A DNA stretch of 64,000 nucleotides from Candidatus Pyrohabitans jungbluthii (lineage in GTDB: Archaea; Hydrothermarchaeota; Hydrothermarchaeia; Hydrothermarchaeales; BMS3B), in assembly GCA_002010065.2 (NCBI GenBank), contig MTMD02000014.1, positions 124,001 through 188,000 on the forward strand, in the 5' to 3' direction. Position 1 is the first letter of the stretch. Each line of letters begins with the position of its first letter. A program made the position numbers and the translations under genes. The notes beneath the pieces are model-generated. The model saw only the letters and a list, made by a program, of their open reading frames with translations. It ran no database searches and was not told where the DNA came from. Shown here piece by piece: positions 1 through 64,000 of the stretch.

Positions 1-122
1 AGGTCAAGCACGCGCTCCACAAACTCGCGGTTCTTCTTGAAATCAAGGGTGAGCGCGTCACCATAGCGGTCCACCAACTCCAGGGCGGTGCGCTTTATGT
101 ACTTCTGCCTGATTCTTCCCAA
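1..122 (-). CDS. rps17e: 30S ribosomal protein S17e (N-terminal part)
   Basis: Small-subunit ribosomal protein of the archaeal/eukaryotic S17e family, cut off by the left window edge, so only the first 40 residues are visible. The reverse strand reads M-GRIRQKYIKRTALELVDRY, the highly conserved S17e N-terminus with its basic helix. The start is TTG at 122-120, preceded by a strong GGAGGTG Shine-Dalgarno at 134-128. There is no ATG in this frame that would fit the family start. It is transcribed away from sppA. The identification rests on remembered family sequence and is firm despite the short length. Confidence 0.9.
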   Translation of the reverse strand, partial: MGRIRQKYIKRTALELVDRYGDALTLDFKKNREFVERVLD

Positions 123-167
123 ATTTTCACCTCCAAAAGGCATGTCAACTTATTTCTTCGCGAGATG

Positions 168-206
168 GGTAACTCCGTCACCCTATCACTTCGTGACACG
201 GGTAAC
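168..206. repeat. Small dispersed repeat with imperfect hairpin
   Basis: On the minus strand this intergenic stretch contains GATAGGGTGACGGAGTTACC (187-168). It recurs with one mismatch at 22583-22602. The other half, GGTTACCCGTGTCAC, is an imperfect inverted copy of GTGAC-GAGTTACC, so the element can fold into a hairpin. It lies between the divergent S17e and sppA genes. It could be a small repeat, an operator or a transcript-end structure; two copies are too few to tell. Confidence 0.35.
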
Positions 207-292
207 CTCAGAAAATCTTAAATTTCATATGAGGTTAACTAAGGGGTGATATTCACAGAGGTGATATTTATACTTTACTTTGGAGGAGGAAG

Positions 293-1198
293 ATGAACAG
301 GAATCTTTTAATAGTAGTGGCTATAGCAGTTGCGGTGATTGGAATCTCTATTCTGGGCGCTTACCTGATTTCAAAACCAAGCGACGGGATAATCTCCGGT
401 GACAAGGTTGCTGTTATAAGGATTGACGGAGTTATATCCATGGACTCGGGGGAGGGTGTGTTTTCCACCGAAGCGACAACGCCGGAGGAGTTCAAATCCC
501 AGCTTGACCGCGCACTAAGCGACGGCTCTGTGAAGGCAATTCTCATAGAGATAAACTCTCCCGGGGGCAGCGTCGTTGCCAGCGAGGAGATTGCAGAGGC
601 GATTAAAGAGGCAAAAGAGAAGAAGCCCGTCGTCGCCTGGCTAGGGGAGATCGCCACCTCGGGCGGGTACTACGTTGCCAGTGCGAGCAGCTATATAGTC
701 GCAGATCCCGGCACCATCACCGGAAGCATAGGCGTAATTTCGGTGTTTCCGGAATATTCGAGGCTGCTGGAGAAGCTGGGGATAAACATGACTGTAATCA
801 AGGCGGGGGAGTACAAGGACTTCTCCACCGGGTATCGCCCTCTCACCGAGGAAGAACGCAGGATGGTAGAGGAAATAATCTACGACTTCTATGAGCTTTT
901 TATCGCTGAGGTGGCGCAGAACCGCAATCTCAGCGTTGAGCACGTGAAGCAGGTGGCGGAGGGCAGAATATACTCTGCAAGGCGAGCGAAGGAGTTAGGG
1001 TTGGTGGACGAGGTTGGCACCCGCAGGGTTGCGATTAAGAAGGCGGCTGAGCTGGCTGGCATAGAGGGCGAGCCCCATTTGGTGAGCTACGAGAGGAAGG
1101 CACTCTTCAGGGAGATTTTTGGCACCGGTATGGAGCGCCTTGGCTATGGGTTTGCAAAAGCACTGCTCGAGAGAGATGCCAATCCTGCGCTGAGGTAG
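293..1198 (+). CDS. sppA: Signal peptide peptidase SppA (S49 family)
   Basis: Membrane-bound serine protease that degrades released signal peptides and possibly other membrane peptides. The 301-aa length matches the short archaeal SppA form with one protease domain. Residues 5-27 form a single N-terminal membrane anchor. The protease domain carries NSPGGSV (89-94 region), the nucleophile Ser123 in ATSGGYY and the general base Lys175 in GEYKD, the Ser-Lys pair known from archaeal SppA. The start ATG follows a strong GGAGGAGG site at 282-289. It is followed after 4 bp by a methyltransferase gene, so the two may be co-transcribed. Confidence 0.93.
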   Translation: MNRNLLIVVAIAVAVIGISILGAYLISKPSDGIISGDKVAVIRIDGVISMDSGEGVFSTEATTPEEFKSQLDRALSDGSVKAILIEINSPGGSVVASEEIAEAIKEAKEKKPVVAWLGEIATSGGYYVASASSYIVADPGTITGSIGVISVFPEYSRLLEKLGINMTVIKAGEYKDFSTGYRPLTEEERRMVEEIIYDFYELFIAEVAQNRNLSVEHVKQVAEGRIYSARRAKELGLVDEVGTRRVAIKKAAELAGIEGEPHLVSYERKALFREIFGTGMERLGYGFAKALLERDANPALR

Positions 1199-1202
1199 TC
1201 AG

Positions 1203-2201
1203 ATGCATGAGCTTTTTGTGCTCCTCAGCGATGATGTTATGGCGAGGGTACGGGATTACCTTAGGGATGATAGGGAGTTTTTGGAGGAGCTTTATTTAGT
1301 GTTGGCTCCTGAGCCTGTGCTGGAGATTGACGACGATGCCCTTGAGCTGCTCAGGGATAATCTCGCGCTTTGGAGGCGTGGATATGCGATTCCCCTCGCG
1401 GCGCTTGAAGAGGCGAAGCGTTTCGTCACGGGTAACGCCTCGCTTCGCAGCTTGCAACGCGGGTTTTTGGTGATGCTGAGCAGTGAGGAGCTTGAGGCAG
1501 AGCCGGACGCTAACTACGCCTTTGCCAAGGAGTTCTGCAGTTCTGTGAAAGGGGAGAAGGTTCTGGATGTGGCGAGCGGTTTTGGCTGGGTGCCGGTGCT
1601 CCTCAGCGAGAGGGCGCATGTCTATGCGCTGGACAGCGCCTACAAAAACCCCATAATCTACGAGGAGGATAGGATATACATCGATGGCACAACGATAGAG
1701 CTTTTCCCTGGCTTTCCGGAGGGTCAGGCGTTTATTCGCGCAAACCGCGAGAAATTCACCTGCTACGCCGACTTTGCAAGGCTCTTCTGGGAGAAGCACG
1801 GCGCTAAGCTTGAGAACATAACACTGCTCCAGGGAGACGCCTCTAACTTAAGCAGTGTGCGCAGCCTGGGCGGTGATTCACCATTGACGCTTACCGAAGC
1901 CTTCGACAGCGTAACAATCTTCTTCGGGCTAAACCACATAGGCAAAGCGTGGCGGCGCGTGCTCAGCGAGGCTTCGCGTGTTCTCCGCAGGCATGGCAAG
2001 CTTCACGTGGCGATTTACCGCGAGTACCTTGCGAAATTCCCGCTCAAGGGCGCGTACAACTGGGCAGAGCAGCTTGGGATTGAGATTATACCGCTGGAGG
2101 AGCTTCTGAAGGAAGCTGAGGCGCTTGATTTAAAGGCGAAGGTTAAGAGGCACTCTGGGGAGAAGCTCTACCACATGGTGGAGATGGAGAAGAGGGAGTA
2201 G
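1203..2201 (+). CDS. SAM-dependent methyltransferase domain protein
   Basis: The central part has a class I methyltransferase motif I, VLDVASGFGWVPVLL, followed by an acidic end of strand 2 (ALDSAYKN). Further on comes a long loop and a motif-IV-like region ending in a class I C-terminal half (SEASRVLRRHGKLHVAIYREYL, split here). About 115 residues before the methyltransferase domain are helical, charged and unassigned. Substrate unknown. It starts 4 bp after sppA, suggesting co-transcription but not a shared function. It could also be a methyltransferase-fold protein without activity. I do not recognise a named family. Confidence 0.7.
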   Translation: MHELFVLLSDDVMARVRDYLRDDREFLEELYLVLAPEPVLEIDDDALELLRDNLALWRRGYAIPLAALEEAKRFVTGNASLRSLQRGFLVMLSSEELEAEPDANYAFAKEFCSSVKGEKVLDVASGFGWVPVLLSERAHVYALDSAYKNPIIYEEDRIYIDGTTIELFPGFPEGQAFIRANREKFTCYADFARLFWEKHGAKLENITLLQGDASNLSSVRSLGGDSPLTLTEAFDSVTIFFGLNHIGKAWRRVLSEASRVLRRHGKLHVAIYREYLAKFPLKGAYNWAEQLGIEIIPLEELLKEAEALDLKAKVKRHSGEKLYHMVEMEKRE

Positions 2202-2206
2202 CTCGG

Positions 2207-2788
2207 CTACGGCTCAATCTTGGTGCCGAGCAGCTCCAGAAACTTCGCCAGCCATTCAGGATGCGCGGGCCACGCGGGAGCGGTGACGATGTTTTTATCC
2301 ACATGAGCTTTGTCCACTGGCACGTCTACCCACTTAGCCCCTGCGGCCTTCACCTCGGGCGAGACCGCAGGGTAGGCTGTGCACGCTACGCCTTCAATAA
2401 CCCCTGCCGCAGCAAGTACCTGTGCTCCGTGGCAGATTGCAGCGATGGGTTTACCAGCCTGAGCGAAGTGGCGCACAATCTCTAGCACGCGCTCGTTGAG
2501 GCGGATGTACTCGGGCGCACGCCCACCAGGGATTACCAGAGCGTCATACTCCTCTGGGTTAATTTCATCGAAGGTGGCGTTAAGTGCAAAGTTGTGCCCC
2601 GGCTTCTCGCTGTAGGTCTGGTCGCCCTCAAAGTCGTGTACAGCGGTGCGAACCTTCTCCCCAGCCTTCTTGTCGGGACACACCGCGTGCACCTCGTGTC
2701 CAACCATCTGTAGCGCTTGGAACGGCACCATGGCTTCGTAGTCCTCCACATAGTCCCCCACAAGCATCAATATCTTCTTGGCACCCAT
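2207..2788 (-). CDS. DJ-1/PfpI family protein
   Basis: Member of the DJ-1/PfpI superfamily (class I glutamine amidotransferase-like fold), which includes archaeal PfpI protease, deglycases and stress proteins. The 193-aa length is a little above the ~166 aa of typical PfpI. The nucleophile elbow AAICHGAQ places Cys119-His120, and the conserved acidic partner is Glu15 in GDYVEDYE. The start ATG follows GGAGGTG at a normal distance. It is convergent with the upstream methyltransferase gene, 5 bp from its end. Whether it acts as protease, deglycase or amidase cannot be read from the sequence. Confidence 0.88.
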
Positions 2789-2897
2789 ATCTACACCTCC
2801 CTAAGCTCACGAAAATTCAAACATTACTACATTTGCAGGCATGACATAAGAATGTATTTGCCTCTAGGCTTGTAGCAATAAAATTTAAAGAAAGGTG

Positions 2898-3491
2898 CTA
2901 CAGCTGCTCCTTAATCCTGTGGAGAAGCTCCGCTGGCGTTTTTACCGGGTACTCCAGCTTTTCCAGAATCTCCTCCGCCTTTCTGTCTTTTATCACAAGC
3001 CCACGAAGTCTCTCTATTAGCTGCTCCTTCTCTACGGGGAAATCCAGCCCCTTTATGCGCGCCAGCACGTGCACCGCCCAGTCGATGCCAAGAACCTCAG
3101 CTTCACGCTGTGCAAGCCTCACCTCTTCGCCCAGGCGCCCCTCCTTCTTCAGCTTCCTGTAGGCGAGCTTGGCTAGGCCGCCGGCGATGTGCTCATCTGC
3201 GCTCTCCACCTCCTGCGCAAGGTATGCCCTAACTTTCTCCTCGTCCGCCGTAGCTATGTTTCGCGCCGTCTGCTCAGTTATGCCGAGCTCTCTGGCAATC
3301 TCCGCATAGCTCTTCATCGCCTCATTTCTGAGCACCACCACGTATGCCGCCTCCGCCAGGGATGGAAGCCAGGTGAGGTTGCGGTACTCCACCAGCTTCT
3401 TCAGCCCGCCAAGAAGGGAGATGCTCTCGGCAAACACCTGCTCTGCCATCGTATCAATGCTAGTAGCTACGGGTTTTGAAATAACCTCCAT
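2898..3491 (-). CDS. KaiC-partner regulatory protein (near_KaiC type)
   Basis: All-helical protein of about 197 residues that follows a KaiC-like ATPase gene. The stretch SYAEIARELGITEQTARNI looks like a helix-turn-helix within a broader domain known as the near-KaiC probable regulatory domain, a family defined by lying next to archaeal KaiC-like ATPases. Function is inferred to be sensory or regulatory; no experiment is known to me. The ATG at 3491 has GGGAGGTG about 8 nt upstream, whereas the GTG at 3500 overlaps that site, so the ATG is preferred. The upstream KaiC gene ends 15 bp away, so the two form an operon. Confidence 0.75.
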   Translation of the reverse strand: MEVISKPVATSIDTMAEQVFAESISLLGGLKKLVEYRNLTWLPSLAEAAYVVVLRNEAMKSYAEIARELGITEQTARNIATADEEKVRAYLAQEVESADEHIAGGLAKLAYRKLKKEGRLGEEVRLAQREAEVLGIDWAVHVLARIKGLDFPVEKEQLIERLRGLVIKDRKAEEILEKLEYPVKTPAELLHRIKEQL

Positions 3492-3506
3492 TTCCACCAC
3501 CTCCCT

Positions 3507-4349
3507 TCACTTCTTTATGTACTCCTCAAGGGGAGCGATTATGTCTATGACCCCGAGGTCGGAGATATCAAACACCCAGGTGCGAGAGTCATGCGGAGCC
3601 AGGCGGCATCCGTCTATGCGCAGTGTGCGCAGCACACTCCCAAGAGGCAAGTGGTAGAGCGAGACATCCCACCTGGTCTCTATTATCTTCTTATCCAGCA
3701 CTATGGTGCCGTCGACGATGTGCGCCACAGCCAAGCCGCCGGCTGCCTCTGCGCTCTCGCTCGCCTGCGCAGAGCGCTTCTGAGATACTAAAAGAGCGGT
3801 CTGGTGCCATTTTTTGAGGAAATTGAAAAACTGCCTTACAATCTGCCTTGCCGCGACCTCCTTGTGCTCATATAAACCTGTGATGCTGTCTATAATTACG
3901 TTTGTAATCTTCTTTTCCTTAATTGCGTACGCCATGGTATCGAGCAGCGCCCTGGGGTTCTCCCTCAGTTCCTCGTTATCCGAGGCGTCTATCACCACAA
4001 TGTTCTTCTCCACTGTAGCGAAGTCAGCGCCCAGCGCCTCGCTCTTCTGCTTCAGCGCCGTGTATAGAAAATTCGCTGGACTTTCCACTGTAACATAAAG
4101 CACCCTGTAGCCCGCGCTTGCTTGAGCTACTGCGAACTGCTCGGCTAGAATGCTCTTGCCGGTGTCGGGTATTCCGGTGATGTTCATCACCGCAAGGTAT
4201 GGTATTCCCCCGAGAGGCTTGCGCTCATAGCCCTGCTCACCCTTCTCAATCTTGTAAAACAGCTCATCCAGCTTTGTGCCAGTGGGTATGCCGAACAGCT
4301 TCGGCGCTTTACCCTCAAGCTCCGCCAAGGTATAGTACTCCCCCACCAT
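3507..4349 (-). CDS. KaiC-like RecA-fold ATPase (archaeal)
   Basis: Single-domain KaiC/RadA-type ATPase of 280 aa. The Walker A motif is GIPDTGKS after TGIPDTGKSILAEQF, and Walker B is NVIIDSITGLYEH. A substrate-loop region KRSAQASESAEAAGGLA precedes a beta strand, as in KaiC relatives. It belongs to the archaeal KaiC group with only one ATPase domain (circadian KaiC has two). It lies directly upstream of its near-KaiC partner and is probably a signalling or switch ATPase; the output is unknown. There is no clear Shine-Dalgarno, so the mRNA may be leaderless. Confidence 0.85.
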   Translation of the reverse strand: MVGEYYTLAELEGKAPKLFGIPTGTKLDELFYKIEKGEQGYERKPLGGIPYLAVMNITGIPDTGKSILAEQFAVAQASAGYRVLYVTVESPANFLYTALKQKSEALGADFATVEKNIVVIDASDNEELRENPRALLDTMAYAIKEKKITNVIIDSITGLYEHKEVAARQIVRQFFNFLKKWHQTALLVSQKRSAQASESAEAAGGLAVAHIVDGTIVLDKKIIETRWDVSLYHLPLGSVLRTLRIDGCRLAPHDSRTWVFDISDLGVIDIIAPLEEYIKK

Positions 4350-4446
4350 ACATTATGATTAAAGTAACCTAACGTGAAAAAATAATGGAATGGCTTATAG
4401 TATGCTAAGGCAAAAACTTTGCGCAATCAGCGCAAAAGGAAAATGC

Positions 4447-5649
4447 TCAGAAGGTGGTTAGCTCACCCTTAATGAACATATCCGTAATTTTGGTTATATT
4501 TGCAAGATTTTCATCCACTATACCTGAGATGTCGCTCTCAATTGCGCTGAGGCTAACACCATCCTCGAGGATGAGCTGCACGCTTGCTGCCTTTGGCTGG
4601 TCTATGGGTTTGCCTATCTGCGAGAGGAGGCGCACATATACCTCCTTAACTCCTGAAACCTCGCGGGTAATCTGCTCCGCTATCCTGGGCGCGAGCAGGT
4701 TGTAGATTTTGCCTACGTGGTTTACAGGATTCTTGCCTGCCGCCGCCTCCATACTCATGTGGCGGTTAGGTGTAATTAGCCCGTTAACCCTGTTCCCCCT
4801 GCCCACGCTGCCGTCGTCACCCATCTCAGTGGAGGTGCCTGTTACAGTCAAGTAGACTGTCTTCCTCTCATAGTCATCGCCTGTGTTTAGGAAGACCTCC
4901 ACCTCGCGCTCGGTTATCTTCGAGGCGAGCTTCTCTACCTCCTCCTTTATCTGCTGCACCACGCTTATGTAGTGGTCTAGGTCGGGGACGTGCTTTGCCA
5001 CCATAGCCATTGAAATCGTCAGAGCTATGCGGTCACCCTCGCGGAGACCCATCACCTTTATATCCTCCCCGCTCTCTGGGAACCTCTTCTTAAATTCATC
5101 GCTGTTCAGGTAGCGCTCTGTCTGGTAGCACAGCCTTTCAACGTCGCTGAGAGGTGCGAAGCCCACACCAAAAGAGGTGTCATTTGCAAGGGGCACCTGC
5201 TGAGAGCGCTTAAAAACATCCACCAGGTCTACGCTACCCTGACCAATGCGGGAATCTATAATAACGTCGCTTTCCACGTCGAGGTTTCTTACGGCGCCGG
5301 TAAGATACTCCTTAGCAGCCTTAATGGCGATTTTGTGTACAGGCACAACCTTCTCATCTACGATGGTGGTCGCTCTTCCCGAGAGCAGGATGTATATCGG
5401 CTTTATTACCTTTCCACCTCCGAACCTCACATCAGCCTGGCCGCCAACAAGCTCCACCTGGTCTGTGTTGTGGTGCATAACATAGCCAAACTCCTCGATA
5501 TACTCCCTGCACAGTGCCCTGCTCACGGCGTCGGCGATGCCGTCGGCCAGGCTATCTGGATGACCTATACCCTTCCTCTCCACAAGCTCAACCCGCTGCT
5601 CTTCCACGGGGGTGCGTACAACCTGCTCAACAAAGATATTCCGCGGCAT
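4447..5649 (-). CDS. mat: S-adenosylmethionine synthetase, archaeal type
   Basis: Makes S-adenosylmethionine from methionine and ATP in the cytoplasm. The 400-aa protein matches the archaeal AdoMet synthetase family, which is only distantly related to bacterial MetK. Recognisable blocks are [20 protein letters not shown] near the N-terminus, the central [15 protein letters not shown] and the following [19 protein letters not shown] (split by a few residues). The start is supported by GGAGGATT just upstream. It supplies the methyl donor for the many methyltransferases and radical SAM enzymes nearby, but this is general metabolism rather than operon linkage. Confidence 0.97.
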
Positions 5650-5775
5650 AACAATCCTCCTTAAAAGGGATATCCCGGGTAGAATAAATATTTTACCAAG
5701 GGAAAAGGAATTGTGGTTGAGCGGGTTAGGTATTGATTTGGTTTTTATTTTGCCTTGTAATTGTATGTGTACACA

Positions 5776-6708
5776 TCACTTCATCGAAAACCTGCGCTGC
5801 GGTTCAATTGTGAGCACAACCTTGCCATCTTTAAACACGCGCACTATGCCGCCGCTCTGGCTCACGGTGATGCCTATGCTCCGCGTTTTTGCTGTCGTCG
5901 CTGCCACTGCAGCGTGCCTCGAGCCTAAACCGCGGGGTATGTCAACGCTGCTGGTGTCAACGTTGAGGTAAACCCCAGCGGACTCTATAATCCCCTCGCT
6001 GCTTATAACAAACACCCCATCCAGCTGAGCAAGCTCCTTGATGGTCTCCTTTATCTCTGGGTTGAGCACTGAGCGCTCTCCCACGAGATGTCCTTCGAAG
6101 GGGTTGAGGATGAGCTGCCTTGAGTTTGCCAGTATCTTCTTCGAGTCGCCTATCAGGAAGGCGGTGCCTATCATCCTGCCCTCTCTTCCTTCTTTACCTA
6201 TCTCAAGGGCGATGTTCAGCACCGCCTCAAACACCTCAGGCTTGACCTCTATGTCGCGGAGGAAGTGGTAAAGCGCCAAGTCGAGGGCTTCTGCTTTTAC
6301 CTCGTAGTAGAAGATGGAGTTTGCCTCTGTGTTCAGCGTCGAACCCACTGCTACAACCACATCCTTATCGTGGATAATTCCCTTCTCAATCCCGCGCACA
6401 ATCGCATCTTCAATCATCTCCGCCACGGAGCTTTTCCTTGTCAGGAGCTTGAGCACGTGCACCTCAGGCAAGCTGCGCTTCACCTCCTTGTCCACAAATT
6501 CAACTTCAAGGGTGCTTTCCGTTGCTTCTTTAAGCATATTCTGAAACAGTTCCTCTGAGGCTGTGGCGAAGATTACTGGCAAGCGCAGCCTTGCCTTTTT
6601 AAACTCTTCAAAGCTGTCCCCAGTCTCAGTTACAACTACTATTGCAGAAGCTTCAAGCTTTTTGGCTATATCAATGGCGCTGTTGATAATTACCTCTACA
6701 TGCTTCAT
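5776..6708 (-). CDS. dacZ: Diadenylate cyclase, archaeal DacZ type
   Basis: Predicted to make cyclic di-AMP from two ATP. The N-terminal ~110 residues resemble a pyruvate-kinase C-terminal-like domain (EASAIVVVTETGDSFEEFK), as in archaeal DacZ. The C-terminal DisA_N domain holds LDGVFVISSEGII and GLGSRHAAVAATTA at the places of the DGA and RHR signatures. Both are slightly altered here (DGV, RHA), so activity needs proof. In other archaea c-di-AMP is linked to osmotic control; MscS and DUF432 at 56-58 kb could belong to the same physiology but are not adjacent. The start has no Shine-Dalgarno and may be leaderless. Confidence 0.85.
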   Translation of the reverse strand: MKHVEVIINSAIDIAKKLEASAIVVVTETGDSFEEFKKARLRLPVIFATASEELFQNMLKEATESTLEVEFVDKEVKRSLPEVHVLKLLTRKSSVAEMIEDAIVRGIEKGIIHDKDVVVAVGSTLNTEANSIFYYEVKAEALDLALYHFLRDIEVKPEVFEAVLNIALEIGKEGREGRMIGTAFLIGDSKKILANSRQLILNPFEGHLVGERSVLNPEIKETIKELAQLDGVFVISSEGIIESAGVYLNVDTSSVDIPRGLGSRHAAVAATTAKTRSIGITVSQSGGIVRVFKDGKVVLTIEPQRRFSMK

Positions 6709-6741
6709 TAATTAAGAATTCCAGGCCGCACAATATAAAGC

Positions 6742-7710
6742 TTAGGTAAGCACCTCTCCCAGCTTCTCCGCAAGCAGAAGCACGTCGTCTCTGCTCATGC
6801 TGAGCACATCCAGCTTTTTAAGCTCAACGCAGAAACCATGCTCAAGAAAGCGGTCATAATTTGGACAGGTGGTAATGAGGCTCTTTCCAAGGTCTGTTAT
6901 TAATCCACAAGAGCGCGCTCTTCTGGCAACCTCCTTCGGCTCAGGGTGCAGCACGCCTACACATACCCCTCGCCTCTCAGTGTGAACAACATTGGGTAGC
7001 CTAGCCTTGAGAAGTGAAGCAAACCCCGTCAATCGTTCTACTACGCTCGGAGCAATTTTGAGCTCTTCCACAAGCCCAGCGGCGAGAACACCGCTGAGGC
7101 GGCAAGCTTTAATTACCTTTGCCGCTCGCCTCAAAAACTCTTCATCGTTGGTTGAGATAAAACCGCCTGCGGTGAGATTGGCGATTTTCGGGTCTCCGGT
7201 GGAGCAGATAATTACATCGGCATTCTCGCCCTTCGCGAGTTTTTTATCCCCTATGGCTGAGGAGGCGTCCTCGATTAGGAGAACCCCATACTCCTGGCAA
7301 ATCCGGTGAATCCCGCGCAAATTCTGCTCAGCGATGTAGCCAGCGAAGGAGGTTATAATTAGAGCCTCAGGCTTCTCGCGCTCAAGCGCCTCCTCAAGTA
7401 CCTCAAGGCGAATCACCCCCAGCTCGGTTTCAACCTCGCACACCTCTTTACCCAGAAGCTGGGCATACGCCTTAAAGCCCCTCCATCCCCCCTGGTCGGG
7501 AAGCATCACTTTGTTTTCCACGGCGCTTAACGCAGCCAGCGCGGCGCAGCTTCCACTCGCCACCAGCTTGGCGAATTCGTGGCGGGTGAGCTTCGCTATA
7601 GCCTCACTTGCCTTCTCCACCATTTCGGCGCTAGATTCAACGTCCAGGGACATAGCCGCCTGGGATATCGCCAGCTTCGCCGCCTCGGAGGGCCTCCTGT
7701 GGGGAAACAT
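6742..7710 (-). CDS. PLP-dependent aminotransferase-fold enzyme (DegT/class V-like)
   Basis: 322-aa fold-type I PLP enzyme. VASGSCAALAAL resembles the phosphate-binding loop, LLIEDASSAIGD contains the Asp that contacts the pyridine nitrogen, and STGDPKIANLTAGGF puts the likely Schiff-base Lys just before a glycine-rich strand as in DegT enzymes. The C-terminal domain is shorter than in typical 380-aa DegT proteins and carries several cysteines. The substrate is unknown. It is divergent from cbiH with a 51-bp gap and ends 33 bp before dacZ, so it may share a transcript with it. Confidence 0.75.
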   Translation of the reverse strand: MFPHRRPSEAAKLAISQAAMSLDVESSAEMVEKASEAIAKLTRHEFAKLVASGSCAALAALSAVENKVMLPDQGGWRGFKAYAQLLGKEVCEVETELGVIRLEVLEEALEREKPEALIITSFAGYIAEQNLRGIHRICQEYGVLLIEDASSAIGDKKLAKGENADVIICSTGDPKIANLTAGGFISTNDEEFLRRAAKVIKACRLSGVLAAGLVEELKIAPSVVERLTGFASLLKARLPNVVHTERRGVCVGVLHPEPKEVARRARSCGLITDLGKSLITTCPNYDRFLEHGFCVELKKLDVLSMSRDDVLLLAEKLGEVLT

Positions 7711-7761
7711 AGCTAAGAGTCCACCGGAAAATATTAAAAACTTGTCTTTGAAGTTGGAGGT

Positions 7762-8514
7762 ATGTCGGGCAAGCTATACCTCGTGGGAATAGGACCTGGA
7801 AGCCTGGAGCATGCAACGCCTCGAGCGATTGAGGCAATTAAAGAGAGCGATGTAGTGGTCGGCTACAAAAGCTACCTGAAGCTTGTGGAAGACCTGCTCT
7901 CGGGCAAAGAAGTGGTATCCTCGGGGATGCGCAAGGAGGTGGAGCGGGCTAAGCTGGGGGTGGAGCTTGCGCTTCAGGGGAAGAAGGTGGCAGTGGTGAG
8001 CAGCGGGGACCCTGGTGTTTATGCAATGGCAAGTGTTGTGCTGGAATACCTCGCCGAAAATTCAGCCAAGCTGGAGGTAGAGATCATCCCCGGCATAACT
8101 TCTGCCAATGCCTCCGCCGCGCTGCTGGGCTCGCCCCTGGGTAACGACTTCGCAGTAATAAGCCTCAGCGATCTCCTTGTGCCATGGGAGGAGATAGAGC
8201 GCCGCATTGAGTTAGCTGCTAAGGGCGACTTTGTTATTGTGCTGTACAATCCGAGAAGTTCCAGGAGAAACTGGCAGCTTGACAAGGCGAGAGAGATTGT
8301 GCTCAGGTATCGCGAGCCAGAAACGCCAGTTGGCATTGTAAAGAACGCCTACCGCGAGGGTTGCACCGTCGAAGTTACCACCCTGGGTGAGATGGATACA
8401 GAGCAGGCGGACATGCTCACCACCGTCATAATAGGCAACTCCCAGAGCTTTGTTTACGATGGCAAAATCATCACCCCCCGCGGGTATAAGAGGAAGTACT
8501 CTCTGAGGGGGTAG
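7762..8514 (+). CDS. cbiH: Cobalt-precorrin-3B C17-methyltransferase
   Basis: Cobalamin ring-contraction methyltransferase (CbiH/CobJ), using S-adenosylmethionine. The 250-aa protein shows the tetrapyrrole methylase fold: LYLVGIGPGSLEHATPRA at the N-terminus, the SSGDPGVYAMA loop, the EIIPGITSANASAALLGSPL block and the family-specific LYNPRSSRRNWQLDKA. An ATG with GGAGGT immediately upstream marks the start. It is followed after 1 bp by cbiJ, so the two form an operon. The rest of the pathway in this window lies at 26-28.5 kb and at the right end. Confidence 0.95.
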   Translation: MSGKLYLVGIGPGSLEHATPRAIEAIKESDVVVGYKSYLKLVEDLLSGKEVVSSGMRKEVERAKLGVELALQGKKVAVVSSGDPGVYAMASVVLEYLAENSAKLEVEIIPGITSANASAALLGSPLGNDFAVISLSDLLVPWEEIERRIELAAKGDFVIVLYNPRSSRRNWQLDKAREIVLRYREPETPVGIVKNAYREGCTVEVTTLGEMDTEQADMLTTVIIGNSQSFVYDGKIITPRGYKRKYSLRG

Positions 8515-8515
8515 C

Positions 8516-9274
8516 ATGCTCTGGGTGCTCGCAGGGACAAGCGACGCAGGCGAAATCATCTCAAGGCTCTCTAAAGAGGGTTTTGAGGTTGTTGCCAGCG
8601 CTACCACGCAGTATGGAGCAGAGCTTGCGAAGCGTGCTGGTGCAGGCGAGGTTGTGGTTGGGCAGCTTAGCTTTGAGGAGATGCTACGCCTTATCAAAGA
8701 CAGGCACATTCGCGTTGTTATCGATGCCACCCACCCCTTCGCCGCTGAGGCGAGCGAGAATGCGATGAGGGCGGCAAAGGTTGCGGGAGTGGAATACATC
8801 AGGTACGAAAGGGAGAGGCTTAGCCTAGCCGGCGAGAACATACGCGAGGTTGAAAGCTTTGAGGAGGCTGCAAAAGCGGCGTCGGAGCTTGGTGGTGTTG
8901 TCTTCTATACCGCCGGGATAAAGAATCTCCCCACCTTCCTTAAGCACTGCACATCCCGTGTTGTTGTTAGGGCGCTTCCCTTCCCGGAGGTAATAGCTCG
9001 CATAATTGGGCTGGGGGTTAGCCCAGAGGATATAATCGCTATGCATCCCCGCTTTGACAAAGAGCTGAACAAGGCGCTGCTTAAAGCGTACAAAGCAGAG
9101 GTGCTGGTAACCAAGGAGAGCGGCAGGGAGGGGGGTGTAGTGGAAAAGTTAGCCGCAGCCCGCGAGGTAGGCATCCCCGCGATAGTTGTGCGCCGCCCAA
9201 GGTTAGCGTACCCGAAGGTGTGTGAGAGCGTGGAGGCGGTTGTGCAGGAGATTAAAAAACTATCTTTAACGTAG
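8516..9274 (+). CDS. cbiJ: Cobalt-precorrin-6A reductase
   Basis: NAD(P)H-dependent reductase of the anaerobic cobalamin pathway (CbiJ/CobK family). The 252-aa protein starts with WVLAGTSDAGEIISRLS, the family Rossmann motif. It carries VIDATHPFAAEASENA, a hallmark of CobK/CbiJ, and later IIAMHPRFDKELNKALL and VTKESGREGG, a typical C-terminal block. It sits 1 bp after cbiH and is surely translated from the same mRNA. The neighbouring downstream gene is not a cobalamin gene. Confidence 0.94.
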   Translation: MLWVLAGTSDAGEIISRLSKEGFEVVASATTQYGAELAKRAGAGEVVVGQLSFEEMLRLIKDRHIRVVIDATHPFAAEASENAMRAAKVAGVEYIRYERERLSLAGENIREVESFEEAAKAASELGGVVFYTAGIKNLPTFLKHCTSRVVVRALPFPEVIARIIGLGVSPEDIIAMHPRFDKELNKALLKAYKAEVLVTKESGREGGVVEKLAAAREVGIPAIVVRRPRLAYPKVCESVEAVVQEIKKLSLT

Positions 9275-9294
9275 TTATTCTTTAACCAGAGGGC

Positions 9295-10230
9295 ATGCGT
9301 TTCACTGCACTTGCGGTTCTGCTTCTCCTCCTCGGCGCCGCTCACGCTCAGAGCAGTGTGGTGTTTGAGAAGAGCTTGAGCAAGAGCGTCGTAGCTGTGG
9401 GAGAGCCTGTAACAGTGGTGCTCACTGTCAGCAACAACGGCAAGGAAGCCATAACCGACCTGAAGCTCAAAGATAGCGTTTCTCTGCCAGGATTCAGCTA
9501 CAACTACCTTGAGTACCTCAGCTACCTCGCCCCAGGGGAAAAGCGCAGCTTCACCTATACCATAGTCCCCACTCAGGAGGGCAACTTCACCCTGCCGAGT
9601 GCTGAGCTTGAGTTCAGCGTGGGCGGGAAGAAGGTTACCCTTCGCTCAGATGAGGTTGAGCTCCACGTTGTTGCGGTAGCGCCGCCACCAAGCGGGAGCA
9701 CTCAAAACTTTACGGGAGATGTAGCCAATAAGAGCGCCGAGACCAGGCTTTACCCAGAGCCCAAGAAGGGGCTTACTGTGAAGCAGGCTCTGAAGTTCTC
9801 GCTTATAGGCTTTCTGGGTTTGCTCCCCTTTGCTTACCTCGCCTTTAAGCGCTTTGGAAAGCGCGGGAGGGAGATAGCCAAGATATACCAGGAGAAGAAG
9901 ATAGAGGCTCCAAAGCGTGATGTTTTCAAAGAGGCGAAGGAGGTGTTCTACGGGGGAAAGAAAAAGGAAGCTTTCATTATGATCTCTGAGGAGCTAAAGC
10001 AGATTTTCAACCGCAGGTATTCCCCTGACAGGAAGCTCACCCTGCGCGAGTACCTGGCGCTCCTCGAGAAGGATGAGGTGGACGAAGAAGTTAAAAGCCT
10101 CGCCCGAGATACGGTTAAGCTTTGCGAACTTGTGGAGTTTGCCAACTATGAAGCCTCACCTGAGGAGTTCCACCTCGCGCTTAAGGGGCTGAGCAAGGTT
10201 AAAACCAAACTGGAGAAGGCGCAGAGATGA
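9295..10230 (+). CDS. BatD-like secreted/membrane protein
   Basis: 311-aa type I membrane protein. Residues 1-18 are a signal peptide (FTALAVLLLLLGAAHA). Residues ~20-130 form a beta-rich CARDB/BatD-like domain (VGEPVTVVLTVSNNGKEAI). Residues ~165-184 are a membrane span, and ~100 helical cytoplasmic residues follow, resembling the tail of MoxR-system proteins (KLTLREYLALLEK). BatD-like proteins normally work with MoxR, DUF58 and VWA proteins; here that operon lies 50 kb away (60275-63081). It is 20 bp after cbiJ and its last 4 bases overlap the next gene (ATGA), so it is translationally coupled to the PAPS-reductase-like gene. Confidence 0.65.
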   Translation: MRFTALAVLLLLLGAAHAQSSVVFEKSLSKSVVAVGEPVTVVLTVSNNGKEAITDLKLKDSVSLPGFSYNYLEYLSYLAPGEKRSFTYTIVPTQEGNFTLPSAELEFSVGGKKVTLRSDEVELHVVAVAPPPSGSTQNFTGDVANKSAETRLYPEPKKGLTVKQALKFSLIGFLGLLPFAYLAFKRFGKRGREIAKIYQEKKIEAPKRDVFKEAKEVFYGGKKKEAFIMISEELKQIFNRRYSPDRKLTLREYLALLEKDEVDEEVKSLARDTVKLCELVEFANYEASPEEFHLALKGLSKVKTKLEKAQR

Positions 10231-12077
10231 AGGCTCCTTATCTTGGCAGGCTGCGCCTGCGCTGGTGCATGCAGTGCAACCTTCCTCTGCTCACTAAGAG
10301 ATGCGCTATCTGCGGCGACCCTGGGGAGAGCGTGGCTATTACCCCTCCGGGAGATGTAAGACCAGCTTTTGCTCGCGATGTAGAGATTATAAACCGCGCC
10401 GCTGAGAAGCAGTTCGGTACTCGTTTGCTCTCTGAAGACAGCTTGGTGGTGCTTAACCGCGCCCCTGGCGAGGACGTGCTGGACGAGATAATTGCCGACG
10501 GAGCTGTGCTCGGAGCGCTGCGCTACGATTTTGAGAAAGGCTATGTGCTCATGCCTTCGCCTGCAGGAGCGCAGAGGCTGGTTAAGGGCGGGAAAGGCTA
10601 CGTCGAGGTTGCCCCGGACGTGGAGCCTTTCCTGGCGAAAGGGGCGAGTGTTCTTTTGCCGGGAGTGGTGGACTTCGACCCGGAAATAAGGCGCGGAGAC
10701 GAGGTTATTGTAACCTGCAGGGGCAGAGCCATAGCCGTGGGAAAGGCTAAGATGAACGCAGAAGATGCGGCTTCGCGAACAAAGGGCATGTTCGTCAAGG
10801 TTCGCAGGTACAGCGGCGAGGCGAAAGATGAGCTTCCTGGCGGGAGAAGCTGGGACGACGCTGTAAGGGCAAACCAGCAGGTTATCGAGAGCTATGAACG
10901 CGAAGCGGTGAGGTTTATAAGGGAAATCGCGGAGAAAAGCCGCAAACCGGTAATAGTGGCCTTCAGCGGGGGTAAGGACAGCCTGGCAACGCTTCTCCTG
11001 GTGAAGAAAGCCCTGGGCGAGGCTACCGCTCTGGTTGTAGATACGGGTGTTGAGTTTCCTGAAACCATTAGGTTTGCTGAGGAAGCTGCGAGAGCGATAG
11101 GTGCGGAGCTTCTCGTGGCGAGGGCTGGCGATAGATTCTGGAGGGGCGTTGAGTACTTTGGCTTTCCGGGCAGGGACTACAGGTGGTGCTGCAAGGTGGT
11201 GAAGCTTGGTCCCACAGCAAAGGTTATCAAGGAGCACTTCCCCCAGGGGTGCTTGGCTTTCATAGGTCAGCGCCGCTATGAGAGCGAGGCAAGAGCGGCC
11301 TCTCGAAGGGTGTGGCGCAACCCCTGGCTGAGAAGCCAGCTTGCAGCCTCGCCGATACAGGAGTGGACAGCGCTGCACGTGTGGCTCTTCCTCCTCAAGG
11401 AGGGTGTTGCCTTTAATCCGCTCTACCAGGAGGGAAACTACCGCCTGGGATGCTGGCTCTGCCCTGGCTCTGAGATGGCGGAGATAGCCATGCTCAGGCA
11501 GAGCCACCCCGAGCTATGGGAGAAGCTCCGCGATTTGCTTGCAAAGCAGGGCTTCGGCGAGGCAGAGTTTTTGCATGGGCTGTGGCGGTGGCGGACTTTA
11601 CCTAGGGGGCAGGAGCAGCTCGCAAGAAAAGCCGGGCTCAGGGTAAGAAGAAGGAGGGCGAGGTTTGTGTATACGCTTGAGAGAGGCGAGGAGCTTCTCG
11701 CTAGGACACGCTTCAGCGCAGCCTTTGAAGACATAGCCAGCTTTGCCAGGGCGCTGGGGATTAAAACTGAGAGCAACGACTTTATAGAGGTAGAGGGGAT
11801 AAGGTTCTATCGTGATGGTGTTGCTGTGGCTGTGGCAGGAGATAGAGCCACGCTGCAGGAGAAGGTAAGGAGGATGCAGGGCGTCATAGAGAGGGCAGAG
11901 CACTGCCTCGCTTGCGGTGTGTGCGTAGCCCAGTGTCGCTACAATGCGATTGAAATTAAGGAGAAGGCGAAGATAACTGAGCGCTGCTCTGCCTGCGGGG
12001 CATGCCACGAGAGATGCCCGCTTGTGAGGTACCTTGTAGCTAAGGCTGAGGTTGTGTTTGAGGATGCGCAGGATTGA
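10227..12077 (+). CDS. PUA / PAPS-reductase-like / ferredoxin fusion protein
   Basis: 616-aa multidomain protein of an archaeal family. A zinc-ribbon-like N-terminus has Cys14, 17, 26, 29 (CMQC, CAIC). A PUA domain follows at about 127-195, then an adenine-nucleotide alpha-hydrolase/PAPS-reductase domain with the PP-loop SGGKDS (247-252) and extra cysteines (WCCKVV, GCWLCPG) that may bind Fe-S. The C-terminus has two 4Fe-4S ferredoxin motifs (CLACGVCVAQC and CSACGACHERC). PUA suggests RNA binding, so tRNA or RNA thiolation is as plausible as sulfate assimilation. The start overlaps the BatD-like gene by 4 bp. Confidence 0.85.
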   Translation: MKAPYLGRLRLRWCMQCNLPLLTKRCAICGDPGESVAITPPGDVRPAFARDVEIINRAAEKQFGTRLLSEDSLVVLNRAPGEDVLDEIIADGAVLGALRYDFEKGYVLMPSPAGAQRLVKGGKGYVEVAPDVEPFLAKGASVLLPGVVDFDPEIRRGDEVIVTCRGRAIAVGKAKMNAEDAASRTKGMFVKVRRYSGEAKDELPGGRSWDDAVRANQQVIESYEREAVRFIREIAEKSRKPVIVAFSGGKDSLATLLLVKKALGEATALVVDTGVEFPETIRFAEEAARAIGAELLVARAGDRFWRGVEYFGFPGRDYRWCCKVVKLGPTAKVIKEHFPQGCLAFIGQRRYESEARAASRRVWRNPWLRSQLAASPIQEWTALHVWLFLLKEGVAFNPLYQEGNYRLGCWLCPGSEMAEIAMLRQSHPELWEKLRDLLAKQGFGEAEFLHGLWRWRTLPRGQEQLARKAGLRVRRRRARFVYTLERGEELLARTRFSAAFEDIASFARALGIKTESNDFIEVEGIRFYRDGVAVAVAGDRATLQEKVRRMQGVIERAEHCLACGVCVAQCRYNAIEIKEKAKITERCSACGACHERCPLVRYLVAKAEVVFEDAQD

Positions 12078-12558
12078 AGTCTACCCCAGCGAGGGCAGCA
12101 ACTCTCTCGAGAAGTGGTACAGGATAAAGAACCCTCTCCGCGTGGTATTCAACTTTATTGTAATATACACCTGCCGCTTTGTGCCTTCGCTGGCGCTTAA
12201 GCGCGTGCTTTTGAGGCTAACTGGAATGAAGGTGGGGAAGAATGTCTCCATTGGCCTGGGTGCGATGTTCGACATATTTTTCCCTGAGCTCATTGAGATT
12301 GGGGACAACTCAATAATAGGCTATAATGCAACGTTGCTCGCGCATGAGTTTCTCGTCAATGAGTGGCGCAGGGGCAAGGTGAAGGTGGGAAAAAACGTTA
12401 TGATCGGCGCCAACAGTTTAGTGCTGCCTGGCGTGGAGATTGGCGACGGCGCTACCGTGGCGGCGTGCTCCCTTGTTAATAGGGACATTCCCCCAGGCGC
12501 TTTTGTGGGAGGCGTGCCCGCGAGAGTGCTGAGAGGCGAGAGCGATGAAACGCTATGA
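12064..12558 (+). CDS. Left-handed beta-helix acyltransferase
   Basis: Hexapeptide-repeat (LbH) acyltransferase of the maltose/galactoside O-acetyltransferase group, about 164 aa. Repeats such as VGKNVSIGLGAMFD, IGDNSIIGYNATLLAHEF and VGKNVMIGANSLVLPGVEIGDGA build the beta-helix. His in LLAHEF is a candidate active-site residue, and VGGVPARVLRG is the standard C-terminal block. The acceptor is unknown; wall sugars or glycolipids are likely. I chose the ATG at 12064 over an in-frame TTG at 12052; either overlaps the preceding gene. It is followed by a membrane-protein gene with a 14-bp overlap. Confidence 0.85.
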   Translation: MRRIEVYPSEGSNSLEKWYRIKNPLRVVFNFIVIYTCRFVPSLALKRVLLRLTGMKVGKNVSIGLGAMFDIFFPELIEIGDNSIIGYNATLLAHEFLVNEWRRGKVKVGKNVMIGANSLVLPGVEIGDGATVAACSLVNRDIPPGAFVGGVPARVLRGESDETL

Positions 12559-13174
12559 TGCGCTTGTGCTCGCGGTTGCAGTAATCAACATTGCAGGCAC
12601 AGCCTTTGGCTTTTACTACTACCGCAATATGTTCGCGCTTTTTCCTGCGAAGCTCTGGATTTTTATACCAGATTCGCCCCTCGCCACGCTCTTCTTCGCT
12701 TTCTCCCTCTTCCTCATCTACCTTAAAAAGCGCGTCGACGCATTCTACCTCGTGGCGATGGCGCAGAGCATGAAGTATGGCTTCTGGACAATGTTTGTCA
12801 TTCTCTACTTCAGCGACTACTTCCTCGCCCCCTACCATCGATACTACTATTACCTCATGTTTGTGCTGCACTTTGGGATGCTGATTCAGCCGGCGCTTAT
12901 ACTGCATAAGGTCAGAATCACCAGGCGGGAGCTCGCTATAGCCACCGCGTGGCTGGCGCTCAACGACTATTTCGACTACCTTCGCAACACCAATCCGCTG
13001 GTTATCTATGCCTTTCCTGCAAACAAGCTGGTGCTAACAGGTGTGGTCACCTTCCTCGCCGGTATGGCGATTCTGGCTGTGCTCTATATTCTGGCGCGGA
13101 GGAAGGAGGTGTTCGCTTCCTTCTGGGCGAGGATTGAGGGTGGGGGCTGCAGCCCCTCTTCATTTATGCGGTAG
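12545..13174 (+). CDS. DUF1405 integral membrane protein
   Basis: 209-aa protein with about six membrane segments, rich in aromatic residues, matching the DUF1405 family of archaeal and bacillar membrane proteins. A conserved-looking stretch is YYYRNMFALFPAKLWIFIPD near the N-terminus and LNDYFDYLRNTNPL near the C-terminus. Function unknown. It overlaps the upstream acyltransferase by 14 bp, so it is co-translated, and overlaps the 3' end of the convergent FTR1 permease gene by 11 bp. Confidence 0.75.
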   Translation: MKRYDALVLAVAVINIAGTAFGFYYYRNMFALFPAKLWIFIPDSPLATLFFAFSLFLIYLKKRVDAFYLVAMAQSMKYGFWTMFVILYFSDYFLAPYHRYYYYLMFVLHFGMLIQPALILHKVRITRRELAIATAWLALNDYFDYLRNTNPLVIYAFPANKLVLTGVVTFLAGMAILAVLYILARRKEVFASFWARIEGGGCSPSSFMR

Positions 13175-14015
13175 TCGTCTTCCTAGGCTCTGCTCTGGAA
13201 TCCCCGGAATAAGCCAGGTAGATTGCCGGCAGCGCTACCGCAAGGTAGGCGAGGTGCACTATTACGCGGAGCCACTCGGCTTTGACGGTGTACCCGAAGA
13301 GCACCGCAAGCACGCTCCCCACCAAGCCCTTGTGGTGAAGCAGCGAGCCCTTCTCTATGCCTAGGTCGTAGGCGGGCTCACCCAGCCAGCCGAGCTCAAT
13401 ACCCTCTTCTTCAGCATACTCAATGAGCTCGTGCACCCCATAGCCAGCGAGCCCGCCTGCAATGAGTATCAGCATGATGCTGGAGTAGTAGAAGAACCTC
13501 TTTATGGGGAAGCTCATTCCAAGAGAGAAAATTCCATAGGCTAGGAGAAGGGCAACCGCAGTGCCAACTATGGCTCCTATACCAGTGCCTGTGAAATCTC
13601 TGGCTGCGAAGGGCGTTAAGAAGAGCACCGTCTCAATGACCTCCCGTACCACGAATATAAAGGAAGCAAGAGCAACTGCGAGATGGCTCCTGCTGGATGC
13701 CACCTTTTTCTCTACCTCTCTCTTAATCTCCCTGCCCTTGGTTGCCATCCAGTATACCATGTAGGTTAGAACAGCCACAGCAGTGAGGGAGGCTATGCCC
13801 TCAAAGAGCTCCTTCTTGCCCTCACCGAGACCGCCGTAAATGAGGGCAACCGCAAGAGCTATGGCTGCGCCTGCCAATAGCGCTCCCACAGCGCCATACA
13901 CAGCACTCTTTACGTACTCCTCTCTTCCGGTTCTCTTGAGGTACATAACGAGTATCATAACCAGCAGCAGTGCCTCAAAAGCTTCCCTGAAGGTTATTAC
14001 AAACTGTCCCAGCAT
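13164..14015 (-). CDS. FTR1-family iron permease
   Basis: Iron permease of the FTR1/EfeU family in the cytoplasmic membrane, 283 aa with seven predicted spans. Two REXXE iron-binding motifs are visible: REAFE at 10-14 and REVIE at 124-128, both in membrane helices as the family requires. A GGTGATGG site precedes the ATG. Its upstream region carries TTAGG-N4-CCTAA boxes at 14031-14044 and 14059-14072, matching those at the nearby DtxR-family gene, so iron- or manganese-dependent repression is inferred. No periplasmic EfeO/EfeB partner is present. Confidence 0.92.
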   Translation of the reverse strand: MLGQFVITFREAFEALLLVMILVMYLKRTGREEYVKSAVYGAVGALLAGAAIALAVALIYGGLGEGKKELFEGIASLTAVAVLTYMVYWMATKGREIKREVEKKVASSRSHLAVALASFIFVVREVIETVLFLTPFAARDFTGTGIGAIVGTAVALLLAYGIFSLGMSFPIKRFFYYSSIMLILIAGGLAGYGVHELIEYAEEEGIELGWLGEPAYDLGIEKGSLLHHKGLVGSVLAVLFGYTVKAEWLRVIVHLAYLAVALPAIYLAYSGDSRAEPRKTTTA

Positions 14016-14030
14016 TTTCCATCACCTCAA

Positions 14031-14072
14031 TTAGGCATACCTAATTTTAGGTTTATATGTAGGTTTCCCTAA
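14031..14072. promoter_or_regulatory. Predicted DtxR-type operators upstream of FTR1
   Basis: TTAGGCATACCTAA at 14031-14044 has perfect TTAGG/CCTAA arms. A second box, GTAGG-TTTC-CCTAA at 14059-14072, has one arm mismatch, and a TTAGG half-site lies at 14047-14051. The first box ends 16 bp upstream of the FTR1 ATG, where a bound repressor would block transcription. The consensus is the same as at 14900-14942. Binding is inferred from sequence only. Confidence 0.7.
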
Positions 14073-14077
14073 TTCTG

Positions 14078-14458
14078 TTAGGTTTTCTGATTTTTTCCGC
14101 TCTCCTTCAGAATCGTGTACCCATAGGTTTCGCAGCGATACCTATCACCGCATCCCCTGCATTTTTCCATAGAAGGCTCTTTCTCCAGCCCAGCCAGGCA
14201 CCTTCTCAGTGAAGATAGGCTGTGTCTGTGGATTCTGACTATCGGTATTCCCATGTCATCTGCTATCTCCGTAGCCTTCTTAGCCATATTCGTGGAAACC
14301 ATGCTGGTAAGCACCAGTATCAGATCGGCATTCTTGAGCTTATATTCCAGGTTTCCCCTCCATCTGCTAAAAATTTCCACGTCTATGCCAGATTCTGCAA
14401 ATATCTCCCTGTAATGCTCTTTCATCCTCTGCATACCACCAATAAGAACTGCTTTCAT
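14078..14458 (-). CDS. DUF2325 domain protein
   Basis: About 126 aa. It starts with KAVLIGGMQRMKEHYREIF, the typical DUF2325 opening, and continues with a small alpha/beta domain (ADLILVLTSMVSTNMAKKA). The C-terminal tail KCRGCGDRYRCETYG has three cysteines that could hold a metal or Fe-S cluster; ordinary DUF2325 proteins lack this. The ATG at 14458 is preceded by GGTGAT; a longer in-frame form to 14509 would start without a ribosome site. It lies between the DtxR-family gene and FTR1 with a TTAGGTTAA half-site upstream, so it is probably part of the iron regulon. Function unknown. Confidence 0.75.
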   Translation of the reverse strand: MKAVLIGGMQRMKEHYREIFAESGIDVEIFSRWRGNLEYKLKNADLILVLTSMVSTNMAKKATEIADDMGIPIVRIHRHSLSSLRRCLAGLEKEPSMEKCRGCGDRYRCETYGYTILKESGKNQKT

Positions 14459-14515
14459 ACAATCACCATGTAATATTTTATTTTTTAGGTTAATAAATAT
14501 ATTTTCCAAAAATAA

Positions 14516-14887
14516 TTAGGTTCTGACTTTTCTAACAAAATTTTTTATACATTCGAGGGTTTCTATGCTTATGATGTGTTCTATTCGGTGGGCATCCTTT
14601 CTTGCAACTTCGGGCGGGACCTCCATTATCTCTAGGAGCTTCACTATCGCTTCGTGTCTGTCTTTGATATTCCTGGCTATTTTCTCCCCCTCCTCGGTTA
14701 AAGATATATAGGCACGCTTTTCGTAAATCAACAGTCCCATTTTGCTCAGCTTGTGCACCATCTCCGTAACTGATGGTGGTTTCACATTTAGGGCGAGTGC
14801 TATATCTTTTATCCTGACATAACCTTTATCTCTTTTTATCTCATAAATAATCCTCAGATAATCCTCTGCCCTTCTGCTGAGCCTCAT
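14516..14887 (-). CDS. DtxR/MntR-family metal-dependent repressor
   Basis: Transcription regulator of about 123 aa with an N-terminal winged helix (RIKDIALALNVKPPSVTEM is the HTH) and a C-terminal dimerisation/metal domain (KDAHRIEHIIS holds the His-Glu-His pattern of the family). It lacks the C-terminal SH3-like domain of DtxR/IdeR and is thus MntR-like in size. The ATG at 14887 has GGTG upstream; the GTG at 14893 is an alternative. It probably represses itself through three palindromes at 14900-14942 and FTR1 through the boxes at 14031-14072. The metal (iron or manganese) is inferred from the FTR1 neighbour. Confidence 0.9.
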   Translation of the reverse strand: MRLSRRAEDYLRIIYEIKRDKGYVRIKDIALALNVKPPSVTEMVHKLSKMGLLIYEKRAYISLTEEGEKIARNIKDRHEAIVKLLEIMEVPPEVARKDAHRIEHIISIETLECIKNFVRKVRT

Positions 14888-14899
14888 GCACACACCAAT

Positions 14900-14942
14900 T
14901 TAGGTTAACCTAATTAGGAATTCCTAAATTAGGAATTCCTAA
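14900..14942. promoter_or_regulatory. Three tandem 14-bp palindromic operators
   Basis: TTAGGTTAACCTAA (14900-14913), TTAGGAATTCCTAA (14914-14927) and TTAGGAATTCCTAA (14929-14942) are perfect palindromes placed almost back to back, with a TTAGG half-site at 14944-14948. They lie between the DtxR-family gene (minus) and the radical SAM gene (plus). A TTTAAATA TATA-like box at 14951-14958 lies next to them, so one array could control both directions. This is typical of DtxR-family autoregulation; binding is inferred. Confidence 0.8.
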
Positions 14943-15012
14943 ATTAGGTGTTTAAATATTTTTGCCTAAATTCTTCCCCAAATTTTATAACCCAAGCTGG
15001 GCAGGAATACTC

Positions 15013-17187
15013 ATGGGTAAAAGGATTGCCTTTTTCATGGACTATGATAAGTACGGTCGCGAAGAGGCGCCGGCGATACTCCAGTTCATTCAGACGCTGC
15101 GCAATTATGGTCACGACGTTGATTTCATGACCTCTGAGAGGGAGCTTCTGGAGAGGCTTCCTCAGGGTTATGACGTGGTGGCACTCTCTGCATTCAGCAG
15201 CTTGGAGTTGAGAGACATACTTAAAACGGCGATAAGGGTTAAGCAGGCGGATTCTCGCGTGGTTAACGTACTCGGCGGGCACGGCGTTGTTGAGAACGCT
15301 TCAAAGCTAATCCTCGCCACGGGCATAGATGCAGTTGTGGAAGGCGAGGCAGAGAACACCTTTCCTTTGATGCTTAAGCACCTGGAGAAAGCTAAGCAGA
15401 GTATGAGCTTACCTCCGCGTCATGCCTCCTTATCCCTGCGTGCGGAAAAGCTTGCCTACCTAGATGAAGAGGCGGTTGAGCTTCTCAGAAAAAACGAGTT
15501 CAGGAGCCCTGTTACTGAGGAGAAGGCAGAAGAGATTCTTGGTGAGCATTTTACGAGGAGGATAAACTACCGCGGGAAGGAGCTTGAGATAGAGGTTCCC
15601 ATCACAGGGGTTTATGTAAAAACCCGTGAGGGCAAGGTGTTCTACTCGGGCTCAGCCCACGATGAGGAGGTCATAGATAGAGCGTACAGAAGGAACGAGG
15701 AGCGTCTCGGCAATGCTATATCCAAGCGTGAGTTTTCTCGTTTCATCCACGCCCACCCCACAAGGCAGGAGCTGGAGGAGAACTTCACAGGCTACCCCTG
15801 GGATATCGTCGAAGCGAAAGGGTGGCGTGCCTTAAGCCTGTACCTGCAGCGGGGGTGCAACTGGGGCAGGTGCGAGTACTGCAGCATAACCACGCCAGCG
15901 GGGCGAAGCATAAGCGTGGAGAAAGTGGTGGCGCTTCTCAAAGAAGCAACGGAGCATGGCATAGCTCAGGTAACCTTTGACGACGACCAGTTTGTGCAGA
16001 ATGAGCGCTGGGTGGCTGAGCTGTGCAGGGGTATTCTGAGGGAGGAGCTCAACCGCAAGCTTAGGTTCGGGGCAATGCTGCGCGTCGACGCCGTGAGAGA
16101 CCTCTCCCTGCTCAGGCTGATGAAGCAAGCTGGCTTTGCAAAGGTTCAGGTAGGTTTGGAGAGCCTTGTGCCGGAGAAGATTGCGTACTTCAGAAAAACC
16201 CTGCCCGGGAGGGAGGAGGAGTACATCCAGAAAGCCTTCGCTTTAATCAATGCATGCATGCGTGCTGGTTTAGATGTTGGAATCTTTGTGATAACCACAA
16301 GACCCAAGCAGAGAGAAGCCCTGGAGGAGGTGGCACGCGAAATTGAAGCCCTGCTCCAGCTTCTTCTCTCGCTCTACCGCACGCATCGCAGACTCCCCAC
16401 AATAAGCTTCAACGACATGCTCATGGCATATCCTGGAGCGCCGCTGCTGAGGAAGGAGAAGTATAAGCGCATGCTTGTTCCAGTGGCGATCGCAAACGGC
16501 GAGCTTCTGACGCTGGAGGTGCCCTACATTTTCGAGCTAAAGAGCATGCAGCTTGCAAATTACCTGGCTATTCTAAGGGAGATGGCAAAGCGTAGAGGTA
16601 TGCCCCCGGAGCAGTTAAACGAAACCCTGGAGCATTTTGAGGACCTCATCGCTGCGCTAAAGGTGGCGGCGGAGCACTTGGGAAGCGAGGTCTCAGCCTG
16701 CCTCGAATACCTCTCAGGCTTAAGTGAAGGCGAAAGGAGGGAGCTGGCACAGCTTTTGAATCTGGATTCGCCCAACCTTGAAAAAGCCTTGCTCAGCGGT
16801 GCTGTGTCAATAGCCGAGCTAAAGCGCGCGGTTGAGCGCACAGGCGAGGAAAATCTCAGCATACTGTGCGAACGCCTCCCGACCAAGCTAAAAGAGGCAA
16901 GCACGAAGCTTGAGGAAAGGTGCAGGGAAATGGAGCACCTTCTCTATGCTCTGGAGAGTGAGGTTTACATGATTGTGAAGACCCACCTCAGCAGGGTTAG
17001 AGCAGAGCTTCGCAGCCTTGAGCAGAGAGGCGAGGCATTTCATGAAAGTGTGCACAGAATAAGAGAGGAATCTCAGGAGCTTCTCAACAAATACTACCCC
17101 TACTACCTTGCAAGAACCTCGCTTCAGAACCTGCTTGCGTGGCTTGAGGAGTACGAGAGGGTTACCCCTCCCTCTCAGAGGGGTTGA
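15013..17187 (+). CDS. B12-binding-domain radical SAM protein
   Basis: About 724 aa. The N-terminal ~130 residues form a B12-binding-like Rossmann domain (NVLGGHGVVENASKLI, VVEGEAENTF), with no clear DxHxxG cobalamin ligand. The radical SAM core has Cys282, Cys287 and Cys290 (CNWGRCEYC, a CX4CX2C spacing) and DDDQF. The C-terminal ~200 residues are helical and coiled-coil-like. The reaction is unknown. I chose the ATG at 15013 because the TATA-like box at 14951 would put transcription start downstream of the TTG at 14962. It is divergent from the DtxR-family gene and shares its operator array, so metal control is likely. Confidence 0.85.
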   Translation: MGKRIAFFMDYDKYGREEAPAILQFIQTLRNYGHDVDFMTSERELLERLPQGYDVVALSAFSSLELRDILKTAIRVKQADSRVVNVLGGHGVVENASKLILATGIDAVVEGEAENTFPLMLKHLEKAKQSMSLPPRHASLSLRAEKLAYLDEEAVELLRKNEFRSPVTEEKAEEILGEHFTRRINYRGKELEIEVPITGVYVKTREGKVFYSGSAHDEEVIDRAYRRNEERLGNAISKREFSRFIHAHPTRQELEENFTGYPWDIVEAKGWRALSLYLQRGCNWGRCEYCSITTPAGRSISVEKVVALLKEATEHGIAQVTFDDDQFVQNERWVAELCRGILREELNRKLRFGAMLRVDAVRDLSLLRLMKQAGFAKVQVGLESLVPEKIAYFRKTLPGREEEYIQKAFALINACMRAGLDVGIFVITTRPKQREALEEVAREIEALLQLLLSLYRTHRRLPTISFNDMLMAYPGAPLLRKEKYKRMLVPVAIANGELLTLEVPYIFELKSMQLANYLAILREMAKRRGMPPEQLNETLEHFEDLIAALKVAAEHLGSEVSACLEYLSGLSEGERRELAQLLNLDSPNLEKALLSGAVSIAELKRAVERTGEENLSILCERLPTKLKEASTKLEERCREMEHLLYALESEVYMIVKTHLSRVRAELRSLEQRGEAFHESVHRIREESQELLNKYYPYYLARTSLQNLLAWLEEYERVTPPSQRG

Positions 17188-17731
17188 GTTCATGAATTCC
17201 CATCTTCTCTAACTCGCGCTTTATCAGCTCCACGGGAATGCTGCCCACGAAGCGCAGCCTGCCGTTTATTGTCACCATGGTTGTGGGGCCACTCTTCTCC
17301 AGTTGTTCTTTCACCTCGGGGTACTTCTCAACGTCGTCGCTCATTATGTCAACCCAGCTAACCTTAATCCTGCCCTTGCCGTACTTCTTGTCCATGAAGT
17401 TCTGAAGCACCTCCGCGTCCAAATCTATGCTCTCTGGCAGGTCGCACAGCCCGTCTTCTTCGCAGTTGTAGGGTATTAGAGTGCCGAAGATGATAATCTC
17501 AGCCTGCGTAGCCTGCTCTTCCTCTTCCAGCTCTCCCGCAAAGGCTTTGCGGTAGTCTATCTTCCATACCCCTTGCTCCCTCGCCTCAAAAGTGGGGCAG
17601 CTTCTCTCCTTCCACTTGTGTATTACCCACTTCTGGTTGAACTCATCAAACTCAGCGCCGAAGCAGGGTCTCCTCGTATGAATGCAAAGCTCCTCTTGCT
17701 CAGGGTCGTGATACTTGCACTCTCCAAGCAT
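17162..17731 (-). CDS. Cys-rich N-terminus plus thioredoxin-fold-like protein
   Basis: 189 aa, not recognised as a named family. The first ~50 residues carry Cys5, Cys16, Cys23 and a later Cys (SCPTF), which might bind metal. The C-terminal half (IKVSWVDIMSDDVEKYP, TTMVTINGRLRFVGSIP) resembles a YuzD/thioredoxin-like fold without a CxxC active site. The middle has NCEEDGLCDLPES. The 3' end overlaps the convergent radical SAM gene by 26 bp. It may be redox- or metal-related; this is inference. Confidence 0.55.
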   Translation of the reverse strand: MLGECKYHDPEQEELCIHTRRPCFGAEFDEFNQKWVIHKWKERSCPTFEAREQGVWKIDYRKAFAGELEEEEQATQAEIIIFGTLIPYNCEEDGLCDLPESIDLDAEVLQNFMDKKYGKGRIKVSWVDIMSDDVEKYPEVKEQLEKSGPTTMVTINGRLRFVGSIPVELIKRELEKMGIHELNPSEREG

Positions 17732-17915
17732 AACAATCTCCTCGTGTCTGCGAACAGGTTAACGATTTTATCCAAATTGGTAGTGGTGGTGTGTGCATGG
17801 GCGCAGCAGCGCTATCTCGGAGGTATATACTCTATATAGCTTATTTACATTATTTGGAAAAAACATAAATATCTCTCCCATGAGTTAATAGTAACCCACA
17901 GAGGCGAGGCAATAC

Positions 17916-18332
17916 ATGCGTATTCTCGTAGCAATCGATGGTTCCCGAGATTCGCGAAAGGCTCTGCGTTTTGCTTTGAAGCTCGCGAAGGATAGTGGTT
18001 ACTCTATCTCCCTACTTCACGTTGTGCCAAAGCTTCCAACCACGAAGGAAGAAGTAATACGCCTGATAAAGGAGGAGATAGGCTCCCCCGAGGAGGCTGG
18101 CAAGCGATACCTTGAGGAGGCAAAGAAAATCGCAGAAGAGGAAGGTGTGCAAGTGCAGGAGGTTATTCTAAAAGAGGGCAATCCTGTGGAGGAGATTCTT
18201 AAGGCAGAGAAGGGCTATGATTTAGTGGTGGTTGGTTCTCGGGGTATGGGCAGGGTGGACAGACTTCTCCTGGGCAGTGTTTCCTCCAAGCTGGTGGTTG
18301 CCTCTTCAAAGCCGGTGCTGGTGGTGAGGTAG
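17916..18332 (+). CDS. Universal stress protein, UspA family
   Basis: 138-aa single UspA domain, cytoplasmic. The N-terminal strand ILVAIDGSRDSRKALRFAL and the C-terminal ATP-binding signature GSRGMGRVDRLLLGSVS (G-2x-G-9x-G-S) show the ATP-binding subtype. An AACATAAATATC TATA-like box lies ~50 bp upstream. It opens an operon with a small membrane protein and a PiT phosphate transporter, starting 2 and 194 bp downstream, so it may serve phosphate or stress sensing. Confidence 0.93.
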   Translation: MRILVAIDGSRDSRKALRFALKLAKDSGYSISLLHVVPKLPTTKEEVIRLIKEEIGSPEEAGKRYLEEAKKIAEEEGVQVQEVILKEGNPVEEILKAEKGYDLVVVGSRGMGRVDRLLLGSVSSKLVVASSKPVLVVR

Positions 18333-18334
18333 GC

Positions 18335-18523
18335 ATGGGCGTAACCGCTAACCCTGTGACGATAACTTGGGTTGTTGGCATTGGTTTAGCGGCGCTTATT
18401 GCAAGTGCTCTCTTGCTGAACGAGCGCACCCGTGAGTGGAGTGATAACAAAATCTTCTTCACATCCATGATAACGAGCCTATCTCTTGTACTGCTGTTTC
18501 TAAAACTCACAGGGAGGATTTAG
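18335..18523 (+). CDS. Small two-span membrane protein
   Basis: 62 aa with two hydrophobic segments (TWVVGIGLAALIASALLL and ITSLSLVLLFLKLT) linked by a short charged loop. The gene is wedged between uspA (2 bp upstream) and the phosphate transporter (3 bp downstream), so it is certainly in the operon. It may be a small subunit or modulator of the transporter; that is inference. Not a named family to me. Confidence 0.7.
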   Translation: MGVTANPVTITWVVGIGLAALIASALLLNERTREWSDNKIFFTSMITSLSLVLLFLKLTGRI

Positions 18524-18526
18524 AGC

Positions 18527-19561
18527 TTGGACGTAATACTAACACCCTTCCTCATTGCAGCCCTGCTTGCCGGGCTTTACATGGCCTGGAACATAGGAGC
18601 GAACGATGTCGCCAACGCTATGGGCACCAGTGTTGGCTCTCGCGCAATAACCTACAGGCAGGCGATACTCATTGCCGCGATCTTTGAGTTCGGTGGCGCC
18701 GTGGTTTTCGGGAAGCATGTCACGGAGACGATACGCAAGGGCATTGTCGACCCGAAGTACTTCACCTCACCGGAGGTGCTTGCGTTTGGAGCCTTCGCAG
18801 CTCTTGTCGCTGCCGGGATATGGCTCACCATCGCAACATGGGCGAGGCTTCCTGTCTCTACGACGCACAGCATCGTCGGAGCCATGGCGGGTTTTGGCAT
18901 CGCGGCCCAGGGTTTAGGCGTGGTGAACTGGGGCAAGATGAGCAAAATCGTTGCAAGCTGGATCGTATCGCCGATTGTAGGTGCCCTTGTGGCCTTCATT
19001 CTCTTCACAGGCATGCGCCACTTCCTGCTTAAGAAGGTGGACGACAGGCAGCGGGTGGAGAGGATTTTCGGGAAGTTTCAGATAATGACTGCTTGCTTTG
19101 TGGCATTCGCCCATGGAAGCAACGACGTCGCCAATGCCGTAGGCCCCCTTGCAGCAGCGCTCACCTTCTCTCAGGGAACAGCCGTAGAGGTGGCTGCAAA
19201 GCTTCCTGTACCCAAGTGGCTTCTCGCTTTTGGTGGCTTTGGTATAGTTCTGGGTCTTGCAACCTGGGGGTATCGCGTAATGGGTACAATAGGCGAGAGG
19301 GTTACGCAGATTACGCCAACCCGCGGCTTTACCGCAGAATTCAGCGCCGCAAGCGTTGTGCTGGCGAATTCGCAGATAGGCATGCCCATATCTACGACAC
19401 ATACGCTTGTGGGCTGCGTTATAGGCGTAGGTTTAGCTCGTGGAATAAAGGCATTAAATTTAAAAATAATCAGGGATATAATTTTATCCTGGTTAGCAAC
19501 AGTACCTTTCGCTGCCCTTGTGGCGGCGATTACATTTAAGGTGTTGATGTACCTGAGGTGA
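18527..19561 (+). CDS. pit: PiT-family inorganic phosphate permease
   Basis: Ion-coupled low-affinity phosphate transporter, 344 aa with about ten membrane spans. The PiT duplicated signatures are clear: GANDVANAMGTSVGSRAIT near residue 25 and GSNDVANAVGPLAAAL in the second half, plus two PxSTTH blocks (VSTTHSIVG, ISTTHTLVG). The start is TTG at 18527, with GGAGG about 10 nt upstream and no usable ATG. The stop overlaps the next start (GTGA), so transporter and PhoU-like protein are co-translated. Confidence 0.96.
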   Translation: MDVILTPFLIAALLAGLYMAWNIGANDVANAMGTSVGSRAITYRQAILIAAIFEFGGAVVFGKHVTETIRKGIVDPKYFTSPEVLAFGAFAALVAAGIWLTIATWARLPVSTTHSIVGAMAGFGIAAQGLGVVNWGKMSKIVASWIVSPIVGALVAFILFTGMRHFLLKKVDDRQRVERIFGKFQIMTACFVAFAHGSNDVANAVGPLAAALTFSQGTAVEVAAKLPVPKWLLAFGGFGIVLGLATWGYRVMGTIGERVTQITPTRGFTAEFSAASVVLANSQIGMPISTTHTLVGCVIGVGLARGIKALNLKIIRDIILSWLATVPFAALVAAITFKVLMYLR

Positions 19562-20238
19562 CCCAGTTGAGGAGTGTTCTTGGAATGTTTGCACCGTCGC
19601 CCTTTGAACCCCTGGAGGAGCATGTGAAGATAGTCAGACAGTGTTCTGACCTGTTTCGCGAGATGGTGGTTGCCTACCTTGACAAGGATTTCGAGAGGTC
19701 TGACAAGATAGCACTTCGTATATCTGAGCTGGAGCATGAGGCTGACAAGATAAAGAACCACATTCGGGAGCACCTCCCTAGGAGCATATTTATGCCTGTT
19801 GACAGGGGGGACTTTCTCAATTACTTGCGGGAGCAGGACCAGGTCGCTGACCGCCTTGAGGAGGTAGCGCTAACAATGAGCCTGCGCAGGACAGAGATTC
19901 CGGAAGAGCTCCGCGATGATTTTTTGGACATGGCGAAGAAGGTGTGCGACGTCGTTGATCTCGTACCTTTAGCGGTTAGAAGCATGATTGAACTTCTTGA
20001 GTCGACGTTCCGGAAGAAGGACAGCAAGGTAAACCTGTACATTAGCCTGCTCAATGAAAAAGAGCAGCTCACTGACGACTTGGATTTGAAGATAAGGAAG
20101 CGCATCTTCGACATTGAGGACAAGCTAACCCATGGCGAACTATTCCACCTGATGCGCGTGGTCAAGCTCTTGGCTCGTGTCGCTGACCATGCTGAGAACT
20201 GCGGCGACCGCATGCGCGTGATGGTGGCCAGACTGTAG
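19558..20238 (+). CDS. PhoU-like DUF47 family protein
   Basis: 226-aa helical cytoplasmic protein of the DUF47/TIGR00153 family, the usual partner of PiT transporters. A PhoU-like duplicated helical repeat is visible, with acidic/His motifs such as ISELEHEADKIKNHIREHL and MRVVKLLARVADHAENCGD. It probably gates or regulates the phosphate permease. The start is GTG at 19558, overlapping the pit stop codon by 4 bp. The next gene starts within a few bases. Confidence 0.94.
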   Translation: MTQLRSVLGMFAPSPFEPLEEHVKIVRQCSDLFREMVVAYLDKDFERSDKIALRISELEHEADKIKNHIREHLPRSIFMPVDRGDFLNYLREQDQVADRLEEVALTMSLRRTEIPEELRDDFLDMAKKVCDVVDLVPLAVRSMIELLESTFRKKDSKVNLYISLLNEKEQLTDDLDLKIRKRIFDIEDKLTHGELFHLMRVVKLLARVADHAENCGDRMRVMVARL

Positions 20239-20241
20239 GTG

Positions 20242-20541
20242 ATGGAAATGATGGAGCCAAAAACCGAGATAATAATGGTGGGACACATTCTGGAGAAGAA
20301 CATAATCTTCGAGGTATACGAGAGGATAAAGGATTTTGGTGTGGACGTGAAGCACTGCGAAATCTCATTCACTACCCTTAAGGAGGGCATAGAGCAGCGC
20401 AAACCCTCGACGATGCGGTGCTACCTCGTTGGTCCAAAGGAGGAGCGGGAAAAGGCGATTGAAGAGATTAAGAAGATAGCAGAGAAGTACGACTGTGGCA
20501 TAGAGACCATAGATTATGAGGAGATGTGGAGGAGGCGATAG
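20242..20541 (+). CDS. Small ACT-like protein of the phosphate operon
   Basis: About 99 aa, predicted alternating strands and helices (EIIMVGHILEKNIIFEVYER, MRCYLVGPKEEREKAIEEIK) that look like an ACT or ferredoxin-like sensor fold. Not a named family to me. It is last in the uspA-pit-PhoU operon, so a regulatory role in phosphate uptake is plausible. The start could be GTG 20239, ATG 20242 or ATG 20251; none has a strong ribosome site. It abuts the convergent AMMECR1 gene. Confidence 0.5.
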   Translation: MEMMEPKTEIIMVGHILEKNIIFEVYERIKDFGVDVKHCEISFTTLKEGIEQRKPSTMRCYLVGPKEEREKAIEEIKKIAEKYDCGIETIDYEEMWRRR

Positions 20542-21153
20542 CTAACACCGCTTAAGGGCACGCTCCACCACATCGCCGCGAGGCGAAGTCTCGGCAAATA
20601 CTATCCCCTCGAAGGTGTAGATTTTTGTTTCTTCATCAAGCCAGCAGTCGGGCATAAGCCCGGCTTTCATGCAGGTGTGGCTGAGGAACTCTTCGCTTGT
20701 CCAGCCCTCGTCTACGGGTACCTGGGGCAGGAGTAAACCACGGGCTAAGCCTTTCTCTACAATCAACCCATGCTTTCCTACCTTTACCTTTTCCGGGTAT
20801 TCTCTGGGCGAGCTAACTTTCAGCAGTTTGGGTTTGGTAAGCACGCTCACCTCTATGGTGCAGTGCTCAAGCTCCCTGAGGCTAACGGGATAGAACCTCG
20901 GGTCCTGCGTCGCCGCCGCTATCGCCGCCTTTATTGTCGCCTCCACAAGGGGGTAGATTGGCTCAGGGTAGCCTATGCATCCGCGCAACTCGTGCGTGGG
21001 GTAGGTCTCCAGGGTGACGAAGACGCCCGCCTTTTCTTTCAATTTTTCGGGCGCATCTTCTGGTGGCGAAAGCTCTCGTTTCTCCCGCAGGTAGACCTCA
21101 ATGGTACGCCTCGCAAGCCTTACAAGGTACTTCCCCTCTTCCAGTGTGTACAT
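20542..21153 (-). CDS. AMMECR1 family protein
   Basis: About 203 aa of the AMMECR1 family, widespread in archaea and eukaryotes. The invariant LRGCIGYPEP motif is present, followed by AAIAAATQDPRF and the LEVSVL-type strand (CTIEVSVLTKP). Its biochemical role is unsettled; archaeal versions often travel with MEMO-like or radical SAM proteins, but none is adjacent here. The ATG at 21153 is preferred; an upstream TTG at 21183 would add ten residues. Confidence 0.92.
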   Translation of the reverse strand: MYTLEEGKYLVRLARRTIEVYLREKRELSPPEDAPEKLKEKAGVFVTLETYPTHELRGCIGYPEPIYPLVEATIKAAIAAATQDPRFYPVSLRELEHCTIEVSVLTKPKLLKVSSPREYPEKVKVGKHGLIVEKGLARGLLLPQVPVDEGWTSEEFLSHTCMKAGLMPDCWLDEETKIYTFEGIVFAETSPRGDVVERALKRC

Positions 21154-21191
21154 GCTTATTAATTCTTCTCCGGAGTTTATCAATTTAGTGT

Positions 21192-21512
21192 TCAGAAGGT
21201 GAGCAGCTTGTCACTCCACTTCACTATATCGTACAAATCCTTCATCGTTGAAATCGGACACAGCTCGCTTTCCTCACTGCCCCTGAGCTTCAAGCATGTG
21301 CCGCACGCAAATATCTCTCCACCATTTTCCAGAAAGCTGCGCATCTGCTCCGTAACCTTGAACTTCTCTGTGTCGAAGGACTCACACTCTACGCCCTTGC
21401 CGAGGAGAAACACCTTAACCTCGTCTCCCGCATTAAGCGCAAAGTTTCCAAAGCGGAAGGCATTCCACACAGTCTCAGAGTCGTTGGAGTATATCACAAT
21501 GCCAACCTTCAT
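21192..21512 (-). CDS. DsrE-like family protein
   Basis: 106-aa alpha/beta protein of the DsrE/DsrF-like (sulfur relay) fold. It starts KVGIVIYSNDSETVWNAFRF, contains a VKVFLLGKGVECE strand-loop, and has FACGTCLKLRG, where DsrE-type proteins carry the sulfur-binding cysteine. No DsrF, DsrH or TusA partner is adjacent, so it is an orphan; persulfide handling is inferred from the family. An AGGAGGTAG site precedes the ATG. Confidence 0.8.
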   Translation of the reverse strand: MKVGIVIYSNDSETVWNAFRFGNFALNAGDEVKVFLLGKGVECESFDTEKFKVTEQMRSFLENGGEIFACGTCLKLRGSEESELCPISTMKDLYDIVKWSDKLLTF

Positions 21513-21602
21513 CTTCCTACCTCCTGAGAATTTTATTATATCATGATATATTAATATTTTTCGTTTACTTCGGGTAAATTATGCGACCCTTCTCAAAACT
21601 CG

Positions 21603-22064
21603 CTACCACAGCATGTACTTCTTGAGTAGCATCGCATCCTCACCGTCACTGTAGTATCCCTTGAGGATGCCCTTCTCCACGTAGCCAAGCCTCTTGTAGA
21701 ATTTCACCGCTCTGGTGTTGGATACGCGCACCTCTAACCAGAGTTCCACCACTCCCTTCTTTCTGAGTTCCTCCTCCACCGCCAGCATCAAAGCCTTGCC
21801 AATGCCTCTGCACCTGTGCCTTGGGTCAACGGCTATAGCTATGATGTGTCCCTTTGCGTCCACCTTTCTGGCAATAACATAGCCAACAACTTGGCTGTCC
21901 TCCTCAGCCACCAGGAAGGTGTCGCCATAAAGCTCGTACAGGTTGATTAGGAAGATGGGGTGGTACGGGTCTTTAAAGCTCTGAGCCTCGATTTCATACA
22001 CTTTCTGCAAGTCGCTGGGCCGAAACTTTCTGATTAGCAGCATATCAAAAGCACCCGCACTCAT
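21603..22064 (-). CDS. rimI: N-acetyltransferase, RimI/ArdI type (GNAT)
   Basis: 153-aa GNAT acetyltransferase. The acetyl-CoA loop is VDPRHRCRGIGKALM (R-x-x-G-x-G/A pattern), followed by ELWLEVRVSNTRAVKFYKRL, the block typical of RimI/Naa10-like N-terminal acetylases. Archaeal members acetylate protein N-termini, so the substrate is probably broad. The longer ATG at 22064 is given; ATG at 22043 has GGTG upstream and fits the family start (MLLIRKFRPSD) at least as well. Confidence 0.88.
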   Translation of the reverse strand: MSAGAFDMLLIRKFRPSDLQKVYEIEAQSFKDPYHPIFLINLYELYGDTFLVAEEDSQVVGYVIARKVDAKGHIIAIAVDPRHRCRGIGKALMLAVEEELRKKGVVELWLEVRVSNTRAVKFYKRLGYVEKGILKGYYSDGEDAMLLKKYMLW

Positions 22065-22153
22065 TGAAAAGCAACCCCGTTAATATTATCTGAGAGTTAC
22101 ATATTATCTTTTCCCAGAGGAGCACAGCAGAATGTCTAATCAGGGATGATTGA

Positions 22154-22555
22154 ATGACACAGAGATTTGAAATCCTGGCAGAATTTTTAAAGAAGAATTA
22201 TGGAAATGCTGCCAAGATTGTAGAAGTGGGTGTGGGTAGCGAGAGGCATGTGCTGAATGAGCTGAAGGCGAGTATAAAGGGCGAGGTTGTGGGCGTGGAC
22301 ATCAAAGGAGGGGAAGGCGTGGTAAAAGATGATGTGCTTTCACCCAATCTGGAGATATATCAGGGCGCTGATCTGATTTACGCCATTCGCCCGCCTCCCG
22401 AGCTTTACCCCACGTTAATATCGCTGGCGGCAAAGGTAAACGCCGACCTAATAATCCGCCCCCTGAGCACAGACCCTCCGCCTCAGGGTATGAAGCTGGT
22501 GAACTATCGCGGAGAATTTTTCTACGTTACCCAGAAGCGAAAGCTTCTGTTGTGA
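22154..22555 (+). CDS. UPF0146 family protein
   Basis: 133 aa with a shortened methyltransferase-like Rossmann core (AKIVEVGVGSERHVLNELK, VVGVDIKGGEGVVKDDV, ADLIYAIRPPPELYPTLI). This is the archaeal UPF0146 family, small methyltransferase-fold proteins of unknown function. The IRPPPEL motif is characteristic. It is a lone plus-strand gene with a repeat element just behind it, then two minus-strand genes. Confidence 0.88.
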   Translation: MTQRFEILAEFLKKNYGNAAKIVEVGVGSERHVLNELKASIKGEVVGVDIKGGEGVVKDDVLSPNLEIYQGADLIYAIRPPPELYPTLISLAAKVNADLIIRPLSTDPPPQGMKLVNYRGEFFYVTQKRKLLL

Positions 22556-22602
22556 CGAAGTTATCCGTTTCGTGCTAAGCACGATAGGGTGACGAAGTTA
22601 CC
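22552..22602. repeat. Second copy of the small dispersed repeat
   Basis: Contains GTGACGAAGTTATCC (22552-22566) and GATAGGGTGACGAAGTTACC (22583-22602), two direct copies of GTGACGAAGTTAyC separated by CGTGCTAAGCACG, itself a perfect small palindrome. The second half matches 187-168 on the other strand in 19 of 20 bases. It lies between the convergent ends of the UPF0146 gene and the zinc-ribbon gene, and overlaps the end of the latter, so it may form a shared transcript end. Confidence 0.4.
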
Positions 22603-22837
22603 TTAGCTTCGCTCCACACTCGCTGCAGAATTTGAAGAATGGCTCATTTTTGGCACCGCACCTTCTGCAGGTTATCGGGCGAACAAGCTCAAAGGCGTCG
22701 CACTCTCGAGCACGCATATCCCGTGACAGGGCGCAGAACATGCTCAGCTCTGCACCATTGAAGTTCCACTTTACTATTAAATTGGAGCAGAAGATGCACT
22801 TGCTTGTGACCTGGGCTATGTCGCGGAGGTTTGTCAT
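22598..22837 (-). CDS. Small double zinc-ribbon protein
   Basis: 79 aa with two metal-binding knots: CIFCSN in the N-terminal half and a classic C-terminal zinc ribbon CRRCGAKNEPFFKFCSECG. An extra Cys pair (FCALSRDMRARECD) lies between. It is probably nucleic-acid- or protein-binding; no specific function can be assigned. Its start codon shares one base with the stop of the upstream radical SAM gene, so the two are translationally coupled and may work together. Confidence 0.7.
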   Translation of the reverse strand: MTNLRDIAQVTSKCIFCSNLIVKWNFNGAELSMFCALSRDMRARECDAFELVRPITCRRCGAKNEPFFKFCSECGAKLR

Positions 22838-23952
22838 TACTTCTCCTTCTTCTGGAGATTTTTAAGTACTTTTTCCACATACTCTGCAACCGCCTCTTCT
22901 ACGCGTGGCTTAAAGTACTCCAGCCTCTCCTTCGCTTCTTTGGATATCTCTGGCGCGCTGTGTGTGAACACCACGCGGGGGTCACGCTCTGGCTCAAGCG
23001 CTTTGCTACCTTGGAGCACATCAACGTCGCTGAAGGTTCCCAGAAGCTCTCTCCCCGCGTGCCTCACCTCTTCCTCCACTTTTCTGCCGTGGCGGGTGCC
23101 GAACATGGAGAAGAGGGGGAACTTTGTTATCCCGTTCGCACCCGCGAGGAGCGCAACGCCTATGTTGGGGAGCTGGTCCACCCAGGTGCCTGAGATTATC
23201 TTCACCTCAGGGAAGCTTATTCTCACCGCTGCTATCACCCCTGCCTGGTACAGCGAGGCTGGCGGGGGAGAGTTTTCATAGCGCGTGCCCCTGTGGGGGT
23301 TGAGGGAGTAGATGGTAACCCTGTCCAACTTCAGCTCCTGAATTAGCTCAAGAAGCGTGTAGGTGTCGGCTACGCTCTCCCCCAGACCCAGGATTATCGT
23401 AATCCCTGTTGCATAGCCCATCTCCTTCGCTGTAATAAGCATGCGCTTTATTGGAGCTAGAGGTTTGCCAGGCACAATCTCGCTGCGAAGCTTCTTGCTC
23501 ACGCATTCCACGCTTCCAGTTACACCTTCCACCGCTCTGCCGAGCTGCTCAAGCTCTTCGCCGCTGAGCACACCCACATTGAGCCACACCTTAGACTGCG
23601 CTGCATAGGCTACCATCTCCGCAAGAAGGCGCAACTCTTCTAATGTATAAGCGCCGTACCCTCCTGAGAGGAACTCCACCTCCCAGCCGAGCCTGCGCAT
23701 AAGCTCCGCCTCAGCGAGGATTCGCCAGGGTGCGCGCTTCGCCTTTTCAGCCTCCCTCAGCCTTTCTTTCTGCTTCGCCATGTAGCAGAAGGCACAGCTT
23801 GCGACGGAGCACCACCAGGAGAGGAAGATTGCCCTCTCCAGGGTGACGTAGCTGCCGTGGTGTTTTAGCGTTAGCGCATTCGCCTCTGCCAGCGCCTCGA
23901 GTAAGTGCTCAGAATCGCTGAAAAGCTGGGAGACCTCTTTCGGGGTGAGCAT
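22837..23952 (-). CDS. Radical SAM protein, BioB-like
   Basis: 371 aa radical SAM enzyme. The cluster cysteines are Cys48, Cys53 and Cys56 (WWCSVASCAFC, a CX4CX2C spacing). SAM-binding features follow: FLSGGYGAYTLEEL (GGE-like), GSVECVSKKL and GITIILGLGESVADT. The C-terminal part (IISGTWVDQLPNIGVALLAGANGITKF) is like the BATS region of BioB-type enzymes. The exact reaction is unknown. The gene is coupled to a zinc-ribbon gene. The mobile cassette at 23992-26255 now separates it from cbiT, with which it was probably contiguous before. Confidence 0.8.
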   Translation of the reverse strand: MLTPKEVSQLFSDSEHLLEALAEANALTLKHHGSYVTLERAIFLSWWCSVASCAFCYMAKQKERLREAEKAKRAPWRILAEAELMRRLGWEVEFLSGGYGAYTLEELRLLAEMVAYAAQSKVWLNVGVLSGEELEQLGRAVEGVTGSVECVSKKLRSEIVPGKPLAPIKRMLITAKEMGYATGITIILGLGESVADTYTLLELIQELKLDRVTIYSLNPHRGTRYENSPPPASLYQAGVIAAVRISFPEVKIISGTWVDQLPNIGVALLAGANGITKFPLFSMFGTRHGRKVEEEVRHAGRELLGTFSDVDVLQGSKALEPERDPRVVFTHSAPEISKEAKERLEYFKPRVEEAVAEYVEKVLKNLQKKEK

Positions 23953-23991
23953 ACATAAGCAGGTGAGGCTATCCAGTAAAAAGCTGTTTGT

Positions 23992-24003
23992 TCATCTCCA
24001 GCC
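23992..24003 (+). repeat. Left 12-bp direct repeat of the cassette
   Basis: TCATCTCCAGCC, identical to 26244-26255. It lies at the point where base composition drops, 39 bp upstream of the radical SAM start codon. Reading the minus strand gives GGCTGGAGATGA, a copy of the cbiT 3' end. It may be a target-site duplication or an attachment site. Confidence 0.65.
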
Positions 24004-24004
24004 A

Positions 24005-24015
24005 TCCAGTCATAA
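24005..24015 (+). repeat. Left 11-bp inverted repeat of the cassette
   Basis: TCCAGTCATAA, the exact reverse complement of 26230-26240. It begins 1 bp inside the left direct repeat, where a transposon-like terminal inverted repeat would be expected. It is short for a terminal repeat. Confidence 0.6.
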
Positions 24016-24078
24016 AGATATAAATATCCAAAAATATTATAAAAGTGTCTACACCGTAATATTCATAAGGCGATAAAA

Positions 24079-25458
24079 ATGAAAGTAATTGAAAATCTTG
24101 AAGTAAGAAATTATAGAGGTATTAAAAATATTTCCTTCAAATCAAATTCTGTAAATATATTGGTTGGAAGAAATAACACAGGAAAATCGGCATTATTAGA
24201 ATCAATAGCATTTATATTGTCATTTAACAAAAAATTTAAGGATTCAATAGGAAATGACCTATTGGATTATATAACCGAAAAATATGAGGAATCGTATTTG
24301 GTGAATATAAATGGCAAAACTGCAGAAATTAAAGCAGAGATTAAAGATAAAGAGTACACTATTTCCATTGAATATTATTCTGATGGTCTGCCACAGGATG
24401 AAAGACTGAATTATATAATAGAGTATTTTGAAAATTTAATAAATAGGTGGTATCGCAATTACATTGAAAAGGAGGAAAGATATACTGAGAATATCACCAA
24501 TGACGTAATTAATACTTTTTTTAATGAACTAAAAAATATAAATTTAAAATTAAAACAATCAGATCTAAAAATTTTGGAAAACAATATCAAGAATAGATTA
24601 TTAAGAAAAAAAATTTTTAGAACTATGGATAGATATATAGAATCTGAAATACAAACTGAGTTAGATAAAGTTAAATCGCAAACGCAAAAAGATATCTACA
24701 ATTTGCCAAAATTGATTATCACTGCTTATGAAAATTCACAAATAGTAGGATTGTATATACTTTTTGCAGAATCATTAGATTTAATAGAAAAATTTGAAAA
24801 TATTAGGTCAAAAAAAGTAATTACGCTATTTTCATTCCTATCCAAATATAAATATTTTGAAATAGATGATGAATATGAAATAATTCCATTTAAAGGTGAT
24901 TTAAAGCATATTCCTCTACTTTTTGATTTTGAAAGGGTTACATATGATATAGAAGATTTACATGATTCTGTGGTAGAAACAGGAAAAATTAGGCGTGCAG
25001 TAGATTTACTCAAAGAGAGAGATATTATTGATGATATTAGAAAAACTGAGAGAGGTCTTATGGTATTTCCGAAACAATATGATGAGCCATTGCCTCTATC
25101 TTCAATGGGTGATGGTTTCTTAGCGTTGCTTAAAATCATATTTTTAATTGCTATAGCTGAGAGAGGAGTAATTTTAATAGAAGAACCAGAAGTGTCTCTT
25201 CACCCGGGATATTTAGATATAATTGCTGAAGAAATTGTATTAAATTCTGATAAAGTACAATTTTTTATATCTACCCACAGCTTTGATTTAATTCAGGCTA
25301 TTTTAGAAAAGGCTGAAAAATATAAAAAGCTGGATGAAATAAATATAGTAAGACTCCATTATAGAGAAGCTGCAAATCAGATTTATCCTGAAGTCTTGGA
25401 TGGGGAGATGGCTAAGGAAGAAATTGATGAGATAGGAACAGATCTGAGGCAAACATAA
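24079..25458 (+). CDS. OLD/AAA15-type ATPase, probable defence component
   Basis: 459-aa ABC-like ATPase of the OLD/AAA15 group. Walker A is GRNNTGKS (30-37) after the LEVRNYRGIKNISF start typical of RecF/OLD proteins. A ~270-residue coiled, lysine-rich insertion follows. The signature region is LPLSSMGDGFLALL (338-351), Walker B is GVILIEEPEVSLHP (363-376) and the H-loop is ISTHS (His400). It lacks the TOPRIM domain that class 1 OLD proteins carry at the C-terminus; a separate TOPRIM-like protein is encoded 22 bp downstream. A likely TATA box (ATATAAATAT) lies near 24017. Very A+T-rich. A role in anti-phage defence is inferred from the family. Confidence 0.85.
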   Translation: MKVIENLEVRNYRGIKNISFKSNSVNILVGRNNTGKSALLESIAFILSFNKKFKDSIGNDLLDYITEKYEESYLVNINGKTAEIKAEIKDKEYTISIEYYSDGLPQDERLNYIIEYFENLINRWYRNYIEKEERYTENITNDVINTFFNELKNINLKLKQSDLKILENNIKNRLLRKKIFRTMDRYIESEIQTELDKVKSQTQKDIYNLPKLIITAYENSQIVGLYILFAESLDLIEKFENIRSKKVITLFSFLSKYKYFEIDDEYEIIPFKGDLKHIPLLFDFERVTYDIEDLHDSVVETGKIRRAVDLLKERDIIDDIRKTERGLMVFPKQYDEPLPLSSMGDGFLALLKIIFLIAIAERGVILIEEPEVSLHPGYLDIIAEEIVLNSDKVQFFISTHSFDLIQAILEKAEKYKKLDEINIVRLHYREAANQIYPEVLDGEMAKEEIDEIGTDLRQT

Positions 25459-25480
25459 TATTTAAGAGGGGGAAATATTA

Positions 25481-26188
25481 ATGAAGATATTCGTATTAGA
25501 GGGTCCTAATGACGTAGTTTTTATAGAATCGATTTTAAATCATCACTTTAAAAAAACAAATATACCAAAAGCCTCTAATAATAAAATAAATTTACGAAAA
25601 AGTATAAAAACGCTGATGAGTAAACTTAGAGACTCTAAAGAGTATAATTATCTTAAAAACGAATTTGGAATAATTATTTACGGTGACAACGGTAAGGATA
25701 ACGTAATCTCAAAAGTTATACCCAGATTATGTTATGATTTAATAGGAAAAAATCCTCCAAAACAAATTGAATTTCTTGTAGTCTTAGATGAGGATGGCGA
25801 ACCACTTAGTAATATAATGGTCAGAATTAAAGAGGAGATTATTAATAGGAATATGCCAGATTCGGAAGTATTAGATATAAATAGTAGTAACATCAAAGTT
25901 CAATTCAATTCTGATGACAGTTATTGGATTTATATTCGAGTGTGTTTAATTCCTCATAGTTTGGAATATCAGATTATACATAAAGCAATTGAAACAAAAA
26001 TATCATTAAGCAAAAGACAACAAAGAAAACTACTAAACAGCAAAGAAGATGAGGCATTAAGAGAAATTGCAAATTTACTGGATGTTTCAAAGGAAGAATT
26101 GTTCCGACTTAGTGTTTTTGATGGTTGGTTTCTTGGTAGCGAATGGTACGACGGGATAATTCAGAAAATCGGAAATTTTATTAGTTAA
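25481..26188 (+). CDS. TOPRIM-like protein (DUF3226-like) paired with the ATPase
   Basis: 235 aa. It shows the three TOPRIM landmarks: VLEGPNDVVF (Glu7, Gly8, Asp11), IIYGDNGKDN (Asp69 region) and VVLDEDGE (Asp103-x-Asp105). These fit a metal-dependent nuclease or regulator domain of the DUF3226/OLD-nuclease kind. The C-terminal half (RQQRKLLNSKEDEALREIA, SEWYDGIIQKIGNF) is helical and unassigned. The start follows a GAGGGGG site. It is in the same transcript as the ATPase and shares its A+T-rich codon use. The pair resembles a split OLD or PARIS-like (AriA/AriB) arrangement, though not an exact match. Confidence 0.7.
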   Translation: MKIFVLEGPNDVVFIESILNHHFKKTNIPKASNNKINLRKSIKTLMSKLRDSKEYNYLKNEFGIIIYGDNGKDNVISKVIPRLCYDLIGKNPPKQIEFLVVLDEDGEPLSNIMVRIKEEIINRNMPDSEVLDINSSNIKVQFNSDDSYWIYIRVCLIPHSLEYQIIHKAIETKISLSKRQQRKLLNSKEDEALREIANLLDVSKEELFRLSVFDGWFLGSEWYDGIIQKIGNFIS

Positions 26189-26229
26189 CTTACGATTATT
26201 TCTTTTTTTATGTTGTTTTAAGCTAATTA

Positions 26230-26240
26230 TTATGACTGGA
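26230..26240 (-). repeat. Right 11-bp inverted repeat of the cassette
   Basis: TTATGACTGGA, the exact reverse complement of 24005-24015. It lies 42 bp after the TOPRIM gene, behind a T-rich run (26200-26218) that could end the cassette transcript, and 3 bp inside the right direct repeat. Confidence 0.6.
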
Positions 26241-26243
26241 AGA

Positions 26244-26255
26244 TCATCTCCAGCC
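26244..26255 (+). repeat. Right 12-bp direct repeat, the 3' end of cbiT
   Basis: TCATCTCCAGCC, identical to 23992-24003. On the minus strand it encodes the final Gly-Trp-Arg-stop of cbiT, so the host gene keeps an intact end. This is how elements that integrate at gene 3' ends behave. Confidence 0.65.
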
Positions 26256-26849
26256 GGTGATAATAAAAACAGGATTCATTGCCTTCATCATTGTAACGCC
26301 CTCGCGCACCTTCTCGGCTCTTGCAAAGCTGGCAAGCACCACCTCCTGCTCAAAGTTCGCTGCCTCGAGGGCAGCGCACGCTTTATGGAGCGTCTCCAGG
26401 GTTATCGCAGTTATCACCACTCGGCCCCCAGGATGCAGCTTTTTTGCTATTGCTTCGATTATCTCCTCCATCCTGCCCCCGCTTCCGCCTATAAACACCC
26501 TGTGTGGCGCCTCGAGGTTGCGCAGTGCCTCGGGAGCCTCGCCCTCAACTACGCGCGCCTCCCCGTCACCAGGCACCGCATTGCTGGCAACCACGCCGAA
26601 CTTCGCCAGGTTTCGCCTCAGAAGCTCCAACGCTTCCCCACGCTTCTCCACAGCGTAAACCCTCGCCCCGAGCAGAGCCGCCTCAACGGTAACGCTACCC
26701 GTGCCCGCGCCTATGTCGTAGAGCACGTCACCGCGACAAAGCCTGAGCTTCGCCAAAGCTAAGCTGCGCACCTCCTCCTTGGTCATGGGCACATTGCCGC
26801 GCTCGAATGCTTCGTCGGGTATTCCCGGCACTGTACGCTTCATTCCCAC
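26244..26849 (-). CDS. cbiT: Cobalt-precorrin-6B C15-methyltransferase (decarboxylating)
   Basis: CbiT methylates C15 and decarboxylates the acetate chain during cobalamin ring synthesis. The 201-aa protein opens with PGIPDEAFERGNVPMTKEEV, the standard archaeal CbiT start. It has the methyltransferase motif LYDIGAGTGSVTVEAALLG and the family block RVFIGGSGGRMEEIIEAI. The last three codons and stop fall in the cassette direct repeat. It overlaps cbiE by 10 bp, so the two genes are co-translated; in many organisms they are fused as CobL. Confidence 0.96.
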   Translation of the reverse strand: MGMKRTVPGIPDEAFERGNVPMTKEEVRSLALAKLRLCRGDVLYDIGAGTGSVTVEAALLGARVYAVEKRGEALELLRRNLAKFGVVASNAVPGDGEARVVEGEAPEALRNLEAPHRVFIGGSGGRMEEIIEAIAKKLHPGGRVVITAITLETLHKACAALEAANFEQEVVLASFARAEKVREGVTMMKAMNPVFIITGWR

Positions 26850-27445
26850 ACCACCATTATGCTGTTCCCGCCAAAGCTTTCCTTTGAGACCTCCTCAAGC
26901 GTCGCCACGACGACACGTTCCTCTGGTAAGCTCAAGCTTTCGCACACGGCGCAGCGACGGTTTCCCCAGCGGGCGAGTAGCGCTTTCGCAACCTCTTGGG
27001 GCAGGTTTTTTGCATCGCACAATATAACAATCTTCTCCTCTTTGCGAAGCTCCTTCAAGGCATCGTCGCGCCCATGTAAGCTTATAACCCTCGCCCCGTT
27101 CCACGGCTCCTTAATCTTGGCAAAGCAGAGCTGCACTGAGCTTATCCCTGGGATCACCTCAAGCATATCCTCGGGGAACCTCTTCTTGAGAAACCGGAGG
27201 ATGCTGAACAGTGTGGCGTCGCCAGAGGTAAGTACCGCGACGTCTTTGCGAGAATGCTTCTCAATAAACTCCACCACCTCTTCCAGGTTGCGGCTTATCA
27301 CCATTCTTGGCTTTCCGCGGGGCGCAAACCTCAGCGCAGTCTCGCCGCCTGCAAAGGCAGATGCACGAGCGATGGCGCGCCTTGCCGCCGGGGTTAGGTA
27401 CTCCTCACTTCCAGGGCCAACGCCTACAACAAGTATCTTCCCCAC
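26840..27445 (-). CDS. cbiE: Cobalt-precorrin-7 C5-methyltransferase
   Basis: CbiE, a tetrapyrrole methylase of 201 aa. LVVGVGPGSEEYLTPAAR is the N-terminal substrate/SAM motif, LTSGDATLFSIL the second loop, and EVIPGISSVQLCFAKI the conserved VxPGxSS block. RVISLHGRD follows. It partners with CbiT for methylation at C5 and C15. It overlaps both neighbours in a cbiD-cbiE-cbiT operon (22 bp with cbiD, 10 bp with cbiT). Confidence 0.95.
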   Translation of the reverse strand: MGKILVVGVGPGSEEYLTPAARRAIARASAFAGGETALRFAPRGKPRMVISRNLEEVVEFIEKHSRKDVAVLTSGDATLFSILRFLKKRFPEDMLEVIPGISSVQLCFAKIKEPWNGARVISLHGRDDALKELRKEEKIVILCDAKNLPQEVAKALLARWGNRRCAVCESLSLPEERVVVATLEEVSKESFGGNSIMVVWE

Positions 27446-28509
27446 CTTATCTGCCTCGCTTTTTCGTCGCTACCTATTACCTCTCCTTTCAGGTTAATTA
27501 GCGCCGTGCCTATGTTAACTTTTCCTCCCACGCGCTCCTCAGCGCGCTGTGAAGCTCTCTCTGCGATGCGGTTAAGCACCTCAGCAAAGCCTTCGCTGAA
27601 AAGCAGAGCTACCGCCTCTTCTGCTGTAGTTGAGTTAAGCACCTGCTTTATCAGTTCTCGGGAGGCGCCCGCCTCAGCGGCGTATGCAGCGATGGTTTCG
27701 AGGCGGGCATCTGCAACCTTGCTGTGGGTGTGAAAGATGCCAGCGGCGACCTTAACGAGCTTGCCCACATGCCCATAGAGCAGCACCCCTTTAATCCCTC
27801 TCTCAGCGCATTCGTCGAGCATATAACCAACGTAGTTGCCGCACTGCACAATTGCATCCTCTGGTACGCCCCTCTTGAGAGCATTCCTCTCGCCTATTCT
27901 CCCTGGAGTGAGCACAACCTCTGCGAAGCCATTAGCAAGGGCAACATCGATCTGAGGCACCAGGGAGCGCTTGAATGCGTCCTCACTCCAGGGTTCTACT
28001 ATACCACTCGTACCCAGGATTGAAATACCTCCCACTATGCCAAGCTTTGGATTCATTGTCTTCTGGGCAAGCTCTCTACCTTTAGGCACAGAGACCACAA
28101 CCTCCACCCCACCCTCTGGCAGAGCTTCCCTCACCGCACTGCGTATCATCTCTCTGGGCACGGGGTTAATTGCAGCCTCGCCCACGGGTATCGCTAGTCC
28201 AGGCTTAGTCACCACGCCTACGCCCTCACCGCCCCTTATCCTGACATCTTCGCCTTCGCATTTCCTCACCTCTGCGCATATCAGCGCGCCGTTGGTCACG
28301 TCGGGATCGTCGCCGGCGTCCTTAACCACGCAGGCTCTGGCTTTATCTCCGTATCCTTCCAGCAGCGCGATGCTGAGGCTCACCCTCTTGCCAGAGGGCA
28401 GGGCAACGCTTACCCTTTCCCTTCTGTCTCCGGTCAGGAGCAGCGCCGCTGCCTTCGCGGCTGCGGCTGCGCAGGTGCCAGTGGTAAAACCTTTTCTGAG
28501 CTTCTTCAT
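27424..28509 (-). CDS. cbiD: Cobalt-precorrin-5B C1-methyltransferase
   Basis: CbiD, the C1-methyltransferase of the anaerobic cobalamin route, 361 aa, full length. KGFTTGTCAAAAAKAA at the N-terminus is the diagnostic motif. Further blocks are VVKDAGDDPDVTNGALI, GVGVVTKPGLAIPVGEAAIN (split) and ILGTSGIVEPWSEDAFK. It is first in the cbiD-cbiE-cbiT operon. Its presence, rather than CobF, shows the oxygen-independent pathway. Confidence 0.97.
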   Translation of the reverse strand: MKKLRKGFTTGTCAAAAAKAAALLLTGDRRERVSVALPSGKRVSLSIALLEGYGDKARACVVKDAGDDPDVTNGALICAEVRKCEGEDVRIRGGEGVGVVTKPGLAIPVGEAAINPVPREMIRSAVREALPEGGVEVVVSVPKGRELAQKTMNPKLGIVGGISILGTSGIVEPWSEDAFKRSLVPQIDVALANGFAEVVLTPGRIGERNALKRGVPEDAIVQCGNYVGYMLDECAERGIKGVLLYGHVGKLVKVAAGIFHTHSKVADARLETIAAYAAEAGASRELIKQVLNSTTAEEAVALLFSEGFAEVLNRIAERASQRAEERVGGKVNIGTALINLKGEVIGSDEKARQIRWGRYLL

Positions 28510-28550
28510 AATGAAAAAGGTAATATCCTTGGGAAGATATAGTTTTATCT

Positions 28551-28823
28551 ATGAAGAGGGTGCATGTCTTTATCTCGGGCAGAGTGCAGGGCGTGTTTTT
28601 CCGCGAGTACACTCGTAGAAAAGCTGAGGAACTCGGGGTTAAAGGCTGGGTTCGCAACCTGCCCGACGGAAGGGTAGAAGCAGTCTTTGAAGGCGAGGAC
28701 GAGGCGGTGGATGCCATAGTAAAGTGGTGCTGGGAGGGCTCACCTTATTCGAATGTGAGCAATGTTGAGGCAATGGAAGAGGAGTATACAGGCGAGTTTG
28801 AGAGGTTTGAAATCAGGTGGTAA
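28551..28823 (+). CDS. acyP: Acylphosphatase
   Basis: 90-aa acylphosphatase, cleaving acyl phosphates. VFISGRVQGVFFREYTRRKA holds the phosphate cradle and catalytic Arg (VQGVFFR), and KGWVRNLPDGRVEAVFEGE holds the catalytic Asn (VRNL). Size and architecture are standard. It is divergent from cbiD with a 41-bp gap. The short distance from a TATA-like AGTTTTAT run to the ATG suggests a leaderless mRNA. Confidence 0.95.
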   Translation: MKRVHVFISGRVQGVFFREYTRRKAEELGVKGWVRNLPDGRVEAVFEGEDEAVDAIVKWCWEGSPYSNVSNVEAMEEEYTGEFERFEIRW

Positions 28824-28886
28824 AGCATAGCATTGTTATTACATGGTGAGCTTTGCCGGAGCAGGATAGCATCAGGGTATCACCAG

Positions 28887-28911
28887 GATGAAGAAGGTGT
28901 TTGCCTTCATC
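28887..28911 (+). other. Hairpin between acyP and dph6
   Basis: GATGAAGAAGG (28887-28897) can pair imperfectly with CCTTCATC (28904-28911) across a short loop. It sits in a 181-bp gap with no coding sequence that I can support. A transcript-end structure for acyP is possible, though there is no following T-run. Nothing else in the gap is recognisable. Confidence 0.25.
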
Positions 28912-29004
28912 TTATGAGCACGCTAAGCACAGGATAAGGCTGTTTAAAATACTCGAGCACGTTATAATTCCCGACCTGAGGGTTAAAGTATAACCGGGAT
29001 TTTC

Positions 29005-29691
29005 ATGAAGCTGGCAGCACTTGTTAGCGGGGGCAAGGACAGCGTTTTTGCCCTGTATAGGGTGGTGAAAGCTGGGAATAGCGTAGCCTATCTGCTGAAT
29101 ATGCTTCCCGAGCGCGAGGACAGCTGGATGTTCCACCATCCCAATGCAGCGCTGGTGGAGCTCCAGGCTAAGGCGCTGGGAATACCTCTGATAAGGGGCA
29201 CGACCAGGGGAGAAAAGGAGGCAGAGTTAGTAGACCTGCGCCGCCTCATCGCAAGCGTTGCAGACGAGGTTGAGGGTATAGTAACAGGCGCTTTAGCCTC
29301 GAAATACCAGCGCGAGCGGATAGAGAGGATATGCTCAGAGCTTGGTTTAAAGGTCTACTCGCCCCTCTGGGGGATAGAGCCGGAGAAGTACTGGGATGAG
29401 CTCCTTGCGAGCGGCTTTGAGGTTATGATAACTGCGGTAGCCGCCGAAGGCTTAGGCGAGGAGTGGCTAGGTGTTGTGGTGACGCGGGAGAAGCTGGCAG
29501 AACTCAAACGCCTGGCGAAGCACTACCGCTTTCACCTTGGCTTTGAAGGCGGCGAGGCTGAGACGCTGGTGCTTGATATGCCTCTATTTAAGCAGAGGAT
29601 AGTGGTTAAAAGGGCGAGGAAGCTCTGGCGGGGAAACAGTGGGGTCTACATAATTGAGGAGGCTGAGCTCGCTCCCGAGGAAGAGAGATGA
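29005..29691 (+). CDS. dph6: Diphthine-ammonia ligase
   Basis: Last step of diphthamide synthesis on elongation factor 2: ATP-dependent amidation of diphthine. The 228-aa protein has the PP-loop SGGKDS in AALVSGGKDSVFALYR and the Dph6 signature EGIVTGALASKYQRERIER, then KVYSPLWGIEPEKYWDELL. This is the archaeal form without the RidA-like extension of eukaryotes. There are no other diphthamide genes in the window. Confidence 0.93.
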   Translation: MKLAALVSGGKDSVFALYRVVKAGNSVAYLLNMLPEREDSWMFHHPNAALVELQAKALGIPLIRGTTRGEKEAELVDLRRLIASVADEVEGIVTGALASKYQRERIERICSELGLKVYSPLWGIEPEKYWDELLASGFEVMITAVAAEGLGEEWLGVVVTREKLAELKRLAKHYRFHLGFEGGEAETLVLDMPLFKQRIVVKRARKLWRGNSGVYIIEEAELAPEEER

Positions 29692-29737
29692 GTGGTGTCG
29701 GAAGTTATTTATAATGTGAAGTTTATCATATCAGAAT

Positions 29738-30175
29738 ATGAAGGTAAAGGAAATAATGCATGCGCCCACATTTGTTCCCCCAGATACCACGATTGCAGAA
29801 GCGGCGAAGATAATGGTCAGGAAGAACATAAGCAGCGTTATTGTGGGAACGCCTACCGATCCAATAGGCATGTTCACAGAGCGTGACATGCTGCGCGAGG
29901 TTGTGGTTAAGAATCTGGACACGCAGAAAACCTCGCTCGTGGACATAATGTGCGGCACAGAACTCAAGCACGTGATGTGCCGGGTTATAACCACGGTGCA
30001 CCAGGATGCGCCAATAGAAGAGGCGGCGGAGCGCATGATGGGACGCTATGTGCGCCACATGCCGGTCGTGGATGACGAGGGGAAAATAGTGGGGATGGTG
30101 AGTGCGCGCACTGTGATGAACGCCCTGCGAAGGAAGTCCTACTTCGCCACCAGGGGAATGTACAACAGGGATTAG
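29738..30175 (+). CDS. Two-CBS-domain protein
   Basis: 145 aa made entirely of a CBS pair (residues ~8-65 and ~80-138), the adenosine-nucleotide-sensing module. KEIMHAPTFVPPDTTIAEAA and HMPVVDDEGKIVGMVSART are typical. The target is unknown. The TATA-like TTATTTATAA lies ~30 bp before the ATG, so the transcript is probably leaderless. It ends flush against the convergent rfcL gene. Confidence 0.9.
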   Translation: MKVKEIMHAPTFVPPDTTIAEAAKIMVRKNISSVIVGTPTDPIGMFTERDMLREVVVKNLDTQKTSLVDIMCGTELKHVMCRVITTVHQDAPIEEAAERMMGRYVRHMPVVDDEGKIVGMVSARTVMNALRRKSYFATRGMYNRD

Positions 30176-31522
30176 TTAAAACTCCCACAGGGAAACCTGC
30201 TTTGTTCTGTCCCCTCTCGCGAGCCGTCTCATTCTCTCTTTTGTTATCTCTTCAGCTTGCTTGTAAATTTCACCAGCGAGCTTTTCATCGCCAGCCAGTA
30301 GCTTTATCTCCTTCAGCTCAAGCTCGAGCTCGCTCGCCGCTAGGGCAGCCATCTCGGGGTTGTGTTTCATGAGCAGCACCAGCATCGGGATAAACTGCTC
30401 CTTAATAATGCGCTTTGAGGCGTGTATCTTGGTGTGGGCATCCTTCCTGCCCTGAAGCTTCTCCGCCAGAGCGTCCAAGCTTTGCCTTTCACCTCGCAAC
30501 TGAGCGTACATGGCGAATATCTTGGGGTACTGGTAGCGGGTATAGCCGGGGTACTTCCTCTTTTTTGCCAGTGCCACACCCGCGCTCATGAGGTCAACCA
30601 TGTAGCTGAGCAAGCCCCAATCCTGCCTGCGCAGTATTCTTCCATGGAATACATCGGCGCGGGAGAGGTAGTTGTACGCTCTTGCCAAATCCTCTGGATC
30701 GCGGTACTCTAGGGGAAGATTCTCAGCTAACCACTTTAGTATTGTGTCTGGCTCTTCCCCCGAGTCGAAAACCGCTTCTCTTGCTCTGTCTATGCTCTCC
30801 GTTTTTAGTATTCTAACTAAGGTGTCGAAGATTTTTATCTCAACATCGCGCATAGTGAGAAGCTCAACATCGGCTAAGCTCAGCTTCCGCCTACCCTCTG
30901 CTAGAGCCTGAAGGTCGTTTATGGCGCTTCGCAAATCACCGTTTGAGTTGGCGGCGATAATTTTCAGCACCTTTTCCTCAGCCTCAATACCCTCGCGGCG
31001 GCATATCTCCTTCAGCACGCGAAGCACAGTGCGCTGATTTATGCGCTTGAACTCCACCATCAGTGTCAGATTTCTGAAGTCAGCGGGAAGCTTCCAGGGG
31101 TCGTTGGCTATGAGTATTATTGGATGCCTGCTCTGCCCAATCAGCTTCTTCAGCGCAGCTAAGCCGCCGTACTCCGCCCTGCCGTGGATTCCGTCCACCT
31201 CGTCCAGAATTATAACCTTTTTCTCCCGCTCCGGGTCAAGCGTCCCAAAGCGCGAGGCGCTCCCAACAATGCGGTTTATCACGTCTCGCGTGCGCCAGTC
31301 GCTGGCGTTCAGCTCTATGTAGTCGTAGTTTAAATCTCTCGCCAGGGCGTAGGCGGCGGAGGTTTTTCCAGAGCCAGGCGGACCATAGAGCAGCACCGCC
31401 CTCTTCTTTGGCTTGCCCAGCTTCCACTCCTTCACCCACGCTACCAACGCTGCTATCGCCTTGGGGTTGCCAGCAACCTCCTTAAGCGTTCTCGGGCGAT
31501 ACTTCTCAACCCAGGTCTTCAT
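30176..31522 (-). CDS. rfcL: Replication factor C large subunit
   Basis: Clamp-loader large subunit that opens the PCNA ring during replication. The 448-aa protein has KYRPRTLKEVAGNPKAI at the start, Walker A YGPPGSGKT, Walker B VIILDEVDGI and the ADFRNLT sensor-1 area (NDPWKLPADFRN). The C-terminal domain is helical and ends in RTKQVSLWEF, which resembles a PCNA-interacting peptide (QxxLxxF). It is in an operon with two small genes upstream, overlapping the first by 4 bp. RfcS is not in the window. Confidence 0.97.
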   Translation of the reverse strand: MKTWVEKYRPRTLKEVAGNPKAIAALVAWVKEWKLGKPKKRAVLLYGPPGSGKTSAAYALARDLNYDYIELNASDWRTRDVINRIVGSASRFGTLDPEREKKVIILDEVDGIHGRAEYGGLAALKKLIGQSRHPIILIANDPWKLPADFRNLTLMVEFKRINQRTVLRVLKEICRREGIEAEEKVLKIIAANSNGDLRSAINDLQALAEGRRKLSLADVELLTMRDVEIKIFDTLVRILKTESIDRAREAVFDSGEEPDTILKWLAENLPLEYRDPEDLARAYNYLSRADVFHGRILRRQDWGLLSYMVDLMSAGVALAKKRKYPGYTRYQYPKIFAMYAQLRGERQSLDALAEKLQGRKDAHTKIHASKRIIKEQFIPMLVLLMKHNPEMAALAASELELELKEIKLLAGDEKLAGEIYKQAEEITKERMRRLARGDRTKQVSLWEF

Positions 31523-31902
31523 CGCTTCTCCTCCAGCAGCCTCTCGCAGGCATCGAGCAGCTCCTTTACCTCGCTGTAGCTCACCTCAGCGCTTGCATTG
31601 CTCGCTATGCGAAGGTGAAGCTCCGCCACGCGCCTTGCAAGGGTGGTGAAGTCCTCGTTAGCGATGCCCTTCTCCTCCATAAGCTCAATCAGGTTGTGTA
31701 GAGGGTGCCCGTCTTCGCGCTCCTCAGCAAGGCGCGCGTTGAGCTCAGCCTCGCTCACAAGCTTTGGAACGAGCAGGTGCTTTGCGTAATGGTAGAGCAC
31801 CACCTGCAGGTTTGTTGCCACGTCTAAGCGCGAGAAGTGGCTATCGCTGAGAATTTGCCTCAGGTAATCCAACTCTCTCCTCGCTTGTTCCATTCTAACC
31901 AC
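31519..31902 (-). CDS. Helical protein of unknown function in the rfcL operon
   Basis: 127 aa, predicted almost all helix, rich in Glu, Leu and Ala, with no transmembrane or metal motifs. I do not recognise a family. ATGA overlap with rfcL and an 8-bp overlap with the upstream HTH-zinc-ribbon gene mean translation is coupled in both directions. A role beside DNA replication is only a guess from position. Confidence 0.55.
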   Translation of the reverse strand: MVRMEQARRELDYLRQILSDSHFSRLDVATNLQVVLYHYAKHLLVPKLVSEAELNARLAEEREDGHPLHNLIELMEEKGIANEDFTTLARRVAELHLRIASNASAEVSYSEVKELLDACERLLEEKR

Positions 31903-32176
31903 GTTTTATAATAAACCTGGCAGGCGTAACGTAGGTGGACTTGCATTTTGGGCAGCGTTTAATGTTTTTCAGCCTTGTGATATTTATAGGCTCCCCACAG
32001 GAGTTGCATACCGCAGGCAGGACGTAGAGGCGCTTTTCCCGGCTGCGCAGGGTGCGTTGCACATGCTTTAAGTCGGCGAGAATCTCACGCCTGGAGCACT
32101 GAAAAAGCCTAGCCAGCTCGTCAATACTCCTGCTCTGTGCCTCGAGCTCGCGAATTATCTCCTCTCTGCGCGTCAT
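31895..32176 (-). CDS. Predicted HTH / zinc-ribbon regulator (COG3357 type)
   Basis: 93 aa. An N-terminal winged helix (SIDELARLFQCSRREILADL) is fused to a C-terminal zinc ribbon with CNSCGEP and CPKCKST. This matches the archaeal group of predicted transcriptional regulators that combine an HTH with a Zn ribbon. It is the first gene of the rfcL operon and may regulate it. It is divergent from gyrB with a 105-bp gap. Confidence 0.82.
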   Translation of the reverse strand: MTRREEIIRELEAQSRSIDELARLFQCSRREILADLKHVQRTLRSREKRLYVLPAVCNSCGEPINITRLKNIKRCPKCKSTYVTPARFIIKRG

Positions 32177-32245
32177 TTCGCCTCGCTGAGGATATATTTC
32201 AACAACCTATTATAAAGGTATCCTCCCCGTATAATATGAGATTGA

Positions 32246-34706
<2,461 letters not shown>

Positions 34707-34710
<4 letters not shown>

Positions 34711-34964
34711 TCTGAAGCCCCCTCAAGCTTTGCTAGGCGCTTTCTGACCCTCATAAGATGTTTAATCCTTTTCATTCTCAGTTTTTTGAGGATTTCTTGG
34801 TCTATCTTTACAAGGTCGTACAGTTCTGAAAAAATCTCAAAGGCTCGTTTCGGTGTCAGCTCCCTAAGGACTCTCTTCTTGTAGTCCCTCTCCCACCGAA
34901 AAAATGCCTGGTAGCGTTCATTAGCAGAGTAATCCGTCTTTGCCTCTTTAATTTTTCTAGGCAT
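34707..34964 (-). CDS. Small basic partner of the nucleotidyltransferase
   Basis: 85 aa, highly charged and helical (LTPKRAFEIFSELYDLVKID, LKKLRMKRIKHLMRVRKRL), with no known domain that I can name. Directly upstream of, and overlapping by 4 bp, the nucleotidyltransferase gene. Such small helical proteins next to minimal NTases are usually the second member of toxin-antitoxin-like pairs; that is inference here. Confidence 0.55.
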
Positions 34965-35050
34965 AGCTCTTCCTGCCTCAATATAAGTTGCAGTGCCTTA
35001 TATAAAAATCTTGGCGGAAAGTGAAGATTGCCATCAGGTGAGGTGATCCA

Positions 35051-35209
35051 ATGGTAAGACTTCAGAAAACCATGAAGGGTGAGTACTACATTCAGCTTCC
35101 ACGCGAGCTTGTACGCCTAGCGGGCTGGAAGGAGGGCGACGAGATAGAGGTGCGCCTGGGCAGCGATGTTACGCCTGGCAGGCGCGACTTGGTGCTAATG
35201 CTGAAGTGA
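35051..35209 (+). CDS. AbrB/MazE-like swapped-hairpin protein
   Basis: 52-aa gene, short but clear. The product starts MVRLQKTMKGEYYIQLPREL, continues VRLAGWKEGDEIEVRLG, and ends in VLMLK, the pattern of an AbrB/SpoVT DNA-binding domain (YYIQLPREL, GWKEGDEIEV). GGTGAT lies 4 nt before the ATG. AbrB-type proteins are often antitoxins or global regulators; no toxin gene is adjacent except the NTase pair on the other strand. Confidence 0.8.
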   Translation: MVRLQKTMKGEYYIQLPRELVRLAGWKEGDEIEVRLGSDVTPGRRDLVLMLK

Positions 35210-35222
35210 TGCCCTACTTTTT

Positions 35223-44169: not shown

Positions 44170-45507
44170 TTGGAGAGGGCTGGATTTCGTGAGTATACGA
44201 TGGGTGTTGTGGAGACGCTTAGAAAATACATTCTCGGAATAACAATCTCTCTATTTGGAATAACCGTCTCCGCTGGCTACTATGGTTACGAGTATCTTAT
44301 ATATGGGCAAGAAGAATTTTACTTCCACCTTGTTGAAGACCTCTACGAGCATGTTGCAATAACAGTCCTCTCCCTGCTGTTCCCCTTTGTGGGTTTCATA
44401 GTTGAGCGCTCTATAGAGGAGCGGCGGCGCTTCGAGGCCGCGCTGAGGGAGCAGAGCGAGTTTGTTTCCAGCATTCTCAACACTGTAGACCTTGCCATAA
44501 GCACTTCAACCACCGAGGGGTACATCCTCTCATGCAACCGGAGTGCTGAGCAGATGTTTGGCTACACTGAGGCAGAGCTAATTGGAAGTCACATTAAGAC
44601 CCTTTTTGAGGACATCTCAGAGGCGGAGAGGATATTAAATAGAGTGGTGAAAGAGGGAAGGTTTGACGGGGAAGCCACGCTTAAGCGTAGCAACGGGGAA
44701 ACTTTCCCTGCATACCTGAGCATGAGGCAGATTTTGGACGCCAGAGGCGAAGCTAGAGCGCTCATAGGTGTTGCGAGAGACATAACCTCCGAAAAGGAGA
44801 AGGAGAGGCTTGAGAAGCAGATTTTTGAGGCTGAGAAGCTCGCATCTATAGGTCAGCTTGCCGCAGGCGTTGCGCATGAGATTAACAACCCGCTTACAAG
44901 TGTGAGCTTAATTACAGAGCAGCTTCTGCGTGAGGTCGAGGATGAGAAGGTGCTGAGGAAGCTAAGGATTATAGAGAGACAGGTGGAGGGGGCAGCGAAG
45001 ATTGCCAGAAGCCTTCTGAACTTTGCGAGGCAGATAACGCCTGAGATAGGGGATGTTGATATTAACAACCTTCTTACACGAGTGCTTGAAGAGCTTAGCT
45101 TCCACATGGGGAACATCACCCTCAAAAAGGACTTTGGAGAACTGCCCCTGATTAAGGGTGATGAGCTTCAGCTTAAGCAGGCTTTTGCAAATGTTATACT
45201 CAACGCCATCCAGGCGATAGACGATGAAGGGGAAATAGCAGTTAGCACGAGGGCGAAGGATGGTGCAGTTGAGATAAAAATCAGCGACACGGGTAGGGGG
45301 ATTCCAAAGGAGCACCTCTCTAGGATATTTGAGCCATTCTTCACCACAAAGGAGCTGGGCAAGGGCACGGGCCTGGGTTTAGCTATAGTTCATGGGGTTA
45401 TTGAGAGGCATGGCGGTAAGATAGAGGTGGAAAGTGAACTCGGCAAGGGTACGAGCTTCACAATAACACTTCCTGTGGCGCCTGATTTTGGGCTGGATAG
45501 AAAATAA
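44170..45507 (+). CDS. PAS-domain sensor histidine kinase
   Basis: Membrane sensor kinase of 445 aa. Two spans (about 17-37 and 58-78) flank a short outside loop. A PAS domain ([20 protein letters not shown], then [20 protein letters not shown], to ~205) leads into the kinase. The phospho-acceptor is His236 in [16 protein letters not shown]-binding boxes are [19 protein letters not shown] and [18 protein letters not shown]. The start may be the ATG at 44200 instead of the TTG used here. It pairs with the response regulator 38 bp downstream. Confidence 0.93.
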
Positions 45508-45545
45508 AATATATAAAGAAGCCCCATAGTTTAAAAGGGAAGGTT

Positions 45546-46208
45546 ATGGTGAGAATACTTATCGTGGACGATGACTCACAGATATGCGAAACCCTGGCGG
45601 AGATTCTCGCAGACGAGGGTTTTGAAGTGGAATACGTCCTTTCCGGTGAGAAGGCTCTTCAGAAGATTGACAGCGAGCAATACGATGTGGTTATAACCGA
45701 CCTGCTCATGCCGAAGGCTGATGGGATGGAGATTTTAACCCATGTTAAGCGCGTTAAGCCAAAGACGCAGGTTATCATGATTACAGCCTTCGCTACAATA
45801 GAGAACGCGGTTGAGGCTATGAAGCGCGGTGCAAGCGACTATATAGCTAAGCCCTTTAAGATAAACGAGATACAGTCTTCAATAAAGCGCGTGCTCGAGG
45901 AGGCGAAGTTCAAGGAGGAGTTCCTCTCAGCGCCACGGGATGTTGAGGAGGAGCTTGAGATCACGCTTAAGGTGCTGGCAAATCCCATAAGGAGAAATGC
46001 GCTGAAGATAATCGAAGCTGAGGGGAAAGCGTCCTTTAGCAGGATACTTGGCAAGATTAACTTAGACGACCCCACGAAGCTAAGCTTTCATCTGCGCCAG
46101 CTCAGGGAAGCAGGTCTTGTTGACCAGAATATAAACAAGGAGTACTACATTACCGGTAAAGGGGAGAGGGCACTGAATATTCTGAGGGAGCTTATGACAG
46201 CTCTCTGA
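45546..46208 (+). CDS. Response regulator with winged-helix output
   Basis: 220 aa. The receiver domain (1-~120) has DDD at 8-10 and the phospho-acceptor Asp52 in VVITDLLMPKADG, with MITAFA and the conserved Lys in IAKPFKI. The C-terminal ~80 residues are an ArsR-like winged helix (NPIRRNALKIIEAEGKASFS, DDPTKLSFHLRQLREAGLV). This layout, receiver plus archaeal wHTH, is typical of archaeal two-component output. It is the partner of the upstream kinase. Confidence 0.93.
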   Translation: MVRILIVDDDSQICETLAEILADEGFEVEYVLSGEKALQKIDSEQYDVVITDLLMPKADGMEILTHVKRVKPKTQVIMITAFATIENAVEAMKRGASDYIAKPFKINEIQSSIKRVLEEAKFKEEFLSAPRDVEEELEITLKVLANPIRRNALKIIEAEGKASFSRILGKINLDDPTKLSFHLRQLREAGLVDQNINKEYYITGKGERALNILRELMTAL

Positions 46209-46319
46209 TTTCTGAAAAGGATTTATAAATCTCTTGAGTTATATAAAAAAATTTCAAATAAAATATTTATACATGTTAATTAATTAAAATTATATTGAAT
46301 AAAGAGGGGCTTTTGGAGA

Positions 46320-46475
46320 GTGGTGGCATTGCCTCTTGAGGAAGAGATTCTCAAGCAACTTGCAAGCAATGATGTCAGGGACATAGAAGAACTGGCTATT
46401 AAACTTAAAGTTGAAGAGGAAATTGTGAGGGAAACCCTCAACAGGCTTAAGTCTGCTGGTCTACTGTTAATATGA
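46320..46475 (+). CDS. Mini winged-helix protein
   Basis: About 51 aa. The sequence after the start (LPLEEEILKQLASNDVRDIE, then LAIKLKVEEEIVRETLNRLK, SAGLLL) fits a single HTH/winged helix, like the C-terminal output of small archaeal regulators. GTG codons at 46320 and 46323 are possible starts behind GGAG. It sits between the response regulator and the membrane gene, whose start codon lies 12 bp beyond its stop. It might be a DNA-binding co-regulator. Confidence 0.5.
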   Translation: MVALPLEEEILKQLASNDVRDIEELAIKLKVEEEIVRETLNRLKSAGLLLI

Positions 46476-46487
46476 GAGGAGAGATTG

Positions 46488-47120
46488 ATGCGGTTTGCAT
46501 GGGCCATCCTCTTAGGTTTTGCTATATCTAATTTTGCCTCTCTAATTTACGAGGTTGCGTGGAGCAGGGAACTTACCTACATTTTTGGCACTTCGGTTTA
46601 TGCGGTGAGTACCATTCTCACATCCTTCATGGCGGGGCTAGCCCTGGGGAGTTACATCTTCGGGAAACTTGCTGACCGCTACGAAAATCCGGTAAAGCTC
46701 TTTGCCCTGCTCGAGATTGGAATCGGTACCTACGGCGTTGGCACACTGGCGATATTCCCTTTTCTTCGCTATCCCTTCTTTTTCTTCCACGACCTCTTCG
46801 AGGGAACCTTCTTATTTTCTTTATCCAAGTTTTTGCTCTGCTTTTTTGTGCTTCTTCCTCCAACTGCGCTGATAGGTGGAACCTTTCCCCTAGTAGGAAA
46901 AATTTACGCCAGTGGCATTGCCACTCTCGGCAAACGCGTGGGCGTTGTTTATACCGCCGATACCCTGGGTGCTGCCATGGGCTCATTTCTCACCGGATTT
47001 ATTTTTCTTCCATATCTCGGGCTTAAGAATACCATATTTGCCGCTGCTGCCATAAACCTGCTCCTGGGCATAGCGATTTACAACTTTTCATCGCCGAGGG
47101 GGGGTGAGGCCGCTGAATAA
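46488..47120 (+). CDS. Membrane protein related to the spermidine-synthase-fusion transporter
   Basis: 210 aa with six or seven spans. The segment SLIYEVAWSRELTYIFGTS followed by SFMAGLALGSYIFGKLADR matches the membrane half of fused MFS/spermidine-synthase proteins. It corresponds closely to the N-terminal domain of the next gene (ALSYEQIWTQLLMLVYGAS, FIGLALGSYLISRVVDR), so the two are tandem paralogues. Without its own soluble domain it may form a complex with that protein. The genes overlap by 17 bp. ATG at 46488 follows an in-frame TTG. Confidence 0.8.
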   Translation: MRFAWAILLGFAISNFASLIYEVAWSRELTYIFGTSVYAVSTILTSFMAGLALGSYIFGKLADRYENPVKLFALLEIGIGTYGVGTLAIFPFLRYPFFFFHDLFEGTFLFSLSKFLLCFFVLLPPTALIGGTFPLVGKIYASGIATLGKRVGVVYTADTLGAAMGSFLTGFIFLPYLGLKNTIFAAAAINLLLGIAIYNFSSPRGGEAAE

Positions 47121-49374
47121 AACACACCCTGTGCTGGACAAGCTCATTCTCTTTGGATTTTTCCTTTCAGGATTCGCTGCACTTAGTTATGAGCAGATAT
47201 GGACGCAGTTGCTTATGCTTGTCTACGGTGCATCAACCTACGCCTTTTCGGTTATGCTTACGTGTTTCTTCATCGGTCTTGCCCTTGGAAGCTACCTCAT
47301 AAGCAGGGTGGTTGACCGTCTGAGAATGCCAATAATAACCTTCTCTTTTGTTGAACTCGCAATAGGCCTTTTTGGGCTTTTGCTGCTTCCAGTTTTCACA
47401 AAGCTTGACGAGCCCTATCTGCGCTTCTACCTGACAGCGCCTTCCTACCACTACTTCCTGCTCTCATGGTTCATAATACCCTTCTTTCTTCTCTTTCCCA
47501 CAACACTAATGGGTGCAACGCTACCTCTTGTAAGCAGAATTTTCGCTGCCGACGAGGCGAGAATAGGCACCGCCATAGGGGAAGTTTTCTCAGCCAATAC
47601 ATTTGGAAGCATAGCAGGAGCATTCCTAACTGGATTTGTGCTCATCCCAAGCTTGGGTGTTGAAAAGGCGACGCTCATTGCAGCTCTCGCCAACATCTCC
47701 GTAGCTCTCCTTCTCTTCCTCTACTCTGATAGGCTGCTGGCGATGCAGGGTATATATTCACTGCCTCTTGGCAGGTACTTCAGGAAGCGGAAAAGGCAGT
47801 TCTACTCCCTTCTTTTTGTTTCTCTCCTTCTTTCTCTCTTTATCGCCAGCTACAGGATAGACCCCACTTTTGCCGGGGTTTACTACGCTGGCAAGAGGTT
47901 TTCGAGCTTGGAAGAGTGGAAGGAGGCAAAGGAGAGCTTTGAAATAATCTACAGCAGGTTTGGTCTCTATGGTCTGGTGATGGTTGGCAGGGACAGCGAG
48001 GGCCTTTATCTTGCAGTTAACGGCAAGACCGAAGCAAGTACAACTCGCGAAGACATGGAGACGCAATACTTGATAGCCTACCTACCTTTAATGATCCATG
48101 GCAATGCCAAGGATGTGCTTAACATTGGCTTGGGCGGAGGCTTCACCCTTGCCGCTATTGCGACGATGCCGGTGGAAAAAATAGACAACATCGAGATAAA
48201 CCCCCTCGTTGCTGAAGTCGCAGAAAAGTACTTCTCTCAGTACAATAACCACGTGCTTAGAGATCCGAGGGTAAAGCTAATCTTCGCCGACGGCAGAAAT
48301 CACCTGTGGCACTCCTCGGATAAATATGATGTGATAATCTCAGAGCCCTCAAATCCGTGGATCTCGGGCGAGGGACATCTATTTACTAAGGAGTTCTTTG
48401 AAATAGTGCGCCAGCATTTAAAAGAAGACGGCATATTCTGCCAGTGGGCACCCATGTATGAGCACGACAGCGAGGATATAAAAATAATGCTTCGAACGAT
48501 TAGCAGCGTCTTTCCCTACGTTCAGGTTTACAACTCGGGCGCAGATATGATTATTCTCGCATCGCAGCAGGAGATAAACCCCGACTTCTCAAAAATTCTC
48601 AGCTATCTTTCACGAGAGGAGGTTCGAAGGAGCCTCGCTACCATATACGGGGAAGACAGACCTCTACAGCTAGCGGACGAGCTTTTCAAAACCTTTCTTC
48701 TCGACTCCGAGGAAGTAAAAGAATATGTGAGAGGAGAGCAGACTTTGAATACCGATGACCACACCGTGCTTGAATTCAGAAGTGCTCTCAATACCATAAA
48801 GAAAAAGTATCATGACCCTAGGCATGTGATTGAACCTTTAAATGATATAATTGCCTTTAAGAAATCCTACACAGGCAGTCCGGTTTTCACACCCCCACTC
48901 TCTGGTTTGGTAGCCTCGTCCGAGGATAGGGATACCCTCCTCTTCCTTGGACTTGAGGTTAGCACTGGGAATAACTGGAGCCTCAGCGATTTAAATTATG
49001 GGCACATGCTGGCGATTTCCAAGGAGGGGACGGTAATGTATTCACTGGGCAAAAGTGCTGTTTACAGCTTGCCCAACCAAGGTAAGCTCGCTGTAGTCGG
49101 CCTGGACATGAGCGCTCCACCTCCTGAGGAAGTATTGGGAGGTATAGTAAGGGAGGTGTTCGGCCTCGATGAAGTTAGGGTAGTGGGAAGCTATAGAGGT
49201 GAGGAACACATCTTCCACACCTTTGAAGTCAGTGCTGCGAGAGGCCGCCTACTGGGTATGTCTAAGGCCTGGTATTGTGAGCATAACGGAATTCTCTACA
49301 TAGCAATCGCAGCTTTCCCTGCTGGAGAGGGTGACGCAGGAAAGGCTCTGGAAGCGCTTCGCTGCCTACATTAG
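47104..49374 (+). CDS. Membrane protein fused to a spermidine-synthase-like domain
   Basis: 756 aa. The first ~230 residues hold six to eight spans, paralogous to the gene before. The middle (~330-545) is a spermidine-synthase-like Rossmann domain: VLNIGLGGGFTLAAIATMPV, then NIEINPLVAEVAEKYF, ADGRNHLW and ISEPSNPWISG. About 150 C-terminal residues (LVASSEDRDTLLFLGLE, EEHIFHTFEVSAARG) form an unassigned domain. True polyamine synthesis is not certain; these fusions are poorly understood. GTG start. Part of the kinase/regulator cluster. Confidence 0.82.
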   Translation: MRPLNKTHPVLDKLILFGFFLSGFAALSYEQIWTQLLMLVYGASTYAFSVMLTCFFIGLALGSYLISRVVDRLRMPIITFSFVELAIGLFGLLLLPVFTKLDEPYLRFYLTAPSYHYFLLSWFIIPFFLLFPTTLMGATLPLVSRIFAADEARIGTAIGEVFSANTFGSIAGAFLTGFVLIPSLGVEKATLIAALANISVALLLFLYSDRLLAMQGIYSLPLGRYFRKRKRQFYSLLFVSLLLSLFIASYRIDPTFAGVYYAGKRFSSLEEWKEAKESFEIIYSRFGLYGLVMVGRDSEGLYLAVNGKTEASTTREDMETQYLIAYLPLMIHGNAKDVLNIGLGGGFTLAAIATMPVEKIDNIEINPLVAEVAEKYFSQYNNHVLRDPRVKLIFADGRNHLWHSSDKYDVIISEPSNPWISGEGHLFTKEFFEIVRQHLKEDGIFCQWAPMYEHDSEDIKIMLRTISSVFPYVQVYNSGADMIILASQQEINPDFSKILSYLSREEVRRSLATIYGEDRPLQLADELFKTFLLDSEEVKEYVRGEQTLNTDDHTVLEFRSALNTIKKKYHDPRHVIEPLNDIIAFKKSYTGSPVFTPPLSGLVASSEDRDTLLFLGLEVSTGNNWSLSDLNYGHMLAISKEGTVMYSLGKSAVYSLPNQGKLAVVGLDMSAPPPEEVLGGIVREVFGLDEVRVVGSYRGEEHIFHTFEVSAARGRLLGMSKAWYCEHNGILYIAIAAFPAGEGDAGKALEALRCLH

Positions 49375-50267
49375 GGTGCCATTGGGGTATACTTCTCCAG
49401 AAATTCGTACTTCTCTCTGTAGAGAATGCGCAGCGCCGCTTTTGCCTGCGTCGACGCGTTTGCGCTCATCTCCACCAGCTTTATGAATTTCCCGGTGCGC
49501 ATGCTCTCCCTTATATCTGCCATAACCCCGCGAAGCATGGCGATGTTATGCTTCACCAGCAGTGGGAGGCTATTTTGCAGCCTTTCCTTATCATTTGCAA
49601 TGCACACCTCGCAGGTGCACGGAAGCTCCTTCATTCTATCGAGGGGGTAGCTTTCATAAGGGGTCAGGTAGAAGCCGCGCAGTGCCGAGCTTATCGCATA
49701 GCTTGCGTCCAGTAAATCCACGCCCATGTATGCGAGCACAGGAAAGAGCGCAAGGGGAGCGCCCGGCAAGTAAAGCACAGTGTTTGGGCTTACCGCCTCT
49801 CTTACGCGCGTAACAACCTCCACCAGTAACCTGGGGCGCTGGCAGAGTTTGGCACCGTTGGCTATGCAGAGCAACCTTCGCGACGCGAGTTTACGGGCTG
49901 CACGCTCTCTTAGCTCGGGATACTTACCCCCTTCGATTATAGCACCATGTTCAGGGAACTGCTCCGCAAGAGCGAGGGTTTTCTCCACCCCAAGCTCAGC
50001 CAGCTCTCTGTGGATGTCGAGCCCAAAGCCAGCGCTGGGCAGGATTCCAAAGCGTCTTATTTTCGCTCCTACGCCGAGAGTTCCGTAGTGGACCACCACC
50101 GGCGCCTTTGAGGTGCGCATCCAGTAGGGGGTGATGTAAACTTCATGCTTTAGGCGGGAGGTGGAAGAGGTTATGTTAAGGAGAAAGTTGGGAGTGGGAA
50201 TCTTTTTATCTTCGAGATGCCATACTCCCAGGCGAGCAGGACCAGAGTGGGCAAGTATTTCCAGCAT
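49371..50267 (-). CDS. TGT-fold protein, ArcS/archaeosine-type, without PUA
   Basis: 298 aa of the tRNA-guanine transglycosylase family, with the zinc site Cys217-x-Cys219-x2-Cys222 (LPCTCEVC) and His240. It fits the archaeosine synthase (ArcS/TgtA2) N-terminal half, which makes archaeosine from preQ0-tRNA, better than the transglycosylase proper. It lacks the long C-terminal PUA-containing part, so it may be a split subunit; the other part is not in the window. Its 3' end overlaps the convergent fusion gene by 4 bp. Confidence 0.65.
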   Translation of the reverse strand: MLEILAHSGPARLGVWHLEDKKIPTPNFLLNITSSTSRLKHEVYITPYWMRTSKAPVVVHYGTLGVGAKIRRFGILPSAGFGLDIHRELAELGVEKTLALAEQFPEHGAIIEGGKYPELRERAARKLASRRLLCIANGAKLCQRPRLLVEVVTRVREAVSPNTVLYLPGAPLALFPVLAYMGVDLLDASYAISSALRGFYLTPYESYPLDRMKELPCTCEVCIANDKERLQNSLPLLVKHNIAMLRGVMADIRESMRTGKFIKLVEMSANASTQAKAALRILYREKYEFLEKYTPMAP

Positions 50268-50314
50268 GGGCTAAGCTTGCATTTCCTGCTATAATAAGCT
50301 TTGGAGGCTGAGCG

Positions 50315-50890
50315 ATGGAGAGGAAGATTGTGTATTTTGACTCCCCCGGCAAGAGGAACACCGACGAGGTTATCCGCATTGCAAGGGAGCGCGTGAAGGA
50401 GGGCGGCATCGAGAAGGTGGTCGTTGCCAGCGCCTCAGGGGCTACGGCGGTTAAGGTTCTGGAGGCTTTCTCAGGGCTACGCGTCAAGATAATTGCCGTA
50501 ACCTACCATGCGGGCTTCTCCTCGCCAGGAAGCGTTGATTTAGAGGAAGAGAACCGCCGTGCCCTGGAGGCGGCGGGAGTACCCATAGTAATGGCTACGC
50601 ATGCGCTCAGTGGCGTTGAGCGTTCCTTTTCGCGGAGATTCGGCGGCATCTCTACGGTTGAAGTTGTGGCAGAGACTTTACGAGCCCTCTTCGGGCAGGG
50701 GCTCAAGACATGCGTTGAGGTGGCGATAATGGCATGCGACGCTGGCAGGGTTTCACCGCACGAAGACGTTATAGCTCTGGGTGGCACAGGCGGAGTAGGC
50801 GTGGACACTGCGTGCGTAATTCGCCCCGCGAACATGAACCGCTTCTTCGATATGCGGGTGAGGGAGGTACTCTGCATGCCGAGGAAGTGA
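50315..50890 (+). CDS. Pyruvate-kinase C-terminal-like domain protein
   Basis: 191-aa protein related to the alpha/beta (C-terminal) domain of pyruvate kinase, standing alone. VVVASASGATAVKVLEAFSG is the typical opening, VIALGGTGGVGVDTACVIRP a glycine-rich phosphate-binding-like loop. No kinase domain. Archaea often carry such solitary proteins, of unknown function. It lies just upstream of the rRNA operon. Confidence 0.8.
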   Translation: MERKIVYFDSPGKRNTDEVIRIARERVKEGGIEKVVVASASGATAVKVLEAFSGLRVKIIAVTYHAGFSSPGSVDLEEENRRALEAAGVPIVMATHALSGVERSFSRRFGGISTVEVVAETLRALFGQGLKTCVEVAIMACDAGRVSPHEDVIALGGTGGVGVDTACVIRPANMNRFFDMRVREVLCMPRK

Positions 50891-51300
50891 GTGCTACAAC
50901 AACCCTTGCACTCGTGACTCGCTACTCTATGGAACACGCCGTGGAAAGCTTACAACATTGCTTTCACACGGCATGTGCACAATAAGATACACACCGAGTA
51001 ACCTCTCAGAAACTCAAAATTGGTTATAAGAGGTTAACATCCCATTAGTAATAGGGCGCAGCCTTCGGCGAAATGCCCGGAGGTGGCGAGGAGCCTGAGA
51101 TGAAGGGCATCAAAATCCTGGCTGCGCTATAGCTCGCGCATGGGCGCGAGGATCTCTTTTGAAACCCTCGACAAGAGGGTTGATGACAGCAATGAGGGCT
51201 CAAGCTCATCGCTTGGGTCTGATGTAGGCTCGGCAGTGGTGAAACCCGGTTAGTGGTGCTTGTAAAAAACCTTTTGAGCAGGGAAACCCCGCCAATCCTA
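50891..51300 (+). promoter_or_regulatory. rRNA operon promoter and 16S leader
   Basis: No protein gene here. TTATAAGA at 51024-51031, with an A-rich stretch before it, is a plausible TATA box, placing transcription start near 51052. The leader is highly structured: GCGCAGCC (51056-51063) pairs with GGCTGCGC (51120-51127), ATGCCC pairs with GGGCAT inside it, and CTCGCGC-ATGG-GCGCGAG forms a 7-bp hairpin. It ends in the 16S processing stem. Confidence 0.65.
51226..51259 (+). other. 16S processing stem, 5' arm (bulge-helix-bulge)
   Basis: AGGCTCGGCAG, TGGTG, AAA, then CCCGGTTAGTGGTGC. The outer 11 bases and inner 15 bases pair with the arm at 52797-52830 (one G-U pair). AAA is the 3-nt bulge on this side, and TGGTG pairs with CACCA as the central helix. 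This is the tRNA-intron-endonuclease motif that releases pre-16S in archaea. Confidence 0.85.
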
Positions 51301-52789
<1,489 letters not shown>

Positions 52790-52796
52790 GAGCACG

Positions 52797-52830
52797 GCAC
52801 CGCTAACCGGGCACCAAATCTGCCGAGCCT
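52797..52830 (+). other. 16S processing stem, 3' arm
   Basis: GCACCGCTAACCGGG, CACCA, AAT, then CTGCCGAGCCT, complementary to 51226-51259. AAT is the 3-nt bulge on this strand, so together with AAA on the other arm it forms a bulge-helix-bulge of five central pairs. Confidence 0.85.
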
Positions 52831-52902
52831 GTTCCAGAAAGTTTAACACGTTAGGGCTCGGGTAATGAGGTGGGCGCACACATAGTGTGCGTCTGTTAAT
52901 CC

Positions 52903-52975
52903 GGGCCCGTAGCTCAGTTGGAAGAGCATCCGGTTTGCAGCCGGAAGGCCACGGGTTCAAATCCCGTCGGGTCCA
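52903..52975 (+). tRNA. tRNA-Ala (anticodon TGC)
   Basis: Cloverleaf of 73 nt in the 16S-23S spacer. The acceptor pairs GGGCCCG with CGGGTCC, including the G3-U70 pair that identifies alanine tRNA, followed by discriminator A. The anticodon loop is TTTGCAG with anticodon TGC. The T arm is ACGGG-TTCAAAT-CCCGT. CCA is not encoded. A tRNA-Ala at this place is normal in euryarchaeal operons. Confidence 0.97.
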
Positions 52976-53014
52976 CTTCACCCTTTCATCATCATGGTCA
53001 TCTAGTGACTGAGG

Positions 53015-53069
53015 CCCGCAATCTCGCGGTTGCGGGTCAATAGGCCGAGAGCGATTATGATAATCGCTC
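53015..53069 (+). other. Two hairpins in the tRNA-23S spacer
   Basis: CCCGCAA (53015-53021) pairs with TTGCGGG (53030-53036), and GAGCGATTAT (53049-53058) pairs exactly with ATAATCGCTC (53060-53069). They lie between tRNA-Ala and the 23S processing stem and are probably structured spacer RNA guiding processing. Confidence 0.6.
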
Positions 53070-53074
53070 GCTGA

Positions 53075-53116
53075 GGCCCCGCATAGGTCTGGCTGAGTGC
53101 AATCTGACTCTGTGCC
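53075..53116 (+). other. 23S processing stem, 5' arm (bulge-helix-bulge)
   Basis: The 22 bases at 53075-53096 pair perfectly with 56201-56222. Then GTGC pairs with GCAC, AAT is the bulge, and CTGACTCTGTGCC pairs with GGCGCAGAGTCAG at 56181-56193 (one G-U pair). A textbook motif with 4-bp central helix and 3-nt bulges. Confidence 0.9.
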
Positions 53117-53118
53117 CC

Positions 53119-56177
<3,059 letters not shown>

Positions 56178-56180
56178 AAA

Positions 56181-56222
56181 GGCGCAGAGTCAGGCACTGA
56201 TCAGCCAGACCTATGCGGGGCC
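56181..56222 (+). other. 23S processing stem, 3' arm
   Basis: GGCGCAGAGTCAG, GCAC, TGA (the bulge) and then the 22-base complement of 53075-53096. It is followed at once by CCTTTTATTCTTATTC, a T-rich run that may end the operon. No 5S rRNA follows. Confidence 0.9.
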
Positions 56223-56230
56223 TTTTATTC

Positions 56231-56404
56231 TTATTCGCTTGTTCTGAGATGTGTTGAGTTTTGTTGAAAAAGAAGGATGACTGCCCTTACTCTTCTATAT
56301 CTGAAGCAAAATAGCATAGAAGAGCCCCCTATTAGGACATATTTCAATATCACCCATATGAATTCCTCAACAAATTCTTTTCTTTCGTCGATTATATTTT
56401 GCAT
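56231..56404 (-). CDS. Possible 57-aa small protein
   Basis: An open frame in the gap behind the rRNA operon, on the minus strand. It starts ATG at 56404 (MQNIIDERKEFVEEFIWVIL), has a mildly hydrophobic middle and a basic end. There is no strong ribosome site and no known relative. The gap between rRNA and the DUF432 gene is otherwise empty. This is a weak call and may be noise. Confidence 0.2.
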   Translation of the reverse strand: MQNIIDERKEFVEEFIWVILKYVLIGGSSMLFCFRYRRVRAVILLFQQNSTHLRTSE

Positions 56405-56443
56405 CCAGATATTTGAAGATTTGATTCGTATTAATTACATACT

Positions 56444-57226
56444 TTGAATATAACTTTTTCTTTCAAGCACGGCGAAAGAATCATAAACAAGTTCTTAGAA
56501 TTTAATATATTAGAGGTTTTCTATGTGTTCGGTATCTACGATATCCCCTTAAGGATGGAGAGGGAGTTCACCCTTTCGGTTGAGGAGAGGGGCGAAAACT
56601 TTGTTTACCGCAGGGAGAGCGGTGACGAGATAGTTGAGAAGATGCTCCTCGCGGGAGATGGGAAACTCCTTGTTAACCCTGTGGAGCCTCTAAACAAGCC
56701 CAAGGAGATAACCCCTCTTCTTTTAATAGAGTTCCAGAAGCCTGTGGTTATTGAGCCAGGGGCAAAGAGGAAAATCTTCCTGAAGTTCCCCATTGAAATA
56801 GGGGTGTTCATCTCTGGGGGCAAAAAACTTGAGGTGATGGACATCTTTACCATTGCCAGGCAGAAGTATACCCTGTATGGCGATGTGAGCACAGGTAAGA
56901 TCTGCAGGTACTGGAAAAGTGATGTTTACCCTTCCATACCTGAGGCTGACCCCGTGAGGGAGGGGATTCTGGAGCTCAGGTTTGAGAATTTGTCAAGGGG
57001 CTGGGTGGAAGTGACAAGGGCGGTGTTCAACGCCTACGGCATGAAAATCTACTACAGCGATTCTATGGTGAGTATGCGTGGAAACATGCGAATACTCGGC
57101 GAAGGCACGGCGGAGACGTACTTCTCCAACTCGCCCCTTGAAAAGGGTATGAAGAAGGCTGTAGAGCTTTACACTGCCAGAAGACTTGCAATTTCAACAA
57201 AATTTCTGATGGAGGCGGGACTGTGA
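56444..57226 (+). CDS. DUF432 family protein
   Basis: 260-aa beta-rich protein of the DUF432 family, found mostly in archaea and usually encoded beside MscS channels. Segments such as PVVIEPGAKRKIFLKFPIEI and KYTLYGDVSTGKICRYWKSD are typical. The start is TTG at 56444; there is no better start in frame. Its stop codon overlaps the MscS start by 4 bp, so the two proteins are made together and DUF432 is probably a channel partner. Confidence 0.85.
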   Translation: MNITFSFKHGERIINKFLEFNILEVFYVFGIYDIPLRMEREFTLSVEERGENFVYRRESGDEIVEKMLLAGDGKLLVNPVEPLNKPKEITPLLLIEFQKPVVIEPGAKRKIFLKFPIEIGVFISGGKKLEVMDIFTIARQKYTLYGDVSTGKICRYWKSDVYPSIPEADPVREGILELRFENLSRGWVEVTRAVFNAYGMKIYYSDSMVSMRGNMRILGEGTAETYFSNSPLEKGMKKAVELYTARRLAISTKFLMEAGL

Positions 57227-58026
57227 TTTTGGATACCGTGATTTACGGGGAAATAACCCTCTTCAATCTCCTTCAGGTTCTGTTTATCCTTATCATTGCA
57301 GCGATTTTGGCAAAGGTTGTGGTTTTAAACATCAGGAGGTCTCTCAAGGATAAGCTGAGGAAGGACCATCTGGAAATCCTTGTCAAGGCTGTTTACTACA
57401 CCATCATCGGCGTTGCGGTGATTTCAGTCCTCCCCATCCTGGGTGTAAATCCTTCAGGCTTTCTTGTGGCGGGGGGGATAGCGGGGCTTGTTATAGGCTT
57501 TGCCAGCCAGAAGATAGTTGCCAACCTGATCTCAGGGGTTTTTCTTGTTGTGGAGAGACCTGTGAAGATAGGGGACCAGATAAACATAGGCGACGTCTCG
57601 GGCATTGTGGTTGACATACACATCATCTCAACCATAATAAGAACCTTCGACGGGCTCTACGTGCGGGTGCCAAACGAGAAGGTGTTCACATCCAGCATAA
57701 CCAACTTCGTTGGAAACGTGGCGAGGAGGTTTGAGTACGAGGTGGGGATAAGCTATAGCGACGACGTTGATAAAGCCAGTGAGGTAATTATAAAAGTCAT
57801 TGAAGAGCACCCCTTTGCCCTTAAAAACCCCGCACCCCAGGTTTTTGTGGACAGGCTTGGAGAGAGCGCGGTTGTGCTGAGGGTGAGGATATGGGCACCC
57901 TCCACAGAGTGGTTTGGTGTGAGAATGGAGCTTCTGTGGAAAATTAAGAAGGCTCTTGAGGAGGAGGGCATAAAGGTACCCTTCCCGCAGCGCGTGGTGT
58001 GGCTTAGGGATGAGCCCTCCCGATAA
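57223..58026 (+). CDS. mscS: MscS-type mechanosensitive channel
   Basis: Small-conductance mechanosensitive channel, 267 aa, which releases solutes on sudden osmotic drop. Three N-terminal spans lead into the pore helix region GGIAGLVIGFASQKIVANLI, then the beta domain (VERPVKIGDQINIGDVSGIV) and VRVPNEKVFTSSITNF. The C-terminal alpha/beta vestibule ends at ~265. GTG start, overlapping the DUF432 gene. Together they form an osmotic-safety operon. Confidence 0.95.
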   Translation: MILDTVIYGEITLFNLLQVLFILIIAAILAKVVVLNIRRSLKDKLRKDHLEILVKAVYYTIIGVAVISVLPILGVNPSGFLVAGGIAGLVIGFASQKIVANLISGVFLVVERPVKIGDQINIGDVSGIVVDIHIISTIIRTFDGLYVRVPNEKVFTSSITNFVGNVARRFEYEVGISYSDDVDKASEVIIKVIEEHPFALKNPAPQVFVDRLGESAVVLRVRIWAPSTEWFGVRMELLWKIKKALEEEGIKVPFPQRVVWLRDEPSR

Positions 58027-58101
58027 CGCAAAGTCTACTTTATGCAATGGCAGGTGTTTTTATATTCTTTAAAATCCATGTATTAACAGGGAGGTGGATA
58101 A

Positions 58102-58575
58102 ATGGTGGTTCAGATGAAAGTTAAAGGGGGAATTGTGCCGGGGGAGACAGCTTTAAAGTACGTGCAGAATCTGATTGATCCTACCAGGCAGGTAAGAAGC
58201 GGGTGGATTGAACTCACCCTTAAGGATGTATATATCCTCGAGGGATCGGGGAGTGTGGATTTTAGCGGCAAGGAGTCAAGCGCGGGTAAGCTCAAAAAAC
58301 ACCCTAAGCTGAAGAGAGAGGGCGATGCTTACGGCTGGTGGGCATTGGGGGGCGGAAGCTATGTCATAGAGTTCAATGAAAAGATTTCCCTGCCCGAAAA
58401 CTCCTACGCCCTGCTTTCTCCCAGACCACACCTGGTAATCAATGAGGCATTTCACCCCACTATGGTATTGCATCCAGGTGAAAATCTCTGTCACGTTACT
58501 CTTTCAGTGGGCTCGCCCGGAATTAACCTCAAGGAAAATGCCAGGATTTCCAGGCTTTCAATCTTTGAATTTTGA
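58102..58575 (+). CDS. dUTPase / dCTP-deaminase-fold protein
   Basis: 157 aa. The strand pattern YVIEFNEKISLPENSYALLS, PRPHLVINEAF and LHPGENLCHVTLSVG matches the trimeric dUTPase/dCTP deaminase fold. The usual SSL serine motif and the catalytic Glu/Tyr motifs are not recognisable, so it may be a degenerate or different nucleotide-binding relative. GGGAGG lies ~8 nt before the ATG at 58102. No neighbouring nucleotide enzyme. Confidence 0.6.
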   Translation: MVVQMKVKGGIVPGETALKYVQNLIDPTRQVRSGWIELTLKDVYILEGSGSVDFSGKESSAGKLKKHPKLKREGDAYGWWALGGGSYVIEFNEKISLPENSYALLSPRPHLVINEAFHPTMVLHPGENLCHVTLSVGSPGINLKENARISRLSIFEF

Positions 58576-58642
58576 CTTTTCCTCCCCAATTTTATTTTTA
58601 TATAAACATGGCTGCCATCGCCAGCCGTCCTTAAAAGCCACC

Positions 58643-59059
58643 CTAACCAGTAATCCTGCGCCTGTACTCCCTGAATATGTCAGTACTCCCTATTACCCCC
58701 ACAACCCTGCCATCCTTCTTCACCGGCAGGTTGCAAATCTGGTTCTCGCCCATTAGCCTGGCTGCCTCTCTCACAGTGTCGTCGGCATCTATGAAAATCA
58801 CAGGCTTCTCCATGATGTCGCCCACTCTGACCTTGAGCGGGTCCAAGCCCTTGCCTATCACCTTCTCCATTATGTCAAATCGCGTCACCAGCCCGAGCTC
58901 CTTGTAGGGGTTCATCCTCGCTACGATAATGCAACGGAAATTGTGCTCAAGCATGCGGCTCATCGCGTCTATGACTCGCAATTCGGGCTCCACCATGAGC
59001 ACATACTTTGTCATCAGCTCAGAAACCCGCATGTCCGGAATAGCCTTGTAGTCTGCCAT
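58643..59059 (-). CDS. Two-CBS-domain protein
   Basis: 138 aa made of two CBS domains (~10-68 and ~78-136). VSELMTKYVLMVEPELRVID and ICNLPVKKDGRVVGVIGSTD are typical; the RPMxV-like ligand loops suggest adenosine nucleotide sensing. It is a stand-alone regulator of unknown partner. It shares no operon with its neighbours: 58576-58642 separates it from the convergent dUTPase-like gene, and 159 bp from asd. Confidence 0.9.
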   Translation of the reverse strand: MADYKAIPDMRVSELMTKYVLMVEPELRVIDAMSRMLEHNFRCIIVARMNPYKELGLVTRFDIMEKVIGKGLDPLKVRVGDIMEKPVIFIDADDTVREAARLMGENQICNLPVKKDGRVVGVIGSTDIFREYRRRITG

Positions 59060-59218
59060 GCGCCTCCCTTCTGTTGCTTTATTATTTATATCTGCGCGTG
59101 GTAGAAAAAGTTTTCTTTTTGGATGCCTGTAAAAACCATTTAAAGGTGCCGACGTTACGCTTTGGCATGCCTTAAACCATTTATATTAGTAATGTTGATT
59201 TAGAGCAAGGTGGTTGTC

Positions 59219-60268
59219 ATGGACAAGTACAGCGTCGCAGTATTGGGAGCCACTGGAATGGTGGGGCAGCGCTTCATTCAGCTTTTAGCTGAGCACCCCT
59301 ACTTTGAACTCACCAGCGTTGCAGCCTCTGAGCGGAGCGCAGGTAAGCGCTACGCCGAAGCAGCGAAGTGGTACCTCGAGGGCGATATTCCAGAGGCTGT
59401 GAGAGACCTCACTGTAGTGCCGGTATCTCCTGAGAAGGTAAAGGCTGACATAGTTTTCTCTGCCCTGCCCAGTGGCGTCGCAAAGGAGGTGGAGCCCGAG
59501 TTTGCCAAGGCTGGATTTATAGTGGCGAGCAACGCCTCAGCCTACCGCATGGCTGAGGATGTGCCTCTGCTTATCCCTGAGGTCAACCCGGAGCATCTCG
59601 ACATGATAGAGGTGCAGCAGGAGCGCAGAGGCTGGGACGGGGCGATAATCACCAACCCCAACTGCTCCACGATAATGGCAACCCTTACTTTCAAGCCCAT
59701 CTACGACGCCTTTGGCATTGAAGAGGTCGTCGTAACCACGATGCAGGCTCTCTCCGGCGCTGGCTATAACGGTGTGCCAAGCATGGCGATAGTTGACAAC
59801 CTCATCCCCTACATAGCAAAAGAGGAGGAGAAGGTGGAGACCGAGGCGCTCAAGATTCTGGGCAACTTCAACGGCGCGGAGATAGAGCAGGCGGATTTCA
59901 AAATTTCTGCCTCCTGCAACCGCGTGGCTGTGCTCGACGGCCACACTGAGTCGATTTTCCTGCGCACGTCCAAAGAGGCAACCCCTGAGGAGATTAAGCA
60001 GGCGATGCGAAACTTCAGGGGTAAGCCTCAGGAGCTTGGCCTACCCACTGCACCACCCGAGCCTCTGATTGTGCGGGAGGAGCAGGACCGCCCGCAGCCC
60101 CGCTTAGACAGAAATGCTGGCAATGGCATGGCAGTAACCGTGGGCAGGGTTAGAGAGGACAAGATTCTCGGTGTGAAGTACATGGCTATGGGGCACAATA
60201 CAATACGCGGCGCCGCGGGAGCGAGTGTGCTCAACGCCGAGCTTCTTGTAAAGACAAGGAAGCTGTGA
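59219..60268 (+). CDS. asd: Aspartate-semialdehyde dehydrogenase
   Basis: Makes L-aspartate semialdehyde from aspartyl phosphate, feeding Thr, Met, Lys and, in many archaea, aromatic synthesis. The ~349-aa protein opens with [20 protein letters not shown] (NADP-binding) and has the active-site Cys in [12 protein letters not shown] and His in the late motif [11 protein letters not shown] at 59219 with AAGGTGG upstream is preferred to GTG 59210. It is followed after 6 bp by moxR. Confidence 0.96.
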
Positions 60269-60274
60269 AGGGAG

Positions 60275-61258
60275 ATGACAACAGCTGAACTCAATGAGGA
60301 GGCAAAGGCGAAGGCAAAGCTTCTTGGCTATGTGCTCAGAGAGGTGCACAAAGTAATCGTTGGGCAGGAGCGCGTGCTCAGGCGCCTCCTGCTGAGCCTT
60401 CTCAGCGATGGCCATGTGCTGCTCGAAGGTCTACCCGGCCTGGCCAAGACGCTTATGATTCGCACCCTGGCGAAGACGCTGCGCTGCGACTTCGCACGCG
60501 TGCAGTTCACCCCAGACCTGCTGCCGGCTGATTTAATAGGCACAAAGATATACAACCAGGCGACGGCGGAGTTTGAAACAAAGCTTGGCCCTATTTTCAC
60601 AAACATCCTGCTCGCTGACGAGATAAACCGCGCGCCTCCCAAGGTGCAGAGCGCTTTGCTTGAGGCGATGCAGGAGAGGAGTGTGACAATAGGTGGGGAA
60701 AGCTACTCGCTGCCTAAACCTTTCCTTGTGCTAGCCACGCAGAATCCAATAGAGCAGGAGGGAACCTACCCCCTGCCGGAAGCGCAGGTGGACCGCTTCA
60801 TGTTCAAGGTGCACGTGGGCTACCCCAGCGAGGAGGAGGAGCTGGAGATAATTGACAGGCACACCTCTGGTGGGGATATAGAGGTGGAGGCCATACTCTC
60901 GCCTGAGGATATACTCCAGCTTCAGAGCTATGTTCGCAAAGTCTACATCGCCGAGGAGATAAAGGAGTACATAGTGAGGATAGCCTTCGCCACGCGCAAC
61001 CCCTCGCGTTTTGGCTTAGATGAGCTATCGCCGTACATCCAGTACGGTGCATCTCCCCGGGCTTCGATATTCCTCGCCCTGGCAGCGAAAGCCAATGCTC
61101 TGCTCGAAGGCAGGAGCTACGTCATACCCGACGACATCAAAGCAATCGCGGAGGACGTGCTGAACCATAGACTTATCCTTACCTATGAGGCTGAAGCGGA
61201 AGAGGTTTCGCCGGGTGAGATTATAGAAAAAATCCTGAGCGCCGTAGAGGTACCCTGA
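60275..61258 (+). CDS. moxR: MoxR-family AAA ATPase
   Basis: 327-aa chaperone-like AAA+ ATPase. Walker A is EGLPGLAKT, Walker [21 protein letters not shown], sensor 1 [20 protein letters not shown] and sensor 2 region [16 protein letters not shown]. MoxR ATPases insert metal or assemble complexes together with VWA proteins. It is the first gene of a MoxR-DUF58-VWA operon and may be co-transcribed with asd. A BatD-like gene at 9295-10230 is its likely distant partner. Confidence 0.94.
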
Positions 61259-61259
61259 A

Positions 61260-62147
61260 GTGGAGCCGCGGGAAATTCTGAGAAGGGTAAGGGAGATAGA
61301 AATTAAGACGCGCAGGATAGTGGACACCTTCTTGGCGAGCAGGTATCGCAGCACCTTTCGCGGGCGAGGCATAGAATTCGCGGAGGTGAGAGAGTACCAG
61401 TACGGCGACGACGTGCGCTACATCGACTGGCGGGTCACAGCGAGGTTCGGGAAGCCGTACGTCAAGCAGTTCGTTGAGGAGCGCGATCTGCTTGTGGTGG
61501 TTGTCTTCGACGTCTCGGCCTCCTGCGAGTTTGGCACCAGCGCTGCTACTATGCGCGAGCGAGGCATTGAGGTGGCAGCGACGCTTGCATACTCCGCATT
61601 CAAGCACGGCGATAGATTTGCGCTTCTGCTCGTCTCCGACAGGGTGGAGAGCTACCTGCCGCCGCGAAAGGGGAGAGGGCAGGTGTACCGCGTCGTGAGG
61701 GAGCTTATCTATGCTAATCCTCGCAGTCGAGCTACGAGGATTAGCGCTGGCTTGGAGTTCCTGCACCGTGTGCTGAAGGAGCGCGCCATAATCTTTGTAA
61801 TTTCGGACTTTTTCGACCCCTCGCTTGAAGAAGCCGCTAAGCATATGCGCCGCCTCTCTGCGAAGGGCTGTGACGTGGTTGCAGTTAAGCTTAGCGACGA
61901 GCGCAACTACATCCTGCCTGACGTTGGCCTGGTGGAGGTGCTCGACCCCGAGAGCGGCGAGCGCCTGGTGGTCAACACCTCTCGCAAAGAGATTCGGAAA
62001 GCGTACTTCCGTGAAGCTCTTGATGAGAGGCTCCGCCTGGAGGAGATGCTTCACAGCGCCGGGGTGGAGCTCGTTGAGATAGACTCTTCGCAGGATGTGC
62101 TAAAGCCCCTGCTCCGCTTCTTTGTGAAGCGCATAAGGAGGCGCTAG
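61260..62147 (+). CDS. DUF58 domain protein
   Basis: 295 aa. The RSTFRGRGIEFAEVREYQYG and YIDWRVTARFGKPYVKQF motifs are diagnostic of DUF58, a von Willebrand-A-like family always found with MoxR. VVFDVSASCEFG is a degenerate MIDAS-like segment. Starts with GTG 1 bp after moxR; the VWA gene starts 1 bp after its stop. Function in the complex is unknown. Confidence 0.93.
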   Translation: MEPREILRRVREIEIKTRRIVDTFLASRYRSTFRGRGIEFAEVREYQYGDDVRYIDWRVTARFGKPYVKQFVEERDLLVVVVFDVSASCEFGTSAATMRERGIEVAATLAYSAFKHGDRFALLLVSDRVESYLPPRKGRGQVYRVVRELIYANPRSRATRISAGLEFLHRVLKERAIIFVISDFFDPSLEEAAKHMRRLSAKGCDVVAVKLSDERNYILPDVGLVEVLDPESGERLVVNTSRKEIRKAYFREALDERLRLEEMLHSAGVELVEIDSSQDVLKPLLRFFVKRIRRR

Positions 62148-62148
62148 A

Positions 62149-63081
62149 ATGGAGTTCGCAGCTCAGGAGAGGCTTTTTCTGCTCGTGCTCATCCCCGCGT
62201 ATGCTGCCTTTTACTACTTCTCGCTTAAGCGCAGGCGCAGGGTGGCGCTAAAATTTGCGAACTTTGAAACGCTGCGCAGGATAACCGCGCATGGCAAGCC
62301 AGTGTACGAGAACTACATACCTTTTGCCCTTCGACTTATTGCGCTTACGCTTTTAATCTTGGCGCTGGCAAAGCCTCAGAGTGTTATAAAGGTGGAGACC
62401 ACCAGCAGCGATATTGTGCTTGCGATAGATGTCTCCGGGAGCATGAAGGCAACCGACTTCTCGCCTAATCGTCTCGAGGCTGCGAAGAGCGCTGCTCTTG
62501 TGTTTGCGTCTGAGCTGAAGAAAGGCGACCGCCTGGGCGTTGTGACTTTCTCGGGGGTTAGCTATGTCGTCGCGCCGCTGAGCGATGACCTTGGTGAGGT
62601 AAAGCAGCGCATTGCCAGTATAACCTTCGGGCGCGAAGACGGCACCGCTATTGGCGACGGGCTGATCGCCGCGGCGAGTATGCTCGCGGGCAGCGAGGGC
62701 AGGAAGCGCGTTGTGGTGCTGCTCAGCGACGGCGAAAACAACCGCGGGGTTGCGCCTCGAGATGCCGCTATTTATGCCCAGCGCATGGGAATTAAGGTTT
62801 ATACCGTGGGTATAGGTTCACCTGCTGGAGTTATACCAGGCACTCTCCAGCCTGTCGGTCTTGACGAGGAAACCCTAAAAGGAATAGCCCAGCTCACCGG
62901 CGGAGAGTACCATTTCGCCTCAAGCAGCGAGGCACTCCGCGACGTTTACCGCGAGATCGCTAGGAGCATAACCTTCGAGGAGCGTCGCAGCGACATCTCG
63001 GGCTATTTCCTGGCAGCGGCGCTTTTACTCTTCATTATTGAGTTTGGTTTAGCGGCGACGAAGTATCGAACTTTGCCGTAG
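62149..63081 (+). CDS. VWA-domain membrane protein, BatA-like
   Basis: 310 aa. Two N-terminal spans (~8-24 and ~60-80), a von Willebrand A domain with the MIDAS residues in LAIDVSGSMKATDF, a Thr in DGTAIGDGLIAA and Asp in LLSDGENN, and a C-terminal span (~280-305). This is the BatA topology: the domain lies outside the cytoplasm or in the membrane vicinity. Third gene of the MoxR operon. cbiG follows 8 bp later. Confidence 0.92.
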   Translation: MEFAAQERLFLLVLIPAYAAFYYFSLKRRRRVALKFANFETLRRITAHGKPVYENYIPFALRLIALTLLILALAKPQSVIKVETTSSDIVLAIDVSGSMKATDFSPNRLEAAKSAALVFASELKKGDRLGVVTFSGVSYVVAPLSDDLGEVKQRIASITFGREDGTAIGDGLIAAASMLAGSEGRKRVVVLLSDGENNRGVAPRDAAIYAQRMGIKVYTVGIGSPAGVIPGTLQPVGLDEETLKGIAQLTGGEYHFASSSEALRDVYREIARSITFEERRSDISGYFLAAALLLFIIEFGLAATKYRTLP

Positions 63082-63089
63082 GTGTGCCC

Positions 63090-64000
63090 ATGAGGATCGC
63101 TGTGGTCTATCTCACAAAGAATGGAGCAAGGCTTGCGGAGCGCCTCGTAAAAGCACTGCCGGAGCACGAAGTCGAAGCCTTCGGGAAGAACGCCAGTTTT
63201 GGTACAGAGCTTTCCAAGCCGCTTTCACAGTTCTTCGCCGAAGCTTTGCGCAGCTTCGATGCAATTGTTTGTATAATGGCTCTGGGGATAGTGGTGCGCA
63301 CCTTAGCAAAGCATCTCACCCACAAGCGCACAGACCCGGCGATAGTTTGCATCGACGAGCTTGGCAGGCACGTGATTAGTGTTGCCTCGGGGCACAGGGG
63401 CGCGAACAGCTTAGCCAAGCTCATCGCCTCCCGTATAGGAGCCACGCCTGTGATAACCACCTCCACCGACGTTCAGGGCTTAGCGAGCGTTGAGGAGATA
63501 GCGGAGCGGTTTAATCTTGCGATAGACGAAGGCGACCTGAAGGCGGTTAACGCGGCGATAGCCAATCATCGTCGCGTCGCTATTTTCACCGACCTGGCGA
63601 TAGAGGTAGAGCCGTTTGAGAGTCATCCCATTGTGGAGCTTTCTCGCGAAGAATGCGACGCGTGCGTGGTTATTACCAATAAGCTCGTTCAGCTCCCGGC
63701 TAAGCCTTGTGTGCTTCTAAGACCAAAGAATATCATCCTGGGCATAGGGGCAAGGAAGGGCATTAAAAAGGAGAAGGTGCTCTCTGCAATATCTCGTGCC
63801 CTGCGCGAGGCTGAGCTGAGCATGGCCAGCATTAAGGCTCTTGCGACGATACCCCAGAAGGCAGAGGAGCCGGGAATAGCTCGCGCCGCAGCCTCGCTGG
63901 GCTTGCCCATTGTCTCTGTGCCCATTGATGAAGTTAAGCGGGTGGAGGAGCGCTTTCAGGGCAGTGAGTTTGTTAGGCGCAGCGTAGGCATAGCTGCTGT
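63090..64000 (+). CDS. cbiG: Cobalt-precorrin-5A hydrolase (partial)
   Basis: CbiG opens the delta-lactone of cobalt-precorrin-5A. The gene runs off the window end, with 303 codons visible. MRIAVVYLTKNGARLAERLV begins the N-terminal domain, CIMALGIVVRTLAKHL and VASGHRGANSLAKLIASRIG are the family blocks, and LGIGARKGIKKEKV marks the C-terminal domain. ATG 63090, 8 bp after the VWA gene. It is separate from the cbiH-cbiJ and cbiTED clusters. Confidence 0.94.
   Translation, partial: MRIAVVYLTKNGARLAERLVKALPEHEVEAFGKNASFGTELSKPLSQFFAEALRSFDAIVCIMALGIVVRTLAKHLTHKRTDPAIVCIDELGRHVISVASGHRGANSLAKLIASRIGATPVITTSTDVQGLASVEEIAERFNLAIDEGDLKAVNAAIANHRRVAIFTDLAIEVEPFESHPIVELSREECDACVVITNKLVQLPAKPCVLLRPKNIILGIGARKGIKKEKVLSAISRALREAELSMASIKALATIPQKAEEPGIARAAASLGLPIVSVPIDEVKRVEERFQGSEFVRRSVGIAA

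What the first reader, a model, noticed from the sequence alone, without database searches (positions are those of the whole stretch)
23992..26255. Mobile-looking cassette with ordered direct and inverted end repeats, inserted at the 3' end of cbiT
The sequence shows a sharp A+T-rich block holding two genes. A 12-bp perfect direct repeat (TCATCTCCAGCC) flanks it, and an 11-bp perfect inverted repeat (TCCAGTCATAA / TTATGACTGGA) lies just inside. The right direct repeat is the Gly-Trp-Arg-stop end of cbiT; the left copy lies in the radical SAM gene's upstream region. Chance matches of this length, order and place are unlikely. No recombinase is present, so the unit would have to move in trans or be captured by a host recombinase. 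I do not know of a described element with this architecture.
Basis: partly seen in the sequence, partly recalled or inferred. Interest (0 to 1): 0.82.

Follow-up and report, generated by a model that had tools for sequence, protein, structure and literature searches.

The report
Precisely inserted recombinase-free defence-gene cassette
A foreign 2.2-kb block carrying two probable anti-virus genes (an OLD-like ATPase and a TOPRIM nuclease) has been inserted base-precisely behind the vitamin-B12 gene cbiT of an archaeon; the empty site survives in its nearest relatives, and because the block carries no enzyme of its own to move it, something else must have put it there.

Summary
A 12-bp direct repeat (23992-24003, 26244-26255) and an 11-bp inverted repeat (24005-24015, 26230-26240) bound a 28%-GC block in 55%-GC DNA. 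The block (24004-26243, 2,240 bp) is therefore a precise insertion.

Its two genes are an AAA_15/OLD-like ATPase and a DUF3226/OLD-like TOPRIM protein, the PDC-M38 type of candidate anti-phage pair, which sits in many archaea at unrelated places.

No recombinase lies inside. The inverted repeat is paired nowhere else in 23 genomes of the phylum, and no close relative was found in viral contigs, phages or plasmids. In a circle the 12-mer would lie between inverted arms (11/11), which sit 1 and 3 bp from the repeats. That fits integration of a ~2.25-kb circle by a recombinase in trans somewhat better than a transposase target duplication, but does not settle it.

Verdict: a real, non-autonomous mobile cassette, moved by an unidentified enzyme; a new variant of a known kind, known from one copy.

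The parts
23992..24003 (+). left copy of the 12-bp direct repeat TCATCTCCAGCC
   Evidence: single copy in the empty site of G001-G004
24004..26243 (+). the insert: 2,240-bp AT-rich block absent from four congeners
   Evidence: empty-site comparison with G001 (L014); composition
24005..24015 (+). left arm of the 11-bp inverted repeat, TCCAGTCATAA
24079..25458 (+). gene 1, 459 aa: AAA_15/AAA_21, OLD-like ABC-type ATPase (PDC-M38A type)
25481..26188 (+). gene 2, 235 aa: divergent DUF3226/OLD-like TOPRIM protein (EGxxD and D103 conserved); PDC-M38B-type partner
26230..26240 (+). right arm of the inverted repeat, TTATGACTGGA
26244..26255 (+). right copy of the 12-bp direct repeat; also the last three codons and stop of cbiT (minus strand)
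26244..26849 (-). cbiT-like methyltransferase gene of the cobalamin cluster; its 3' end is the target
   Evidence: methyltransferase; neighbour of the radical SAM gene in G001-G004
22837..23952 (-). radical SAM gene, downstream neighbour of cbiT in the four congeners

Best explanation
SHOWN: the 2,240-bp block 24004-26243 was inserted precisely between the stop codon of cbiT and the next gene of the same strand, with one extra copy of a 12-bp target sequence. It carries an OLD-like ATPase gene and a TOPRIM gene, and no recombinase. INFERRED, function: the pair works as a two-protein ATPase-nuclease of the OLD/PDC-M38 type against viruses or plasmids. INFERRED, movement: it arrived as a circle of about 2.25 kb (or as part of a larger one, later reduced) whose recombination site is a 12-bp core between 11-bp inverted arms (TTATGACTGGA-AGA-TCATCTCCAGCC-A-TCCAGTCATAA). 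A tyrosine or serine recombinase supplied in trans crossed this site with the matching 12-mer at the end of cbiT, which restored the gene.
For: Empty site exact to the base in G001, with single 12-mers in G002-G004; the site in G001 lies well inside a 29.7-kb contig. The inverted arms are centred within 1 bp of the middle of the 12-mer in the predicted circle: 11/11 with a 16-bp middle, or 12/13 if extended inwards (sequence read directly). The arms lie 3 and 1 bp from the direct repeats: natural if the 12-mer is a shared core, awkward if it is a staggered-cut duplication. The target is a gene 3' end that is restored. No Cas1 in the genome. A serine recombinase (resolvase plus PF07508 domains, 286 aa) is resident in the genome. 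Gene identities. Related pairs lie at unrelated places in other archaea, including two Methanoperedens-type contigs with about 80% identical cassette DNA and different neighbours.
Against: Only one copy is known, so the ends are not defined by comparison of copies. A 16-bp middle is longer than usual for a tyrosine-recombinase core. The inverted arms are not evident in the empty site. The only clear tyrosine integrase of the genome belongs to a provirus with an unrelated 20-bp att. The serine recombinase lacks the zinc-ribbon part of large serine integrases (read from its sequence) and no sites like these lie near it. A circle was never observed.
Confidence: 0.48

Rival explanations
1. Mobile insertion cassette: two passenger genes between ends recognised by the DDE transposase of an insertion sequence, moved in trans, with a 12-bp target-site duplication (length typical of the IS4 family).
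For: Inverted repeats just inside a direct repeat; 12-bp duplication shown by the empty site. IS4-family subgroups IS231 and IS4 make 10-12 and 10-13 bp repeats, and MIC231 is a known natural case (PMC2266710).
Against: The arms lie 1 and 3 bp from the repeats, not at equal distance. The tabulated IS4 subgroup ends (CAT..., CA..., -AATR...) are not found on both ends. No insertion sequence with these ends was found: the 11-mer is paired nowhere else in the genome or phylum.
Confidence: 0.33
2. Chance integration: a circle or fragment carrying the gene pair joined at a 12-bp microhomology by host repair or homologous recombination; the inverted repeat belongs to something else (for example a regulatory site).
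For: The structure of the direct repeats is the same as for any single crossover between short homologies. No other copy in the phylum and no recombinase among the block's ORFs.
Against: Inverted arms of 11 bp symmetrically placed around the 12-mer are very unlikely by chance (my estimate, not a tool result: roughly 4e-5 for an 11-bp match within 5 bp of both edges at this composition).
Confidence: 0.12
3. Remnant of a casposon, of a provirus or of a larger integrated element that lost its recombinase and other genes by internal deletion.
For: Casposons make target duplications with a median of 15 bp and some target gene 3' ends (PMC4046053). Integrases often restore gene 3' ends (general knowledge).
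Against: Casposon inverted repeats are at least 25 nt; no Cas1 in the genome; only two intact genes with short spacers inside.
Confidence: 0.07

Closest known systems
Mobile insertion cassettes (MIC231 and similar, IS4-family derivatives)
   Same: Passenger genes between inverted repeats, flanked by a 10-13 bp direct repeat, no transposase inside, movement in trans
   Different: Ends not symmetrical to the direct repeats; no IS with the same ends found; archaeal host; cargo is a candidate defence pair
Integron gene cassettes
   Same: Recombinase-free small unit that would move as a circle and insert by a recombinase in trans
   Different: Two genes, no integron integrase recognised in the genome; inserted behind a housekeeping gene
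Elements integrated at gene 3' ends by site-specific integrases
   Same: A short repeat identical to the gene's 3' end flanks the insert, and the gene is restored
   Different: No integrase; 2.2 kb only; protein-coding target
PDC-M38 / OLD-like ATPase + TOPRIM pairs (DUF3226, PH0156)
   Same: Gene order, ATPase followed directly by a TOPRIM protein; ATPase matches PDC-M38A, relatives of gene 2 match PDC-M38B, DUF3226 and OLD-like TOPRIM
   Different: Gene 2 itself is below the curated cut-offs; function untested
PARIS (AriA/AriB)
   Same: AAA_15-type ATPase with a TOPRIM partner
   Different: The ATPase matches AriA models only as it matches the general AAA_15 family; gene 2 does not match AriB

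Membership tests
Mobile insertion cassette (MIC) | passenger genes without transposase | tested here: met
   two ORFs, ATPase and TOPRIM
Mobile insertion cassette (MIC) | direct target repeat of the length made by the cognate family | tested here: inconclusive
   12 bp, one copy in the empty site; within the IS4 range, but the cognate family is unknown
Mobile insertion cassette (MIC) | ends shared with an autonomous insertion sequence | tested here: not met
   no paired 11-mer elsewhere in 23 genomes; the element's DNA not found elsewhere there. An IS outside these genomes is not excluded
Casposon | Cas1 (and PolB) encoded | tested here: not met
   no Cas1 in the genome; two genes only
Integron cassette | integron integrase with attI in the genome | tested here: inconclusive
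   only two tyrosine-recombinase matches, one a provirus integrase and one below the cut-off inside a DEAD-box helicase ORF; attI not searched
Integron cassette | attC hairpin site | not tested
   no attC model was run; the Rfam scan gave no match
PDC-M38-type pair | A-type ATPase | tested here: met
   PDC-M38A is the best PADLOC match, E=1.5e-29
PDC-M38-type pair | B-type TOPRIM partner directly downstream | tested here: inconclusive
   5 of 17 aligned family members match PDC-M38B, gene 2 itself does not; DUF3226 E=0.008; profile of the family matches PH0156 at 1.7e-15 and the model's nearest PDB entry is 2p62
PDC-M38-type pair | anti-virus activity | not testable with these tools
   needs experiment
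PARIS | AriB (DUF4435) partner | tested here: not met
   no AriB match of gene 2 or of its relatives

The most novel reading that the evidence does not exclude
Archaea possess a class of minimal, recombinase-free circular defence cassettes (one gene pair plus a recombination site) that are slotted into the 3' ends of genes inside operons by a resident recombinase, and OLD-like ATPase/TOPRIM pairs travel as such cassettes.
Probability: 0.12. Interest if true: 0.82.

Novelty: new variant of a known kind. Interest (0 to 1): 0.5.

Why it matters
It is a base-precise, recent gain (or loss) of a two-gene candidate defence system in an archaeal lineage, with the empty site preserved. This makes a concrete question testable: how do small defence gene pairs move when they carry no mobility gene? 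If the circle model holds, it would be an archaeal counterpart of integron cassettes for defence genes. If the transposase model holds, it is a defence-carrying mobile insertion cassette. Either is of interest to people who study defence islands.

Tried and rejected
Single 11-mers in C6 and C8 and at six places in relatives were looked at: unpaired, so chance. A 46-bp match of the right end in G020 turned out to be the intergenic region and start (ATGACTGGA) of an unrelated gene. The provirus integrase on C6 was considered as the mover: its att is a 20-mer at tRNA-His, unrelated. Resident casposase rejected. The attP-like pattern in viral contigs: none. Close relatives in viral contigs, phages, plasmids: none usable. 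The repeat ends of 15 other ATPase/TOPRIM loci do not share these repeats and are about at chance level. The other copies of the 12-mer (C14:1932, C15:135835) were read only as 75-bp windows and a GC profile: no inverted-repeat arm there. An AT-rich block inside the provirus has no such ends. Papers on PDC-M38: none held.

Full report
WHAT IS THERE. Between cbiT (minus strand, stop at 26244) and a radical SAM gene (minus strand, start 23952) lies a block of 28% GC in 55% GC surroundings. It is bounded by TCATCTCCAGCC twice (23992-24003, 26244-26255) and, just inside, by TCCAGTCATAA / TTATGACTGGA. Sixty 12-mer pairs at 0.5-4 kb exist in the window, many of them overlapping, so the repeat alone is weak evidence. 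Shuffles of the two end regions give a 99% point of 10 against 12 and 11 observed.

THE EMPTY SITE. Four genomes of the same genus keep the radical SAM gene and cbiT side by side. In G001, whose two flanking proteins are 93% identical, the DNA reads ...AAAAAGCTGTTTGT-TCATCTCCAGCC-GGTGATAATAAAAACAGG..., which is the left flank of the window, one 12-mer, and the right flank, with no base missing or extra. G002-G004 have a shorter leader but the same single 12-mer as the end of cbiT. The G001 site lies inside a 29.7-kb contig, so a contig end is not the cause. The insert is thus 24004-26243, 2,240 bp. Insertion in the window's lineage is the simple reading; a precise loss in four congeners is possible but less simple.

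THE CARGO. Gene 1 (459 aa) is an AAA_15/AAA_21 ATPase (Pfam E=1e-26), best PADLOC match PDC-M38A (1.5e-29); by profile its nearest solved relatives are an OLD endonuclease and PtuA. Gene 2 (235 aa) is divergent: DUF3226 at E=0.008. A family alignment with the genes that follow gene 1-like ATPases elsewhere shows the TOPRIM signature (E7, G8, D11, D103). Members match DUF3226, OLD-like TOPRIM and PDC-M38B. The family profile hits PH0156 (2p62, 1.7e-15), and the AlphaFold model (mean pLDDT 86) has 2p62 as its only PDB match below E=0.001 (TM about 0.5). So the cargo is a split OLD-like ATPase-nuclease pair, a candidate defence system. The role is inferred; note that an OLD-family ATPase of an archaeon has been reported to act in the cell cycle rather than in defence (abstract of PMC12796447).

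WHERE RELATIVES OF THE PAIR LIVE. One scan of genomes and a table of neighbours show the same two-gene order in Thermoplasmata (L064, the closest, 41% identity), Methanoperedenaceae, GoM-Arc1, Thermococci, Thermoproteota and others. Three cases bear on mobility. L065 and L067 carry about 80% identical cassette DNA with different neighbours. In G021, of the same class as the window's genome, the pair sits between genes for the beta and gamma subunits of a 2-oxoacid oxidoreductase (named from their sequences); in congeners of the window's genome the first gene overlaps the start of the second by about ten bases, whereas in G021 the TOPRIM gene supplies that overlap, and GGATAAAAA stands at both junctions. 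That repeat is at chance level by itself. In Thermococci the pair sits between wtpB-like and wtpC-like genes. None of 15 further loci shares the window's repeats. So the gene pair is mobile on the evolutionary scale, but a common way of moving is not shown.

HOW IT MOVED. The block holds no recombinase. Two models fit the anatomy. (a) Site-specific integration of a circle: joining the ends gives TTATGACTGGA-AGATCATCTCCAGCCA-TCCAGTCATAA, a 12-mer core centred within 1 bp between perfect 11-bp inverted arms (12/13 if extended). Arms at 3 and 1 bp from the repeats are natural here, and the target is a gene 3' end that is restored. (b) A DDE transposase acting in trans with a 12-bp target duplication, as in MIC231; IS4-family subgroups make 10-13 bp repeats (PMC2266710). 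The unequal offsets and the lack of any insertion sequence with such ends speak against (b), though the IS could be outside the genomes searched. I give (a) about 0.48 and (b) about 0.33. A casposase is unlikely: no Cas1 in the genome, and casposon inverted repeats are at least 25 nt (PMC4046053).

WHO COULD HAVE MOVED IT. The genome has one clear tyrosine integrase, in a ~38.8-kb provirus at tRNA-His with an unrelated 20-bp att, and one two-domain serine recombinase whose relatives are 78-86% identical in three genomes of the family; PF00239 matches of any kind occur in 16 of 23 genomes of the phylum. Neither has sites like these nearby. The mover is unidentified.

LIMITS. One copy only; no whole-genome scan for insertion sequences; genome-contig, metagenome and genome searches were capped; the genomes are fragmentary, probably metagenome-assembled. 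The other genomic copies of the 12-mer were read only in short windows. The chance figure for the inverted repeat given under the rivals is my estimate, not a tool result.

VERDICT. Observation confirmed, precise insertion shown, mobility strongly supported, mechanism open. New variant of a known kind; interest 0.5.

Noticed in passing
G000 C6:36303-75086 (L166-L168): A head-tail provirus of about 38.8 kb at tRNA-His, with a 20-bp direct repeat AGGGCCACGGCCGAGATTTG at both ends and a 402-aa tyrosine integrase.
   Followed up: partly
G000 C6:60806-62967: Three AT-rich (0.31-0.33 GC) genes on the opposite strand inside the tail genes of that provirus; no flanking repeats found.
   Followed up: partly
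L170:877-2316 (G000 C8:68073): A compact serine recombinase (resolvase plus PF07508, no zinc ribbon seen), 78-86% identical within the family, beside a winged-helix gene that is only 35-47% identical in the same genomes.
   Followed up: partly
L071:5001-6769 (= L044): An ATPase/TOPRIM pair lodged exactly at the korB/korC-type gene overlap of G021; the TOPRIM gene now supplies the overlap, and GGATAAAAA stands at both junctions.
   Followed up: partly
L045, L084, L088: DUF3226-type ATPase/TOPRIM pairs between wtpB-like and wtpC-like transporter genes of Thermococci.
   Followed up: no
L065:4866-6718 and L067:2756-4850: About 80% identical ATPase/TOPRIM cassette DNA with different neighbouring genes in two archaeal contigs (one titled Methanoperedenaceae).
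   Followed up: partly
window:23953-23991: The leader between the radical SAM gene and the 12-mer is about 32 bp longer in the window and G001 than in G002-G004.
   Followed up: no
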